58,125 bases of DNA from the NCBI GenBank assembly GCA_903920145.1, contig CAIXKV010000218.1, positions 1 to 58,125 of the forward strand, in the 5' to 3' direction. Position 1 is the first letter of the stretch, and the number at the start of each line of letters is the position of its first letter. Made by a program: the position numbers and the translations under genes. The stretch is from an uncultured Rhodospirillales bacterium (lineage in GTDB: Bacteria; Pseudomonadota; Alphaproteobacteria; Azospirillales; Azospirillaceae). Under the pieces are notes generated by a model. The model saw only the letters and a program-made list of their open reading frames with translations. It ran no database searches and had not been told where the DNA came from. Of this stretch, positions 1 to 58,125 are shown one piece after another.

Positions 1-97
1 CGTGAGTTCCACGGTGTCAGCCTGTGGAGAGGAAGGCTCTGGCGGTCGGCGCAAGCCGGCCACGAAACCAGCCTCAGTGAAGCAGAAATCCAGCGTC

Positions 98-119
98 AAA
101 CCTACCTATGCGTAGGTTT
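98..119. terminator. hairpin downstream of nifH
   Basis: An 8-bp perfect inverted repeat (AAACCTAC / GTAGGTTT, 6-base loop) lies 25 bases after the nifH stop. It could be a terminator or the nifH 3' stabilising hairpin often seen before nifD. No nifD start is visible in the remaining 97 bases, so what follows nifH cannot be decided. Confidence 0.5.
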
Positions 120-143
120 GAGCAAGTCTGGAAGAACGGTTGG

Positions 144-1190
<1,047 letters not shown>

Positions 1191-1229
1191 TTATGATTTT
1201 GCAGATATAACGACAGAGTCCGGCCCCGC

Positions 1230-1245
1230 TGTTACGAGTCCGACA
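1230..1245. promoter_or_regulatory. NifA upstream activator site
   Basis: A perfect TGT-N10-ACA sits about 83 bases upstream of the nifH -24 element, the normal range for NifA. No GTAC-N6-GTAC dyad is seen here, unlike the vnf-linked promoters. The rest of the gap (1246-1567) shows no convincing gene. Confidence 0.85.
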
Positions 1246-1567
1246 GGAACATTCACTCTGACGAACCGCAAGGCCCAGTCTTTGACCCAGAAACGGCAAG
1301 TCCTGGGCTTATTACCAAAATGTACAAAATCCAGCCGAAAGGGACCTCCCGGAACAAATCCGCGATGGCGTCTCCCAACCGTTGGTCGATCTTCCCACTG
1401 AGCGGCACTGGCGCGCGGCTTGCTTTGTCCCCGGTTGAAATAAATCGGAGACCTATCATGACGCCGGATCGATTCATCGGGAAGCTGCCATGAAGCCCGC
1501 ACTTTCGAACGCAGCCGCCGGGCTTCAGATCGTCGGTTTACCAGCGTGTTGGAAACGCCGATCCGGG

Positions 1568-2071
1568 TCATGCCGGCTCTGGAGGCGTGACCGCGAGCGC
1601 GGCCAGACGCCGCAGCCCCTCGGTGTCGAGACGGTGGGGCTGCCAGTCAGCTAGCGACGCGAAGCCCAGGCCCTGGTAGAACCGTCGCGCCGCCTGGTTC
1701 CACGACAGCACGTTGACATCCAGACGACAACAGCCGCGTGCCACCGCGATATCGGCCGCCGCAGCCAGCAATGCCCGGCCGAGGCCGCGACTGCGGACCG
1801 CCTGGTCGACGTAAAGGTCATGGATGATCAGTGCTGGCGCGCCAGCCCAGCTCGAATAGCTCTCAAGCAGTATGACACCGCCTAGGATGTCACCTCGCTC
1901 CTCGGCAAGCAGAACCTCGAACCGCCGCCCAGGACCAAAGCCGTCACGGCGCACGATGTCCTCGGTCAGGGCGAGGGCGTCGACCCCACCTTCGAAGGCG
2001 GCTAGGCGGCAGACCAGCGCGACGATCTCGGCCGCGTCGTCGGGCGTGGCGGTACGGATGAGGGGCGCCAT
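1568..2071 (-). CDS. GNAT-family N-acetyltransferase
   Basis: A 167-residue GNAT enzyme transferring an acyl group from acyl-CoA to an unknown amine. The acetyl-CoA binding loop is the region around residues 93-100 (RSRGLGRA), followed by the LDVNVLSWNQAARRFYQGLGF strand-helix typical of the C-terminal half. The start at 2071 was chosen because the homologous domain begins at once and it lies 8 bases after the phnE stop; the same frame stays open upstream but is not GNAT-like. It is the last gene of the phnCDE-like operon. GNAT genes are common beside phosphonate uptake genes, but whether this acts on an aminophosphonate or anything related is unknown. Confidence 0.88.
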   Translation of the reverse strand: MAPLIRTATPDDAAEIVALVCRLAAFEGGVDALALTEDIVRRDGFGPGRRFEVLLAEERGDILGGVILLESYSSWAGAPALIIHDLYVDQAVRSRGLGRALLAAAADIAVARGCCRLDVNVLSWNQAARRFYQGLGFASLADWQPHRLDTEGLRRLAALAVTPPEPA

Positions 2072-2079
2072 GGGCAAGT

Positions 2080-2907
2080 TCACTCCTGCCTGAGAAATCG
2101 GCCGCGTATCCAGGCACCGAGGAAATCGATGGCTGTGACCAGCCCGAGCAGGACGATGATCAGCGCCAGCGCCTCGCGGTATTCGAACAGATGAAAGGCC
2201 GTGATGATTTCCAGCCCGAGGCCGCCGGCGCCAACCACACCGAGAACGGTCGCGGCTCGGACATTGTGCTCCCAGCGATAGAGCGTGACATCGACCAGCC
2301 GTGGCAAAATTTGCGGCACGACGCTGAAACGCAGCACGCCCAATCGTGAGACGCCCTGGCTGCGCAGAGCGTCGCCAGGGCCGGGATCGACGTGTTCCAG
2401 AATCTCGGCGTAGAACTTGCCGAGCATGCCGGTGGAATGGCAAGCCAGCGCGAACACGCCTGGAAGTGGTCCGAAGCCGACTGCGGCCACGAAAATCACC
2501 CCCCAGACCAGCCCAGGGATCGATCTCACTGTGTTGAGCAACAGCCTGATCGGCGCGCCACACCAAGTCGGTCCGATGGTGCGTGCCGCCAGAATGCCCA
2601 GCGGCAAGGCGGCCATGCAGGCCAGCACGGTTCCGGCAATGCTCATAGCCAGGGTTTCCAGCAACGGACGGCCCCAGAGTTGCCAGCGGCTGAAGTCAGG
2701 CGGAAACGAGTCCGCAGCCAGGGTCAAAATCGTCGACACGGCACCGCGATAGCGCTCCAGATCGAAGGCATTGGCATAGGCGAAGGCACCCGCGATCACC
2801 AGCACCAGCACGACTGTAGTCGCGACACCACTCAGTACACGGCGGCGGCCGTCGTCCAGGACGGCCGCCAGTTCCGCGTCCTTCGATGTGGTTGGGATGG
2901 CGGTCAC
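2080..2907 (-). CDS. phnE: PhnE-type ABC transporter permease
   Basis: A 275-residue inner-membrane permease of the phosphonate/phosphite type. It has an N-terminal membrane segment near residues 22-45 and a BPD-transport block with further helices from about 80. The cytoplasmic EAA-like loop around residues 190-215 (DALRSQGVSRLGVLRFSVVP) contacts the ATPase. Its start overlaps the phnD stop by 4 bases, showing translational coupling. It should form the membrane channel with PhnC and PhnD encoded just upstream. The substrate cannot be read from sequence: phosphonate, phosphite or phosphate are the known family substrates, and vanadate is an inference from the nearby vanadium nitrogenase. Confidence 0.92.
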   Translation of the reverse strand: MTAIPTTSKDAELAAVLDDGRRRVLSGVATTVVLVLVIAGAFAYANAFDLERYRGAVSTILTLAADSFPPDFSRWQLWGRPLLETLAMSIAGTVLACMAALPLGILAARTIGPTWCGAPIRLLLNTVRSIPGLVWGVIFVAAVGFGPLPGVFALACHSTGMLGKFYAEILEHVDPGPGDALRSQGVSRLGVLRFSVVPQILPRLVDVTLYRWEHNVRAATVLGVVGAGGLGLEIITAFHLFEYREALALIIVLLGLVTAIDFLGAWIRGRFLRQE

Positions 2908-3791
2908 GGTGCTGGAACTGCATCCGGGTTAGCGCGGCCGATCGCCTCGATCCAGCTGCGGACTGGATCGGCATCGGCATCGACGCAGGGAATAAACGCT
3001 TCGGCGCGGAACACCTTGAGTGCCTCGGGATCGGTGACGTGGAGAAAGGCTTCACGGACTTCCTCTTTGAACGTCGGATCGAGGCCATCGCGGAAGACCC
3101 ACATGTATTCGGGGATCGGGGGCGAAGACGCCAGCACTCGCACCGAGTTGGCGTCGATCTTGCCCTCCTTGAGCAAGCGGTTGTAGATCGGCAGGGACAG
3201 GCCGCCCGCAGCGACCTTATGATTGGAAACTGCCAGTGCGACCGCATCGTGGGCGCCCAGTACCCGCAAGGTGTAATCACGCCCCGAGACCAGACCGGCT
3301 TCGAGCAACTGGTAGCGCGGAACCCAGGTGCCCGAAGTCGAGGCAGGGTCGCCGAACGCCACCTCACCCCCCTTGAGATCGCCCAGGGTCTTGGCTGGGC
3401 TGTCGGCGGGAACGATGACTACCGCCTGGAAGGTCGGCCCCGTCCCCTGGTGTGAAGGCCGGGCGAAGGGTTCTAATTTAGCACTTCGCGAACGCAGGAT
3501 ATAGGTTACCGGCCCCAGATAGGCGATGTCGAGCCGCCCGAAGCGCAACGCCTCGCCAGTGGCGGCGTAGTTGGCGCCTACCACCAGTTCCACCGGCAGG
3601 CCCAGCCGCCGCTCCAAATAGGCCCGCAACGGCTCGTTCAGCCGCATAACTGTCGGGGCGGATTCCCCAGGCAGCAGCCCGACCACCAGTTTCGACGGGC
3701 GGGTCTGGGCCGCCGCCTGGGAGAGCGGAAGCAACAGGCCGCCCGCCAGCAAGGCTACGGCCAGAACCAGTGGTTTCCAGTGACGGCGCAT
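2904..3791 (-). CDS. phnD: PhnD-type oxyanion-binding periplasmic protein
   Basis: A 295-residue solute-binding protein of the phosphate/phosphite/phosphonate family. A signal peptide covers about residues 1-29 and ends SQAAAQ. Family motifs are visible: the FGRLDIAYLGP strand near residues 107-117 and the binding-loop GDPASTSGTWVPR near 161-173, where backbone and Ser/Thr hydroxyls normally grip a tetrahedral oxyanion. It sits between phnC (14-base gap) and phnE (4-base overlap). Because it lies inside an alternative-nitrogenase region, vanadate, a phosphate analogue, is a possible ligand, but this is inference. Phosphonate or phosphite are the default family readings. Confidence 0.92.
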   Translation of the reverse strand: MRRHWKPLVLAVALLAGGLLLPLSQAAAQTRPSKLVVGLLPGESAPTVMRLNEPLRAYLERRLGLPVELVVGANYAATGEALRFGRLDIAYLGPVTYILRSRSAKLEPFARPSHQGTGPTFQAVVIVPADSPAKTLGDLKGGEVAFGDPASTSGTWVPRYQLLEAGLVSGRDYTLRVLGAHDAVALAVSNHKVAAGGLSLPIYNRLLKEGKIDANSVRVLASSPPIPEYMWVFRDGLDPTFKEEVREAFLHVTDPEALKVFRAEAFIPCVDADADPVRSWIEAIGRANPDAVPAP

Positions 3792-3805
3792 GGGATTTCC
3801 TTTCT

Positions 3806-4597
3806 TCAGGGAGAGACGGGGCCTTGCCCATCCAGGGGAGCATGGGATGGAAAAATGCGGTTCTCGGCGGCGGCGTCGAAGGCGGCGGCGGGACCGTCGA
3901 AGGCAACCCGGCCGTCGGCGAGGCCGACGATGCGGTCGGCCAGAGTCCGGGCCATCTGAAGCTGATGCAGCACCAGAATTACAGTGAGGCCGCCGCGCGC
4001 GACCAGGCGACGGAACTCCTCGGCCAGTCGCCGAGCCAGTGCCGGGTCTACCGAGGCAAAGGGTTCATCGCCCAGCAGCAGGCGTGGACACCGCACCAAG
4101 GCGCGAGCGATACCGACCCGTTGGCGTTCCCCGCCCGAAAGCCGATCGATGCGGGTGGTGGCTCGGCCCAACAAACCCACCTCGTCTAGTGCCCGCGCCG
4201 CCCGTTCGCGCAGGGCGCGAGGCCAGGGCAAAGGCGACAGCGGATGGCGGCTGTCGGCCAGTCCGAGCAGCACATTGTCGAGCGCCGACAGGCGGTCGAT
4301 CAAGGCGTGGTTCTGGAAAACGGTGGCGGTGCGCCGACGCGCCTCGCGCAATGTCCCGGCTTCGTCGAGACGTCCGATGCCGGCCATTGAAATAGCTCCA
4401 TCCGAGGGTCGCAGCAAGCCGTTCAGGGCCCCCATCAGCGTGGTCTTGCCGACCCCTGACGGACCGACCACGGCGGTAATGCTGTCTTCGGCGAACGACA
4501 GCGACAGTTCGTGCAGAACGGTTCGGTTACCACGCCGTACGGTCAGGCGCTCCACCGTGACGGTGGCAAGTTGGGGGGATGTAACGGAAAACGGCAT
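3806..4597 (-). CDS. phnC: PhnC-type ABC transporter ATP-binding protein
   Basis: A 263-residue ABC ATPase energising the PhnDE system. Walker A is GPSGVGKTT near residues 45-53, the signature LSGGERQRVGIARAL near 154-168, Walker B LLLGDEPFASVDP near 173-185, and the H-loop histidine follows in VLHQLQM. The start ATG at 4597 has GGAGG 8 bases upstream. First gene of the phnCDE-GNAT operon. Its upstream region (4598-5082) holds no recognisable sigma-54 promoter, so unlike its neighbours this operon is probably not directly under the nitrogenase activators. Confidence 0.93.
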   Translation of the reverse strand: MPFSVTSPQLATVTVERLTVRRGNRTVLHELSLSFAEDSITAVVGPSGVGKTTLMGALNGLLRPSDGAISMAGIGRLDEAGTLREARRRTATVFQNHALIDRLSALDNVLLGLADSRHPLSPLPWPRALRERAARALDEVGLLGRATTRIDRLSGGERQRVGIARALVRCPRLLLGDEPFASVDPALARRLAEEFRRLVARGGLTVILVLHQLQMARTLADRIVGLADGRVAFDGPAAAFDAAAENRIFPSHAPLDGQGPVSP

Positions 4598-4777
4598 AGA
4601 TCAGCCTCCATCGGCTCCAGGCACGCATCATGGGGACGGTGCTAGGTGCAGCGAGTTCAGAAGCGGCTCAGGCCGTGTCGGACACCGACATCTCCAGCCC
4701 AGTTAAGCGCGGAAGACCGTGTCGGGCGCCGATGACAGGTTTTAGCCTGCATCAGCAAAATGCAACTGATCATCATA

Positions 4778-4831
4778 GATGCGGGGTCGTCAACAACAAA
4801 TTGAGATGCGGGGTCGTCAACAACAAATTGA
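4778..4831. repeat. perfect 27-bp tandem duplication
   Basis: The 27-base unit at 4778-4804 is repeated without change at 4805-4831, in the leader upstream of phnC. Each unit contains GTCAACAACAAATTG. A weak GTAC-N6-TTAC dyad follows at 4839-4852. It could be a duplicated operator, but nothing identifies the regulator. Confidence 0.8.
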
Positions 4832-4910
4832 TTGGGTCGTACCTGTTGTTACTATGTTATCAGCCCATGATCGGGCATAGAGCGACGCACCGTTTCCGTG
4901 ACATAATGTA

Positions 4911-5058
4911 ATACCAACGGCCCTAGACAATGATCCGTGCCGTTGGTATCGGCGGCGACTGCCGCCGCAGGCCCCATGGCGCGAAGCCAAGGGCGCGGGT
5001 GCGCCCGCCCGGCGTCTGAGGGCAGCCTTGATGAGTCACCATCAAGGCCCGATGGTAT
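4911..5058. repeat. modular palindromic repeat, copy 1
   Basis: This composite starts with hairpin H3 (TACCAACGG / CCGTTGGTA, 4912-4949). It continues through the GC-rich spacer S (several short inverted repeats) and ends with hairpin H1 (CCTTGATG-agtcac-CATCAAGG then CCGATGGTAT). It lies between phnC and the DUF364 gene, which are in the same orientation. The flanking region 4598-4910 holds the tandem repeat above and no gene. Confidence 0.9.
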
Positions 5059-5082
5059 AAGTTCATTGTGGAATGAATGATT

Positions 5083-6375
5083 CTATCTGTCTCGTTCTGA
5101 ATCCCCCTGATCTGAAAGGCGGGTCCGTGATTGGTGTATAAAGCGTCCGAACCGCCCGAACTCCCGAGGCAAAGCTCCGGCACGGATCGCCGACGCCAGA
5201 CCAGCGGGGTTGTCGACCACCAGGCCGCCCAGCACCTCAATACCGTATTCGTACAGCCTGGACGTCATCGGTGTGGTCGGTCCGATCAGGGCGACGCGGC
5301 GATTGCGGGCGAGCCGAAGAATGCGCGGTAAACTGCGGTTGATCAGCGCCGACGCATTGATGATTGCGGCACCGCACCTGGGTAGCAGGGTGTCCATAGC
5401 CATAGTGGGAAACTCGCCCGGCTGTGGGTCAGTCTCGATCACGGCGCGATTAGGCAGGATCTCGTCGACACCAGGGAAGGCGCCTATCACAACCACCCGC
5501 CCCGCGACCTTGCGAAAGACTTTGACGCCGTTGCCAGGATACCCCTCAAGGTCGAAGCGGTTGTAGTGGGCGTTGATTGCGGCGATGCCCAGTGCCATCT
5601 CCAGCGGATCCCAGGAACGCGACAGCCCAGCCAGACTGCGCAGACTCTGGCCAACATAGCTCGGCAGGCGGGGCAGTAGGCGGCGCGGATGCTGCGGCAG
5701 GTAGGCCAGCCCAGCGCCGAACGGCCCTTCGACCATGATCCAGCGCAGGCCGCAGGCGATCTGGCGAACCTCGTGTTCGGCAACGCCCAGGGTCAAGTCG
5801 CGATACAGCCGCTCCGGCCCCCACCAGGACCACAACGACGCGAGGTCGGGCGAGATCATTGCGCCGTCCTGGCGGGCATAGCTGTGCCATTTATGGATGC
5901 ACTGTCCAGCAATCGAGGTCAGCAGTGGCATGCCCTGGGAAACGTCGGTGCCGATCGGCGCCTTGAGGCTTTCGGTGGCCTCAAGGCAGGCGGCGAAGCG
6001 GCTGATCACGAGCAGGTCGGCATCCTCGCGCGTGGCTTGGCGCAAGTAGCGAGTGGCCGCGTCCTGCTCGACCGAAAGGGTGGCGGAGGTGCTGAGGTCG
6101 AAATACTCGATGCGTGGGGCGCAGCCCTGGCCTTTCTCGGCGCAGCCGCGGTTGTTGCGCTGGACATAGCCGGTAACGTGGAAGCCCCGGCCGCGCAGGC
6201 CCAAGGCGAATTCCGCCAGCAGGCCGTCGATGCGCTCGATTGGGTCATGGACCACCACTCCGGGCCGGACCCATGGCGCCTGCATCGGCTCGAAGGTGCC
6301 GATCGTGTCGTGCCCCCTCGTGACGGCGCGGTCCCGGTCCGCTTCACATCTTCGCTTTGTGCCGATCATGGCCAT
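5083..6375 (-). CDS. DUF2478-DUF364 fusion, candidate metal-handling protein
   Basis: A 430-residue two-domain protein. The first part (about residues 30-165) resembles DUF2478, a nucleotide-binding-like domain often encoded near molybdenum genes, with GLLAEFALGLRGRGF and an acidic/Cys segment. The second part (about 180-420) resembles DUF364, a Rossmann-like putative heavy-metal chelation domain, with VVVIGAFPGVDE and NASALINRSLPRILRLA. The start is uncertain: ATG 6375 lies 7 bases after the small upstream gene; ATG 6285 and 6438 are alternatives. A sigma-54 promoter at 6559-6573 and a shared GTAC dyad link it to the divergent operon at 6771. Its role in V, Mo or Fe handling is inferred from context only. 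Confidence 0.8.
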   Translation of the reverse strand: MAMIGTKRRCEADRDRAVTRGHDTIGTFEPMQAPWVRPGVVVHDPIERIDGLLAEFALGLRGRGFHVTGYVQRNNRGCAEKGQGCAPRIEYFDLSTSATLSVEQDAATRYLRQATREDADLLVISRFAACLEATESLKAPIGTDVSQGMPLLTSIAGQCIHKWHSYARQDGAMISPDLASLWSWWGPERLYRDLTLGVAEHEVRQIACGLRWIMVEGPFGAGLAYLPQHPRRLLPRLPSYVGQSLRSLAGLSRSWDPLEMALGIAAINAHYNRFDLEGYPGNGVKVFRKVAGRVVVIGAFPGVDEILPNRAVIETDPQPGEFPTMAMDTLLPRCGAAIINASALINRSLPRILRLARNRRVALIGPTTPMTSRLYEYGIEVLGGLVVDNPAGLASAIRAGALPREFGRFGRFIHQSRTRLSDQGDSERDR

Positions 6376-6382
6376 CCTGTGG

Positions 6383-6520
6383 TCAAGGGCAGATCGAACG
6401 GGCCAGCCCGCACCAGGCTGGCTCGCTCTTTTGTTCATAATCGCGGAAGGCTTGAGCGAGTCCGATCAGCACTTCCGCCGAGGTTTCAAAGAGCGCTTTG
6501 AACTGAGGATCATCGTTCAT
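6383..6520 (-). CDS. small hypothetical protein, 45 aa
   Basis: A short reading frame of 45 residues starting MNDDPQFKALFETSAEVL, amphipathic helical in its first 30 residues. It lies between the minus-strand sigma-54 promoter (6559-6573) and the DUF2478-DUF364 gene, ending 7 bases before that gene's likely start. The upstream sequence has GGAG and GGGG stretches that are not ideally spaced. It may be a real leader or small protein, or the true N-terminal part if a frameshift is present. No family recognised. Confidence 0.45.
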   Translation of the reverse strand: MNDDPQFKALFETSAEVLIGLAQAFRDYEQKSEPAWCGLARSICP

Positions 6521-6558
6521 CGTCGCCCCGTCTCTCCGTCCCCGATGGTCACAACGAA

Positions 6559-6573
6559 GCAAACCATGGGCCA
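6559..6573 (-). promoter_or_regulatory. sigma-54 promoter toward the DUF2478-DUF364 gene
   Basis: On the minus strand this reads TGGCCC-N5-TTGC, with the invariant GG-N10-GC. It faces away from the promoter at 6704-6718, with the GTAC dyad (6648-6661) between them. Confidence 0.7.
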
Positions 6574-6647
6574 AACCTCCTGATCCGGAAATCCAGCTAG
6601 GCTGGGGATCCTGATCGCACAGTCACGAACATCGCCCTTGGACGTTC

Positions 6648-6661
6648 GTACATTGCTGTAC
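6648..6661. promoter_or_regulatory. VnfA-like activator dyad GTAC-N6-GTAC
   Basis: A perfect GTAC-ATTGCT-GTAC dyad (flanked C/G to CGTAC..GTACG). It lies 42 bases upstream of the plus-strand sigma-54 element and 74 bases from the minus-strand one. The layout matches the GTAC-N6-GTAC-type site described for the Azotobacter vanadium nitrogenase activator VnfA, as I recall it. The regulator itself is not in the window. Confidence 0.65.
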
Positions 6662-6703
6662 GATTCTAGCGCCGAGACCCGGCCATCATGCCTTTTTCAC
6701 AGT

Positions 6704-6718
6704 TGGCTCGGCTTTTGC
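6704..6718 (+). promoter_or_regulatory. sigma-54 promoter of the five-gene operon
   Basis: TGGCTC-N5-TTGC with correct GG-N10-GC spacing, 52 bases before the ATP-grasp start codon. Confidence 0.8.
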
Positions 6719-6770
6719 TAGGTGGCCTGGGCCGATCGTCGGCGGAGCGTCACCGAGGAGGACAGCCACG

Positions 6771-7808
6771 ATGGTTTCGCCAGTCGTATCAGACCTGCTG
6801 ATCCGCCCGCCCAAGACCTCGACAACGCGGATCCTGTTCATCGCCCGCCATGCCCCCCAGGAGCCGAACTACGCATGCCGCAGCTATCCCGGTGACGGTG
6901 GCTATCCGGCCTATTACCACCGGGTCTGGCAGGTTCTAACCGACCTGGGCTATCGCGTGCGCACGGCTAACCACTGTTTGGCTTTGTTGGCTGCGCCCGG
7001 CCATGTGGATCTGGTGTTCTCGCTTTATAACCGCATACCCATCGACCATCCCGAAATCTTCGTGGCTTCGACCTGCGCGTTCCTGGGTCTGCCCAACGTC
7101 GGCGCCGGTCCCAACATCCGCGCCCTGGCCGAGGACAAGTGGCTGTCCAAGCTGGCGGCCAGAGCGGTGGGCATCCCGGTGGCCGAGGGCGCGATCTACT
7201 GCTCGGCCGAGGAACTGGCGGTGCCGCCGCCCTTCGTCGGTCCCTATTTCGTTAAGAACCGCTTCGGCGCCGCCTCGGAAGGGATCAGCGTTGAGTCGAT
7301 TCAGGACGACTGGGCCGGAGCCGCCGCCGTCGCTCGGGCCCTGCTGGAGCGCGGCCTTGCGGTGCTGGTCGAAGCCTACATTCCTGGCATCGACCTCACG
7401 GTGCCGATGCTCGGCGGTCGACAGCCGATCATGCTGGGAGTGGTCCGGCCGCGCTCCGACCAGATTGGCGGCATCATCACCGAGCACCTCAAACGCGACG
7501 ACCCACTGGGCTACGAACTGTTCCGGGACGATGCCGCCGAAACCGCCATGAGGGCCGACGTGACCGCTCTTTGGGTTGCGCTCGGCCCCATGGACTATGC
7601 CCGCCTCGACTATCGCTTCGATCCCAGGAGCGGCCGGCGGGTGTTTCTGGAGTTCAACATTTGCTGCCACATCGGCCGCAGCGGCGCCATCTGCCTGGCC
7701 GCCGGCCAATGGGGGCTGGATCAGGCCGACCTGCTCGGCCACGTGGTCGAATACTGCCTCAGCCGTCAATCAACCACCATCCGGGAGCCCCGCGCATGGG
7801 TGTCATGA
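6771..7808 (+). CDS. ATP-grasp enzyme, D-Ala-D-Ala-ligase-like
   Basis: A 345-residue cytoplasmic protein with the ATP-grasp layout. An N-terminal part (residues 1-110) is followed by the ATP-binding lid region (EDKWLSKLAARAVGIPV, then PYFVKNRFGAASEGI near 155-170) and a Mg-binding segment (MDYARLDYRFDP then FLEFN near 272-297). Such enzymes ligate a carboxylate to an amine through an acyl phosphate. An unusual CRSYPGDGGYPAYYHRVW block near residue 37 may form the substrate site. The start has GAGGAGG 8 bases upstream. First gene of an operon under a sigma-54 promoter and a VnfA-like dyad. The substrate is unknown; it is not expected to be a cell-wall ligase, as it stands apart from division genes. 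Confidence 0.82.
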   Translation: MVSPVVSDLLIRPPKTSTTRILFIARHAPQEPNYACRSYPGDGGYPAYYHRVWQVLTDLGYRVRTANHCLALLAAPGHVDLVFSLYNRIPIDHPEIFVASTCAFLGLPNVGAGPNIRALAEDKWLSKLAARAVGIPVAEGAIYCSAEELAVPPPFVGPYFVKNRFGAASEGISVESIQDDWAGAAAVARALLERGLAVLVEAYIPGIDLTVPMLGGRQPIMLGVVRPRSDQIGGIITEHLKRDDPLGYELFRDDAAETAMRADVTALWVALGPMDYARLDYRFDPRSGRRVFLEFNICCHIGRSGAICLAAGQWGLDQADLLGHVVEYCLSRQSTTIREPRAWVS

Positions 7809-8884
7809 CCGCCGGAGCGCGGATCGTCCTCGACGTCACCCCGCCGGTCGGGTCTGCAAACCGACCGTTCGGCGACGCTGCCGTGCCGCGCGGTACGCCC
7901 CAGGGATGGGATTTGCTCGGTACCGTTCCGGTGCCGTTGCGTCATCGGGTTCGCGACGGCGTCGCCGATCTCGTGGCGCGCTACCGGGCCGAGGGCGGTT
8001 CGGCACTGAAATGCTGTTTTCCTATGGGCCAGGGCGGCCGCACGCCGTTCGATCGGCTTCGCTTCATCCGTGCGCTCGACGACTATCCCAACATGTTGGT
8101 CTCGTCCGAACACGGCAACGCCTTCAATCACCGATTCTACGCCCGCCATGTGGCCGATGGCGCCTTCGTCGGCAGCCAGCCCGCCGGCGTCGTCGCCGCT
8201 TTCGCCGAGGCTGGTCTGGTCGACCCCGAGGACCGCATCGGGGTGTTCGCGGTGGCGCCGTTCGTGCTGCTGATCGACCATGGCCGCCTGAACGGTCTGC
8301 CGCCCCCGCGCCGCTGGGCCGACCTCATGGACCCGCGTTATCGCGATCAGGTGGTGTTCAGCGGCTGGCGCCGGGATGGCGAGCGCCGTCACCGCCAGGT
8401 CAATCTGTTTTTCCTGCTGTCGATGGCGCGGGCGTTCGGCCTGGCCGGACTGGCGCGGCTGCTCGACAACGTCCCGGCCTTGCTGCATTCGGCCCAGATG
8501 CCGCGGCTGGCCGGTACCGACGCTTCGCCGGGTGGCATCTATGTGCTGCCGTGGTCCCTGGCCGCTCTCTGCCCCCGCCGCGTCGACACCGAGGTGGTAT
8601 GGCCCGAAGACGGGGCGTTGGCCTATCCGCTGTGGCTGACGGTCAAGACAGCCCATCGCGAGCGCCTCAACGTCCTGGTTCGCCACTTTCATGGCGCCGA
8701 CCTGGGACGCGTCCTCAATGACAACCGCTACCCGGCCTTGTGTCCCGATCTGACGCCTGCGCTGCCCGCCGGTGCCCGGCTGAGTTGGTTGGGCTGGGAC
8801 TTCGTGCGTCACCCGACCACCGCGAGGCTGCTGCGGGCGATCCGCGAGATATTTGCCGACCAGGAGGACCGCCTATGCGCGTGA
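7796..8884 (+). CDS. substrate-binding-like protein without signal peptide
   Basis: A 362-residue protein resembling ABC transporter substrate-binding proteins of the iron/spermidine-type fold, but with no signal peptide, so probably cytoplasmic. Visible features are a KCCFPMGQGG loop near residue 76, with a Cys pair, SEHGNAFNHRF near 104 and PPRRWADLMDPRYRDQVVFSG near 170. The last is typical of the hinge region in which such proteins close on a ligand. ATG 7796 is chosen because GGGAG lies 8 bases upstream; ATG 7805 is an alternative overlapping the previous stop. It overlaps both neighbours. A cytoplasmic binding protein beside a GTPase and an ABC ATPase suggests metal or cofactor handling rather than import. 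Function unknown. Confidence 0.75.
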   Translation: MGVMTAGARIVLDVTPPVGSANRPFGDAAVPRGTPQGWDLLGTVPVPLRHRVRDGVADLVARYRAEGGSALKCCFPMGQGGRTPFDRLRFIRALDDYPNMLVSSEHGNAFNHRFYARHVADGAFVGSQPAGVVAAFAEAGLVDPEDRIGVFAVAPFVLLIDHGRLNGLPPPRRWADLMDPRYRDQVVFSGWRRDGERRHRQVNLFFLLSMARAFGLAGLARLLDNVPALLHSAQMPRLAGTDASPGGIYVLPWSLAALCPRRVDTEVVWPEDGALAYPLWLTVKTAHRERLNVLVRHFHGADLGRVLNDNRYPALCPDLTPALPAGARLSWLGWDFVRHPTTARLLRAIREIFADQEDRLCA

Positions 8885-9573
8885 TCACGGTCGCCGGGCC
8901 GCCCTCGGTGGGCAAGACCTCGGTCATCGTCAGGACCGTCAAGGCCCTGGCCACCCAGGGCCTTGACGTCGGCATCGTCAAGTTCGACGCCCTGTCGACC
9001 TCGGATGATCAGGTCTATCGGCGTGCCGGGCTGCCGGTGGTGGTCGGCCTTTCGGGCAGCGTCTGTCCCGACCATTTCTTCGTCAGCAACATCGACGACT
9101 GCCTGGGTTGGGGCCAACAGGCGGGACTCGACATACTGATCGCCGAGAGCGCCGGCCTGTGCAACCGCTGCTCGCCGCACATCCAGGGGGTTCTGGCGGT
9201 CTGTGTCGTCGACATGCTCTCGGGTATCCATACCCCGCGCAAGATTGGCCCGATGCTGAAACTGGCCGACTTGGCCGTGGTCACCAAAGGCGACATCGTC
9301 TCTCAGGCCGAACGCGAGGTCTTCGCCTTCAATGTCCGCCTGGCCAATCCCCGCGCCATAATCCTGTTCTTCAACGGCATCACAGGCCAGGGCGCTGCCG
9401 AACTCGCCTTTCACTTGCGTCAGGCGCCGCCGGTGGAGACTCTGGATGGCCGGCGCCTGCGCTTTCCCATGCCGTCCTCGGTCTGCCCCTATTGCATCGG
9501 CGAAACCGTGATCGGTCGCGACCATCAGCGCGGCAACGTGCGCAAGATGAGCTTTGAAAGTGCATCGGCATGA
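8875..9573 (+). CDS. Cys-rich SIMIBI/G3E-type GTPase (HypB/CobW-like)
   Basis: A 232-residue P-loop GTPase. Walker A GPPSVGKT is at residues 8-15, a switch Asp lies near 38 (VKFDAL), and TKGD at 137-140 serves as the guanine-specificity motif. Cysteine motifs are prominent: CPDHFF at 64, CNRCSPH at 96-102 and CPYC at 204-207. Together they could hold a metal or Fe-S cluster. The family is related to HypB, UreG and CobW, which load metals into enzymes, but this clade differs from all three and I know no characterised member. AGGAGG precedes the start, which overlaps the previous gene by 10 bases. In this operon a role in metallocofactor delivery for the vanadium nitrogenase is plausible but unproven. 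Confidence 0.82.
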   Translation: MRVITVAGPPSVGKTSVIVRTVKALATQGLDVGIVKFDALSTSDDQVYRRAGLPVVVGLSGSVCPDHFFVSNIDDCLGWGQQAGLDILIAESAGLCNRCSPHIQGVLAVCVVDMLSGIHTPRKIGPMLKLADLAVVTKGDIVSQAEREVFAFNVRLANPRAIILFFNGITGQGAAELAFHLRQAPPVETLDGRRLRFPMPSSVCPYCIGETVIGRDHQRGNVRKMSFESASA

Positions 9574-10598
9574 GGGATCGGATGCTGTCGCTGACCCTCG
9601 CCGAGTTGGCCGGCTGGCACCCGGCGATCACCGAGTTCCTGATCTCGGCCGATGCTGCCGGGGCCAAGCCGGCCCGGACCCTGGACGCCTGGCTGCGGGC
9701 GCTGACCGATGACCGTCTGTCCGACATCGGCATGGATCGTGATCAGGTGCTGGACCATCTTGAAGCCTTGGCGCATCAGGTCGAGACGCTGCGCGGCACG
9801 TCCGAACAGTCGGTGCGGTCCCTGACCGTTCTCGGCGGACACGACAAGAGTGATCGCCCGGAAGTGCTGACCCTGACCCTCCAGGTCGGCGACGTGCTGT
9901 GCATCGTCGGCCCCACCGGTTCGGGCAAGAGCCGTCTTCTGGCCGACATCGAATGCCTGGCCCAGGGCGACACCCCGACCGGCCGCCGGGTTCTGGTCAA
10001 TGACGCACCGCCCGATCCCGGCTGGCGCTTCGCCTCTGGCCGTAAGCTGATCGCACAACTGTCCCAGAACATGAATTTTGTGGTCGACCTGACGGTCGGC
10101 GAGTTCGTGGCCATGCATGCCGATTGCCGCATGGCGCCTAACCGTGACGCCGTGGTGCGCGAAGTCATCGCCTGCGCCAATGACCTCGCCGGCGAGAGCT
10201 TCGCTGTCGGGGTGTCGCTAACCCAGTTGAGCGGCGGCCAGACCCGGGCGTTGATGATCGCCGACACCGCGCTCCTGTCGGCGTCGCCGGTAGTGCTGAT
10301 CGACGAGATCGAAAACGCAGGCATCGACCGCAAGAAAGCACTGGCGTTGCTGATCGCCCAAGAAAAGATCGTGCTGATCTCGACCCACGACCCGGTGTTG
10401 GCCTTGCTGGGCAGCCGACGCATTGTGCTCCGCAACGGTGCCGTCGCAGAGATCATCGAGACTGGGGCGGACGAGAAGGCCAATTTGGCCATCCTGGAAC
10501 GGATCGACCGTAGCCTGATGGAGGTGCGTCATCGCCTGCGCTGCGGTCAGCGTATTGATGTCCCCCTGGCATGGCCGCCGACCCTGGATAATGAGTGA
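9570..10598 (+). CDS. ABC-type ATPase with extra N-terminal domain
   Basis: A 342-residue ATPase. Residues 1-80 form a helical domain resembling DUF1858-like or hybrid-cluster-associated domains (LAELAGWHPAITEFLISADA). The ABC part follows, with Walker A GPTGSGKS at 114-121, signature LSGGQ at 220-224, Walker B VVLIDEIENAGID at 241-253 and H-loop H273. No permease is encoded nearby, so it may be a soluble ABC ATPase working with the GTPase and binding protein rather than a transporter. The start overlaps the GTPase stop (ATGA); ATG 9582, with GAGG upstream, is an alternative. Function unknown. Confidence 0.8.
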   Translation: MRDRMLSLTLAELAGWHPAITEFLISADAAGAKPARTLDAWLRALTDDRLSDIGMDRDQVLDHLEALAHQVETLRGTSEQSVRSLTVLGGHDKSDRPEVLTLTLQVGDVLCIVGPTGSGKSRLLADIECLAQGDTPTGRRVLVNDAPPDPGWRFASGRKLIAQLSQNMNFVVDLTVGEFVAMHADCRMAPNRDAVVREVIACANDLAGESFAVGVSLTQLSGGQTRALMIADTALLSASPVVLIDEIENAGIDRKKALALLIAQEKIVLISTHDPVLALLGSRRIVLRNGAVAEIIETGADEKANLAILERIDRSLMEVRHRLRCGQRIDVPLAWPPTLDNE

Positions 10599-11154
10599 GC
10601 ACATGGACGCCATAACGTTGCTGCTGGAGCGGCGATCCTGCGCCGCGCTGCAAGCACCCGCCCCGGAGGGCGAGGCATTGACTGTCATCTTGCAGGCGGC
10701 CTTGCGGGTTCCTGACTTTCAACGGCTGCGCCCATACCATTTTATCTTGGCTTCAGGAGACGGCCTTGATCGTTTGGGTGCGTTGATGGCGCGCGCCGCC
10801 GTCGCGACCGACCGGTCGCCCGAGGAGATCGAACGCGCCCGCCGCATGCCTCATCGCGCCCCACTGGTGATCGTGGTCGTCTCCCGCTATCGCCCAAGCC
10901 TCATCGTCAGTCGGTTCGAACAGCATCTGAGCGCCGGGTGCGCAGTGATGGCCATGCAGATGGCGGCGGTAGCGCAAGGGTTCGGCGGCATCTGGCGATC
11001 AGGATGGCTGATGTTTGATCGCGGTCTGCACACGGCTCTCCATCTTGAACAAGACGATCACATAATTGGCTTTCTCTATCTCGGCACGCCAACCCTTGCT
11101 CCAAGCAAGCCGATCCCCACCGTCGACGTTAACAACTATGTCCGCTGGCTTTAA
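10591..11154 (+). CDS. nitroreductase-family flavoprotein
   Basis: A 187-residue FMN-dependent oxidoreductase of the YdjA/nitroreductase type. The LERRSCAAL motif near residues 11-19 contacts the FMN phosphate. LRVPDFQRLRPYHFIL and the GCAVMAMQMAAVAQGFGGIWRSGW segment (near 112-135) form the dimer and flavin pocket. The start overlaps the end of the ABC ATPase gene; ATG 10603 is an alternative. Last gene of the operon. In this setting it could reduce a metal or cofactor intermediate, but the family accepts many substrates. Family assignment is firm, role is not. Confidence 0.87.
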   Translation: MSEHMDAITLLLERRSCAALQAPAPEGEALTVILQAALRVPDFQRLRPYHFILASGDGLDRLGALMARAAVATDRSPEEIERARRMPHRAPLVIVVVSRYRPSLIVSRFEQHLSAGCAVMAMQMAAVAQGFGGIWRSGWLMFDRGLHTALHLEQDDHIIGFLYLGTPTLAPSKPIPTVDVNNYVRWL

Positions 11155-11202
11155 TGGAGCGGGTTGGCATCCAAAAATCGATCTCTGCATCCGCTAAATA
11201 AG

Positions 11203-11432
11203 ACCATCGGGCCTTGATGGTGACTCATCAAGGTTGCCCTCAGACGCCGGGCGGGCGCATCCGCGCCCTTGGCTTCGCGCCATGGGGCGCGCGGCGGCGG
11301 TCGCCGCCGATACCAAGCTGCCCGCAGACGCCGGGCGGGCGCATCTGCGCCCTTGGCTTCGCGCCATGGGGCGCGCGGCGGCGGTCGCCGCCGATACCAA
11401 CGGCACGGATCTTGTCTAGGGCCGTTGGTATT
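11203..11432. repeat. modular palindromic repeat, copy 2, with 84-bp tandem unit
   Basis: H1 (11203-11233) is followed by two spacer S units in tandem (11235-11318 and 11319-11402, 84 bases each, nearly identical) and then H3, ending GGTATT at about 11432. The repeat end overlaps the TAA stop of the radical-SAM gene on the other strand. It fills the gap between two convergent genes and could act as a bidirectional terminator. Confidence 0.9.
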
Positions 11433-13149
11433 ACCCGGCCTTGCGCTGATCAACCAGGGCATGGAGTTGTTTCAAGGTTTCTCGGCGCTGGGCCTTTCTT
11501 TTGACCCCTGAGTCTGCGGCTTCGAGTGGTTCGTCCTCGTAGTCGCGCGGAATGATTCGGGAGATATCGAAATCGGCCGGTACCGAGGCAATGTCGAAAT
11601 CAGCGGCACTAACCTTTTGGTACTTAACGATGATGGTGGTCCACAGAGCCAGCCAGAATTTCAGATAAGAGAACCGGTTGGCAATGTGACGACGTCCGAG
11701 AACGAAGAAGAAGCCTTTGATGAACCAGACGAGATTGCGGGGCTTGGCGATGAACCGGCCAATCCGTTCCAGGGCCAAACCGACGGCTTCGGGATCACGC
11801 ACGATCATGCGCACCGCTTGCCCAAGGTTAAAGTAACTGCCGCCGTTTAAGGGAATATAATGGCCCCGATCAAGGTTTTCAAAAAACGCTTTTAGCCGCT
11901 TAAACTGGTACTCGCCATCGGTCATAACCTGGATGAAGCGCAGGAAATTTGCGATCATCTGGTCTTTGTTCTGAAGGTAGAGGATGTTGGTATGGTATTT
12001 ATGGCCGCCTAGCCCATAACGGACATCACGAAGGCGCCCACCCAGGCTCATTCGCTGATAGAGCGGGGTGCCGGGTAGGGCGGTCAGGAACGAAGGATCG
12101 CCCGATAGCAGGCCAGATCTGAGGATGCCGTCAAGGGTCACGTCGAAACAATCGTCGCCATCGGAATCAAAGCCGAAGATCAGGCCGGCAATCACCGAGA
12201 AGCCATAGGACTGGATGTCCTGGATGGCACCGACCACTCCGGCTGCGGTGTTCTGGACCTTGGCGGTTTCAAGCAACGAGTTGGAATTAAAACTCTCGAC
12301 GCCGATGAATACGACATCGAAACCGGCGTGACGCATTTTCTGCATCAACCCCGACATCTTATAGAGATTGATGGTCAGCCACGTATAGAGAACCGGCGTC
12401 GCTCCAGTCCGCTGGCGCCAAGTCAGAATTTCGTCCACCACCTGCTCGGCCCAGCGCGGCTCACCGATGAAATTATCGCAGGCCAGCAGGAAGGTACGGA
12501 CGCCCTTATCGTAAAGATAGGCCAGTTCGCTGGCAACGAGCTGGGGCGACTTGTTGTGGGAGCGGTTATTGTCGGGTAATACCCGGATATCACAGAATTC
12601 GCAAAGGAACGGGCAGCCCCGCGAAACCTCGAGCACGGCTCCGTAATACTGGCTGATCGTCCGATCCAGCAGTGGCCGGAACAGCGGCCGGGCGCGGGAG
12701 ATTTCGAAACGCTGTGGGCTCTTGAAGACCGGCACCAGCGGCTCGCCCGAAACCGCCTTGGCGACGATTTCAGCAATGGTGTCTTCAGCGTCGCCAATCA
12801 CCACCTGATCGAAGAAAGACAGCTTGTCCAGGTCGCCCGCCTGTTCGTAGGACCAAGTGATCGGGCCACCGAGGATGCACCGGGCCTGGGGATAACGATC
12901 CTTCAGATGGCGGTGAACGCTGACCAGGGTAGGAAAATCCTGGTTGATGCCCGTGAACAGAAAAACTTCGGCGGCCTGGATTTCTGAGACCTTCACCAAT
13001 CGCGTATCATAAAGTTCGAAGTCATAGAGATTGCTATCAAGATGCGCGGCCAGGGTATACATCCAAACCGGCATAAAGATGACGCCATTGTTTTGCGTCG
13101 CAGCATAGACCGGGTTTGGGCAATGAATGAACGATACGCGATGTTTCAT
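11431..13149 (-). CDS. B12-binding-type radical SAM protein
   Basis: A 572-residue radical SAM enzyme. The first 150 residues form a cobalamin-binding-like Rossmann domain (CILGGPITWSYEQAG near 91-105), though the classical DxHxxG is not obvious. The cluster ligands C179, C183 and C186 are in SRGCPFLCEFCD. A TIM-barrel region with FIGVESFNSNSLLETAKVQN (near 280) and GLIFGFDSDGDDCFDVT follows, and the C-terminal part is basic with hydrophobic stretches. The family includes HpnP-type methylases and other carbon-skeleton enzymes. It lies 39 bases after a GT2-GtrA gene on the same strand, which suggests lipid or glycan modification. Its stop codon lies in a repeat. Confidence 0.9.
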   Translation of the reverse strand: MKHRVSFIHCPNPVYAATQNNGVIFMPVWMYTLAAHLDSNLYDFELYDTRLVKVSEIQAAEVFLFTGINQDFPTLVSVHRHLKDRYPQARCILGGPITWSYEQAGDLDKLSFFDQVVIGDAEDTIAEIVAKAVSGEPLVPVFKSPQRFEISRARPLFRPLLDRTISQYYGAVLEVSRGCPFLCEFCDIRVLPDNNRSHNKSPQLVASELAYLYDKGVRTFLLACDNFIGEPRWAEQVVDEILTWRQRTGATPVLYTWLTINLYKMSGLMQKMRHAGFDVVFIGVESFNSNSLLETAKVQNTAAGVVGAIQDIQSYGFSVIAGLIFGFDSDGDDCFDVTLDGILRSGLLSGDPSFLTALPGTPLYQRMSLGGRLRDVRYGLGGHKYHTNILYLQNKDQMIANFLRFIQVMTDGEYQFKRLKAFFENLDRGHYIPLNGGSYFNLGQAVRMIVRDPEAVGLALERIGRFIAKPRNLVWFIKGFFFVLGRRHIANRFSYLKFWLALWTTIIVKYQKVSAADFDIASVPADFDISRIIPRDYEDEPLEAADSGVKRKAQRRETLKQLHALVDQRKAG

Positions 13150-13188
13150 GGCCAGATACTCTGAGTAGTCGTGGATGGTGATTTCGAG

Positions 13189-14244
13189 TCACCGCTCGCT
13201 AGTGCGGAAAATTAAATCCCGCTGAATCACGAAGTTCGCCAGATAGATGATCGTTTCCGCCAGGATTTTTGCCAGGAGGACCGAAACATCAAATTGCTCT
13301 GACATAAATATAATCATCCCGTATGAGAAAAATCCGAGAACCACAACAGTGATTATGTATTTTGGAAGCGACTTTCTATGCTGCTCATCGGAAAAAAAGA
13401 CAAAATTTCTGATCATAAGGTAATTTGTAATCCCAGATATACTCCTCGATGCCACTTGTCCAGGAAATATTGCCCACCCAAGACCAATTAATGTAATAAA
13501 TATACTATTATCGATAACAGCTGCAATCACAGACGACATCGAAAAACGTAAAAGAGAAAAATATATTTTTGCGGAATCCAGTATCGGATTAAAATGTGAG
13601 CTTTTATTATTTTCAAGGTAAATGGTCAGAATCGGCTCTTCGACAATGGCGATGCCGAGCTGCTTGCACAGCAGCAGCATGTCCAGTTCGAACTCGTAAC
13701 GCTGGGCCGGTACCAACAGCAATTTGAGCGCCAGAGCGCGTGGAATGCCGCGCAGGCCGGACTGGGTGTCAGACAGCGGCACGCCGACCAGCACCCGGAA
13801 TAGAACTCGGGTCAGAGAGTTGCCGAAACGGCTGCGCAAGGGGACGTCGCCATCGAAACTCCGGGCGCCGACCACCAGCCGGTCGGGCTCGGCCTGAAGG
13901 CGGGCGCTGACCTTCAGCGAATCATCGACGCCGTGCTGGCCGTCGGCATCGATGGTGACCACTCCGGGGCTATCGGGCCAATGAACGCAAGCATAATTAA
14001 GACCGCTCTTGATGGCGGCGCCTTTGCCGAGATTGATGGCATGGTGCAACACGGTGGCCCCGGTCAGGGCGGTGATGGCGGCAAAAGTCCCGGCGCAGGC
14101 GGGATCGCTGCCGTCATCGACCACGATCACCTGGGGAAACCCGCGATCCAGCAGCGTCCGCACGAATTCTACGAGAGACTCCGCCGGCTGGTAAGCCGGA
14201 ATTAGGGCGATGACCCCGAGGTTGCCGTCTGAACACGCTGTCAT
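13189..14244 (-). CDS. family 2 glycosyltransferase fused to GtrA-like membrane domain
   Basis: A 351-residue protein. Residues 1-220 are a GT2 (dolichol-phosphate-sugar synthase-like) domain with VIALIPAYQPAESL, VIVVDDGSD (metal-binding DD), TIDADGQH and GARSFDGDVPLRSRFGN. Residues 225-345 form a four-helix GtrA-like membrane domain. It should build a polyprenyl-phosphate sugar at the inner membrane and help flip it. ATG 14244 is chosen because homology starts there; the frame stays open upstream into IS remnant DNA. The GtrA part (about 13200-13620) is far more AT-rich than the GT2 part, as if two pieces of different origin were joined. Confidence 0.9.
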   Translation of the reverse strand: MTACSDGNLGVIALIPAYQPAESLVEFVRTLLDRGFPQVIVVDDGSDPACAGTFAAITALTGATVLHHAINLGKGAAIKSGLNYACVHWPDSPGVVTIDADGQHGVDDSLKVSARLQAEPDRLVVGARSFDGDVPLRSRFGNSLTRVLFRVLVGVPLSDTQSGLRGIPRALALKLLLVPAQRYEFELDMLLLCKQLGIAIVEEPILTIYLENNKSSHFNPILDSAKIYFSLLRFSMSSVIAAVIDNSIFITLIGLGWAIFPGQVASRSISGITNYLMIRNFVFFSDEQHRKSLPKYIITVVVLGFFSYGMIIFMSEQFDVSVLLAKILAETIIYLANFVIQRDLIFRTSER

Positions 14245-14317
14245 CGTGGTATCGATCCAAATCTTGATTGTGGGGGTGGGGCTAACGCGGCTCCGGCGGC
14301 TCGGTCGTCGGCAACGG

Positions 14318-14570
14318 GCTGGTGGTCTCGGCGACGGTTGAAGAGGGTGGTGACCGGGTCGTGGATGGAAAGAAACCGTTGGACCTGCCGAGCCGACTTG
14401 AACCACCCTTTCATCTGCCGCTCTCGTCGTCTTGTCGGCTGATGGGAAGTCTCAGCCCGGTTGTTCACGCCTTTTGCCGCCGGCATCTCCCCAACTCTTC
14501 ACAGGCTCGGGGGGAAGTTAAAGGACAGCCACACCGCAGTCGACATAACCATCGGCGGGATGGCGATGCG
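14318..14570 (-). pseudogene. IS6-family transposase remnant, internally deleted
   Basis: On the minus strand one frame reads an N-terminal block (VMSTAVWLSFNFPPSL), an in-frame TGA, then EMPAAKGV joined directly to the C-terminal block NNRAETSHQPTRRRERQM and FLSIHDPVTTLF. These match the start and end of IS6/IS26-type DDE transposases, while the catalytic middle is missing. It lies just upstream of the GT2 gene and next to a repeat. Not functional. Confidence 0.8.
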
Positions 14571-14654
14571 GGATCAGAGTGTGTCGCCACGGCGCATCAT
14601 ACTCGGGACGGGCCGCCTCCGGCAACCGACCAGTTGCCAACCTGACGGTGTCTG

Positions 14655-14842
14655 ATACCGGCGAGTTCTAACAATGACACACCGCCGGTATCGGGCCGCG
14701 ACGGCGGCCCCGCGTCCTCGTGGACGCGAAGCCAAGGGCGCGGATGCGCCCGCCCGGCGTTTGAGGGCAGCCTTGATGAGTCACCATCAAGGCCCGATGG
14801 TTATGATACCGGCGAGTTCTAACAATGACACACCGCCGGTAT
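14655..14842. repeat. modular palindromic repeat, copy 3
   Basis: Order is H2 (ATACCGGCGAG..CCGCCGGTAT), spacer S with the variant CGCGTCCTCGTGGACGCG stem, H1, then a second full H2 at 14816-14842. It lies between the ModE-like gene and the IS6 remnant. Confidence 0.9.
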
Positions 14843-14923
14843 CGGGGCCGCTCATCACACAAGGGCCGCTTTAATGTGTTAACATGAAAGCTCGATGGTG
14901 TGACGGAGCGAGTGGCGGCGCGG

Positions 14924-15370
14924 TTACGGCGTGCCGGCGGCTGCTCGTCGTTTCTTGGCACGACAGTCCGGCGAGGCCATCCCGGCCTCGATCGCCTCGC
15001 AAGTGCCTTCAACCGGGACCGATGCCGAAATCGGGGCCAGCAGGTGGCTCAGGGCGTCGACATCGCTGGCGAACAGAAGTCTGGCCCGGATCTCCACCGA
15101 CCGGAAGATTTCCAGGACGGCGCGGCCGGTTTCGGTCAGAGCGGCGCCGCCGCCGCGACGGCCACCCATGACCCGGGTAACTAGCGGTTCCCGGAAATGA
15201 TGGTTCAGACTATCCACCAGCTTCCAGGCGTTGGGATAGGCAATTCCCAGGACGCGGGCCGCCGCCGAAATCGAGCCATGGCGGTCGATGGCCTCCAGAA
15301 TCTGTATCTTGCCGGGGCCGATGAGGGGGAGAATGCGCACCTGAATGCGAAGATCGGGGGTGTCCGCCAT
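14924..15370 (-). CDS. ModE-like transcriptional regulator, HTH domain only
   Basis: A 148-residue winged-helix regulator of the ModE N-terminal type. The helix-turn-helix region is ILEAIDRHGSISAAARVLGIAYPNAWKLVDSLN near residues 24-56, followed by the wing GGRRGGGAALTETGRAVLEIF near 71-91. Full-length ModE is about 260 residues with two molybdate-binding TOBE/Mop domains; these are absent, so the protein may not sense molybdate itself. It ends the vnf operon orientation, 66 bases after vnfX. ModE proteins repress alternative nitrogenases when Mo is present, which fits the position. Whether it binds DNA at vnf or at the phn operon is unknown. Confidence 0.85.
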   Translation of the reverse strand: MADTPDLRIQVRILPLIGPGKIQILEAIDRHGSISAAARVLGIAYPNAWKLVDSLNHHFREPLVTRVMGGRRGGGAALTETGRAVLEIFRSVEIRARLLFASDVDALSHLLAPISASVPVEGTCEAIEAGMASPDCRAKKRRAAAGTP

Positions 15371-15435
15371 GGGGCCGTCCTGCTGACGATCCCCTTGGCG
15401 TAGCCACTCGGCCGGGCCGCGTCAATGGCTTGGTC

Positions 15436-15921
15436 TCAGATTTCCTGGTCGTCCAGCGCCAGCCGGTTACCGACGCCGTCTCGCATCACCCGGCGCAGCC
15501 ACAGCGGCGGTACGCCGTTCAGCATGCGCTGAAGATTGACGATGATCTCGTCGATATCCCGAACTCGCTCGCTCTTGACCGGGAACACCCGCTGATTGTG
15601 GACTCGCACCGCCGCCAAATCGCTGAGGCCCAGGGCGAACAGCACCGAACAGCCTTCCAGGGCCTCGACCCGCTCGAGCAGCGGATCCCGTCCGGTGCCG
15701 TCGTCGTCGTCCATCTCGTCCATGACGCAACCGCCGCCGGCGGTACCCTGGCCGCCGCCCAGCCCTTTCTTGGCGCCCCGGCTGAAATGAACCACGTCGA
15801 CGAATTCCGAGGCATCGCGCGTAACGTCGTAGAACACCACCTGCTTGGCGACGGCGAAGTTGGCATCCACCTGGATGAGGCTGTTGGTGGCGATGGCGAT
15901 CCGGAGGTGCGGGCAATCCAT
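15436..15921 (-). CDS. vnfX: VnfX/NifX-family cofactor-binding protein
   Basis: A 161-residue protein of the dinitrogenase FeMo-cofactor biosynthesis family. It opens with LRIAIATNSLIQVDANFAVAK (the NifX strand and loop), has a GC-rich acidic insertion near residues 50-75 (GGGQGTAGGGCVMDEMDDDD) and ends with NLQRMLNGVPPLWLRR, a typical NifX/NafY tail. Such proteins carry NifB-co or VK-cluster type precursors between assembly proteins. It is 38 bases downstream of the 297-residue gene in the vnfDGK orientation, so VnfX is the natural name; a Mo-type NifX cannot be excluded. Confidence 0.85.
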   Translation of the reverse strand: MDCPHLRIAIATNSLIQVDANFAVAKQVVFYDVTRDASEFVDVVHFSRGAKKGLGGGQGTAGGGCVMDEMDDDDGTGRDPLLERVEALEGCSVLFALGLSDLAAVRVHNQRVFPVKSERVRDIDEIIVNLQRMLNGVPPLWLRRVMRDGVGNRLALDDQEI

Positions 15922-15959
15922 GGCGTGGTCCTCGAATGGGTTCGGGGGGGCGAAAAAGG

Positions 15960-16853
15960 TCAGGTCATCGGCTGGTTGACCGCTGCGATGTCGCGGCCGA
16001 AGCGCGGACGGAAGTTGGCCGGTAGGGTGGTCCCGTCGGCGGTGCGGGCGCGCCAGCGATCGAGTTCAGCCAGCGGCAGTCGGCCATCGGTCAGGGCTTC
16101 GACCGGGATGATGTGCAGGACGTCGCCCAGAGTGACAAAGAAATCGATGGGATAAAGCGCCGGATTACGCTGCGCTGCTCCGATCTCGATTTCCAGGAAC
16201 TCGCTGTCGAGCCGGACCTTGGGGTTGTCGCAGTCAAAGCGGAAATGGCGGTTGAGCGCCGGCTGGGCGCGGAACTGGTAGAGGCTGCGCCCCTCATCGG
16301 AATATCGTCTGATTTCATCGACAATATCATGAAAATACTGGGCGAGCAGCGACTCCACATAGGCCGCCGGGTACGGTTGGCGGAGCGCGTCCAGGTAATA
16401 GGCCACCGCCGATTCCAAAAGCATCAGACCCGCAGACGACACGTCCAGGATCAGCACCACCTTGTTGACGATGCCTTTGATCTTGACCACGCCGTTCTGC
16501 ATCTCGATGACGCTTTGGGGATCGAACGCCACGGTTCGCGCCACCCGCAGCACCCGATACAATTCGGCGACCATACGGTCGGTCTGGGTGGTGCGGGGTA
16601 ACTCGAGATACCACTGCCAGCTTGCCATGCCCTCAACCGATTGGTTTCGGGAGGCGAGGACGGCATCCAGCACCATAAAGGCACGGCAAACCCCGGCAAT
16701 CCGGTCGAGCGGCACGCCGTGGCTGGCTTCGGGGGCGGCAAAAGTCAGGGCCTTGCGCTTGGAATAGAGTTCGATCTGCCGGTATTCGGGCAGTGCCAAC
16801 GGGTTGGGCGAATCGGCGGACAGCACCGCGATCAGATCGAGCAGCAACGTCAT
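15960..16853 (-). CDS. uncharacterised vnf-operon protein, 297 aa
   Basis: No family is recognised. It is 297 residues, predicted cytoplasmic, without signal peptide or membrane helix. It has a helical middle (SAGLMLLESAVAYYLDALRQ near 140-160) and a C-terminal part with paired aromatic and acidic residues (YPIDFFVTLGDVLHIIPVEALTDGRL near 238-263). Cysteines are few. It lies 75 bases after vnfK and 38 bases before vnfX, so is very likely co-transcribed and linked to vanadium nitrogenase assembly or protection. It does not look like AnfO or NifEN. Homology searches of vnf loci would show whether it is a standard partner. Confidence 0.85.
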   Translation of the reverse strand: MTLLLDLIAVLSADSPNPLALPEYRQIELYSKRKALTFAAPEASHGVPLDRIAGVCRAFMVLDAVLASRNQSVEGMASWQWYLELPRTTQTDRMVAELYRVLRVARTVAFDPQSVIEMQNGVVKIKGIVNKVVLILDVSSAGLMLLESAVAYYLDALRQPYPAAYVESLLAQYFHDIVDEIRRYSDEGRSLYQFRAQPALNRHFRFDCDNPKVRLDSEFLEIEIGAAQRNPALYPIDFFVTLGDVLHIIPVEALTDGRLPLAELDRWRARTADGTTLPANFRPRFGRDIAAVNQPMT

Positions 16854-16928
16854 GGGAGTCCCTTTTCGGCAACGAATCGCTGGGCGCGCGGCCGGGGTGG
16901 GAACACCGTCCCCACCCCGGTCCCAGGC

Positions 16929-20187
<3,259 letters not shown>

Positions 20188-20265
20188 AGTCTCGAAAATG
20201 CCCCGGAGTCAAGGGTTCTGCGGAGAAACGGCCGAACTTGGTTCGGTCGTGGCCATTGGCCTGAT

Positions 20266-20279
20266 GTTCCGTTCGGTAC
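20266..20279. promoter_or_regulatory. VnfA-like activator site, GTTC-N6-GTAC
   Basis: On the minus strand this reads GTAC-CGAACG-GAAC, which fits the GTAC-N6-GAAC form I recall for the Azotobacter VnfA site. It lies midway between the two sigma-54 promoters (79 and 74 bases away). A second partial dyad, GTAC-N6-GTGC, is at 20296-20309 and a lone GTAC at 20330. Confidence 0.65.
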
Positions 20280-20352
20280 GATCGCGCGGGCAAGAGTACC
20301 GATTGGTGCGCCGTCGGAAGCCACAGGCGGTACTTTAGCGGGAAAGGTGCTT

Positions 20353-20367
20353 TGGCACGGCCGTTGC
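20353..20367 (+). promoter_or_regulatory. sigma-54 promoter of the NifX-glyoxalase gene
   Basis: TGGCAC-GGCCG-TTGC, an exact consensus match, 35 bases before the start codon at 20403. Confidence 0.9.
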
Positions 20368-20402
20368 CTTTGGTCATCCGGCTTCATACTCCGGAGAGCG
20401 CC

Positions 20403-21209
20403 ATGGACGACCTTTCCTTCGACCCCCACCCCCCCACTGCCGTGACGGTGGCGACGCCGCTGCGGATCGCCGTCGCGAGCCAGGACGGCAGCCGAGTTGA
20501 TCAGCATTTCGGTCAAACCGAAGCGTTCCTGGTGTTCGATGTCACCGCCGCTGGTGCAGTCGCGATCGGGACTCGGGCCATTGCCGATCACGCCGTGGGC
20601 GACGAGAACCCGCGCGACACCGTCTGCCGTATGCTGGCCGATTGCACGGTGCTGCTGGTCTCCAAGATCGGCATCTCGCCCCAGGAAAAGCTGGCCGGCG
20701 TCGGCATTGAGGCCAGCGACCGGCATGCCGGAGAGTCAGTCGAAGCGGCGCTGGCCGCCGTGTTCGCCGCCAAAGCGGTTCGCCACGACAACACTCCGCT
20801 TGACGCCATCGGCTTTCGCTTGCGCCACGCCATGCTGCGGGTTGCAGACCTCGACCGATCGTTGGACTTCTATACCCGCCAATTGGGCATGCGGGTGCTG
20901 GAGCGCCGCGACCACAAGAGGAACCAGTTTTCCCAAGCCTATCTCGGTTACGGCGATGATTTCGGCGAGATGGCGCTGGAGCTGGTGGCCAACTGGACGC
21001 GCGACCAGCCTTACGCCGTGGGCGAGTCCTTCGGCCACATCGCCATTGAGGTGTTCGGCATCACCGCACTGTGCGACCGGCTGGCCGCCGCTGGCATCCC
21101 GATGCCGCGTCCGCCCCGTGCCCAACGCCACGGCGAAAACATTGTCGCCTTCATCGAAGACCCCGACGGCCACCGCATCGAACTGCTGCAACTGCCGAGC
21201 GGCGCGTAG
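20403..21209 (+). CDS. NifX-glyoxalase I fusion protein
   Basis: A 268-residue fusion. Residues 19-128 are a NifX/NifB-C-type cofactor-binding domain (IAVASQDGSRVDQHFGQTE, with H35 in the position used by relatives to bind the cluster, and VLLVSKIGISPQEKL). Residues 139-265 are a glyoxalase I (VOC fold) domain. The four metal ligands of GloA are all present: H142, E193, H212 and E260, spaced as in E. coli GloA (about 51, 19 and 48 residues). The start has GGAGAG upstream and a consensus sigma-54 promoter. Divergent from vnfD. Both domains look intact, so it may carry a FeV-co precursor and also bind a metal; methylglyoxal detoxification is the default family role. Confidence 0.9.
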   Translation: MDDLSFDPHPPTAVTVATPLRIAVASQDGSRVDQHFGQTEAFLVFDVTAAGAVAIGTRAIADHAVGDENPRDTVCRMLADCTVLLVSKIGISPQEKLAGVGIEASDRHAGESVEAALAAVFAAKAVRHDNTPLDAIGFRLRHAMLRVADLDRSLDFYTRQLGMRVLERRDHKRNQFSQAYLGYGDDFGEMALELVANWTRDQPYAVGESFGHIAIEVFGITALCDRLAAAGIPMPRPPRAQRHGENIVAFIEDPDGHRIELLQLPSGA

Positions 21210-21217
21210 CTGTTCTT

Positions 21218-21365
21218 ATACCCTCGAGCCTTGATGGTGACTCATCAAGGCTGCCCTCAGACGCCGGGCGGGCGCATCCGCGCCCTTGGCTTCGCGCCAT
21301 GGGGCGCGCGGCGGCGGTCGCCGCCGATACCAACGGCACGGATCATTGTCTAGGCCCGTTGGTAT
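21218..21365. repeat. modular palindromic repeat, copy 4
   Basis: H1 half-hairpin, spacer S and H3 (TACCAACGGCACGG..CCCGTTGGTA) between the NifX-glyoxalase gene and the Nif11 gene. Confidence 0.9.
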
Positions 21366-21392
21366 TACACCCCTAACAGAAGGATATCCCCG

Positions 21393-21590
21393 ATGTCAGT
21401 CGAATCGGCCATTGCCTACATCAAGAGGATGCGCGAAGATCAAGATTTTCGCCGCGTCGTCAACAACAACAGCGAAGACGAGGCCGCCAATTGGGCTTTG
21501 GTCAAGGACGCCGGCTACGATTTCACCATGACCGAGTTCAAGCAGGCCCAAGACGTCATCTACAAGGAACATGGCATTACGCCGATGTGA
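21393..21590 (+). CDS. Nif11-family small protein
   Basis: A 65-residue protein of the Nif11 family (SAIAYIKRMREDQDFRRVVN, WALVKDAGYDFTMTEFKQAQ). The family takes its name from nif-linked genes and also serves as leader region for some RiPP precursors. There is no Gly-Gly cleavage motif or Cys-rich core after the Nif11 part, so this is the nif-type form, not an obvious RiPP precursor. AGAAGGA precedes the start. It follows the NifX-glyoxalase gene, separated by a repeat, so it may share that transcript. Confidence 0.88.
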   Translation: MSVESAIAYIKRMREDQDFRRVVNNNSEDEAANWALVKDAGYDFTMTEFKQAQDVIYKEHGITPM

Positions 21591-21611
21591 CGGCATCGCT
21601 CCGCCGCCTGT

Positions 21612-23777
21612 TTACGGCCGATGCCGGGCCGGGCAGGCCGTGAAGGTATCAACATGTGAGGTGAAGTTGGTGCAGTGGGTAAAATCGGCATCGATCCGGA
21701 AGCGCTCCAGGGCTTTTCGGTCATTGTCGGAAAAGGCGTCCGCCGGTTTCGAGGATAGGGGAGGAATTGGTGCCAAGACCATCAGCGGCCCTCGGTGAGT
21801 CGCGAAGTCCTGATCGGCTATTGCCCCCAGGCCTACGCCTGGGGTCAGGGCGATGTTGCCGGTCAGGCGAACAAAGCGGTCGGTTGGTGGAAAAAAGGGA
21901 ACGATGTAACTCTCAGCCCAGCCGTTCACCATCACGAACAGGGTGTCAGGGGCATCCAGGCCGGCGGGGACCGACAGGCCGAACCAGCTTTTTCCGTAAG
22001 GGATGTGTCCCCAATCGCTCGGCCGAGTCCACGCCACCGAAAGCACGGCGCATAGCGTCAGCATCACCACACGCGATCGGTAGTTACGGAAAATTGCCAG
22101 AATAGCAACGCCCAGCACCAGCCCGCCGATTAACTCAAGGCTGACCAGATAACGCTGATACGCGAAGACCGCCATCCATAGCGCATAACCGATCAGAAAA
22201 AATGCCAGCAAAAACAGGCGTGCACGGCCCTCGGGACGGGTTGGCAAACGCTTTCCCAACCGGGCGATCATCCGAACCGCAACACCAACTGCGGCAACGG
22301 CCAAGGCAGCCGTGATCAACAGGAATCGGGGGTCGCGGAACGGCCCTTCTGAGGTTGAGCGGGTGACACAAAACCAATTCTGGTCAAAGACCTGCAAACA
22401 ATGCTGCGTGCTGTCATAGAACCCATAATCAAAAGTCCAAAGAACCAGTATCGAAAAAATCTCTCCAAGCGATTTTGGAATAAAGGTAATCGCCGAAAAA
22501 GCCTCTTGCAGATAGAATGGAGATTTAAACCAGTCATTAAAATAGGGAAAAAATGGACTGTGGTACTGTTGCCAGAGCAGATAAGCGGGATAACCGTCGC
22601 CGATCAAGAAGCCGAGCAGAAAGCCAAGAGTGCCGGCCGGCGCCAAGGTCAGCAAGGTCACGCGCAGCCGCCGGCACATCATGAAGCCGACGGCCAAGCC
22701 GGGGAGGAACAGAATGTGGGTGAGCTTCAGTCCGACCGCGAGGCCGACCAAAAGCCCGACCCCCAGAATCATCATCGGCAGTCGGCGATCCCGATCATCG
22801 ATCTCGAGGCTGCGGAGCGCTAGCGCCAAGCCGGCGAGCAACGGTAGGCAGGCCGTGTTGTCGACGAAGGTGGTGCCGACCTCGGATAGAAAGGTGGCAG
22901 AAGTGAAGCCGATGACGGTTGCGGGCAAGGTCAGGGCGTGTCGGCGCGCTCTGGAATACCCAGCAAACAACTGCCAGCCGATCAAGTAAACAAGGATAAA
23001 ATTGAGCGAAGCCAAAGCGCCCATCGTCGCGCCCGCAAGACTCGGCGGAAGATTAGCAATTGCTAAGTAGTATGGGATATGGGGAAACGGGTTCGACCAT
23101 GTTTGGACTTGACCCGGAGCAATATCCAAATGACTGCGGTCATAGAGCAGGGCGTAGGGAGCATAGATGTGATAATTCTTCTGATCCCAATTGACATCCT
23201 GGCCCTGGACCACGGCCCATCCAACCGCCGCAATCATGCCCGCGACGGCAATCACCGCCAGTTCGCGGACGGACAGTCCGCCGACACCTCGGTAGACCCA
23301 CGCGAGCATTCGGCCCAGTCCCAACACCACCACCAGCGCCGAGGCCCCCAACAGGGCCTCTGAGCACATTCGGATTGGATAGCGAGCGCGATATTGGTGG
23401 CCGTTGCTGCGCGGATCACTGTTGTCGGACGCCGAAAAACCCAGAGAACGGGTCGCGCCCCTGTTTAGGCACTGGAAAGAATAGGCACCGCCGCCGGTCT
23501 TGCGGATACTGTCATCAACGCTGTGGGCCGGACCAAGCGGTCGCCCGTCCTCGAATAGTGCCAATTCCGCGTGCAATGCCCCACGAGAGGCACCGGCAAT
23601 ATCGTCACATCCGGTGACGAACAGGCCCAACCGGGTTAGCATCGTGCCTACCCGATAATCGAAAAAAGCATGGTCGCCGTCCACCACCTCAGTTGGATCG
23701 AGCGTGTATTCTACCACCAGTAGGCCGGCACGGGAGGCAACGCCCAGGCTTATCACGAGGCCAGCAGCAAGGACCAC
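21612..23777 (-). CDS. polytopic membrane protein, GT-C glycosyltransferase-like
   Basis: A large membrane protein with about 12 predicted helices, of the GT-C/DUF2029 kind by layout. A first helix (VVLAAGLVISLGVASRAG) is followed by a luminal loop, then repeated helix pairs and an NWDQKNYHIYAPYALLYDRS segment typical of the first luminal loop of such enzymes. The start is unclear: the reading frame continues upstream to 24257 through DNA that is a TnpB remnant and a repeat. I place the conserved part from GTG 23777; no good ribosome site is visible. If translation starts at ATG 23936, the protein begins with transposase-derived residues. GC content falls around 22400-22560. Confidence 0.65.
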   Translation of the reverse strand: MVLAAGLVISLGVASRAGLLVVEYTLDPTEVVDGDHAFFDYRVGTMLTRLGLFVTGCDDIAGASRGALHAELALFEDGRPLGPAHSVDDSIRKTGGGAYSFQCLNRGATRSLGFSASDNSDPRSNGHQYRARYPIRMCSEALLGASALVVVLGLGRMLAWVYRGVGGLSVRELAVIAVAGMIAAVGWAVVQGQDVNWDQKNYHIYAPYALLYDRSHLDIAPGQVQTWSNPFPHIPYYLAIANLPPSLAGATMGALASLNFILVYLIGWQLFAGYSRARRHALTLPATVIGFTSATFLSEVGTTFVDNTACLPLLAGLALALRSLEIDDRDRRLPMMILGVGLLVGLAVGLKLTHILFLPGLAVGFMMCRRLRVTLLTLAPAGTLGFLLGFLIGDGYPAYLLWQQYHSPFFPYFNDWFKSPFYLQEAFSAITFIPKSLGEIFSILVLWTFDYGFYDSTQHCLQVFDQNWFCVTRSTSEGPFRDPRFLLITAALAVAAVGVAVRMIARLGKRLPTRPEGRARLFLLAFFLIGYALWMAVFAYQRYLVSLELIGGLVLGVAILAIFRNYRSRVVMLTLCAVLSVAWTRPSDWGHIPYGKSWFGLSVPAGLDAPDTLFVMVNGWAESYIVPFFPPTDRFVRLTGNIALTPGVGLGAIADQDFATHRGPLMVLAPIPPLSSKPADAFSDNDRKALERFRIDADFTHCTNFTSHVDTFTACPARHRP

Positions 23778-23827
23778 GCCCCACAGCAGCCACGCCCACA
23801 GCCGGGCGGATGATAAGGACGCCCCTC

Positions 23828-23880
23828 TGATACCGGCGAGCCCTGATACTGACACATCGCCGGATGTCTGACTGGTATCA
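23828..23880. repeat. H2 palindrome inside the tnpB remnant, copy 5
   Basis: H2 core (ATACCGGCGAG..ATCGCCGG) with an outer TGATACC/GGTATCA pair. On the minus strand it begins right after the TSQT codons of the tnpB remnant, where the zinc-finger CxxC should follow. Confidence 0.8.
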
Positions 23881-24454
23881 GCAGCGTTGACTTCGACCAA
23901 TCGACCCCCTCGATCCGCCAGCTTATACGCCAGCATCGTCTTGAATGCCGACCATCCCTGATCCAGGATAGCGCGATTCAAACCGGACTTCTGCCGCACC
24001 ATCCGCCCTGGTTCTTCCGCCGTTCCTCTGGCAGACGCCGACATGTTCCTGACTTTCAGTGCCTCCACAACGACCACGCCCATGTCAATGCCGATCGCAG
24101 GTAATGCCGATAGACTTGGTTCTGCGACCTCGCGTTCACACGGGACGGCAGCGAACCCCTGACCGGCTCGGCGCGACACCGCGATGGTGCAGATATCGCC
24201 CGGTCCAGATCGCGGAGCGCCTGCTGTAGCGCATAGACTGGCGCCGCTTTGAGCCACTCCACTTCAGCCCGCAATGCGGTGGCCTCGCGGCACTGGCTTG
24301 CGAAGCTGAATTTCCGGCCAGGGCGATACCAATCCCGACGCTGTTCCAGCGCCAGAGTGTACACGAAGCGGCACGCGCCCGCGATCTGCGCCATCTGAGC
24401 GTACTGCTCGGGCGACGGATACAGGCGGAACATTGCGGCCTTGCGTTCGATCAT
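23866..24454 (-). pseudogene. TnpB (IS200/IS605) remnant
   Basis: The start MIERKAAMFRLYPSPEQ at 24454 is TnpB N-terminal, running to about 24190. A second piece, in another frame, reads IGIDMGV joined directly to VVVEALKVRNMSASARGT. It continues through MVRQKSGLNRAILDQGW to NAADTSQT. The first keeps the RuvC-I Asp and the second the RuvC-II Glu, with the central part lost, and the zinc finger is cut by the H2 repeat. Inactive: frameshifted and internally deleted. Confidence 0.85.
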
Positions 24455-24481
24455 GCACTGAGTATACATTGGTCTATAATT

Positions 24482-24622
24482 GATAACAATGCCTATCGTC
24501 GAGGCCGGCACTGCGTTTTCGCACGGCACATCCATTTGGTCTTCGTGACAAAATACCGCCGCCCTGGACGACGCCAAATGCATATTCGCCAATACATCGA
24601 ACAGCAACGAACGCCGGACTAA
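24482..24622 (+). pseudogene. TnpA (IS200-type Y1 transposase) remnant
   Basis: The frame reads YRRGRHCVFARHIHLVFVTKYRR, the conserved start of IS200 TnpA with the HxH metal pair. It is then fused directly to a typical C-terminal end, IRQYIEQQRTPD, and TAA. The middle, including the catalytic Tyr, is gone. Divergent from the tnpB remnant as in IS605. A perfect hairpin (CTCCGGC-ctgaac-GCCGGAG) follows at 24639-24658 and may be the right-end structure. Confidence 0.8.
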
Positions 24623-24702
24623 CGAATCATGCGCCGATCTCCGGCCTGAACGCCGGAGCTTGCGACGCTAATAAAGTGGGTCATCGTTAGGACGCGCCGG
24701 GA

Positions 24703-26616
24703 TTAAATTGCGGCCTCAGGATTCAGCGAACGGTTGACCGTGGTTAATAACTGTATCGCATCAATCGGCTTACCGACAAAATCCGTAATGCCATTCTCTG
24801 AAAGCCACCGACCGCCCTTGCCTTTGACATAGGCACTAACGGCAATCACGGGCATTGCCGGATCGCACCCATCAACCGAGCCCGATCGGATCCGGCGCGT
24901 CAGCTCTATGCCGTTGATTTCGGGAAGATGTAAATCCATCAGGACGGCTTCAAATCGATTTTCCTTGAGCATGGCCAAAGCGTGGGCTCCATCTTCGGCA
25001 CAGCGCACTTGATAATCGTGGGGTTCAAGCAGACTCAGCAGGAGCTTTCGACTAAAAACGTCGTTTTCGATCACCAAAAGATTCGCCCCCGCCCCCGCTG
25101 GGAGGGCGACTTGTGACACGGCGACCGCCGGCTGTTCTGGTACAGCAAGATCAAAAGTGGCCGTAAATGAGAATCGTGAACCCACATTGGGAACGGATTC
25201 TAACCAAATCCTCCCGCCCATCAAGGTTACAAGTTGCTCCGATATCGCCAATCCCAATCCTGAGCCGCCGAAGCGCCGCGTTGTCGAAATATCTTCCTGT
25301 TCGAAAAGAGCAAAAATACGATGTTGATTCTCGGGCTTAATCCCAATGCCCGTATCCGTGACATGAAAGAGGATAACAATCTGTCTATTTTCGCTCATGA
25401 TAGAATCAATCGTGGCGGAAATTTCAATACCTCCTTTAGGCGTAAATTTGAGAGCATTGCCGATCAAGTTCATTATGACCTGACGCAAGGCCGAGATATC
25501 CCCCCGAACCTGGCAGGAAAGTTCTGGAGTGATTGATGTCGTGAAGGTCAAATTTGTTTTATCGATTTGCGTCCGAAATAATTTTATAATATCGTTCAAT
25601 TCATCGGCCAGATTAAAACTCGTGGTTTCTAGCTTTAGTTTTCTGGCTTCCAGCTTAGAGAATTCAAGAAGGTCTTGGACCAGCTTTAACAGGTTCTTTC
25701 CGGCCTTAGACACAATTTCGAGTTGCTCTCTGCGTTCCGCCTGGATTTCCTCGATCAAAAGCAGGTCGCTAAAGCCGATAATCGCGTTGAGCGGGGTTCG
25801 CAACTCATGGCTCATATTGGCTAGAAAAACACTCTTGGCTCGGCACGCCGTTTCTGCCCGCTCCTTGGCCGCCGCCAATTCGTTCATGGCCCGGTGTGTT
25901 TCTGTAATATCCACGAAGGTTGATAATATATTATCACCAAGAAAAGTTCCAGAAGCCATCATTACAAGAATGTCTCCATTCTTGCAGGTTATCAGACACT
26001 CCTTCGGAGCAATACGCTCTCCAGTCGCTTCTGAATGACGTTTAGCATCCATCCATGACTTAGAAAGCTTAGATCTGTACTCTTCATTTGGATAAATGCA
26101 TCGCCACCAGTCTTCAATAGTGCGAATTTCATCACGGGAATAACCAAAAGTTTGAGCAAATTTCTCGTTATAATCAATTAAAATTCCATCTCTTGTCCTT
26201 AATCCCATGGCAACGGGAGAAACATTGAACAAATGACGAAATTTTTCATCACTCTCACTCGCAGATGAGGCGCAGACAATATAACGAAGCCTTTCATAAA
26301 AAAAGCTAAAAACAATTCCCATTATTGCAAATAAAATTAGCGAGAGAATTGTCTTTGAATCTTCTATAACAAATGACAATTGAGGAGGAATGAAAATATA
26401 CCAAACCAAAACCGCTGAAATTGCCGTTGCGCCGATTCCTCCCCAGAGTCCGCCGATCAACGGCGAAAAGAAAACTGTCGGATAGAAAAGAAACCAAATC
26501 AATGGTTGAAAATAATCCCAAAGCTCCCATTGCACGCCCGCCGCGATGAATGGCAACAGGAGCGCCAGGACAAGACGCGTCAGACTGGGCTGGGATAAGC
26601 GCAAGAATACAGGCAT
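24703..26616 (-). CDS. hybrid sensor histidine kinase
   Basis: A 637-residue membrane kinase. Residues 10-105 hold about four hydrophobic helices, similar to KdpD-type DUF4118. A PAS domain follows (about 125-240), then HisKA with the phospho-His in FLANMSHELRTPLN (near 270-283) and HATPase with VIMNLIGNALKF, DTGIGI and GGSGLGLAI. A C-terminal receiver has its Asp in VLMDLHLPEING. It should autophosphorylate and pass phosphate to its own receiver, then to an unidentified output. The first half of the gene is AT-rich compared with the rest of the window. No cognate regulator is adjacent. Confidence 0.9.
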   Translation of the reverse strand: MPVFLRLSQPSLTRLVLALLLPFIAAGVQWELWDYFQPLIWFLFYPTVFFSPLIGGLWGGIGATAISAVLVWYIFIPPQLSFVIEDSKTILSLILFAIMGIVFSFFYERLRYIVCASSASESDEKFRHLFNVSPVAMGLRTRDGILIDYNEKFAQTFGYSRDEIRTIEDWWRCIYPNEEYRSKLSKSWMDAKRHSEATGERIAPKECLITCKNGDILVMMASGTFLGDNILSTFVDITETHRAMNELAAAKERAETACRAKSVFLANMSHELRTPLNAIIGFSDLLLIEEIQAERREQLEIVSKAGKNLLKLVQDLLEFSKLEARKLKLETTSFNLADELNDIIKLFRTQIDKTNLTFTTSITPELSCQVRGDISALRQVIMNLIGNALKFTPKGGIEISATIDSIMSENRQIVILFHVTDTGIGIKPENQHRIFALFEQEDISTTRRFGGSGLGLAISEQLVTLMGGRIWLESVPNVGSRFSFTATFDLAVPEQPAVAVSQVALPAGAGANLLVIENDVFSRKLLLSLLEPHDYQVRCAEDGAHALAMLKENRFEAVLMDLHLPEINGIELTRRIRSGSVDGCDPAMPVIAVSAYVKGKGGRWLSENGITDFVGKPIDAIQLLTTVNRSLNPEAAI

Positions 26617-26850
26617 AAGGACACCATTTCATTGGATAGAAAGATATCGTCACGCTCATTCATTATTAAGCTAATCATTACTTCTGGACTGTACAGACCC
26701 TTCCAAAAAGCTACACAATTAAGATATTAATTGCAAGTGTTGGCATCCTATCGGAAACGATACTACCTTCGCCATCTGGTGGGTGGGTGGGTTGTTTTTT
26801 TATGACTAAAATTTATCTTTAAACAACATCACCGATGCCGGAGCAATGGC

Positions 26851-26910
26851 GCGGGGCCGCCGTCGCGGCCCGAGGACCGGCGATGTGTCAGTATCAGGGC
26901 TCGCCGGTAT
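26851..26910. repeat. partial S spacer plus H2, copy 6
   Basis: GGGGCCGCCGTCGCGGCCC, then H2 in the opposite orientation, ending CGCCGGTAT at 26910, where it touches the SulP stop codon (26910-26912, minus strand). The rest of the gap 26617-26850 is AT-rich and holds no gene I can support. Confidence 0.85.
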
Positions 26911-29216
26911 CACTGGTCTTGCGCCCACTGCGCCAAACGCAATTGGTCGTTGCGGATCATCAGGCTGTCTCCGATATTACGCAGGATGGTGACAGCGATT
27001 CGCGGCGAGATGCGGTCCATCATCAACAGGTCGTCCAGCGCCAGACGATAACACACCGTCGGCGTATCGGCGACGACCTCGGCAGTCCAAACCCCACCGC
27101 GCAGCAGGGCCGTTTCCCCCAACAGCACGCCGGGACGGTATCCGGCTTGGCGCACCGGACGTTGATCACTGGTTGGCCGTAACTGGCGAGTCGCACGCCC
27201 CTTGACCAACAGCAACACGGCATCGGCGGGATCCCCGTTGCGAAGAATATAGTGCCCTGGGGCATAGTCCTCGCGACGAGCGATGACTTGCAGCACCGAA
27301 AGATGGGCTTCGCCGAGGCCCGCCAGCGACGGATGTTCAGCGAGGGGAATCTCGGTATCCTCGGCCTCGGGCTCGTTGAGAGTGGCGAGCAACAAATCTT
27401 CGGCGTAGGCAAGCGCAGTGTCCATTTCGGCGATCACACGGCCTTCCCGCTCGGGGGCGTCATAACCAACCTCGCGGATAAAGCGACGGGAGTCCGAGTC
27501 TTCGGGCAGGCCGGCCAGCAAAAGCCGGCAACCGCGTTCCGCCAGCGCCTGATCAACCCGGTCCAGAATCAAGGCGCCGGTGCTATCGATGTCTGTAACC
27601 CGGCGAAAATCGAGGATCATGACGGCTGTTGTCGCGGCCTCGGTTTCGATACGGCGACTAAGCAAATCAGCCGAGCCGAAAAACACCGGCCCTTGCAGTT
27701 CGACCACGGCAATCACCTGTCCATGACATTCCAGGCGATCGGCGTCAACATTCGAGCGGGCCGTGTGGGATTGGAAGGTGTCGCCTCGGTAAACCCGACG
27801 AATGGCCGAACCGCTGGAGCGTTTCAGAAACACCGCCACCGTAGCCAGCATGCCGATCCCAACCGCCGCCAGCACGTCCACGAAAGCAACCAAGGCGCTA
27901 ACCAAGATTAGCACCACAAAATCAAGGGCGAGATCTCCCCCAAAGGCACGACCGGGACGCCTCACCACCTTGACCACCAGATGACGGCTCCACTCATCCA
28001 ATCCCTGCACCATCTGGATCACGACCACCGCCGCCATCACCGATAAGGGGATTGCACCAACCAGATTAACCAAAACCAGTGTCATGACAACCAGACAGAT
28101 GGCAAGACACAGGTTGGTTCTCCAGGTCCGGCTTCCATGATTATAGGCGGAACGCGTCAACAAAGGGGAGCCGCCGGTCGATGTGCCGCCAATAAATCCA
28201 CTCAATATATTGCATAAACCTTGATTAATTAACTCTCTATTGCTGTTGTAGCGCGTCTTGAGTAGGGAATCAGCCATGGCTGCGCTTAATAAGGACTGGA
28301 CCGATGAGATAAATGCCAAGGTGATTCCGGTTGCCACCACCGGATAGACCAGCGCGGCCAAAAGATGGGGATCGGTCGCGAACTCCAGGCCGGCGATCGG
28401 TGGCATCACCGGCAAGCCGCTGGGCAAGGCCCCGATGAGCGGTCCGAGCCTGTGCGGGTCGTCCACCCACCACCCGGCCCCATATTGTGCGACACTGCCC
28501 ACGATGAGCCCCATCAAAGCACCGGGCACCACCGGGATAAAACGGGGGAGAACGAGCGTCGCCACCCCCGCGAGTCCCCCAAAGCCAAGAGCGGGAAGCG
28601 TAATGTCGCCTGTTCCGGCGACGGCTCGCCAGACTTCGGGCCATCCCGTCAGCCCCAACAGGAACGGCACCTGAATCAGCACGATTTGGATCACGAAGCC
28701 GGTGACAAAACCGGCCACGATGGTCTGTGGCACATACTTAACCAAGTCACCCAGTCTTAACGCACCCAGCACCACCTGGGTCAATCCGGCGACCACCAAC
28801 GCCGCCGCAACCACCGTCATCAAGGTGACAGCCCGTGCAGCAGGATCGGCAGACAAAGCCGAGGTCAGTTCCGGCAAAGTTGACACCCCCGCCATCATGG
28901 TTGCCAACAGGGCCGCCTGGGTGGCGCGTGGCGCGTTGATATGCAGTCGACCACGCCCAACAACCGCAAGAACCAAAGCTCCGGCGAGGGCGGTTGCAAA
29001 GGCGGCGCTCATGCCGATTGGCACAAAGGCGCTTCCGAGCGGTTGATAGACCACAGCCCCGCAACTGAGGATCATCGGCAGCATAAACAGCATTGCCATG
29101 ACCGCACCCACAAGATCGGCGCGCCAGGCTTCCTGGAACGTCCGATGCCAACCGCCGATACGGTCACGCCACGACATTGATGGTGACATTGATGGTGAAG
29201 AGATGAACCACGCCAT
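26910..29216 (-). CDS. SulP-family anion transporter with STAS and cNMP-binding domains
   Basis: A 768-residue inner-membrane protein. The first 460 residues carry about 12-14 helices of the SLC26/SulP fold. Residues about 490-600 form a STAS domain (VIAVVELQGPVFFGSADLL and RRVTDIDSTGALIL, where the Ser is the usual phosphorylation site). Residues about 640-750 resemble a cyclic-nucleotide-binding domain (HYILRNGDPADAVLLLVKGRATRQL). The likely substrate is sulfate, bicarbonate or another oxyanion. It follows, by 38 bases, a gene encoding an RsbW-like kinase domain. The first ATG is chosen; ATGs at 29189 and 29177 are alternatives. Confidence 0.88.
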   Translation of the reverse strand: MAWFISSPSMSPSMSWRDRIGGWHRTFQEAWRADLVGAVMAMLFMLPMILSCGAVVYQPLGSAFVPIGMSAAFATALAGALVLAVVGRGRLHINAPRATQAALLATMMAGVSTLPELTSALSADPAARAVTLMTVVAAALVVAGLTQVVLGALRLGDLVKYVPQTIVAGFVTGFVIQIVLIQVPFLLGLTGWPEVWRAVAGTGDITLPALGFGGLAGVATLVLPRFIPVVPGALMGLIVGSVAQYGAGWWVDDPHRLGPLIGALPSGLPVMPPIAGLEFATDPHLLAALVYPVVATGITLAFISSVQSLLSAAMADSLLKTRYNSNRELINQGLCNILSGFIGGTSTGGSPLLTRSAYNHGSRTWRTNLCLAICLVVMTLVLVNLVGAIPLSVMAAVVVIQMVQGLDEWSRHLVVKVVRRPGRAFGGDLALDFVVLILVSALVAFVDVLAAVGIGMLATVAVFLKRSSGSAIRRVYRGDTFQSHTARSNVDADRLECHGQVIAVVELQGPVFFGSADLLSRRIETEAATTAVMILDFRRVTDIDSTGALILDRVDQALAERGCRLLLAGLPEDSDSRRFIREVGYDAPEREGRVIAEMDTALAYAEDLLLATLNEPEAEDTEIPLAEHPSLAGLGEAHLSVLQVIARREDYAPGHYILRNGDPADAVLLLVKGRATRQLRPTSDQRPVRQAGYRPGVLLGETALLRGGVWTAEVVADTPTVCYRLALDDLLMMDRISPRIAVTILRNIGDSLMIRNDQLRLAQWAQDQ

Positions 29217-29254
29217 ATCCCAGCTCCATGGACGATATCGGCAGCGCCCGGATG

Positions 29255-30748
29255 TTAAATACTGTTTAAGGCCACAACCTCACGTTGATTTAATACATAC
29301 TCAAGCAGAGTTCGCCCGAAATCCGATGCAATGGCGATGATGGTAGGATCAATCGCAATGTCGTTCAAGTATTGTAATCTCAAGATGTCTCCATCCTCAT
29401 ACTCGATCAGAAGCCCTGCAAAGAAAAATCCAAACCCTTCAAAACCCTTGCATAACAAGGCGGTCAGTGGATCCCGCAAAGGCAGATCCAGATAAACGCA
29501 GGCAACTCCCTGTTGTCGCAGAGTGTTTAAGTTATCATGCAGAACAAGAAGAATGTCGCCGCCATAAGCGCGGACTTGGATCAGCGCGGTACCGACATCC
29601 GGCTTATGGCACACGTCGAACCGGGTATAGCCACCCCGTACTGCTTCAAAGGCATCATCCGGAGGCATAATCGGCACGCGGTGAAGTTCTGAACGGTGGT
29701 AGATCGCTTGAATCATTTCAGCATGATGGTCCGGTAGATAAACATCGCGCGTTGGCTCCGGTATCACTCTTTTATAAAATAAAACCGCTGTTAGTCTTGT
29801 CTTCGTTTCTGATGCATGAATTTTCCTAAATAGCACTCGATCAGGAAAATAGGCCAGAACAATACCAGTTTCTCTTGCTCCAATAGATAAATTGCTCTTT
29901 TGAGAATAAGGATGGGCCGTGACAGCCTCACTGTAAATGCCAAAGAGCCCCAAATCCTTCGCCCGCGCACAAACCATAACCTTCATTTGCTCGAACAGAC
30001 GTCGGCCTCGGTATCGAGGATCGACCACGGCAACCGCTGTTTCGCAGACCTTGACATCCGATTCACCAAACAACATTGCCAGATGCCCAACAACACGCCC
30101 CGTCTCTGTCACTGCGATGCAAGATTCCATTTGCCCGCTCTCGAGCCTTTCTGCCAGCATTACAGGATAATATGTATAATCATAGTAATATGATAATCCA
30201 TAAGCCCGATAAACACAGCGTGACGTCTCGATTGCGTCGTCAACAGTCATCATTCGGACTGTGACGTTTTCATTTTCGTTCATGTCAGAGGCCGTACTAT
30301 CCTGATCTCTGGCAAGAATTTGTTCGATTGAGTCCGCACTGATATTGCACCGCAGCTCCAGCCGCTTGCCATCCTTACCTAAATTATGAAAGCAAACCTC
30401 ATCCGCGTAAGCCCGCAAGGGTAACAAAGCTAATTGATTGCGATGAAATGGCAAATTCTCTTCGATATGAGTCGGTAAGCCTTTATCTTCAATCACCAGT
30501 TCGATCCAACGGGGACGACGCCAGAGACTGACGCGAAATTGGCCCGCGTCATCAGGATCAAAAGCGTTTTCAATGACATAACGACAGGCTTCCTCGGCTA
30601 GGTTGCGAATTCTAACCGAATCGCCATCAGGAGCCCCAAACGCACCCGCCGTCTGTTGCATCAATTCACTAATGATAGGGGTCATTCGCGTATCGGCTTG
30701 CGTATTGACCTCTATCAGGCGAATGCCATGACGAATTGCTCTTTTCAT
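29255..30748 (-). CDS. RsbW-like ATPase-GNAT acetyltransferase fusion
   Basis: A 497-residue protein. Residues 25-140 resemble an anti-sigma-factor HATPase (VRIRNLAEEACRYVIENAF, LVIEDKGLP, though glycine-box details are weak). Residues 160-330 are a GNAT domain (VAVVDPRYRGRRLFEQMK is the acyl-CoA loop, then GLFGIYSEAVTAHPYSQK). The last 150 residues resemble neither. RsbW-like kinases phosphorylate STAS domains; the next gene encodes a STAS-bearing SulP transporter, so the pair may be one regulatory unit. This is an inference from adjacency. AT-rich compared with neighbours. Confidence 0.8.
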   Translation of the reverse strand: MKRAIRHGIRLIEVNTQADTRMTPIISELMQQTAGAFGAPDGDSVRIRNLAEEACRYVIENAFDPDDAGQFRVSLWRRPRWIELVIEDKGLPTHIEENLPFHRNQLALLPLRAYADEVCFHNLGKDGKRLELRCNISADSIEQILARDQDSTASDMNENENVTVRMMTVDDAIETSRCVYRAYGLSYYYDYTYYPVMLAERLESGQMESCIAVTETGRVVGHLAMLFGESDVKVCETAVAVVDPRYRGRRLFEQMKVMVCARAKDLGLFGIYSEAVTAHPYSQKSNLSIGARETGIVLAYFPDRVLFRKIHASETKTRLTAVLFYKRVIPEPTRDVYLPDHHAEMIQAIYHRSELHRVPIMPPDDAFEAVRGGYTRFDVCHKPDVGTALIQVRAYGGDILLVLHDNLNTLRQQGVACVYLDLPLRDPLTALLCKGFEGFGFFFAGLLIEYEDGDILRLQYLNDIAIDPTIIAIASDFGRTLLEYVLNQREVVALNSI

Positions 30749-31508
30749 CTCTTGATAACCATAATGACTGATAATCCCACAAAATTATTAGTTCGAAAGC
30801 TTAATGATGGCCAAGAGGGAAGTCAAGCGAAAGCTAATGGTTCGAGAGCCTGCGCACTTAGTTACAGATATACAATCGTATGAACCCTTCATAACAGTAT
30901 GACATTGCTTTTAATTCCCGTTTATTTTGGACCTCATCGATAAATATATTCTTTGTGGTCGATTGTAGTATCAAATCAATTTGATTCGATGCAAAATGAA
31001 CTAAAATTTGCGTGATGATTAACTTTTTAATTCACTCGTTTTTAAGCCATACATCAACTGTGGACATAAAAATAGAGTTAAATATCGATAAACTCCGCAT
31101 AGAGTGACCAAGCTTTTCCATAGCCGCGACATTATATATAATATCACGAATTTTACAGATCGTACTGACAATGCCGTGTGCGACATAACAGCACGGATTG
31201 GTATCCTGCTTGCGATACATCGTATGGTACGCCATCAATATCCGATCACAGGGAATTGACATTGGGCTCTGGTGATGCTGCGAGCCTAATGCGTATCATA
31301 CTGGGATACACAGCGCCTATCTCATGAGCGATATTGTGATATCACTCTAGGTGAGCATCTTGGTGTTGTAGGGTCGGTTTCGTGTCTTGGTGATGTATAA
31401 AAAATGGTCACATTGTCTTACAAATAGCTTTAAGGTTTTCTACAAGATGCCCTTCTAAGCTTAATGAAGATAATGACCCGTCATAGTATGTTAAGGAGCT
31501 TGAAAATC

Positions 31509-32558
31509 ATGACGCTAGTGGCACGCATGCTGGGTGGTATGACTTTAGCAACAATCATTAGCTTTCTAACTATATCGCCAACTGCGGCACAGACAGACAT
31601 AAAATTCAGTAATGTTTTTCTTCCAAGCAGTTCAACATGGAAAATTATTGAAAAGCACCTTAATCAGGTCGTTTCAGATACTCACGATTCTGTCAAATTT
31701 GATGTTGGCTTTGATAATAAATTTGGAAAAGTGACCGAAGTTGTTGAAAAAGTTGAATCTAACGAAATCCAAATGGCTTATATTGTCTTTAGCAGCAAGC
31801 CATCTCGCTTTCCAAGCCTTGGTGTCATTGAGCTTCCTCTCATTCGTCGCACTGCGATTGCAGGAACCAAAGCTTTATGCGAGCTTGAGGCGGAAGGAGA
31901 TTTCAAGCATGACTTTACCGGCTTGAAAATGCTCGCTGAATGGGCATTGCCCACCTATGCTATTCTTGTTGACAGCAAAAAGCCGATCAGCGGCCCGAGC
32001 GACCTGCGCGGCCTCAGGATCCGTGCGCCTGGCCCCACCGGCGGTCGCGCCCTTCAGAAAATGGGGGCCGTGCCGGTTAATCTTTCGGTTGGGGATATGG
32101 GTAAAGGTCTCGCCTCCGGCCTTGTCCAGGGCGTGACCTATGGTCTTTACGCTTCGATGGTGCAATCCGGATTCGAAGGCAAAATGCTGATCGATCAGGT
32201 GACACAAATTATCGATCTCGGCATTTCGGGCCCCGCCGTCGGCATCTTCATGTCGGAGACCTACTTCAACAGTCTGGCACCGGACGTTCAGCAAGCCTTA
32301 GAAAGGCATTTACACTCTGACTGTGCAATGGCCACAGAAATTGCAACAGATCGTGACGTTCAGGAAGATTTAACAAAAGCGGCATTGGCAAAAGACGGAA
32401 AGCATACGGTCATTACCTTCGATAAGGCCGATATCAATACGCTGCATGATGGCTTGAGTGATGTTTATGACGAGTGGGCAGCCAGCATTGCCAGTAAAGG
32501 TGTCGATGGTAAAGCTATGATTGAAAAAGTACGATCTATAGCTGCTAAGTATGAGTAG
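31509..32558 (+). CDS. TRAP-type (DctP-family) periplasmic binding protein
   Basis: A 349-residue solute-binding protein. Signal peptide residues 1-28 (MTLVARMLGGMTLATIISFL..SPTAAQ). DctP-family features include KPISGPSDLRGLRIRAPGPTGGRALQKMGAVPV (near 157-190), the region with the conserved arginine that binds carboxylates. ATG 31509 is chosen because AAGGAG lies 10 bases upstream and the signal peptide then has a good length; ATG 31464 is an alternative. No DctQ or DctM permease follows; instead a chemoreceptor starts 27 bases later. The protein may present ligand to that receptor. The gene is AT-rich at both ends and GC-rich in the middle. The upstream gap 30749-31508 shows no supported gene, only AT-rich DNA with a GATAT-centred inverted repeat. 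Confidence 0.87.
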   Translation: MTLVARMLGGMTLATIISFLTISPTAAQTDIKFSNVFLPSSSTWKIIEKHLNQVVSDTHDSVKFDVGFDNKFGKVTEVVEKVESNEIQMAYIVFSSKPSRFPSLGVIELPLIRRTAIAGTKALCELEAEGDFKHDFTGLKMLAEWALPTYAILVDSKKPISGPSDLRGLRIRAPGPTGGRALQKMGAVPVNLSVGDMGKGLASGLVQGVTYGLYASMVQSGFEGKMLIDQVTQIIDLGISGPAVGIFMSETYFNSLAPDVQQALERHLHSDCAMATEIATDRDVQEDLTKAALAKDGKHTVITFDKADINTLHDGLSDVYDEWAASIASKGVDGKAMIEKVRSIAAKYE

Positions 32559-32585
32559 TTAAGTTGGACTTCTTCATCTGAAGGC

Positions 32586-34721
32586 ATGAAGACTATGTTT
32601 CAGGTTGCTGTAACTATTCGCACCAAGCTACTGATAGCAGCTATTGGCTTTATTGCAACAGCCTTAGCTATTGGCGCGAGTAGTGGCTTTTTCCAGTCGC
32701 GCGTTGCCATGCGTTTTAGTCAGATTCAGTCTGTAGAATTGCCGCTGGCCACCTCCGCGCTGAAACTTGCCAACCAGAGCGCCGGCCTCGCCGATGCCGC
32801 CGGTTTGCTCGCCGGGGCCACCAACGACAACGAGCGAAAAGCACGACGAGCGGCATTTGATGAGCGCACGCAAAGTCTGCGGGGGATGCTGGCTGAAATG
32901 GTGGTTCTCGGCCTGAACCCCGAGCATCGCCAACGCTTCGGTGAACTTTTGGATTCGATGAGCGTTACCGTCGAGCGCCTCGATCGTGACGTGAAGGCCA
33001 GATTGCAGCTTGATGAAAAACGCCATCAGACCATCGCCACTCTGACGCGGACCCATGCGGCTTTGGTCAAATCGATTAAACCGCTGGCGACCGAGAAAAA
33101 CCTGTCAATCCAAAATTTAACCTTAGAATTACCCACCGATCCTGGCGATTTGACCATGGTCACAATGAAACTCATCACCACGGATGTCCCTGCCGTTCAA
33201 GCCTTCTCGGGCCTGATCAGCGAGGCCAATCTGGTGGCGGCCACTCTCGGCAAAGCCGATGTCACAGAGGACTTGGCCGAGCTGGCTCTGTTTGCCAACC
33301 AATTTCAAGAAACTAAAAAACAGGTGCGGTTTGCCGCCGATTATCTGGCCGGCATCCTGTCCGATGAACGACCGCGCCAATTGGCCGAGGCCGTGCTTGC
33401 CACCGGAGAGGGGCCCGATGGCGTCTTGGCCCTGCGGCAAGCCGAACTCGAAGGGCGCGCAGCCGCCCGCAGCACGATTGATGCCTTATCCAACACCGTC
33501 CAAACCCTGACCCACGACATTGACGATTTGGTTGCTCATACTGAGGAACATACCATCAAAATGGGCCACGAGGTGCGAGGCTCTATTTTAACGGGCATCA
33601 TCGCGAATGCGACAATGGTCATCATTGCCCTGATCGGCGGGATAGCGTTTGGATGGTTGGTGGTGCATCGGGACATTCTCAAGCGTCTGCAAGTGTTGAC
33701 CCTGAATATGAAGTCACTAGCCCAGGGTGACCTCCATATCGACGTCGTGGGAGCAAACCGCCAAGACGAAATCGGCACGATGGCACGCGCTCTTGAGGTG
33801 TTTAAGGAAGGTGCGGTGGAACGAGCGGCCATGCGCCAACGTGAACTGGACAATGCGGCGGCAGAGCGTCAGCGAATGTCGCATATGCTCCAGTTAATTT
33901 CGACCTTCGGCACGTCGGTCCATACAACCCTCGATCGATTGGCGTCGATGGGCCAGACGGTTAATGAAAACGCCGTAATGATGCGTGACGCAGCCGAGCG
34001 GACCAGTCTTCACACCGCATCGGCGGCTGAATCGGCGGTTGAGACCTCCAGCAATGTCAATACGGTCGCGGCAGCGGTTGAGGAGCTGTCCACGGCAACC
34101 CGACAAATTGCCAACGAGGCGACACGAGCGACCAGTCGAACCCAACACGCCGTAGGCGATGCGGAACGGGCCCGCACCACCATGAACCAGATGTTGAGTG
34201 CGGCTCGAGAGACCGAAGGAATCCTGACGATGATCAATGCCATCGCCAGCCAAACCAATTTGCTGGCCCTGAACGCCACCATTGAGGCGGCCCGCGCCGG
34301 CGAAGCCGGCAGAGGCTTTACCATTGTCGCACACGAAGTGAAAGTGCTGGCCAATCGCACGGCCGAAGCAACCCGGCTGATTGAGCGGCAAATACAGGAT
34401 ATCCGGACCAGTACCAACGAATGCGTTACCGTCATCGACGGCATCGCACAGGCGATCGTAGACATCGATTCGATCTCGCAAACCATCGCAACCGCCGTCG
34501 AAGAGCAATCATCAACCACCTCATCCATCAGTGGCAATATCCAATTTGCTTCGACCGCAACCAATGTTGTGTCTCATGACATTCAACAAGTGGCGGATGA
34601 TGCTGAAACCACAAAGAATTCAGCACTTCTTGTTCTTGACGTGATCAACGGTCTTTCTCAGGAATCCCTTCGCCATCACGGTGACGTGAGGCGTTTCTTG
34701 AAAGCCATCGCCAACGCATAA
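32586..34721 (+). CDS. methyl-accepting chemotaxis protein
   Basis: A 711-residue chemoreceptor. TM1 spans about residues 15-35, a periplasmic helical bundle of about 300 residues follows, and TM2 is about 335-358. HAMP comes next ([23 protein letters not shown]), then the signalling domain with the hairpin tip [26 protein letters not shown] near 555-580. The periplasmic part has no Cache signature; such large helical sensor domains often bind a partner binding protein. It is probably co-transcribed with the DctP-like gene and may sense its loaded form. Convergent with another receptor gene. Confidence 0.92.
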
Positions 34722-34727
34722 TGAATC

Positions 34728-34755
34728 AAGCCTTGATGTTGGCCCATCAAGGCTT
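34728..34755. terminator. bidirectional terminator hairpin, H1-like
   Basis: An 11-bp perfect stem (AAGCCTTGATG/CATCAAGGCTT, 6-base loop) between the stops of two convergent receptor genes. Its stem is a variant of the H1 hairpin of the repeat family. Confidence 0.85.
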
Positions 34756-34762
34756 GTCGCTA

Positions 34763-36430
34763 TCAGATGGCCCGTACTTGGGTCAGGAAGACCGCGATCC
34801 GGTTTTTCATCTCCCCTGCCTGTTCGGCCAGGAGGCGCGCCTTGTCCAGTATTTCTCCGGCTTCCACCCAGGTCTCTTCGGCTTCCTGGCGCACTTCGGA
34901 GATATGGCTGGAGACTTGGCGGGCCCCCTCTGCCACCTGATCGATGGTCTGGGAGATTTCGCGCGTGACACTATCCTGTTGCCGCGCGGCGGCAGTGATC
35001 ACGGTCGAAATCTCGTCTAGCTTGCCGATCACCTCGCTTACTTTTCGAATGACATCGACGGCCCGGCCCGTCCCCTGCTGGATGGCACTGACCTTGACCG
35101 CAATATCCCCAGTGGCCTGGGCGGTCTGGCTAGCCAGAGCCTTGATCTCGCTGGCGACCACCGCAAAGCCCTTGCCCGCCGCACCAGCCCGCGCCGCTTC
35201 GATGGTGGCGTTCAACGCCAATAGATTGGTTTGGCTGGCGATCGCTTGGATCAAATCAAGCACGGTGCCGATGGCGGCGGCATCCGTTTGCAACTGATTC
35301 ACCACCGTTTTAGCCTGCTCGGCATCCAAGAGGGCATCGCGGGCGATCTTTCCGGAGTTGTCAATCTGGTGGGTGATCTCATCGATCGATGCGGACAGCT
35401 CCTCCGTCGCCGACGAAACCGTCTGCGCCGCTGCTGCCGCCTCCTCGGCTGAGGAGGCCACCACCACCGATTGCCGACTGGTCTGTTTCGCGTTGTCGGC
35501 CATATGCTCGGCATCCCGATTCATCCGAACGGCAGCATCGCTGACCGCATCCACCACGCCCCCCACCCCCTGTTCGAATGTGTCGGCCATCCGTAGCAAC
35601 GATTGCCGCCGCTCTTCCTGGCTGTGTTTCTCGCTGGCCTGATGATCCTGCTGGAGCCGCTCAAAGGCTTCACCATTTTCCTTGAACACCTGGATAGCGC
35701 GAGCGATGATCCCCAATTCGTCGCGCCGGCCCTGCCCCGTCACTGTCACCAAGTAATCACGTCGGGCCAAGGCTTCGATATGGCCAGTTAACTGGCCCAG
35801 CGGGCGGGAAATACTGCGGGCGATCAGCAAAATCGCGCCGCCGCCGATCACCGTCACAATGGTCAGAATGCTCAGGAGTTGCCAGACCGCCCGAGCCACT
35901 TCGGCATCGATATCGTCAATGTAGATGCCGGTCGCGATATACCAGGACCAAGGCTTGAAGCCCAAGGCATAGGCCAGCTTGGGAACCGGCTTGTCTGAAC
36001 CGGGCCGGGGGAAGGGGTAATAGGCGGGTCCGCCACCTTCGGCATTCGTGGCCTGATCGCGCAGGGCTTTAAAGTTGGGGGCGCTGGAAACATCCATGCC
36101 CTCCCGCTCCGGTTTGACCGGATTGAGCACTCCTATCCCATTCCACTGGCTGATGACAAAATAATCGCCATTGCCATGGCGCAACGGACGCAGTTCGCTA
36201 ATGGCGTTGGCCTTGGCCGTCGCTTCGCTTATCTCACCTTTTTGAAACAGATCATACTGGTGCACCACCAGACCCTTGGCGACCTCGGTCAAATTCCGAA
36301 CCTTAGTAATGCGATCTTCTAGCATATGCTCATAAAGGATATGAGCGGCAACGGCTGTGAGAAGAACCAGACCAAGAAAACTGATAAGGCCTGTAGCTAA
36401 CAATCGAGAACAAACTCCAAAAACGACCAT
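34763..36430 (-). CDS. methyl-accepting chemotaxis protein with Cache domain
   Basis: A 555-residue chemoreceptor. TM1 is about residues 10-32. A single Cache-type sensor (sCache_2-like) spans about 35-185 with [27 protein letters not shown] and [19 protein letters not shown]2 is about 188-210, then HAMP, then a signalling domain with [28 protein letters not shown] near 405-432. Such sensors typically respond to small organic acids or energy state. It ends facing the other chemoreceptor across a hairpin terminator. Confidence 0.92.
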
Positions 36431-36496
36431 GGCGTGGACCTCTGATGATGATGGTCTGCATTATCCTTCATCTATGGAGCTTGCGGCAACTAACGT

Positions 36497-36532
36497 AATA
36501 TCGGAGAGCTATAACAATAACACATCGCCGAT
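36497..36532. repeat. degenerate H2 palindrome, copy 7
   Basis: TAATATCGGAGAGC..ACACATCGCCGATCC resembles H2 with several changes, upstream of the Cache chemoreceptor. The rest of the gap 36431-36690 also has a palindrome around ACATTATGTCCGATAATAAAACATTATCGGACATAATG, stem TTATCGGAC/GTCCGATAA; no gene is visible. Confidence 0.5.
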
Positions 36533-36690
36533 CCTTGATCCGCGCCTTTACCCCCGTGTCCAGGCGACCTGGGTCGGGCACATCAAGGGGTGACGGCATG
36601 ACATTATGTCCGATAATAAAACATTATCGGACATAATGGCGCAAGCACGACTGCGGCGGTTTACGCCGCTCGACGGCTTTTAAAGCGCCT

Positions 36691-38796
36691 CTATGCCCCG
36701 GTCACGTCGAATGCCTGGGGCGGTTGTCCCGACAGGTACCGTTGCCATAGGGTGGTTATGGCGGTCTCGAAGTGCCCGACAAAGCGGTCGGGATCACACA
36801 ATGGTGAAGCCAATAGGCGCGGACGCAGACCCGCCCGGAGTTCGTCCAGACGAACCGGGTTTTGGGCCAGATCCAGGGCCAGCAGAACATACTGGTCCAG
36901 ATCCGAAGCGATCAACTCGGTGAGGCCGGCATGAGTCAAATGGTCCAGAGAATGCCGACTGCTGATGGTTTCGCCCGGATGGGTAATCACCGGAACGCCC
37001 ATCCATAGCGCATCCACCGTGGTTGCGCCCCCCGTAAAGGGGAAGCTGTCCAAGGCGATGTCGGCGCGGGACATGAAGGCCATATGCTCCGCCGGTGAGG
37101 TTGCGCCCACGAAGTCCAGACGTCCGGGGTCGATGCCGTGACTGCCGAAAAGCTGCCGGTAGCGATCCTGAATATCGGGGTCTCCGAACCGGGTGGCTTT
37201 GAGCAGCAGACGGGCCGAGGGCAGGCCATGCAGAATTCGGCTCCAGACTTCGATCGCCTGGGGCGTAATCTTCTTGACCTCGTTGAATGAACCGAAGGTG
37301 ACATGGCCGTTGGTGATGCAGGGCAGGGCCGTAACCGGCGGAGCATTGGCCACGGGTTGATAGCACATATAGCTGTGAGGCAGCCGAATCACCTGCTCCT
37401 GATAGGAGGTCTTGGCGTCGTCAGGGATTTGTTGGCGGTCATTTAGAAAGTAATCCATGGCCTCGAGGCCGGTGGTGGCTGGATAGCCGACCCAGCAGAC
37501 CTGAATCGGGGCCGGTTTCCGAGCAAAGGTCAGCATGCGGTTGTAGGCGGTATGGCCGCTGAGATCGAACAGGATATCGATCCCATCGCTGCGAATGACC
37601 TCGGCCAGAGCCGGGTCCGTGAGTCGGGAGACCGACCGCCAGGTCGCTGCGGCTGCCTTGAAGCGTGCGGTGTAGGCGTCATCGGTGGCGGCATTGGCGT
37701 AGCAGGCGAAACGATGCCCGGCGGCGGCTAGCCGTTCCAGGGTTGGGATCACATGGTGACCGATGACGTGATTGCGGAAATCCCCGGATACGAAGCCTAA
37801 CCGGGGCTGGCTGCTCGTGCGGGTATTCAGGTCGTGATGAGGCCAGGCCGCTTTCAGGGTGCGAGCGTGACGGTTATTCCAAGCGCGGGCGCCGGAGAGC
37901 ACCGCCTCCAGAGTGACGCCAGGCCGATACAATTGGGTGAACAGCAGGTTGCTATGGGCTTCGGCATAGTCTGGCCGGAGCGCCAAGGCTTGGGTGAAGC
38001 CGGCAACCGCCTCGTCCAACCGGCCCTGATCCTTCAGCACATTGCCGAGATTGTTATGGGCCTCGGCATAGTCTGGCCGGAGCGCCAAAGCTTGCCGATA
38101 TTGTGCGGCGGCTTCGGGCAAGTGCCCTTGGTCACGCAGCACAATGCCAAGATTATAATGGGCTTCAACATAGCTGGGCCGCAGGCTCAGGGCTTTTTCA
38201 TAGTGAGTTTGGGCCGTGGCTAACTCACCCTGGTCTTGCAGCACGGTACCAAGATTATAATGAACTTCGGGAATGTCCGGTCGTAGGGCCACCACCCGCC
38301 GGTAATGCTTGATGGCCTCGTCAAAATGTCCTTGTGCGTGCAGGACCGTGCCCAAATTATTATGGGCTTCGGCATAATTGGGCCGCAGGCTTAGGGCCCG
38401 CCGATAGCGCGCAACCGCCTCGTCCCAACGCTCTTGATCGCACAGGGTATTGGCCAGATTGTAATGGGCTTCGACATAGCCGGCGCGCAAGGCGATGGCG
38501 CGCTCGTAATGCTCAATCGCGATGCCTAACTGTCCAAGCGCCCGGTGGGCTTCGGCGATGTTGTTGTGAAATTCGGGAACCCGATTGTTGAAGGCAATCG
38601 CTCGACCAATCAGGGCGATGGCCTGATCATGCTGCCCCACTTGATGGGCGATCAGGCCCAAATAATGCAAGCTGTCCCCATGATTGGGTTCGACCGCGAG
38701 AATTCGGCGATAGAGCGCTTCGGCCTCGTCGAGCCGCCCGGCCCGGTGCGCGGCCAAGGCGGCGGCGAATGTTTTGGCAATCGGAACCACCGTCAT
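36691..38796 (-). CDS. TPR protein with GT41 (SPINDLY/OGT-like) glycosyltransferase domain
   Basis: A 701-residue cytoplasmic protein. Residues 1-300 contain about nine 34-residue TPRs (repeating AEAHYNLGxVLxDQGxxxEAxxxYRxALxLRPxY). Residues 335-690 are a GT41-type domain. Its motifs are LGFVSGDFRNHVIGHH, DILFDLSGHTAYNRML, APIQVCWVGYPATTG, the VTFGSFNEVKKI motif and the UDP-sugar site DIALDSFPFTGGATTVDALWMGVPVIT. It likely transfers a sugar to protein side chains, for example a flagellin or surface protein, guided by the TPRs. Such genes are frequent in Rhodospirillales. Acceptor unknown. Confidence 0.93.
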   Translation of the reverse strand: MTVVPIAKTFAAALAAHRAGRLDEAEALYRRILAVEPNHGDSLHYLGLIAHQVGQHDQAIALIGRAIAFNNRVPEFHNNIAEAHRALGQLGIAIEHYERAIALRAGYVEAHYNLANTLCDQERWDEAVARYRRALSLRPNYAEAHNNLGTVLHAQGHFDEAIKHYRRVVALRPDIPEVHYNLGTVLQDQGELATAQTHYEKALSLRPSYVEAHYNLGIVLRDQGHLPEAAAQYRQALALRPDYAEAHNNLGNVLKDQGRLDEAVAGFTQALALRPDYAEAHSNLLFTQLYRPGVTLEAVLSGARAWNNRHARTLKAAWPHHDLNTRTSSQPRLGFVSGDFRNHVIGHHVIPTLERLAAAGHRFACYANAATDDAYTARFKAAAATWRSVSRLTDPALAEVIRSDGIDILFDLSGHTAYNRMLTFARKPAPIQVCWVGYPATTGLEAMDYFLNDRQQIPDDAKTSYQEQVIRLPHSYMCYQPVANAPPVTALPCITNGHVTFGSFNEVKKITPQAIEVWSRILHGLPSARLLLKATRFGDPDIQDRYRQLFGSHGIDPGRLDFVGATSPAEHMAFMSRADIALDSFPFTGGATTVDALWMGVPVITHPGETISSRHSLDHLTHAGLTELIASDLDQYVLLALDLAQNPVRLDELRAGLRPRLLASPLCDPDRFVGHFETAITTLWQRYLSGQPPQAFDVTGA

Positions 38797-38883
38797 GATC
38801 GGGAACTCGTGCTGGGGTCAGGATTCCCGGCGACTATAGCATATTCAGGGCCGCCGTCGCGCCCCAAGGACCAGGCATTGTGT

Positions 38884-39003
38884 TATACCGGCGAGCCCTG
38901 ATCCTGACACATCGCCGGTATCAGGCCGCGACGGCGGCCCGGCGTCTGAGGGCAGCCTTGATGAGTCACCATCAAGGCCCGATGGTATTATACCGGCGAG
39001 CCC
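38884..39003. repeat. modular palindromic repeat, copy 8
   Basis: H2, a shortened spacer S and H1, then the start of another H2 (TACCGGCGAGCCC) just before the aldo/keto reductase ribosome site. The upstream piece GGGCCGCCGTCGCG at 38848 is part of another S. Confidence 0.88.
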
Positions 39004-39024
39004 AATGATTGGAGAGCCCCACGC

Positions 39025-39987
39025 ATGCGTTACCGTCCCCTGGGTCGAACGGGCCTGACTGTTTCAGCGATTGGTTTTGGCGGTTGGGGGATTGGGGGGC
39101 CCATCGAGGGAGGGCGCTCTTATGGGGTCACCGATGACGCCGCTTCGGTGGCGGCGCTGGAGGCGGCCTTTGCGGCAGGCGTCACCTTTTACGACACGGC
39201 ACCGCTCTATGGCCATGGCCACAGCGAAAGCCTGATCGGTCGAACCTTTGCCGGTCGACGGGATCGGGTGGTGATTGCGACTAAGGCCGGATACAGCCGC
39301 TTTGACGCCCCTGCGGACTACCACCCGCAGGCGCTTCGCCGGTCTTTGGAAGACAGCCTGCGCCGGTTGCGGACCGATTACGTCGACCTGTTTCAACTGC
39401 ATGATGCCGGCCCCGCCGACCGCTTAAGCCACCCGGACCTTGCCGAAACCCTGGACCGTTTGCGCGAGGCCGGACAGATCCGAGCCTGGGGGGCCAGTGT
39501 CAAGCGCCCCGAGCATGGCTTGGATTGGCTTGATACGCCGGGATGTGCCGCCCTTCAGGTTAATTTCAGTATGATGGATCCGCGTTGTGTGGATAGCGGC
39601 TTGCTGGCACGGGCTGAAGCGCAGGGCGTGGGGATCATTGCCCGGACGCCGCTGAATTTCGGCTTTTTGACCGGAACCTTGACGGGCGATGAGGTTTTTC
39701 CCGCCGATGACCACCGCAGCCGTTGGCCTCGGGCGCAGCTTCGGGCTTGGGCCGACTGCGCCCGAACACTGTTGGCAGTCCCCAATTCCAACCCCGCCGA
39801 AAGCGCCATCACCACCGCCTTACGGTTTGTCTTGGCTTTTTCCGCAGTTTCAACCACCATTCCGGGCATGTTGACACCGGATCATGTTGCCGAGAACACG
39901 GTAGCGGGCCATTTGCCGCCGTTGGATGCTGCCGGCCTAGCCGAACGGCTGGCCATTGCCCGGAGTCTTGATACCATCGGGCCTTGA
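39025..39987 (+). CDS. aldo/keto reductase
   Basis: A 320-residue NAD(P)H-dependent oxidoreductase of the AKR superfamily. The tetrad region has the Asp and Tyr in FYDTAPLYGHGHSESLIG near 52-70, Lys in VVIATKAGY near 87-95, and His in VDLFQLHDAG near 118-127. The rest is a (beta/alpha)8 barrel, with the cofactor phosphate region around residues 250-285. GGAGAG lies 8 bases upstream of the start. The last five codons and the stop lie inside the next repeat. It probably reduces a sugar or aldehyde as part of the adjacent glycan genes; substrate unknown. Confidence 0.92.
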   Translation: MRYRPLGRTGLTVSAIGFGGWGIGGPIEGGRSYGVTDDAASVAALEAAFAAGVTFYDTAPLYGHGHSESLIGRTFAGRRDRVVIATKAGYSRFDAPADYHPQALRRSLEDSLRRLRTDYVDLFQLHDAGPADRLSHPDLAETLDRLREAGQIRAWGASVKRPEHGLDWLDTPGCAALQVNFSMMDPRCVDSGLLARAEAQGVGIIARTPLNFGFLTGTLTGDEVFPADDHRSRWPRAQLRAWADCARTLLAVPNSNPAESAITTALRFVLAFSAVSTTIPGMLTPDHVAENTVAGHLPPLDAAGLAERLAIARSLDTIGP

Positions 39988-40014
39988 TGGTGACTCATCA
40001 AGGCCCGATGGTAT
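39971..40014. repeat. complete H1 hairpin, copy 9, containing a stop codon
   Basis: A 44-base almost perfect hairpin (ATACCATCGGGCCTTGATG / CATCAAGGCCCGATGGTAT, loop GTGACT). It is the clean full-length form of H1. It contains the aldo/keto reductase stop TGA (39985-39987) and that protein's last residues. Confidence 0.9.
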
Positions 40015-40100
40015 GACTCATCTCCATGACAAATCACCGCTCCCGCCCCACCAGAACCCTACTGGTCCCGGTGGGGGGACGAAGGAGAGAGGCCCCGTCT

Positions 40101-40403
40101 TTAGACGGCTTCCGCCAAAGAAAGGGTTTCACGATGGAGGCGCTGCCCGATGGCGCTGATGGCGGTGCCGAGATCGGAACGCTCGGCCCGCTCGATCATC
40201 TCGGAAATGGCGATCATCATGCTGGCCACCTCTGAAAGCGTGGTCGGCGTCTGTTCAAGAATCATCGCCTCGTAGCGGGCCCGTTCCTGTTGGATGTTTG
40301 TGATATGGGAATGATTGTGAAGGGCTCGTGCTTCGGCTTCATCTTTGAGCGTATTGTCGATATCGAGCAGCCATCCGGCTGTTTTAACCAACGAAACGGT
40401 CAT
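40101..40403 (-). CDS. small helical protein, 100 aa, unknown
   Basis: No family recognised. Starts MTVSLVKTAGWLLDIDNTLKDEAE, then a helical region ITNIQQERARYEAMILEQ and a C-terminal helix. It is soluble, acidic/amphipathic and has no signal peptide. ATG 40403 is chosen for its GGGAG upstream. It sits alone between the aldo/keto reductase and the Gfo/Idh gene on the opposite strand. Function cannot be inferred. Confidence 0.7.
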   Translation of the reverse strand: MTVSLVKTAGWLLDIDNTLKDEAEARALHNHSHITNIQQERARYEAMILEQTPTTLSEVASMMIAISEMIERAERSDLGTAISAIGQRLHRETLSLAEAV

Positions 40404-40520
40404 GGTCGTTCTCCCGAGTGTGTTGTTCTTTTTGAAGTGCCGTATTTTTTTGACAGCCCCGCACCGTTTCCGTTCGATCGTCATCCCATCATTCGTCACC
40501 AGATAGGAGCCTGTCAGACC

Positions 40521-40536
40521 TTACAGGTACCTGTAA
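40521..40536. promoter_or_regulatory. 16-bp perfect palindrome, possible operator
   Basis: TTACAGGTACCTGTAA, with further CTGT and ACAG copies on both sides, in the gap (40404-40742) between two divergent genes. No other gene in the gap is convincing. Confidence 0.5.
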
Positions 40537-40742
40537 TTTCTTACAGGGGCAAGCCCTTAAAAGCTGCGACAGAATGTCGCACCACATATCCCCTTGATCT
40601 TTCGAAACTTTATCAATCAACAGCGGGAACGCCGCCCGTCGGCTCTCTTCTGTGTCGGATGGCCGGGGCTTTGAGGCCAAGGCCCTTGTCTTGGACCGTT
40701 TCGAGTGGCTAGAACAACCCAGGCGCCAGGGGGGGAGAAAGC

Positions 40743-41741
40743 ATGCGGATCGGGATCATCGGCTGTGGCTTGATTGGGCAAAAGCGGGCAAAGGCGGCAG
40801 CGGCTCACGGTTTGGAGATTATTGGCGCCGCCGATCTGGACCTGACCCGCGCCGAGGCGCTGCTGCGGGGGGCCGGGCCGGCGGGCGCTCAGGGGCGCGC
40901 CACCCGAGAGGCCGCCGAGGTCGTCGCAGCCCGCCCCGATCTGGTGGTGGTAGCCACCACCCATGACCAGTTGGCCGCCCTGTCGCTGGCCGCTCTCGAG
41001 GCCGGCAGTCATGTGCTGGTGGAAAAGCCGGCGGCGCGCACTGCCGAAGAGCTGGCTCCGGTGATTGAAGCCGCCGAGCGGTTGGGACGGGTGGTCAAGG
41101 TTGGCTTTAACCATCGGTTCCATCCGGCATTGCTGCGCGCCCACGAGCTGGTCACATCGGGGGTCTTAGGGCCGCTGATGTATATCCGAGGCCGGTACGG
41201 CCATGGGGGCCGGTTGGGCATGGAAAAAGAATGGCGCTGCGTTCCCGAACTTTCGGGCGGTGGTGAATTGATCGACCAGGGCTCCCACCTGATCGACCTG
41301 TCCCGCTGGTTTCTCGGAGACTTCACCGACGTCCAGGGCATGTTGGGAACGTTGTTTTGGGATATTCCGGTGGATGACAATTGTTTTATGGGGCTGCGCA
41401 CCGACCAGGGGCAGGTCGCTTGGCTGCATGCCACCTGGAGCGAATGGAAAAACCTGTTTTCCTTCGAAATTTATGGCCGTGATGGCAAGCTGCATATCGA
41501 AGGATTGGGCGGTAGTTACGGCACCGAGCGTTTAAGCTGGTACCGGATGTTGCCGGAAATGGGGCCGCCCGAAACCACCATCTGGGAATATCCGTTTGCC
41601 GATCGGTCGTGGGATGCCGAATTTGCCGAGTTGATGACCGCCCTGAAGGAAGGCCGGCAGCCGCTCGGCTCGATCTATGATGCGCGGGCCAATCTTGAAA
41701 TCATTGGCCGGCTCTATCAGAACCAAAAAACGCCGAAGTAA
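40743..41741 (+). CDS. Gfo/Idh/MocA-family oxidoreductase
   Basis: A 332-residue NAD(P)-dependent sugar oxidoreductase. The Rossmann motif is IGIIGCGLIGQKRA near residues 3-16. HVLVEKPAARTAEEL near 95-109 has the catalytic Lys motif EKP. The second-domain segment is GGGELIDQGSHLIDLSRWFLG near 172-192. A purine-rich site (GGGGGAG) precedes the start. It is followed 11 bases later by the heptose kinase gene and probably acts in the same nucleotide-sugar pathway. Substrate unknown. Confidence 0.92.
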   Translation: MRIGIIGCGLIGQKRAKAAAAHGLEIIGAADLDLTRAEALLRGAGPAGAQGRATREAAEVVAARPDLVVVATTHDQLAALSLAALEAGSHVLVEKPAARTAEELAPVIEAAERLGRVVKVGFNHRFHPALLRAHELVTSGVLGPLMYIRGRYGHGGRLGMEKEWRCVPELSGGGELIDQGSHLIDLSRWFLGDFTDVQGMLGTLFWDIPVDDNCFMGLRTDQGQVAWLHATWSEWKNLFSFEIYGRDGKLHIEGLGGSYGTERLSWYRMLPEMGPPETTIWEYPFADRSWDAEFAELMTALKEGRQPLGSIYDARANLEIIGRLYQNQKTPK

Positions 41742-41752
41742 GGACTCTCGCG

Positions 41753-42739
41753 ATGATCATTACCCGCAGCCCATTGCGTATCACGCTGGGCGGGGGCGGC
41801 ACGGATCTGCCGTCCTACTACCGCGACCATGGCGGCTTTCTGATTGCGGCGGCCATCGACAAATATGTTTACATCACACTGCACGAAACCTTCGAGCAGA
41901 TGTATAGCATCAAATACTCGAAGCTAGAGCGGGTGGACTCCGTTGATCGGATTGAACACCCGATCATCCGCGAGGCACTAAAGCTGGTCAACACGGACGG
42001 CTACGCCACGCATCTGGAATTGACCAGCATGGCCGATATTCCCGCCGGGACCGGACTGGGCTCGTCGGGGAGCTTCACCACCGCTTTGCTCAAGGCCTTG
42101 CATGCCCAACGCAAGCATCTGATCCACCCCGAGGCTTTAGCCGAACAGGCCTGTCACATCGAAATTGATCGGTTGGGTGAACCGATCGGCAAGCAAGATC
42201 AGTATATTGCCGCTTATGGCGGCGTGACTTGCTTCCGTTTCAATCAGGATGGCAAGGTCGAAGCGTGGCCGCTCAAGATTTCTCAAGAAATTATGTATAA
42301 TCTTGAAGACAACTTATTGCTGTTCTTCACGGGTTATTCTCGCAGCGCCTCTTCAATTTTGAAGGATCAGGACAGCCGGACTCGTCAATCCGACAATTCC
42401 ATGGTTCAAAACCTGCATTATGTCAAAGACCTGGGGCTACGCAGTCAAGCCGCCCTGGAATCTGGCGATTTGAGGCGGTTCGGTGAACTGATGCATGAGC
42501 ATTGGGAGCATAAGAAGCAACGCTCGGGCGGCATGTCGAACCCGGCCATCGATGTCTGGTACCAGACCGCCATGGCTAACGGTGCCATCGGCGGCAAATT
42601 GATCGGAGCGGGCGGCGGCGGCTTCCTGATGTTCTATACCGAGGACAAGACCCGGCTGCGTCACGCGATGCTTGGGGCAGGCTTGCGCGAAGTCCGGTTC
42701 CGTTTTGATTTCGAGGGAACCAAAGTGGTTGTGCAGTAA
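41753..42739 (+). CDS. hddA: GHMP kinase, D-glycero-D-manno-heptose 7-phosphate kinase-like (HddA)
   Basis: A 328-residue sugar kinase of the GHMP superfamily. Motif 1 is ITLGGGGTDLPSYY (residues 10-23), motif 2 is the ATP loop DIPAGTGLGSSGSFTTALL near 93-111 and motif 3 is IGAGGGGFLMFY near 285-296. It matches HddA-type kinases, which make D,D-heptose 1,7-bisphosphate for GDP-heptose used in surface glycans. The stop overlaps the start of an H2 palindrome. The nucleotidyltransferase 86 bases downstream is the expected partner; gmhA and gmhB are not in the window. Confidence 0.87.
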   Translation: MIITRSPLRITLGGGGTDLPSYYRDHGGFLIAAAIDKYVYITLHETFEQMYSIKYSKLERVDSVDRIEHPIIREALKLVNTDGYATHLELTSMADIPAGTGLGSSGSFTTALLKALHAQRKHLIHPEALAEQACHIEIDRLGEPIGKQDQYIAAYGGVTCFRFNQDGKVEAWPLKISQEIMYNLEDNLLLFFTGYSRSASSILKDQDSRTRQSDNSMVQNLHYVKDLGLRSQAALESGDLRRFGELMHEHWEHKKQRSGGMSNPAIDVWYQTAMANGAIGGKLIGAGGGGFLMFYTEDKTRLRHAMLGAGLREVRFRFDFEGTKVVVQ

Positions 42740-42775
42740 TACCGGCGAGCCTCTTGATTGGCACATCGCCGGTAT
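42739..42775. repeat. stand-alone H2 palindrome, copy 10
   Basis: ATACCGGCGAGC..ATCGCCGGTAT directly after the hddA-like stop. It has the simplest form of H2, with no S spacer. Possible terminator or processing hairpin between hddA and hddC. Confidence 0.88.
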
Positions 42776-42825
42776 AATAACCCTGGGAGCTTCGGCCCCC
42801 TTTTCTCTAAACGGGGCGCTTTGCC

Positions 42826-43539
42826 GTGACTCTTCCTCCGATAGCCATTCTGGCGGGTGGTCTGGCCACCCGGCTGCGACCGATTACCACCACCATTCCC
42901 AAGGCGATGGTCGAAGTCGCAGGAGAGCCGTTCATCGCTCATCAGTTGCGTCTGCTGCGGCGGGAAAACGCTCAAACTGTGGTACTCTGCCTGGGTTATC
43001 TCGGAGAGCAAGTGGCGGAGTTTGTTGGTGACGGCCGTCGGTTCGGCCTGGACGTCCGCTATTCCTTCGATGGGGATCGGTTGTTGGGAACCGGCGGCGC
43101 CCTGCGCAAAGCCCTGCCGATGCTGGGCTCGGCCTTTCTGATTCTCTACGGCGACAGCTATTTGGACTTGGCCTATGCTCCGGTGGTGGACGCTTGGCGC
43201 GCGAGCGGGCTGGATGGCCTGATGACGGTTTATGGGAACGAAGGACGCTGGGACACCAGCAATGTGGTGTTCAGTGAGGGGCGCATTTTGTGCTACAGTA
43301 AGATCCTGCGGGATCCCGAAATGCGTTACATCGATTATGGTTTAGGCGTGCTCACGGCGGAAACGCTCTTGGCGCAACCCAACGATCAGCCCTTTGATTT
43401 GGCACAGATCTACACCGGCCTTGTAGAGGCCGGGCGCTTGGCTGGGTACGAGGTTGGGCATCGCTTCTACGAGATCGGCTCACCCGAGGGCCTTGCCGAA
43501 ACCGATGCTTATCTTCGACAACACGGCGTGCCGGCCTGA
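42826..43539 (+). CDS. hddC: sugar nucleotidyltransferase, HddC-like
   Basis: A 237-residue NDP-sugar pyrophosphorylase. IAILAGGLATRLRPITTTIPKAM near residues 6-28 is the nucleotide-binding motif, FLILYGDSYLDL near 104-115 carries the metal Asp, and LGTGGALRKAL binds the base/ribose. Together with the upstream GHMP kinase it should make GDP-D,D-heptose. A GTG start is used; AT-poor upstream with no strong ribosome site, so the start is moderately sure. Convergent with the response regulator gene. Confidence 0.85.
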   Translation: MTLPPIAILAGGLATRLRPITTTIPKAMVEVAGEPFIAHQLRLLRRENAQTVVLCLGYLGEQVAEFVGDGRRFGLDVRYSFDGDRLLGTGGALRKALPMLGSAFLILYGDSYLDLAYAPVVDAWRASGLDGLMTVYGNEGRWDTSNVVFSEGRILCYSKILRDPEMRYIDYGLGVLTAETLLAQPNDQPFDLAQIYTGLVEAGRLAGYEVGHRFYEIGSPEGLAETDAYLRQHGVPA

Positions 43540-43561
43540 CAGGCCGGCGCCGTTCTGCCGT

Positions 43562-43930
43562 TCAACCGACCAGCCGCTTAATTTCAGAAACCAGATCGTC
43601 ATTGTCGAACGGCTTATAAAGCACCGCATCGGCGCCCCAGGTCTGGGCCAGGGCTGCCGAAACATCGATGGGCTTGCGCATGCCGCCGCCGGAAATGGCA
43701 ATCACCCGGATATTGGCATTGGCGGCGCGCAGGCACTTCAACAGCTCAACGCCGTCAAGGTTGGGCATCCATAAATCGGTGACGATGAGGTCCACGACTT
43801 GGCTATCGAGCAGACTTAGGGCCTCTTTACCGTCGGCGGCTTCTATCACCTGATAGCCGGTGGCTTCCAAGGCGGCGCGAATCGAAAGCCGAACGGCCGG
43901 TACGTCATCAACGAGCAGGATGCGTTTCAT
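43562..43930 (-). CDS. single-domain response regulator (CheY-like)
   Basis: A 122-residue receiver. It has acidic DD at residues 7-8, phospho-acceptor Asp near 52 in LIVTDLWMPNLDG, conserved Ser/Thr in VIAISGGG and Lys near 105 in VLYKPFDND. No output domain is attached. It stands alone between nucleotidyltransferase and GT2 genes. Partner kinase unknown. Confidence 0.9.
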   Translation of the reverse strand: MKRILLVDDVPAVRLSIRAALEATGYQVIEAADGKEALSLLDSQVVDLIVTDLWMPNLDGVELLKCLRAANANIRVIAISGGGMRKPIDVSAALAQTWGADAVLYKPFDNDDLVSEIKRLVG

Positions 43931-44126
43931 GGATGCTTGCCCTGTCCAACAGAGTTTCCGGGACCAACCCGGCGAAAAGAAAAGGTGTCACCCGACCCGA
44001 GATCGCGCGACGTTCCGGTCACGACGAACGCGCCGAGACGAGGAGAATAGCATATAAGAGCCTTAAGCCAACGTCCGGCACGCTCCTGGGCGTTTTCGTC
44101 GCGCATCCCTTCGCTCACGAAGCATC

Positions 44127-45014
44127 ATGTCCACTGTCTCGATCATCATTCCGGTTTATAACCGCACGGCTACATTGTCTCGCGCCATCATTAGCGTGCT
44201 AGACCAGGATTTTACCGACTGGGAACTGATCCTTGTCGATGATGGTTCCACCGATGGTGGAGCCGAAGCCGTTCTTGCTGGTGGAATCTGGGGGACAGAC
44301 TCTCGCATCCAGGTTATTCGCCATTCGGCCAATAAAGGCGCACCGGCGGCTCGCAATACGGGTCTTGCGGCAGCCCGAGGAGCGTTGATTGCCTTTCTGG
44401 ATTCCGACGACGAATGGCTGCCGGGCAAGCTGTCGGCCCAGGTGTCCGCGCTGAATCAGGCTCCTGATCGCGTGGGGGCGCTGGTGACGGGGTTTATTCT
44501 GCATCGTTTGGCCACCGGCGGTCGGTTTGAACGGAGCCCAGCCGCCGATGGAACCGGGTTGGCGGCGTTGCTGGACGGATGCACGGTCTCGCCGGGTTCG
44601 ACTTTGCTGGCTCGGCGGGCTTGTTTCGAACGGATTGGTGGTTTCGCCGAAGACCTACCGCGTTTCGAAGACTGGGATTGGCTGTTGCGCCTAATCGAGC
44701 GGTATGATTTGGATAGCCTGCCCCAAATGGGCGCGGTGGTTCATTTGGGCGGGTTCGCGGCACGGGCGCGGGTCGAAGAAGCCGCTGCTTTGTTGTGGCA
44801 ACGTCAACGGGACCGGATAGGCCGGTTGGGCGGGGCTGCGGCCCAGCGTCGGTTTCGGGCTTCGTTGGCCCTGGAATGCGCCGTGGCGGCCCGCCGAACC
44901 GGCGCGCCGGTTGCGGCGGGGATTGCCGGCCTGACCGCATTGTGCTTTTCACCGGCCCGCGTGGCGCGGTTGTTGGGCCGGGGCGTGCGGCGGGTGAGGC
45001 AGCGGGATTTGTAA
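44127..45014 (+). CDS. family 2 glycosyltransferase
   Basis: A 295-residue GT-A-fold transferase. VSIIIPVYNRTATLSRAI near residues 3-20, LILVDDGSTDGG near 33-44, GAPAARNTGLAAARGALIAFLDSDDEW (DxD metal motif) near 71-97, then a catalytic acidic pair in FEDWDWLLRLIERYD near 185-200. The C-terminal 60 residues are Arg/Ala-rich and may lie at the membrane. It likely builds a surface or protein-linked glycan from the nucleotide sugars made nearby. Confidence 0.9.
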   Translation: MSTVSIIIPVYNRTATLSRAIISVLDQDFTDWELILVDDGSTDGGAEAVLAGGIWGTDSRIQVIRHSANKGAPAARNTGLAAARGALIAFLDSDDEWLPGKLSAQVSALNQAPDRVGALVTGFILHRLATGGRFERSPAADGTGLAALLDGCTVSPGSTLLARRACFERIGGFAEDLPRFEDWDWLLRLIERYDLDSLPQMGAVVHLGGFAARARVEEAAALLWQRQRDRIGRLGGAAAQRRFRASLALECAVAARRTGAPVAAGIAGLTALCFSPARVARLLGRGVRRVRQRDL

Positions 45015-45315
45015 TCCCGCGCGGGTACCGGGGTTGCGACGGCGGCTCGGGGCGCTCTCTGTGCCCGCTCGGCGTCTGGGCGCCCTGTTTTATGAGAATT
45101 TTGCCACGGCCATTGCGAGGAGGCTGCCGACTCCTGATCGTTTGTCGTACATTCGCCTGACCATCCGGTGCTTATTATGGATAGGATTGGGCGAACGTGC
45201 GGCGGCTGTCTCTTGGCGCCGTTGTCATTCGGGGGTATACCGGACTCGAATGGGGCTGGGGGCTTGATCATCAAGCCGGTCTGACTCGGGCACGGCGGCA
45301 ACAGCCGGGGGCGAT

Positions 45316-47490
45316 GTGAAACAGGCGGATATCGGTAAGCTCGGCAAATACGACATTGAAGGCGAACTGGGCAAGGGCGCCATGGGTGTCGTCTATAAGG
45401 GCAAGGATCCCTTCATCGAGCGTTTCGTGGCCCTGAAGACGGTGCGCGCGGATATGCTGAGGGCTGAAGACCCAGAAGCAACCTCCGCTCAAATCACGCG
45501 TTTTAAACGCGAGGCTCGTGCCGCTGGACGCCTCAATCACCCGAATATTGTCGGTATCTACGAATATGGTGAGGATGACGGCACGGCGTTTATCGCCATG
45601 GAGTTCATCGAAGGCCGCGATCTGAAGGACTATTTCGACAAAGAGGAACGGTTCGAGGTCAAGACCATTGTCCGTATTATGGGCGATGTCCTATCGGCCC
45701 TTGATTACGCTCATCACCACGGCATCGTTCATCGGGACATCAAGCCCGCCAACATCATGCTGACCGATGACGGCGTGGTGAAGATCACTGACTTCGGCAT
45801 TGCTCGTCTCGAGTCGTCCAACTTGACCCAGGTTGGCGCGGTGATGGGCACGCCCAGCTACATGTCGCCCGAACAGTTCATGGGCCAACAGGTTGATGGC
45901 CGATCCGATATTTTTTCATCCGGCGCCGTCTTGTATCAGCTCTTGACCGGAGAAAAACCCTTCACCGGCAGCTTGACCACCGTTATGCATCGGGTTTTGC
46001 ACAGTCAACCCGAACGGCCATCGGCCTTAAATGTGCAGATTCCACGCGCCTTTGATCAGGTGGTGGAAAAAGCCATGGCGAAGCGTCCCGAGGATCGGTA
46101 CCAAAGCGCCGCCGAATTCGCTCAGGCCTTGCGGGACGCCGCCGAACGCCGGTTGTCCGCTGCTGCCGTTGCTGACGGTGCCGCCATAGATGACGGCACA
46201 ACCCTGATGCCCGGCAGATTGAGCGAGGACAGCCCGCTTTCGGCTCCGGCCTTATCCCAGGAGGAAACCGTTCAACGGCCTCCGGTGATGATGCCCGCCG
46301 GAGAGCTGTCGGTTAGGGGCGGGCCGGGTCGGGGACCGGATTGGAACGGCTATTCAGGCGAGTCCAGAGGCGAGCGCCGGAGAGGCCGGCGAGGGTTGGT
46401 CGCCGTCGTCGGAGCGGCCCTCGTCGCGGGCGGGATCGGGGGATGGTTGGCGATGAGTCCCCATCATGGCGGCCCAGGTCCGGATAAGGGCGTCGTGAGG
46501 GCGGCGTCGGGAGATCAGGGGCCCCCAACCCCGACCTCGCCCGTCGCCGAAGCCAAACATTTGGCCGAAGAAAAGGCCCAGGCCGAACAGGCCGCCGCCG
46601 ATGCCGCACGTCTAGCCGAAGCACGGGCCCGCGCCGAACAGGCCGCCGCCGAGGCCAAGCGACAGGCCGAGGCCCAGGCGCGGGCTGAACAGGCGGCGCT
46701 GGAGGCCCAGCATCTAGCGGAAGCCCAAGCGCGGGCCGAGCAGGCGGCGATTGAAGCCAAGCGGCAGGCCGACGAGCGGGTGCGGGCTCAACAGGCGGCC
46801 ATGACCGAAGCGGTTTTGGGGTCAATTCGCACGGTGGTGAACCGGGCCCCCTGTTCCTTGCTGCGGGCCGATCCTGGCACAGACGGAACCATTATGGTGA
46901 CGGGCGCGATGGGGGAAGGCAACTCGGAGGCTCAATTACGCGCCCTGATCGGGGGGAGCGTGACCGGAGCGGCCTACACCGTCAAGACCGAGACTGTGAG
47001 CCCGATTTTATGTGACTCTTTGGATATGATCAGTTCGTTGCGCGAGCGCAATCAAGGGCTGTCTCAACCGGTTCAACTTCAGCCGATCAACGCCGGAGCG
47101 GTCTATAAAGATCGCCAAAACCTGATTTTAGACCTGCATGGACCGAGCTTTCCGGCCTATCTTCAGGTTGATTACTTTACCCTTGAGGGCTATGTCGTGC
47201 ATCTCTGGCCCAATGGCCTGGAAAAAGAGCATAAGCTGGGGGCCGGAGGACAGCGCAAGCTGGGCGATCCCGCCGGTGGCGGGCGGTTCTGGACCGTCGG
47301 GCAACCTTTCGGACGGGAATTGGTGGTCGCCATCGCCAGCGCCAAGCCGTTGTTCCCGGCGTTGCGGCCAGAAGCCGAACAGGCGACCGGCTATCTGACC
47401 GAACTGCGAAAGGCTTTGAGCGGCGCGGAAGGGAATCCGGGCGCGCTGCCCGTCGCCACCGCACTCTTCATCACCACGGTTCCCAACTGA
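45316..47490 (+). CDS. membrane Ser/Thr protein kinase with DUF4384-like sensor
   Basis: A 724-residue protein. Residues 9-275 are an STPK domain (GELGKGAMGVVYKGKD, catalytic HRDIKPANIM near 138-147, DFG in ITDFGIARLE, activation loop). A TM segment lies near 362-380. An Ala/Glu/Arg coiled coil with EQAAAEAKRQAEAQARA-type repeats covers about 415-495. The C-terminal 220 residues resemble the DUF4384 or related extracytoplasmic sensor (LDLHGPSFPAYLQVDYFTLEGYVVHLWPN). A GTG start is used; the nearby ATG is followed by TGA. The gap 45015-45315 contains a degenerate S-like piece and a GGCTTGAT-CATCAAGCC hairpin. Substrate and signal unknown. Confidence 0.88.
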   Translation: MKQADIGKLGKYDIEGELGKGAMGVVYKGKDPFIERFVALKTVRADMLRAEDPEATSAQITRFKREARAAGRLNHPNIVGIYEYGEDDGTAFIAMEFIEGRDLKDYFDKEERFEVKTIVRIMGDVLSALDYAHHHGIVHRDIKPANIMLTDDGVVKITDFGIARLESSNLTQVGAVMGTPSYMSPEQFMGQQVDGRSDIFSSGAVLYQLLTGEKPFTGSLTTVMHRVLHSQPERPSALNVQIPRAFDQVVEKAMAKRPEDRYQSAAEFAQALRDAAERRLSAAAVADGAAIDDGTTLMPGRLSEDSPLSAPALSQEETVQRPPVMMPAGELSVRGGPGRGPDWNGYSGESRGERRRGRRGLVAVVGAALVAGGIGGWLAMSPHHGGPGPDKGVVRAASGDQGPPTPTSPVAEAKHLAEEKAQAEQAAADAARLAEARARAEQAAAEAKRQAEAQARAEQAALEAQHLAEAQARAEQAAIEAKRQADERVRAQQAAMTEAVLGSIRTVVNRAPCSLLRADPGTDGTIMVTGAMGEGNSEAQLRALIGGSVTGAAYTVKTETVSPILCDSLDMISSLRERNQGLSQPVQLQPINAGAVYKDRQNLILDLHGPSFPAYLQVDYFTLEGYVVHLWPNGLEKEHKLGAGGQRKLGDPAGGGRFWTVGQPFGRELVVAIASAKPLFPALRPEAEQATGYLTELRKALSGAEGNPGALPVATALFITTVPN

Positions 47491-47536
47491 ACCGGCGTTT
47501 CAACAGAATTAGCATTTCGATCACGAAGGGTTTGTC

Positions 47537-48979
47537 ATGGCCGGTCTCTCGGGTCATCGAAGGATTCATCCTGTCCTGTTGTCTGGCGGCGCTGGGGCTC
47601 GCTTATGGCCAATGTCGCGCGAGCAATTCCCTAAACAGTTGCTCAATCTGACCTCCGACCGCTCGATGATTCAGGAGACGGTGCGGAGAGTGGCCGATAC
47701 CACTCGTTTTGCACCGCCCATTGTGATCTGCAACGAAAAACACCGTTTTGTGATTGCGGACCAGTTGAGCCAGATGGCCGGCGTGCCGGCGCCAACCATC
47801 ATCTTGGAGCCGGTTGGCCGCAACACGGCAGCGGCGGTGGCGGTGGCGGCCCTGCGGATCGTCAATCATGATCCCGACGCCTTGATGCTGGTCCTGCCTG
47901 CCGATCATCTGATCCGCGATGAACGCGCCTTCCTAGCGGCAGTCGAGCGGGCGGCGGTGGCGGCATCCGCCGGGCATCTTGTGACCTTCGGCATCACGCC
48001 GACCGCCCCCGAAACCGGATATGGCTATATCCAGCAGGGGCCGGCTCTGGCGGGATTGGACGGGGTTCATGCCGTCGCGGCCTTTGTCGAAAAGCCCCCT
48101 CGAGCCACTGCCGAAGCCTATGTTGCCGGTGGCGTCCATTTCTGGAACAGCGGCATGTTTCTGTTTCCGGCGGCGGTGGTGCTGGCGGAGTTGGAACGCT
48201 TTGAGCCGGCGGTGGTGGCGGCCTGCTCCCGCGCCATCGCCGAAGCTATGGTCGATTTGGACTTTTTCCGGTTGGATGCGACGGCCTTTGCGGCGGCGCC
48301 CAGCACCTCTATCGACTATGCGGTGATGGAGCGCACCGACCGGGCCGCCATGGTTCCGGCGAGCATCGGCTGGACCGATGTCGGTGCCTGGTCGGCCTTG
48401 TGGGAGATCGGCGACAAGGACCAGGCCGGCAATGTTCAGATCGGCGACGTGGTGACGTTGGGCAGCAGCAACTGTTACATCCGTAGCGAGGGGATGTTGA
48501 CGGCGGCGGTGGGGGTGGACGACACCGTCATCGTGGTCACCGACGACGCGGTGCTGGTGGCCTCTCGAGACCGGGTCAGCGAGGTCAAGACCCTGGTGGA
48601 CGAGATGAAGCGTCAGGGGCGCACCGAGCCGATCAATCATCGCAAGGTCCATCGGCCTTGGGGATTCTATCAAGGATTGCATTCTGGAGATCGCTTCCAG
48701 GTCAAGCGGCTGACCGTCAATCCGGGCGCCCAATTATCCCTTCAGTTGCATTACCATCGTGCCGAGCATTGGGTGGTGGTCAATGGGACCGCTCTGGTGA
48801 CGCGCGGGGAAGAACAGGTGTTGCTGCGGGAAAATGAATCGATGTTCATTCCGTTGGGCACGCCGCACCGCTTGGAGAATCCAGGCCGAGTTCCGCTCAA
48901 CCTGATTGAGGTGCAATCGGGAGCCTATTTAGGCGAGGACGATATTGTGCGTCTGAATGATACCTATGGGCGGGTCTAG
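47537..48979 (+). CDS. manC: mannose-1-phosphate guanylyltransferase / mannose-6-phosphate isomerase
   Basis: A 480-residue bifunctional enzyme of the ManC/XanB type. The nucleotidyltransferase domain (1-350) has PVLLSGGAGARLWPMSREQFPKQ near residues 12-34 and VEKP near 177. The C-terminal cupin domain (360-475) carries QLSLQLHYHRAEHWVVVNGTALV and a PHRLENPG metal-binding segment. It makes GDP-mannose, the precursor for GDP-fucose and other surface sugars. It fits the neighbouring glycan genes, including the fucosyltransferase-like gene. Confidence 0.95.
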   Translation: MAGLSGHRRIHPVLLSGGAGARLWPMSREQFPKQLLNLTSDRSMIQETVRRVADTTRFAPPIVICNEKHRFVIADQLSQMAGVPAPTIILEPVGRNTAAAVAVAALRIVNHDPDALMLVLPADHLIRDERAFLAAVERAAVAASAGHLVTFGITPTAPETGYGYIQQGPALAGLDGVHAVAAFVEKPPRATAEAYVAGGVHFWNSGMFLFPAAVVLAELERFEPAVVAACSRAIAEAMVDLDFFRLDATAFAAAPSTSIDYAVMERTDRAAMVPASIGWTDVGAWSALWEIGDKDQAGNVQIGDVVTLGSSNCYIRSEGMLTAAVGVDDTVIVVTDDAVLVASRDRVSEVKTLVDEMKRQGRTEPINHRKVHRPWGFYQGLHSGDRFQVKRLTVNPGAQLSLQLHYHRAEHWVVVNGTALVTRGEEQVLLRENESMFIPLGTPHRLENPGRVPLNLIEVQSGAYLGEDDIVRLNDTYGRV

Positions 48980-49002
48980 GGTCTTTCCTGGGCTTTGCCC
49001 AC

Positions 49003-49058
49003 ACCCGCCCGGCGTCTGAGGGCAGCCTTGATGAGTCAACATCAAGGCTCGAGGGTAT
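49003..49058. repeat. partial S plus H1, copy 11
   Basis: ACCCGCCCGGCGTCTGAGGG followed by the H1 half CCTTGATGAGTCAACATCAAGG and GGGTAT, after manC and before the minus-strand gene at 49145. Confidence 0.85.
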
Positions 49059-49144
49059 ACCCCCACAGCACCTTGAGGCTCAGGAGGCCATGCTCTCGGC
49101 CTCCGATCCCAGTCCACTTAACACTGCAAATCCACTGAGTACTG

Positions 49145-49555
49145 TTAGTACTGGTTGACGTCCTTGGAGTCGACCTGACCGCTAAGACGGGTTCTGATAT
49201 GGGACCAGGACACGCCAAAGGATAGGATCGTGGCAAACAAGGTTCCGACCACGGTAGCCACCGCGTCGGGATTGTTCAAATCCAGCAGGTTGTAATCCAC
49301 CAGAGTCCAGACCAGGGCGGTTAACGACGCTGCCGAGGTGGCAACCCCGACCGGCCCCAGTGACCGCCAAATGGCAATGGCGAAGACACCATAGGACGTC
49401 AGCAGACTGACGCCGACGAAACTTTTCAAGGGCCAGTTCTCGGCTCCGGCCCCAGTCACCCAGTGATAATACGAGTATCCCGAGGCGTTATAGGTGGCAA
49501 AGACGATGAACATGGCCAACACCCAGCGGACCAGGAAACTCGAGGCATTGAACAT
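49145..49555 (-). CDS. small membrane protein, DUF6524-like
   Basis: A 136-residue membrane protein with about four helices (LVRWVLAMFIVFATYNASGYSYYHW, LLTSYGVFAIAIWRSLG, ASLTALVWTLVDYNLL, TVVGTLFATILSFGV). It resembles the DUF6524 family by layout. It follows the His-rich membrane protein gene with 103 bases between. Function unknown. Confidence 0.7.
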   Translation of the reverse strand: MFNASSFLVRWVLAMFIVFATYNASGYSYYHWVTGAGAENWPLKSFVGVSLLTSYGVFAIAIWRSLGPVGVATSAASLTALVWTLVDYNLLDLNNPDAVATVVGTLFATILSFGVSWSHIRTRLSGQVDSKDVNQY

Positions 49556-49658
49556 GGCCGGAACCCATGAGCTGACGGTGGCTTGCGCCGAAGATCGTAA
49601 CGATTAGAAGAAGGAGGAAGCGGCGGCTCTGACGCTGCCGTCCTCCCTAAAGCTCGTC

Positions 49659-50576
49659 TTAGTGATGGCGGGGAAACAGTGGATGAACCGCGTCCCGTAA
49701 ACTGTCTTCATCATGATCCCCGTGGCCGCCATGACCACCGCCGTGGCCACCGCCGTGACCGCTCCCGTGGCCATGATCATCATGGCCACCGTGGCCACTT
49801 CCATGGCCGCCGCCGTGACCTGCCCCATGGGCGTCATGCCCCCCACCGTGGCCACCGCCGTGACCGCCCCCATGAGCATCATGACCATGCCCACCGCCAT
49901 GCCCATGATCTCCGTGACCATGACCGTGGTCATGCCCACCCCACACCGGCGACATGAGGGTGTGGTAGGTGAATGGCCAGGAATGGGTTCGGTAAAGGTG
50001 GACCGAGATGGTCAAAACCGCCAACGTCCAAAAGTTCAGCAGGTTCAACAGCCACAGCACCAGGCAGACGCCAAAAATGGTCATGTAGCAAGCCCAGACC
50101 GCAATCGCGAACCCGAACAGAATGCCGCGCCAAGCGCCGAATGAATGCCACGTACTGATGGCCCGGATCACCAGCAGGCCGAAGCTGCCGGCGGCCAAGG
50201 ACAACGCGATGCTGATGTTCATGTCCTGACCTTGGAAGGTCAGGTGACTCAGCACAGGATCCAGATAGTAGTTAAACGGATTGACCCGATCCAGGATGAA
50301 GGAATAATAGGACAAATTCCACGGGCCGTCGGCGCGGAAAATATTGTCGACGGTGAAGTATTCCTCATCCAGATTGAAATAAACCATGGTGCCGCCCAAC
50401 ACGGCGCCGCTGAACATCGGCAGCGTCCAGGCTGTCGGCAACAGATACATGCCGGCGGTATCGATCCGCGGCAGCCAACGCGCGCCTATGATCATCGGCA
50501 GATAGATGATGACCACAATGCTGAACGCCTTGGCGAGGATGAGACCGGCCGCCACGCTAAAATGCACGATATCCAT
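49659..50576 (-). CDS. membrane protein with long Gly/His-rich tail
   Basis: A 305-residue protein. Residues 1-200 contain about five membrane helices with conserved aromatic loops (FNLDEEYFTVDNIFRADGPWNLSYYSFILDRVNPFNYYLDP). Residues about 210-290 are a tail made of Gly-His and Asp-His repeats (GGHDHGHGHGDHGHGGG and many more), likely to bind Ni, Zn, Cu, Co or similar metals. It may store, sense or transport metal, but no transporter family is recognised. ATG 50576 is chosen for GAGGGGATGGGA upstream; an ATG-like extension upstream is not conserved-looking. Operon with 51142-50708 and 49555-49145. Confidence 0.85.
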   Translation of the reverse strand: MDIVHFSVAAGLILAKAFSIVVIIYLPMIIGARWLPRIDTAGMYLLPTAWTLPMFSGAVLGGTMVYFNLDEEYFTVDNIFRADGPWNLSYYSFILDRVNPFNYYLDPVLSHLTFQGQDMNISIALSLAAGSFGLLVIRAISTWHSFGAWRGILFGFAIAVWACYMTIFGVCLVLWLLNLLNFWTLAVLTISVHLYRTHSWPFTYHTLMSPVWGGHDHGHGHGDHGHGGGHGHDAHGGGHGGGHGGGHDAHGAGHGGGHGSGHGGHDDHGHGSGHGGGHGGGHGGHGDHDEDSLRDAVHPLFPRHH

Positions 50577-50707
50577 GGATTCCCATCCCCTCGACTGGCA
50601 CACCCCCGATGGGCGCATCCCGTGGATCGCCCCGCGCGCCCCCATCCCGGACGCCCGCTTCCTGGTTCTGGCCCTGATTGGCTCTGACTGTTAGACCAGC
50701 ACCGGAA

Positions 50708-51142
50708 TCAGGGGATTTCTTTGAACCACTTACGGGTGCCGATCGGCAGGCTGAAGAAGGCCCGACCGGGCTTCCAGTCATTTTCGATGACCATTTGCTT
50801 CAGGCGACGCTTGGCATCGAGTTCGCTGACATGGCCACTGGAAAGCTGCCGGTAGATGGCGATGCCATGGGCGAATTCATTCGGGCCGATATTGCCGCTG
50901 TTGGCCGCAAAAACTTGCATGATCTCTTTGACGAGCTTGTCAACGTCCTTCTCAAAGACGATATCGCTCTCAGAAGCGACCGACATGAGAATAGAGCGGG
51001 CGTTTTCCAGCGGAATTTCGAAACGAGTGACTCCCTCACCCAGAATCTTCCGTTCCCGATCGCGGCTTAGATACTGCTCATCAAGCACCTGAAGCTTGAT
51101 GTATTCGCCATATCGCTTCTTAACTTCGTCCGCAACGGTCAT
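50708..51142 (-). CDS. hypothetical soluble protein, 144 aa
   Basis: No family recognised. It starts MTVADEVKKRYGEYIKLQVLDE, is mostly helical and charged, has no signal peptide or membrane helix, and has GAGG upstream. First gene of the minus-strand operon leading to the His-rich membrane protein, so probably a soluble partner. The LENARSILMSVASESDIVFEKDVDKLV region near 44-70 resembles calcium/EF-hand-like helix pairs only loosely. Confidence 0.75.
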   Translation of the reverse strand: MTVADEVKKRYGEYIKLQVLDEQYLSRDRERKILGEGVTRFEIPLENARSILMSVASESDIVFEKDVDKLVKEIMQVFAANSGNIGPNEFAHGIAIYRQLSSGHVSELDAKRRLKQMVIENDWKPGRAFFSLPIGTRKWFKEIP

Positions 51143-51446
51143 TTCACGTCCTCAACTGGATCTCGATATTATGAAAATCCCTGTCGGCGCCCGCAGGTGG
51201 CTATCTTGACGGAGGGCGCACCCCCTTAGGGTCAAGCAAACCAACAACTCCATATGCTTCAGGCCTTCATACCACGACTGACCAGACTGTCAAGTTGGCA
51301 TGTCCATCTCTTTTCAGGAGTCGGGAGAAGATCAGCGAGGTGGCGTTCAAGTGACAGCCAGAGGTATGACGTGTGAATGACATGGCTGAATGCAGGAAAA
51401 GCCTGGGGATCGCTGGGATGTCACCAGGATCTGCCGCCTTTTTGTC

Positions 51447-51474
51447 TTGACGTGGGGAATCCGCTGGCTAGGCT
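51447..51474 (+). promoter_or_regulatory. possible sigma-70 promoter
   Basis: TTGACG-N16-TAGGCT about 94 bases before the GTG start at 51568. Moderate -35, weak -10. The rest of gap 51143-51567 shows no gene. Confidence 0.4.
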
Positions 51475-51567
51475 GCGCGCGCCCTACCCTTATCCTTTCC
51501 TGTTGCTCGGCGGAGTCCGATCGGCGGGACAGGGCGGGCGGGAAACCTGAACCGTCGGAGGCTGCTG

Positions 51568-52152
51568 GTGATCGACCTAACCCGCTTGGCGTCTGCTGTC
51601 GTGATCGCGGCGGCTTTGGCCATGCCCGGAGCGGCGGCGCTGGCCGATGGCAACACGGCCGTGCCGATGGCAGCGAGTCAGGGCTGGTGGAGCGGCATGC
51701 GGGCGGGAATGGCCGGCTTGTTGGACTCTGGCATAACAGCCGTGCAGTCCTTGGCCGATTGGTTGGCTGGCACGAGCCGAGACGACGGCGAGGATGTCCA
51801 TGGACTGTTGAATTTCTCCGATAAGGAGTTCCGCGATTTCGAGGCTCAGGTTCGGGCGACCGGCTATATCTTGCAAGGTTACAGTCTGGGCCTTGAGCGC
51901 AGTGCCGAAGTGGAGTTGGTGTTTGACTTCGAACGCATGATTTCCGATCGAGAGCGGGCCGAGCTGCGGGCCCAGTTTGACCGGCGGGACAGCGGTGCGG
52001 CGCCGGTGCGGCGCGATGTGCTCTTGGCATTGCTGGACGCAACCCGGTATACCGATGCTTCGCCGGCCAGCGGCTATCGGCTGGCTGGCGTGGTTGTACG
52101 TCTGGGTTCGCCGCTGGATGTGCGGGTGAAATTCCAGCGCATCAAACCTTAA
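51568..52152 (+). CDS. secreted hypothetical protein, 194 aa
   Basis: A signal peptide covers about residues 1-26 (VVIAAALAMPGAAALA). The mature part has an amphipathic start, a central LLNFSDKEFRDFEAQVRATGYILQGYSLGLE segment and a C-terminal alpha/beta part. It resembles no family I know. GTG start with GGAGG 7 bases upstream. Precedes an AMP-forming synthetase gene, from which it is separated by 105 bases. Confidence 0.75.
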   Translation: MIDLTRLASAVVIAAALAMPGAAALADGNTAVPMAASQGWWSGMRAGMAGLLDSGITAVQSLADWLAGTSRDDGEDVHGLLNFSDKEFRDFEAQVRATGYILQGYSLGLERSAEVELVFDFERMISDRERAELRAQFDRRDSGAAPVRRDVLLALLDATRYTDASPASGYRLAGVVVRLGSPLDVRVKFQRIKP

Positions 52153-52257
52153 GAGTTTCTTGACAGTTTATGGTAGCATCGTCAACGGTGGCTGTGGTCT
52201 TTCGGGACAGGTCCGGCCCGGCGGTTCCGGCGGGCCTGGTAAGGAGGGTGATATCTT

Positions 52258-53553
52258 ATGATCGTGCCGGCCTGGATCAATCCATCCTTCCAACTGATTG
52301 AGGATGGACGGACCTACGATTGGGCGAGCCTTAGCGCCCTGGCAGAGCAACTCCAACCGGAGCTGCCGCTGGGAAGCCGCGTTGCCGTAACCGCTCGTTC
52401 GGTGGCCACGCTTATCGCCGCCCTGATCGCCGCCCAACGGATTGGCGTTGAACTGGTGCTGCTGCGGGGGGCTTCGCCCCGTCCGGCGGGCGCTGCCGTC
52501 CAGATCGGGCCCGGCGGCAAGCTGGTTCGGCTGGGGCCAGGGGTGTCTACCGCTGACAGCGGGTTTGCTGTGCTGATCCCGACCTCGGGAACCACGGGCG
52601 AGCCCAAGTTGGTGCGTCAGGACTTTACCCGCCTGATCGGTCGCATTCGGGGCAACCACAGCGCCGAGTCGCGCTGGCTGCTGACCTACGAGCCGACGGC
52701 CTTTGGCGGCATCCAGGTGGTGGTCGCGGCGGTCACAGCGGGGGCAACGCTGGTGTCTTCGCCTCGGGCCGACAGCGGTCATCTGGCCCGTTTGGCTGTC
52801 GAACACCGGATCACCCACCTGAGTGCGACGCCGTGCGTTTGGCGGACTCTGTTGGCCGAACTGAAAACGGCGGAGTTGCCGTTGCAGGTGGCGACGCTGG
52901 GCGGCGACATCACCGATCAGCCATTGCTGGATCAGTTGGCGGCACGCTTCCCTCGGGCCCGCGTGCGGCAGATTTACGCCTCCAGCGAGGCCGGTGTGGT
53001 GTTCACGGTGGCAGACGGCAAGGCCGGCTTCCCCGCCGAATGGCTGGACTCTGGGGTGGACGACGTGGTTCTGCGGGTGCGCCAAGGCGCCCTTCAGGTG
53101 CGGAGCCCTCGGGCCATGCTCAGTTATGCCGGCGGCGAGAATCGGCCCTTCACGGTGGATGGCTGGTTGGTCACCGGCGATCTGGTCGAACGGGTCGGCG
53201 ATCGGATGCTGTTCACAGGTCGGGTCGAGACCCTGGTGACGGTCGATGGTGTCAAGGTGTCGCCGGCTAAGGTCGAGACTGCCTTGCTGGCGGTGCCTGG
53301 TGTCTCCGACATTTTGGTGGCCAGCTCGGATGCCGGCGGTGGATTGGTGGCGACTGTCGTGGCGGAAGCCGGCATTGACACCGAATCGCTCGGCAAGGCG
53401 TTGCAGGCTCACGCCGAGGCCACGTTGGCGCCCGCCGAGCGGCCCCAGGAGGTCGTTTTCGTCGATCACATCGAGCTGGCCTTGTCGGGCAAGAAGGTGC
53501 GGACGACGTCCTTTCAATATGCCGGAGCCTCACCCTTGAGGGCTCGGGGGTAA
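52258..53553 (+). CDS. AMP-forming acyl-CoA/ligase-type enzyme
   Basis: A 431-residue ANL-superfamily enzyme, shorter than the usual 500-550. The P-loop PTSGTTGEPK is near residues 115-124. IYASSEAGVVF near 240-250, GWLVTGDLVE with the catalytic Asp near 300-309, and the hinge region VDGVKVSPAKVETALLAVPGV near 328-348 follow. The terminal Lys is likely in LSGKKVRT near 410-417. It activates a carboxylic acid as acyl-AMP. AAGGAGG precedes the start. The short N-terminal part suggests a small ligand or a carrier-protein acceptor. Confidence 0.88.
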   Translation: MIVPAWINPSFQLIEDGRTYDWASLSALAEQLQPELPLGSRVAVTARSVATLIAALIAAQRIGVELVLLRGASPRPAGAAVQIGPGGKLVRLGPGVSTADSGFAVLIPTSGTTGEPKLVRQDFTRLIGRIRGNHSAESRWLLTYEPTAFGGIQVVVAAVTAGATLVSSPRADSGHLARLAVEHRITHLSATPCVWRTLLAELKTAELPLQVATLGGDITDQPLLDQLAARFPRARVRQIYASSEAGVVFTVADGKAGFPAEWLDSGVDDVVLRVRQGALQVRSPRAMLSYAGGENRPFTVDGWLVTGDLVERVGDRMLFTGRVETLVTVDGVKVSPAKVETALLAVPGVSDILVASSDAGGGLVATVVAEAGIDTESLGKALQAHAEATLAPAERPQEVVFVDHIELALSGKKVRTTSFQYAGASPLRARG

Positions 53554-53629
53554 GGACTGGGGGAGGACGGGGGCTTTGCCGACATCGGCACGGCCCCTGA
53601 CCTCGAGACCTTCCGGGAGAGGATTCGTC

Positions 53630-54472
53630 ATGGACTTGCATCGTCGCTCGATTTTAACCGGATTGGTCGCGGCGGCGGCGTGTCCGATCTGTCTGGCCCG
53701 CAGCGCCGAAGCCAGCAGCGCCGGTGCCCATTGGACCTATGACGGCGCGGAAGGTCCGGAGCATTGGGGCGACCTTGCACCGGACTTCAAAGCCTGTTCC
53801 TTGGGCACTCAACAGTCGCCGATCACTCTGCCGCGTCCCGTTCACGCCCATTTGTCGCCCCTGTCTTTGCGCTGGCATCCCTTGCCGTTGACCGTGGTCA
53901 ATAACGGCCACACCATCGAGGTTCCAGTGCCAGGGGACGCGTCCGCCGCCGAGGCTCAGGCCGAAGACTTCGAAGATGTGACTCAGGAGGCTGGTTCGGC
54001 GGCGTCGTTCCGCTACGGAACCGCGAGCGAGGGCGGTGAGCTGTTTACGCTCAAGCAGTTTCACTTCCATCATCCCAGCGAACACCGGATTGACGGTCAA
54101 GGGTTGGCGATGGAGATTCATTTCGTCCACGTCAACCAAACCAGTACGGCCGCTTTGGTGGTGGGCGTGTTCGTCGTTGCAGGCGACGAAAATCCCACCC
54201 TTAAGACGATTTGGCAGGCAATGCCCAAAGCCGTGGGCGAGACCAAGACCACCCAGCACATCCATCCGGGTCGTTTACTGCCGGAGCAGCGGGATCGCTT
54301 TCGGTATGAAGGCTCGCTGACCACGCCGCCTTGTTCCGAGATCATTCAGTGGAACATTTTCCGCCGTCCGATCACGGCTTCAAAAACGCAGATCGAGACC
54401 TTTGCCGCGCTGTTCCCGAACAACGCTCGCCCGGTGCTGCCGCTAAACCGTCGATTCGTGCTGCAAGACTGA
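53630..54472 (+). CDS. alpha-class carbonic anhydrase, periplasmic
   Basis: A 280-residue enzyme interconverting CO2 and bicarbonate. N-terminal signal peptide of about 29 residues with RRS, possible Tat-like. Zn ligands lie in FTLKQFHFHHPSEHRI and AMEIHFVHVN. CA motifs QQSPITL and GSLTTPPCSEIIQWNIFR are intact. ATG 53630 is used. It stands between an AMP-forming synthetase and a small secreted protein; no carboxysome or transporter partner beside it. Confidence 0.95.
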   Translation: MDLHRRSILTGLVAAAACPICLARSAEASSAGAHWTYDGAEGPEHWGDLAPDFKACSLGTQQSPITLPRPVHAHLSPLSLRWHPLPLTVVNNGHTIEVPVPGDASAAEAQAEDFEDVTQEAGSAASFRYGTASEGGELFTLKQFHFHHPSEHRIDGQGLAMEIHFVHVNQTSTAALVVGVFVVAGDENPTLKTIWQAMPKAVGETKTTQHIHPGRLLPEQRDRFRYEGSLTTPPCSEIIQWNIFRRPITASKTQIETFAALFPNNARPVLPLNRRFVLQD

Positions 54473-54537
54473 CGGCGTAGGCCCTTGGGTGGGCCGCAAG
54501 GGCCTCTTATCCTAGGCCCAACAGAAGGAGAGTCAGG

Positions 54538-54774
54538 GTGTCCACTATGAACAACGTCATGATGCTGTTGCGATGTGCCGTGATGGCCGTCGCGGTCACT
54601 GCATTCTTCGGGACCGCGTTCCCGGCCTCGGCCTTGGCCGATGGTGCGTGGTGCCATCACCATCCTCGAGATGCGCGGTGTCATCCACACCATCCGCCCC
54701 ATCATGTGGCACCGCCTCACCATACCCTGCCCTGGTGTGATCGCTATCACCACCATCATTGCCGGCCTCGGTAA
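54538..54774 (+). CDS. small secreted His/Cys-rich protein, 78 aa
   Basis: GTG start with AGAAGGAG upstream. Signal peptide to about residue 35 (AVTAFFGTAFPASALA), then a mature part of about 43 residues with 14 or more His and four Cys (WCHHHPRDARCHPHHPPHH, RYHHHHCRPR). It may bind metal ions in the periplasm. No family recognised. Confidence 0.75.
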   Translation: MSTMNNVMMLLRCAVMAVAVTAFFGTAFPASALADGAWCHHHPRDARCHPHHPPHHVAPPHHTLPWCDRYHHHHCRPR

Positions 54775-54782
54775 CTCTTTGG

Positions 54783-55370
54783 ATGCTTTCAACACTGGCG
54801 AGCGGGCGAATCGTCTCGGAAGAGGGGACGCTTTACGCGGTGTTGATGCTGGACAAGCTGCACGAGGCGCGGGCCATCGCCCGCGCCTTTGATGCGGGCG
54901 CCGAAGGGCGTTACCGGGCCTTGTTGGCCGACCGGCTGAAGGGCACCGAGTGGTTTGGCATTGAGATCTGGGCGTCGGCCCTCGCCGAGCTGCGGCTGGT
55001 CTCGCGAAACGGGAGACTGTCCTGCACGGATTTGCGGGTGATGGCGGCTGCGGATTTACCGCCCCTGGACTTGGTTATTCTTGACCATCTGCTGGATCGC
55101 ATGGAGGAGACCGAGGCGCGAGCCCTGGTTCTGGCCCATCTGGCCCGTTCGGCATTGGTGCTCGTGTTGATGCCTAGCGCCCGGATGGGGGAGCGGTGGT
55201 TACCGGCGCGAGGGGTTTCGTTGGTTCATGGCTCGGTTGGGGTCCATTTTTTGTCTGGGGATGAGGAACGACAGGCCCATTTGGCCCGTCTGCAAGGGAT
55301 CATCCCGCCCCTGATCCAGCGCACCCTTCCCGACGACAGCTTACGATGGACGGCACCAAGCCCCGCATAA
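54783..55370 (+). CDS. hypothetical protein, methyltransferase-like remnant possible
   Basis: 195 residues, not recognised. The LDLVILDHLLDRMEETEARALVLAHLARSALVLVLMPSARMGERW region resembles the post-I part of class I SAM methyltransferases, but motif I (GxGxG) is missing. Start uncertain: ATG 54783 lies 9 bases after the previous stop, without a strong ribosome site. Its stop TAA abuts an H2 repeat. It may be a truncated or highly diverged enzyme. Confidence 0.6.
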   Translation: MLSTLASGRIVSEEGTLYAVLMLDKLHEARAIARAFDAGAEGRYRALLADRLKGTEWFGIEIWASALAELRLVSRNGRLSCTDLRVMAAADLPPLDLVILDHLLDRMEETEARALVLAHLARSALVLVLMPSARMGERWLPARGVSLVHGSVGVHFLSGDEERQAHLARLQGIIPPLIQRTLPDDSLRWTAPSPA

Positions 55371-55428
55371 TACCGGCGAGCCCTGATACTGACACATCGC
55401 CGGTCCTCGGGCCGCGACGGCGGCCCCC
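55369..55428. repeat. H2 plus partial S, copy 12
   Basis: ATACCGGCGAGC..ATCGCCGGT followed by GGGCCGCGACGGCGGCCC, starting on the stop codon of the upstream gene and ending 38 bases before the next start. Confidence 0.88.
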
Positions 55429-55466
55429 CCCAACCTTCGGCCCCTAGGCTTGAGGATCGCGCCCGG

Positions 55467-56663
55467 ATGATCGAAGATCGCCATTTGGCTCAAGCGGTCG
55501 CCTATCTCTATCAAGGCAATCTGGCGGCAGCGGATGCCCATTGCCGCCGCAGCCTTGCCGCCCGATCCAACGTCGCCGAAGCCCTCAATTTGTTGGGCGT
55601 GATCGCGGCATTGGTCGGGTTGGGAGCGGCGGCGGCGGGCTACTTCGGTCAAGCCGCAGCGTTGACGGCGGCGCGCGACAATCTATCGGTGCTGGCCTCT
55701 CATCCGAGGTCGGGAGCTTCCAGAGCCACCCCCGGTTATGTGCTGATCAAGGCCTGGGGGTTTGGCTTCTGGTCCGAGGTTTGCCACGTCTTGGGGGGAC
55801 TGCTGTTGGCTGAACTCACCGGACGCAGCCCGGTGATCCAATGGGGGCGCAAATGCCGCTTTTCCGATGGTCGGGGCGGAGATGCGTTTGGGTTGTTTTT
55901 CGAGCCGGTTTCGGCCCTGACGGTTGAGAGCCTGTTGGCCTTAGAGGACGGGGTTTCCTGTTTTCCCGAGGGCTGGAACCGCGAAGCGTTGCGGCGCGAC
56001 CGCTGGTCCAAGCGTCCGGGGCTGGGCGCTCTGGAGTTCCTGGCGCGTCCCGAAACGGTTTTGGTGTGTTGCGTGTTCATGGGCGTGGCGGATCTGGTGC
56101 CATGGATTCCACCGGAGCACCCGCTGCACGGGTCTTCGGTCAAGGCTTGTTTCAAGGCGCTGTTTGATCGGTATTTGCGCCCCCGGCCCGAAATCCTCGC
56201 CGCCGTTCAAGAGTTCCGGGAGCGTCATCTGGCTGGAGCGCCGGTGCTGGCGGTTCATCTGCGCGGCTCGGACAAGGTGGTGGAACTCCCGGAGCTGGCC
56301 GCCGTCAATGACCGAATCATGGCCTTGATCGAAACCGTTCCAGAGTCGTGGCGTTTGCTGCTGCTGACCGATGACGCTTGTTTGGCTCGAGAGATGCGCC
56401 GTCGTTACGGCACGCGGGTGGTGATGACCTATGGCCGACGCACCGCCGATCACAAAGGCATCCATTATCACGACGGCGAGAACGGCGCAGCGTTAGGCCG
56501 AGAGGTCATGATCGATACATGGTTGGCATTGGGTGCCGACCGTTTCATCGGGAATGGCTGTTCCAATGTCTCCGGGATCATCGACATTCTTCGCAGTGCC
56601 GAGGGGCGCGAGAGTCTGTTGGTGTTGGATAATCAATTGATCGAGAACAGTTGGTTTCTATGA
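55467..56663 (+). CDS. TPR protein with fucosyltransferase-like domain
   Basis: A 398-residue protein. Residues 1-75 are two TPR-like helical pairs (AVAYLYQGNLAAADAHCRRSLAARSNVAEALNLLGV). Residues 85-395 resemble GT23/O-fucosyltransferase-type enzymes, with VLAVHLRGSDK near 265-275 (the GDP-binding HxRxxDK type) and DRFIGNGCSNVSGII near 365-380. GDP-fucose would come from the GDP-mannose made by ManC nearby. The assignment rests on these motifs. Confidence 0.8.
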   Translation: MIEDRHLAQAVAYLYQGNLAAADAHCRRSLAARSNVAEALNLLGVIAALVGLGAAAAGYFGQAAALTAARDNLSVLASHPRSGASRATPGYVLIKAWGFGFWSEVCHVLGGLLLAELTGRSPVIQWGRKCRFSDGRGGDAFGLFFEPVSALTVESLLALEDGVSCFPEGWNREALRRDRWSKRPGLGALEFLARPETVLVCCVFMGVADLVPWIPPEHPLHGSSVKACFKALFDRYLRPRPEILAAVQEFRERHLAGAPVLAVHLRGSDKVVELPELAAVNDRIMALIETVPESWRLLLLTDDACLAREMRRRYGTRVVMTYGRRTADHKGIHYHDGENGAALGREVMIDTWLALGADRFIGNGCSNVSGIIDILRSAEGRESLLVLDNQLIENSWFL

Positions 56664-56796
56664 TGAGGATCCTTCGAGACGGATGGTCGCCAGGGCGCTG
56701 GTAACGTGGTATTAAGGATCGATCGGGGGCCCGGTAACCGTTTCCTGTCCGGGTGCCTTGGAATGTTTAAGCCCACCCTTTGCGCGGGAGACCGTC

Positions 56797-57138
56797 ATGC
56801 GCCTTTTGGCTATTGTTGCTCTGATGATCCTGGTTGGCTGGTTGCCCAACGCTGCCCATGCCCAGAGCCAACCGCAAGCTGACCCGCAACCGGCTCCTGT
56901 GGTCGTCGATCAGGGCTATGATTTCGGGTTACAGCCTGTGGTGGCGGTTTTGGCTGGAGCCGCGGCGGGAGTGGTGTTGGCCAGCACCATTGCCGGCGGC
57001 TTGATCACCGGGGCTGCCTTACTAGATGGCGTCTCCTTCACCGAAGCCCTGGAAGCCGGCACCGGCCTGCGCGTGCCGGTGATCGGGGCCAGCGCGGTTT
57101 TAGGTGGATTCGCCGGGCATTTCCTGTTCAGCCGTTAG
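56797..57138 (+). CDS. small secreted/membrane protein, 113 aa
   Basis: Signal peptide of about 23 residues (LLAIVALMILVGWLPNAAHA). It then has a short Pro/Gln-rich part and two Gly/Ala-rich hydrophobic segments (VAVLAGAAAGVVLASTIAGGLITGAALL, VIGASAVLGGFAGHFLF) that may span the membrane. GGGAG precedes the start. No family recognised. Its 3' end overlaps the convergent sulfotransferase gene by 11 bases. Confidence 0.75.
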   Translation: MRLLAIVALMILVGWLPNAAHAQSQPQADPQPAPVVVDQGYDFGLQPVVAVLAGAAAGVVLASTIAGGLITGAALLDGVSFTEALEAGTGLRVPVIGASAVLGGFAGHFLFSR

Positions 57139-57955
57139 CGAAGTCGGTTTTCGTCGGAATCGAGCGCACCACGCCTTCGGATCGGGTATCGTTGCCGGTT
57201 TCACGAATAATCACGGTCAAGGGATGAAGCCGATCACTGCGATAAGTTAAGGCCGGTACTCTGGGATGTTCCCGGATATAGTCGGCCAATTGCCGATCCA
57301 AATGATTTCGCTCCAGGATTTCGTCACGGTAGGGCGACGAATCAAACTTAAAGCGATCCGTAGTTTGGTTGAGCCGGTCGACGTCGACATTGGGCAATTG
57401 GTAATGGGATAGATAAGTCTCGATCAGATCATCACATAACCGATGATCCACATAACTGTGAAAGTAACGATCGAGAGTCTCAATCGCCGCGTCCAGAGTC
57501 GACGGTCGGGCTGCGACCCCGTAACGGGAAGCGCCAAGCTGCTTGACCGCGCGGTTGGTGTTTTCTTCCTGCCGGAACACCTGTTCAAAGCCGGCGGCAC
57601 TAACCGGCTGTCCTCGTCGCATGGATTGGTAGGTGTATTCCGAGGTGATCCGCGCCACCGGCTCCCGCGAAATCGTGGTGAGTAAGAAGGGTTGTTCGAA
57701 TTTAAGATGAGCCCCAAAAGCCTTATGGGTGCCGACCAGGGTATAGCGCAGCCCTTTGACTGGAATGTCGCGAGCGATGTCGTCATAGCGGAACATCGCA
57801 GGCCGGGGGCCAGTGCCAGCCACCCGGTGGCCTTCTAACCAAGCATGGCGCAATGCCGTAAAGAAACTGACCCCGCCGGTCTTGGGAACATGGTAGAAAA
57901 ATAAGGCCTGATCGGCATCACCATCATGATCAATCCGGCTCCGATACATCTCCAC
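57128..57955 (-). CDS. sulfotransferase-family protein
   Basis: A 275-residue PAPS-dependent sulfotransferase-like protein. The 5'-phosphosulfate-binding motif FFYHVPKTGGVSFFTAL is near residues 19-35 and the 3'-phosphate motif ISREPVARITSEYTY near 95-109 has the Arg/Ser pattern. It likely sulfates a carbohydrate, possibly the glycan made by the preceding gene set. No PAPS-synthesis genes in the window. Confidence 0.88.
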   Translation of the reverse strand: MEMYRSRIDHDGDADQALFFYHVPKTGGVSFFTALRHAWLEGHRVAGTGPRPAMFRYDDIARDIPVKGLRYTLVGTHKAFGAHLKFEQPFLLTTISREPVARITSEYTYQSMRRGQPVSAAGFEQVFRQEENTNRAVKQLGASRYGVAARPSTLDAAIETLDRYFHSYVDHRLCDDLIETYLSHYQLPNVDVDRLNQTTDRFKFDSSPYRDEILERNHLDRQLADYIREHPRVPALTYRSDRLHPLTVIIRETGNDTRSEGVVRSIPTKTDFANG

Positions 57956-57971
57956 GTCCCCCCTTGGTCTT

Positions 57972-58120
57972 ATACCATCGGGCCTTGATGGTGACTCATC
58001 AAGGCTGCCCTCAGACGCCGGGCGGGCGCATCCGCGCCCTTGGCTTCGCGTCCACGAGGACGCGGGGCCGCCGTCGCGGCCCGATACCGGCGGTGAGCCC
58101 TTGTCATAGCTCGCCGGTAT
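57972..58120. repeat. modular palindromic repeat, copy 13
   Basis: Full H1, spacer S with the TCCACGAGGACGC variant stem and an H2-like end (ATACCGGCGGTGAGC..AGCTCGCCGGTAT), running to the window edge. It shows the complete H1-S-H2 order. Confidence 0.9.
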
Positions 58121-58125
58121 TATAA

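Follow-up and report, generated by a model that had tools for sequence, protein, structure and literature searches.

A divergent sigma-54 promoter region with a putative tandem VnfA site beside vanadium nitrogenase genes of an uncultured alphaproteobacterium

Can a single VnfA-type activator serve two operons that point away from each other out of one short intergenic region near the vanadium nitrogenase genes? This question is raised by positions 6559-6718 of the stretch analyzed here (58,125 nucleotides from an uncultured Rhodospirillales bacterium, referred to as the window), where the original prediction had described two correctly spaced -24/-12 elements diverging around one perfect dyad. 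Promoters, spacing, and perfect dyad were confirmed; a second dyad at 6617-6630, which turns the site into a tandem pair, had been missed. The region comprises the following elements:

6558..6573, minus strand: left sigma-54 promoter (-24/-12), firing left, TGGCCCATGGTTTGCT, core TGGCCCATGGTTTGC at 6573-6559, predicted start at about 6547
6617..6630, plus strand: distal imperfect putative VnfA dyad GCAC-AGTCAC-GAAC, 31 bp from the perfect dyad
6648..6661, plus strand: proximal perfect putative VnfA dyad GTAC-N6-GTAC, GTACATTGCTGTAC, between the two promoters
6704..6719, plus strand: right sigma-54 promoter, firing right, TGGCTCGGCTTTTGCT, core TGGCTCGGCTTTTGC at 6704-6718, predicted start at about 6730

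In both promoters, GG and GC lie 10 bases apart within a TGGC-N7-TTGC context. Transcripts of sigma-54 promoters start about 12 bases past the GC, and the predicted starts lie 91 bp (right) and 92 bp (left) from the center of the tandem (6639). The distal dyad is without any GTAC half-site. The perfect dyad had been compared to the Azotobacter VnfA site, and this comparison holds, as PMC7294313 gives the VnfA site of A. vinelandii as GTAC-N6-GTAC; PMC9542535 reports a ChIP-seq motif for VnfA of GT(T/A)C-N6-GTAC, mostly occurring twice per promoter. The genes on either side are:

5083..6438, minus strand: DUF2478 and DUF4213/DUF364 ('putative heavy-metal chelation') gene, left operon
6383..6520, minus strand: 45-aa ORF, the first frame that follows the left promoter, with relatives in two other loci, L089 (74%) and L197 (70%)
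6771..7808, plus strand: ATP-grasp ligase gene (D-Ala-D-Ala-ligase-like), heading the right operon
7796..8884, plus strand: SBP_bac_6 solute-binding-type protein without evident signal peptide
8875..9573, plus strand: CobW/HypB/UreG-type GTPase, orthologue of the Avin_02420 gene
9570..10598, plus strand: ABC-type ATPase with no adjoining permease gene
10591..11154, plus strand: nitroreductase-family gene

All frames of the right operon overlap or abut. Regarding the 45-aa ORF, the frames of its relatives in L089 and L197 extend further upstream, and none was found in the other loci searched.

Nitrogenase genes, together with two further regions carrying sigma-54 promoters and VnfA-type dyads, are found elsewhere in the window:

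144..1052, minus strand: nitrogenase iron protein, above the TIGR01287 cut-off and taken as vnfH
1132..1147, minus strand: vnfH sigma-54 promoter, TGGCACGAGGTTTGCT
1312..1355, minus strand: VnfA-type tandem preceding vnfH, GTTCCGGGAGGTCC ... GTACATTTTGGTAA, ranking third in the window
16929..18335, minus strand: vnfK, above the TIGR02932 cut-off
18332..18673, minus strand: vnfG, above the TIGR02930 cut-off
18670..20088, minus strand: vnfD, TIGR01860, 977 bits against a cut-off of 823
20172..20187, minus strand: vnfDGK sigma-54 promoter, TGGCATGGTTAGTGCT, core at 20187-20173
20266..20279, minus strand: putative VnfA dyad GTTC-N6-GTAC in the region between vnfD and nifX-glx, minus-strand sequence GTACCGAACGGAAC, imperfect
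20296..20309, minus strand: partner dyad GTAC-N6-GTGC at a distance of 30 bp, minus-strand sequence GCACCAATCGGTAC, imperfect
20353..20368, plus strand: sigma-54 promoter of the NifX-like/glyoxalase fusion gene, TGGCACGGCCGTTGCC, core 20353-20367, near-consensus
20403..21209, plus strand: NifX/NifB-C-like and glyoxalase fusion gene, divergent from vnfD

The layout was thus correctly expected to recur at 20.17-20.37 kb as divergent promoters with tandem dyads in between, but neither dyad is perfect there. The fusion gene is divergent from vnfD in many alphaproteobacterial loci. Other features of the window include, inside the vnf region, a DNA-binding domain of ModE type that lacks the molybdate-binding portion (14924-15370, minus strand), and a long frame (21612-24257, minus strand) that has a TnpB-like match over residues 60-131 and probably represents mobile-element remains. 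Genes for a PhnD-like binding protein and a PhnC-like ATPase (2904-4597, minus strand) are linked to vnf genes in many loci and are a candidate vanadate uptake system; no clear VnfA tandem or sigma-54 promoter was found for them in the window. A one-mismatch dyad upstream of these genes (4839-4852) was rejected, with no sigma-54 promoter between dyad and gene.

Taken alone, neither type of element is strikingly enriched in the window, as would be expected from a chance meeting of sigma-54-like and GTAC-rich strings: the single dyad matches nine times at no more than one mismatch (6.25 expected, not significant), and TGGC-N8-TGC occurs 22 times (14.2 expected), a count matched by two of 100 shuffles. 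Their arrangement, however, refutes such a meeting. Divergent sigma-54-like pairs 60-250 bp apart occur exactly twice in the window, at both reported sites; random windows contained a mean of 0.40 such pairs, with at least two in 15 of 300, and in none of the 300 did such a pair flank a dyad of one mismatch or fewer. Along with the invariant-column footprint and the matrix ranks one and two described below, this makes the probability of mere coincidence negligible. The tandem pattern GNAC-N6-GNAC-N15..17-GNAC-N6-GNAC was found at two places in the genome, again both reported sites (reversed control: one). At least one match arises by chance in 124 of 372 genomes of the class, so the two hits alone are no proof. 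Per-genome tandem counts were also rejected as a vnf marker: with matches in 46 of 50 vnf genomes, separation was not clean, given random hits in a third of the class.

In the genome as a whole (4.26 Mb in 269 contigs, 99% complete), six perfect dyads were found, so the motif is infrequent; sigma-54 promoters flank two of them, the one at 6648-6661 and one between vnfA and vnfE. The remaining perfect dyads, on contigs C166, C174, C188, and C206, were discarded, as no sigma-54 promoter lies within 300 bp. The genome search for a vnfA gene that had been suggested as a check returned one on contig C79:

L014 (contig C79), 718-2388: VnfA-type activator with GAF (PF13185/PF01590), sigma-54 AAA+ (PF00158), and Fis-type HTH (PF02954) domains

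Control by a VnfA-type activator, as originally proposed, is supported at the sequence level by this gene and by the genome-wide rarity of the dyad. Facing away from the activator gene is a NifE/NifN-like pair, which we take to be vnfEN, and the intergenic region between vnfA and vnfE contains another perfect dyad with a sigma-54-type promoter on each side. This site surfaced through a loose pattern (GTAC followed by TGGC-N7-TTGC at 100-130 bp) that returns mostly noise. The vnfA gene itself appears to have a sigma-54-type promoter, TGGCCTGGAAATTGC (L014 2366-2352), below a GTAC dyad (region L014:2340-2487), which suggests that vnfA may be autoregulated. Several relatives carry dyads 89-92 bases before the vnfA frame. 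The dyad on C79, GTACATTTTGGTAC, is nearly identical to GTACATTTTGGTAA upstream of vnfH.

The consensus of AnfA sites, TAC-N6-GTA, is contained within GTAC-N6-GTAC (PMC7294313), and the dyad could accordingly be of the AnfA type, placing the region in an iron-only nitrogenase regulon. The C79 protein shares 62-70% identity with anf-locus activators and likewise with many vnf-locus ones, and the HCFTGEC cysteines in its N-terminal GAF region are alike in vnf- and anf-locus homologues, hence non-discriminating. However, the genome encodes one Mo-type NifD and one VnfD, and AnfD was not found in this 99% complete assembly, by which an assignment to AnfA is mostly refuted. In a tree of 34 proteins, the C79 activator furthermore grouped with vnf-locus activators, paired with that of L019 and far from the NifA of its own genome; the anf-locus activators formed a separate clade (support 100/100) that did not include it. 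With its gene adjoining vnfEN, and with the neighboring vnfH and vnfDGK exceeding curated cut-offs, we consider AnfA-type control highly improbable. NifA, as the driver of the promoters at 6559-6718, is to be considered as well, since a NifA-type activator is encoded in the genome (L002) and sigma-54 promoters are common to both activators. Yet no NifA site (TGT-N10-ACA) is present in 6535-6770, and the sole one in the window, at 1230, lies upstream of vnfH, which renders this alternative extremely improbable. That NifA-type site is located between the vnfH tandem and the vnfH promoter; vnfH may respond to both VnfA and NifA.

We complemented these searches by a matrix independent of the window. 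Homology searches yielded 80 VnfD-like loci, including that of A. vinelandii (L042), and the matrix was trained on 24 unique tandem sites from beta-, gamma-, and deltaproteobacterial vnfD and vnfH promoters, with no alphaproteobacteria. Its top three matches in the 58-kb window were 6617-6661 (29.6 bits), 20266-20309 (23.5 bits), and 1312-1355 (20.5 bits). Maxima of 200 random windows had a mean of 12.4 and reached 21.0 bits at most, so on score alone the vnfH site lies in a range that chance can reach. Upstream of vnfD, 25 of 33 alphaproteobacterial loci, all outside the training set, scored at least 14 bits, against none of 330 shuffles and none of 17 non-proteobacterial loci; groups were sorted by record title (L031 and L087 by kinship), and one non-proteobacterial entry, L098 (55% identity), is probably an AnfD locus. 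AnfD loci proved a poor control for AnfA sites, the promoter there preceding anfH and not anfD. Accessory-operon promoters, likewise outside the training set, reached this threshold in 12 of 24 alphaproteobacterial regions and in 13 of 16 from other proteobacteria. Regions below 14 bits comprise the other 12 alphaproteobacterial accessory regions, all examined Rhodoblastus among them, and eight of the 33 alphaproteobacterial vnfD regions; some of these may use single dyads or other sites. In the Rhodoblastus accessory regions (L206, L207, L209, and L233), the operon is present without a recognizable tandem, and VnfA genes are found in three related loci (L023, L028, and L029).

Eight alphaproteobacterial orthologous regions, picked from the 24 because the elements were already visible in them, were aligned, and 30 of 32 invariant columns fell into the four elements (60 of the 236 positions). 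The -24/-12 bases of both promoters are invariant in these selected orthologues, and the distal dyad retains invariant G.AC/G..C columns. The right start lies 90-93 bp from the tandem center in 10 of 10 alphaproteobacterial accessory promoters with both elements, and the start of the gene divergent from vnfD lies at 88.5-93.5 bp in 16 of 23; this set was filtered at 14 for the tandem and 19 for the promoter, its members share distances by descent, and two of them (L063 and L064) are labeled beta/gamma and are alphaproteobacterial by name. Other distances tend to lie about one helical turn apart; over 27 distances from related species, none repeated within a promoter class, R was 0.59 at 10.5 bp, with P 1.5e-4 under a uniform null. 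As the species are related and share distances by descent, helical periodicity of the dyad-to-start distances is only suggestive.

Conservation also bears on the possibility that the dyads bind VnfA and the leftward promoter is silent, making this a one-way region. The left gene does vary by lineage (a DUF364 gene, a small protein, or a transporter gene), and in several loci no left promoter was seen. Nevertheless, the left -24/-12 bases belong to the invariant positions of the eight selected orthologues, and PMC9542535 reports VnfA1 dependence for both promoters of the Azotobacter counterpart, so that a one-way region appears unlikely.

The elements themselves, their conservation, their rarity, their linkage to vnf genes, and the presence of vnfA are read directly from the DNA. 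Judged on these, 6558-6719 is very probably a shared divergent enhancer-promoter region with a tandem VnfA site. From this we infer VnfA binding, looping, a metal response, and transcription at 6558-6719. VnfA encoded on contig C79 would bind both dyads, whose distance of 31 bp corresponds to three helical turns, probably as cooperating dimers, and would loop to sigma-54 RNA polymerase at either -24/-12 promoter, which it would open by ATP hydrolysis. Since the two predicted starts lie about 91 and 92 bp away from the tandem center, one enhancer could serve both from the same helix face. The leftward output would comprise the 45-aa ORF and the DUF2478/DUF364 gene, and the rightward output the operon for the ATP-grasp, solute-binding-type, GTPase, ABC-ATPase, and nitroreductase proteins. 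The same activator would also serve vnfDGK/nifX-glx at 20.2 kb, vnfH, and vnfA/vnfEN.

Regarding the function of the rightward operon, a hydrophobic leader is present in the PhnD-like protein of the window but missing from the solute-binding-type protein, and a permease gene is absent from the operon; both speak against a plain transporter. A phmmer search with the solute-binding-type protein returned no solved relative, and its structural model (pLDDT 76) bears a loose likeness to ferric-binding proteins (TM about 0.5). For the model of the ATP-grasp protein, the top ten Foldseek matches among structures were all D-Ala-D-Ala ligases (TM (query) 0.67-0.73). The protein keeps the E-x-N motif, with E294 and N296 invariant, which we take to be the metal-binding residues. 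It fails the curated D-Ala-D-Ala ligase models (52 bits against 243 for PRK01372 and 38.5 against 245.65 for TIGR01205), and no close relative was found among plasmid records.

Whole-genome searches of 50 vnf genomes identified the GTPase in 37, the ATP-grasp gene in 22, and a glutamate-cysteine-ligase-type gene in 14. The two ligase genes never occurred together (0 of 50), and exactly one was present in 34 of the 37 genomes with the GTPase. These searches supersede a count of ligases beside the GTPase (37 loci: 19 ATP-grasp, 12 other, 0 both, 6 neither). The glutamate-cysteine-ligase-type gene is absent beside the operon of the window, where the locus was searched, as it is from all 22 vnf genomes with the ATP-grasp gene. 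Neither the GTPase nor either ligase was found in 11 of the 50 vnf genomes; the accessory operon is therefore not indispensable. By record title and kinship, genomes with the ATP-grasp gene are alphaproteobacterial and those with the glutamate-cysteine-ligase-type gene are not. The split follows descent and could therefore reflect lineage history instead of a functional exchange. In a sample of the class, relatives of the ATP-grasp protein above 45% identity were, among the matches listed, restricted to the genome studied here and G043 (385 genomes), and the same two were the only ones with VnfD (372 genomes).

For the right operon, we favor a cytoplasmic module for vanadium handling or insertion with an amide-forming ligase over a transporter. 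A more specific proposal, which we regard as possible and rather doubtful, is that the accessory operon needs an ATP-dependent amide-forming ligase, a slot filled by two unrelated enzymes (the glutamate-cysteine-ligase type in beta-, gamma-, and deltaproteobacteria and ATP-grasp in alphaproteobacteria), and that it would provide a cytoplasmic route making or using a peptide-like vanadium carrier for the FeV-cofactor, not a transporter. Its partners would be the nickel-inserter-type GTPase, the FbpA-like binding protein kept in the cytoplasm, the permease-less ABC ATPase, and the nitroreductase. Our literature search found no paper joining a vanadium nitrogenase gene cluster, or vnfD, with ATP-grasp, and PMC9542535 was the sole one found that links vanadium nitrogenase with glutamate-cysteine ligase, or with nitroreductase and GTPase. 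The ligase difference, i.e., an Azotobacter operon ending with a glutamate-cysteine-ligase-type gene and alphaproteobacteria carrying ATP-grasp, was not found in print.

The VnfA site code was worked out in Azotobacter, a gammaproteobacterium, and is here extended to alphaproteobacteria in the form of tandem dyads 29-31 bp apart with enhancer-to-start distances clustering near 91 bp; vnf regulons can therefore be listed from sequence. The analysis further draws attention to a little-studied helper operon that travels with vanadium nitrogenase, and the apparent exchange of ligases offers a clue to its chemistry.

The closest known counterpart is the Avin_02430/Avin_02450 region of A. vinelandii, for which PMC9542535 describes divergent sigma-54 promoters, both VnfA1-dependent, with a VnfA1 ChIP-seq peak between them. 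It further describes an operon of Avin_02430, 02420, 02410, and 02400, followed by 02390, annotated as glutamate-cysteine ligase, and states, citing Addo and Dos Santos 2020, that proteobacteria with V-nitrogenase conserve the operon except for its last gene. In the A. vinelandii counterpart DNA (L211), we found the same gene order and a tandem site. Both regions share divergent sigma-54 promoters around tandem GTAC-type dyads and, in the same order, orthologous genes for the solute-binding-type protein (41% identity to L211), GTPase (67%), ABC ATPase (58%), and nitroreductase (57%). They differ in that the operon of the window is headed by the ATP-grasp gene and has no glutamate-cysteine-ligase-type gene at its end, in that the left operon consists of the DUF2478/DUF364 gene after a 45-aa ORF where Azotobacter has Avin_02450 (78 aa), and in the dyad-to-start spacing (91/92 bp in the window and about 114-126 bp in Azotobacter). 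A second GTPase (61%) and ABC ATPase (59%), with a distant solute-binding-type protein (31%), are present in A. vinelandii at 41-53 kb of L230, and no VnfA-like tandem was found upstream of this paralogous module.

For A. vinelandii, GTAC-N6-GTAC sites have also been reported at vnfH and vnfD (Woodley et al. 1996, cited in PMC7294313 and PMC9542535), and at its vnfH promoter (L042) we identified GTACCATGCGGAAC and GTACCTGCGGGTAC 30 bp apart. These sites resemble that of the window in that two dyads in tandem, separated by 29-31 bp, precede a sigma-54 promoter, whereas the tandem of the window is predicted to serve two promoters at once. The AnfA sites of R. capsulatus anfH (TAC-N6-GTA; PMC7294313) are likewise paired N6 dyads upstream of an alternative-nitrogenase sigma-54 promoter; they differ in the outer G/C of the half-sites and in the genes controlled, the genome of the window being without AnfD. 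Both the site and the gene arrangement are thus of already known kinds, and the right half of the region is orthologous to a characterized region of Azotobacter.

Follow-up and report, generated by a model that had tools for sequence, protein, structure and literature searches.

Why should a vanadium nitrogenase (vnf) gene cluster hold, beside vnfD, a gene that joins a cofactor-carrier domain to a glyoxalase I domain? The question is raised by a 58,125-nucleotide stretch of DNA from an uncultured Rhodospirillales bacterium, which was analysed as a whole and is called the window here. A preliminary description had proposed that a NifX-type domain was fused in frame to a glyoxalase I domain with all four metal ligands kept, under a consensus sigma-54 promoter, and had offered two roles: vanadium or carbonate handling by the VOC domain, which was and stays speculation, or simple detoxification.

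The gene is read from an ATG at 20403, with GGAGAG just upstream, and its parts are as follows.

20403..21209, forward strand: NifX/NafY-type plus GloA-type fusion ORF, 268 aa, a single open frame
20454..20774, forward strand: NifX/NafY-type domain (residues 18-124; PF02579), fold match, aligned to the NafY core (1p90) and NifX (9ian)
20505-20513, forward strand: His35-Phe-Gly motif of that domain
20775..20813, forward strand: variable linker (residues 125-137), low column identity and low pLDDT
20814..21194, forward strand: GloA-type VOC domain (residues 138-264), ligands H142, E193, H212 and E260

Pfam placed Nitro_FeMo-Co (PF02579) at residues 28-120 with 59.2 bits (gathering cutoff 26.3) and Glyoxalase (PF00903) at residues 139-261 with 73.2 bits (cutoff 20.6), both well above cutoff within the one frame, which confirmed the proposed fusion. 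The four ligands, aligned to H5, E56, H74 and E122 of E. coli GloA, were kept as described, and together with the fold they place the second domain among GloA-type VOC domains. An AlphaFold2 model of the fusion reached a mean pLDDT of 79.5 and a pTM of 0.58, with confidence low at residues 1-15 and reduced across the linker. Its NifX half matched 1p90 (NafY core, Z 15.5) and 9ian (NifX from the NifEN-NifX complex, Z 14.2), and the best structural matches of its GloA half were the GloA enzymes 4mts (Z 15.8) and 1f9z (Z 15.6); this PDB comparison covered both domains and speaks to fold, and it cannot show a dimer or a metal. The same in-frame junction recurred in 12 further aligned sequences, and pairwise dN/dS was 0.03-0.23 in each domain, indicating purifying selection on both, so that the fusion is not a frame artefact. 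Column identity averaged 83% over the GloA domain and 74% over the NifX domain, against 51% across the linker. Chance or a frame artefact as the source of the fusion was ruled out by its presence in 14 species.

The ORF is surrounded by vnf genes, listed here with the predicted promoter.

15436-15921, reverse strand: NifX-like protein at the vnfY position that contains an acidic, glycine-rich insert
16929..18335, reverse strand: vnfK, TIGR02932 above cutoff
18332..18673, reverse strand: vnfG, TIGR02930 above cutoff
18670..20088, reverse strand: vnfD, the divergent neighbour; TIGR01860 at 977 bits (NCBIfam cutoff 823)
20353..20367, forward strand: predicted sigma-54 promoter TGGCACGGCCGTTGC, 10/10 match, recurring upstream of all orthologs examined
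21393..21590, forward strand: Nif11-domain small ORF downstream of the fusion (PF07862/TIGR03798), identified also by synteny

The predicted site (TGGCAC-N5-TTGC) matches the consensus at 10/10 and ends 35 nt upstream of the fusion ATG, and the divergent vnfD starts (20088) 314 bp from the fusion ORF, so that the promoter and the position first reported both stood up. A sigma-54-like site of at least 9/10 was present in all 16 upstream regions examined (10/10 in 13). It lies 19-53 nt upstream of the start in all but L016, where the distance is 133 nt and the start is uncertain; shuffled sequences gave such a site in about 0.3% per sequence. By this predicted promoter in the vnf divergent region, the fusion is a putative member of the vnf regulon. 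In addition, GTAC motifs are repeated in the intergenic stretch 20276-20333, about 75-130 nt before the fusion start, and recur in the orthologs; they may be candidate activator (VnfA-type) sites. In most loci the Nif11 small ORF comes directly after the fusion, and in genomes where the two halves are separate genes its neighbour is the NifX half.

What would the NifX half contribute? Its His35 aligns with H35 of NifX, the residue that coordinates the apical Fe of NifB-co in the cryo-EM structure of NifEN-NifX (PMC13128457), and with H121 of NafY, the key FeMo-co ligand (PMC8496260). This histidine was invariant in 13/13 fusions and was present in both split copies. The half thus combines the PF02579 carrier domain with the cofactor-ligating His in a His-Phe-Gly motif, and it scored 40.4 bits against a cutoff of 112 for the NifX equivalog TIGR02663. 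From this one residue and the fold, we infer that His35 anchors a cofactor cluster, either NifB-co or FeV-co, to the domain. A 69-sequence tree grouped the NifX halves with the split NifX genes (98/93) and placed VnfX, the NifB C-terminal domains and the vnfY-position protein outside this clade. The VnfX and vnfY slots are already occupied in these clusters, the former by VnfX next to vnfN and the latter by the NifX-like protein two genes after vnfK, which has VDANF or similar in place of the His-Phe-Gly motif. The fusion is therefore a third vnf NifX-type lineage, and among the three the cofactor histidine is found, in these clusters, only in the fusion and VnfX.

The GloA half is vnf-specific and diverged. 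In a 40-sequence tree, 15 vnf-linked GloA domains formed one clade (100/100), set off from 25 ordinary GloA by a stem of 1.58 substitutions per site, with the 13 fused domains as a clade inside it (98/93), and the fusion was retained across several families. The metal ligands and the glutathione-site residues R146, N197 and R236 (R9, N60 and R98 in E. coli; R37, N103 and K150 in human) were invariant in all 15 vnf domains and in the ordinary bacterial set. All 15 shared H171, N174, Q175, Q178, Y180, V195, L223, Q241 and V248, positions at which ordinary GloA mostly has Y, G, R/E/K, L, F, T, T/A, M and I, respectively. Specifically, at E. coli positions 34, 41, 43 and 103 the vnf domains have H, Q, Y and Q (15/15) and ordinary GloA mostly Y, L, F and M; the vnf domains thus depart from the hydrophobic pocket of ordinary lactoylglutathione lyase. 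The pocket was mapped with the human GLO1 sequence, whose ligands aligned correctly. Positions 171, 178 and 180 align with human F62, L69 and F71, which are among the hydrophobic-pocket residues of glyoxalase I (PMC6268171). The part of the pocket that holds the methylglyoxal portion has turned more polar, with the metal and glutathione parts unchanged, and because the switch was to polar residues, a different, more polar ligand or substrate is suggested for the vnf GloA domain. Furthermore, the domain is without Zn-class insertions, and a glyoxalase I of this kind is expected to have a Ni/Co-type metal site, which would therefore be expected here too. The window protein scored 114.9 against the cutoff of 120 for TIGR00068 (lactoylglutathione lyase), and its orthologs straddle the cutoff (range 110-135); because some exceed it (123-135), ordinary glyoxalase activity is possible.

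These observations bear directly on detoxification, in which an ordinary glyoxalase I would be induced with vnf and clear methylglyoxal or another reactive aldehyde during vanadium-dependent growth, the NifX domain only targeting or regulating it. The kept metal ligands and glutathione-site residues, the GloA enzymes as best structural matches and the orthologs above the TIGR00068 cutoff all agree with such an enzyme, but the window genome (G000:C40, 51%) and most vnf-positive genomes examined also hold an ordinary gloA as a further gene, and the pocket equivalents of human F62, L69 and F71 are H, Q and Y in every vnf domain. In addition, the vnf clade is strongly divergent and absent from the vnf-free genomes of our samples, and the promoter is of vnf type. 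Detoxification, the second role first offered, is thus weakened by the separate gloA, the diverged pocket and the promoter; it is still live, and we hold it to be unlikely.

How closely is the gene tied to vanadium nitrogenase? A scan of one-genome-per-species contigs recovered 12 further full-length fusions (L005-L016), and blast of the window proteins showed a shared layout at these loci, with vnfK-vnfG-vnfD on one strand and the fusion divergent, usually followed by the Nif11 ORF and sometimes by vnfH. A thirteenth relative (G821) is interrupted by a contig end, one contig (C262) holding residues 19-190 beside vnfDGK and another (L020) the remainder. The fusion thus occurred in 14 species, each time abutting vnfDGK. 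Among 385 genomes of the class, vnfG was found in 2 and the fusion in those same 2, and the remaining matches at E <= 1e-30 covered the GloA half only, with identity <=53%. Among 82 genomes of the order, vnfG was found in 6, and the fusion was present in 4 of these and in none of the 76 without vnf; two genomes of the same genus without vnf (G431 and G433) had no fusion. A phylum sample of 398 genomes, which overlaps the class and order samples, added no exception, and the plasmid collection yielded no fusion. The survey of other vnf loci that the preliminary description had proposed therefore returned the same fusion in 13 further species, all adjoining vnfDGK, and the distribution said there to count against a vanadium role, mainly in genomes without alternative nitrogenase, was the opposite of that observed. 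Dedication of the fusion to V-nitrogenase is strongly supported.

Two narrower accounts of the distribution were rejected: confinement to the window genome, by the relatives in other species, and a tie to nif in general, on the sampled genomes. One apparent exception, a fusion C-terminus before nifHDK-like genes on L020, was also dismissed, the other half of that gene ending C262 of the same genome beside vnfDGK. On L020 (1-4814) the fusion C-terminus, a vnfH-like gene and nifDK-like genes stand on one contig, which may reflect a genuine vnf-nif junction or sequences joined in assembly at the H gene, the nif join lying beyond the H gene. The Nostoc vnf plasmid (L076) has no recognisable copy of the fusion, and published accounts of Azotobacter vnf that were consulted name no glyoxalase (PMC4465626, PMC8153082); for these reasons the fusion is a lineage-specific accessory of alphaproteobacteria and not a universal part of V-nitrogenase.

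The two vnf-positive genomes without the fusion (G388 and G416) encoded the two halves by individual genes of the vnf cluster. The stand-alone GloA of these genomes occupies the same divergent slot beside vnfD and is 63-69% identical to the C-terminal half of the fusion, depending on the stretch aligned. Their NifX-type gene shares 47-50% identity with the N-terminal half and lies next to nif11 about 8-10 kb off in the same cluster, and both genomes hold another gloA elsewhere. Since the halves occur in vnf clusters whether joined or separate, both are vnf-linked. Conservation of the pairing in split form, purifying selection in both domains, the conserved vnf-type promoter and retention across several families all speak against an accidental fusion, or the hitch-hiking of a gloA copy with a mobile vnf cluster, that would be functionally unconnected with nitrogenase. 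The vnf clusters of alphaproteobacteria are able to move, and the one in A. brasilense Sp245 may have been gained by transfer (PMC3899980), but hitch-hiking is already disfavoured and very improbable. Separate genes in one cluster would also fit a protein pair, and hence a GloA fold that has lost catalysis and serves as a dimerisation or docking module, taking a NifX-type carrier to the apo-VFe protein or VnfEN in the manner of the N-terminal domains of NafY and AnfO. Both proteins combine a NifX-like domain with another functional domain and so set a precedent for this arrangement (PMC8496260, PMC11938142). Pure docking would not need the four ligands and glutathione-site residues that are invariant in 15/15 domains, however, and we consider it distinctly unlikely.

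The reading that we prefer, with a probability of about 0.62, is that the fusion is a cofactor-maturation accessory dedicated to V-nitrogenase in alphaproteobacteria, with an altered glutathione/metal site. We counted in its favour the constant position of the fusion next to vnfDGK, the conserved promoter, His35, the invariant ligands, the switched pocket, the pairing in fused and split genomes, and a GloA domain more conserved than the NifX domain. Counted against it were the missing copy in Nostoc and in the Azotobacter accounts, the orthologs that pass the TIGR00068 cutoff, and a literature search for a glyoxalase with vanadium nitrogenase or vnf, which found no biochemical or genetic account of the protein. 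In such an accessory, the NifX/NafY-type domain would hold NifB-co or FeV-co via His35; the GloA domain would probably be homodimeric, with its Ni/Co-type metal site lying between the subunits by analogy with E. coli GloA, and would bind or act on a small polar, probably glutathione-dependent ligand; the pairing would put this site beside the carried cofactor, and the step served would be FeV-cofactor maturation or delivery. A more specific and rather unlikely version is that the diverged GloA site handles vanadium or a ligand (e.g., V-glutathione, homocitrate or carbonate) on the NifX-held precursor cluster; if true, the protein would be a previously undescribed V donor or FeV-co maturase.

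The route by which vanadium and the extra ligands reach the FeV-cofactor is poorly defined, and the fusion is a concrete candidate for that step, which can be studied in tractable organisms such as Rhodopseudomonas palustris. The genes of vnf clusters that are now annotated as 'glyoxalase' or 'lactoylglutathione lyase' make up a group of their own, and the results suggest that a private, altered glyoxalase I, joined to or near a carrier, is an unrecognised helper in the building of V-nitrogenase.

Several other features of the window accompany the vnf genes.

2080-4597, reverse strand: ABC transporter of the PhnCDE type, conserved next to vnf at most loci
5083-6438, reverse strand: DUF2478-DUF4213-DUF364 protein ('putative heavy-metal chelation')
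6771-11154, forward strand: five-gene block of an ATP-grasp-like protein, a solute-binding protein, a CobW/HypB-type GTPase, an ABC ATPase and a nitroreductase
15960-16853, reverse strand: 297-aa ORF after vnfK, conserved in the vnf loci examined

For the Azotobacter counterpart of the transporter, a role in vanadate uptake was suggested (PMC4465626). The DUF2478-DUF4213-DUF364 protein recurs beside vnf clusters, with two tandem copies in L015, and the five-gene block, conserved beside vnf in several genomes, is a candidate metal-handling pathway. The 297-aa ORF had no Pfam or NCBIfam match, and its position equals that of A. vinelandii vnfJ (PMC8153082). In addition, an interspersed repeat, TGGTGACTCATCAAGGCTGCCCTCAGACGCCGGGCGG, is present in 7 copies in the window, one between the fusion and nif11 (21235-21271) and the others at 5005, 11218, 14750, 38935, 49005 and 57989. 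The genome (4.26 Mb) contains about 489 copies of its 27-base core, often close to the ends of contigs, and the repeat resembles a highly abundant element of the REP or MITE type.

Among known systems, the carriers NafY (A. vinelandii) and NifX share with the fusion the NifX-type fold, the His-Phe-Gly cofactor ligand and a location in a nitrogenase gene cluster. The N-terminal domain of NafY binds apo-NifDK; the fusion has a C-terminal GloA domain with a metal site instead. VnfX and VnfY are likewise NifX-type vnf proteins, proposed as NifB-co or FeV-co carriers, whereas the fusion is a separate clade found beside both occupied slots. Glyoxalase I of the Ni/Co class (E. coli 1f9z; GloA2 4mtq/4mts) resembles the C-terminal half in fold, in the four metal ligands, in the R9/N60/R98 equivalents and in being without Zn-class insertions, but H171/Q178/Y180/Q241, the divergent clade, the carrier domain and the vnf promoter set the fusion apart. 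Finally, R. palustris RPA1377 is annotated only as 'Glyoxalase', and a suppressor strain with 18 mutations carries F250Y in this protein as one of them (PMC9973337). A Phe at residue 250 makes this protein too long for a lone GloA domain and corresponds to F249/F250 of the fusion, F249 being the only Phe near position 250 in the fusion of an R. palustris-labelled MAG (L011); on length, residue and annotation RPA1377 is therefore probably the ortholog of a laboratory strain, and the gene would thus already be in databases under a generic name.
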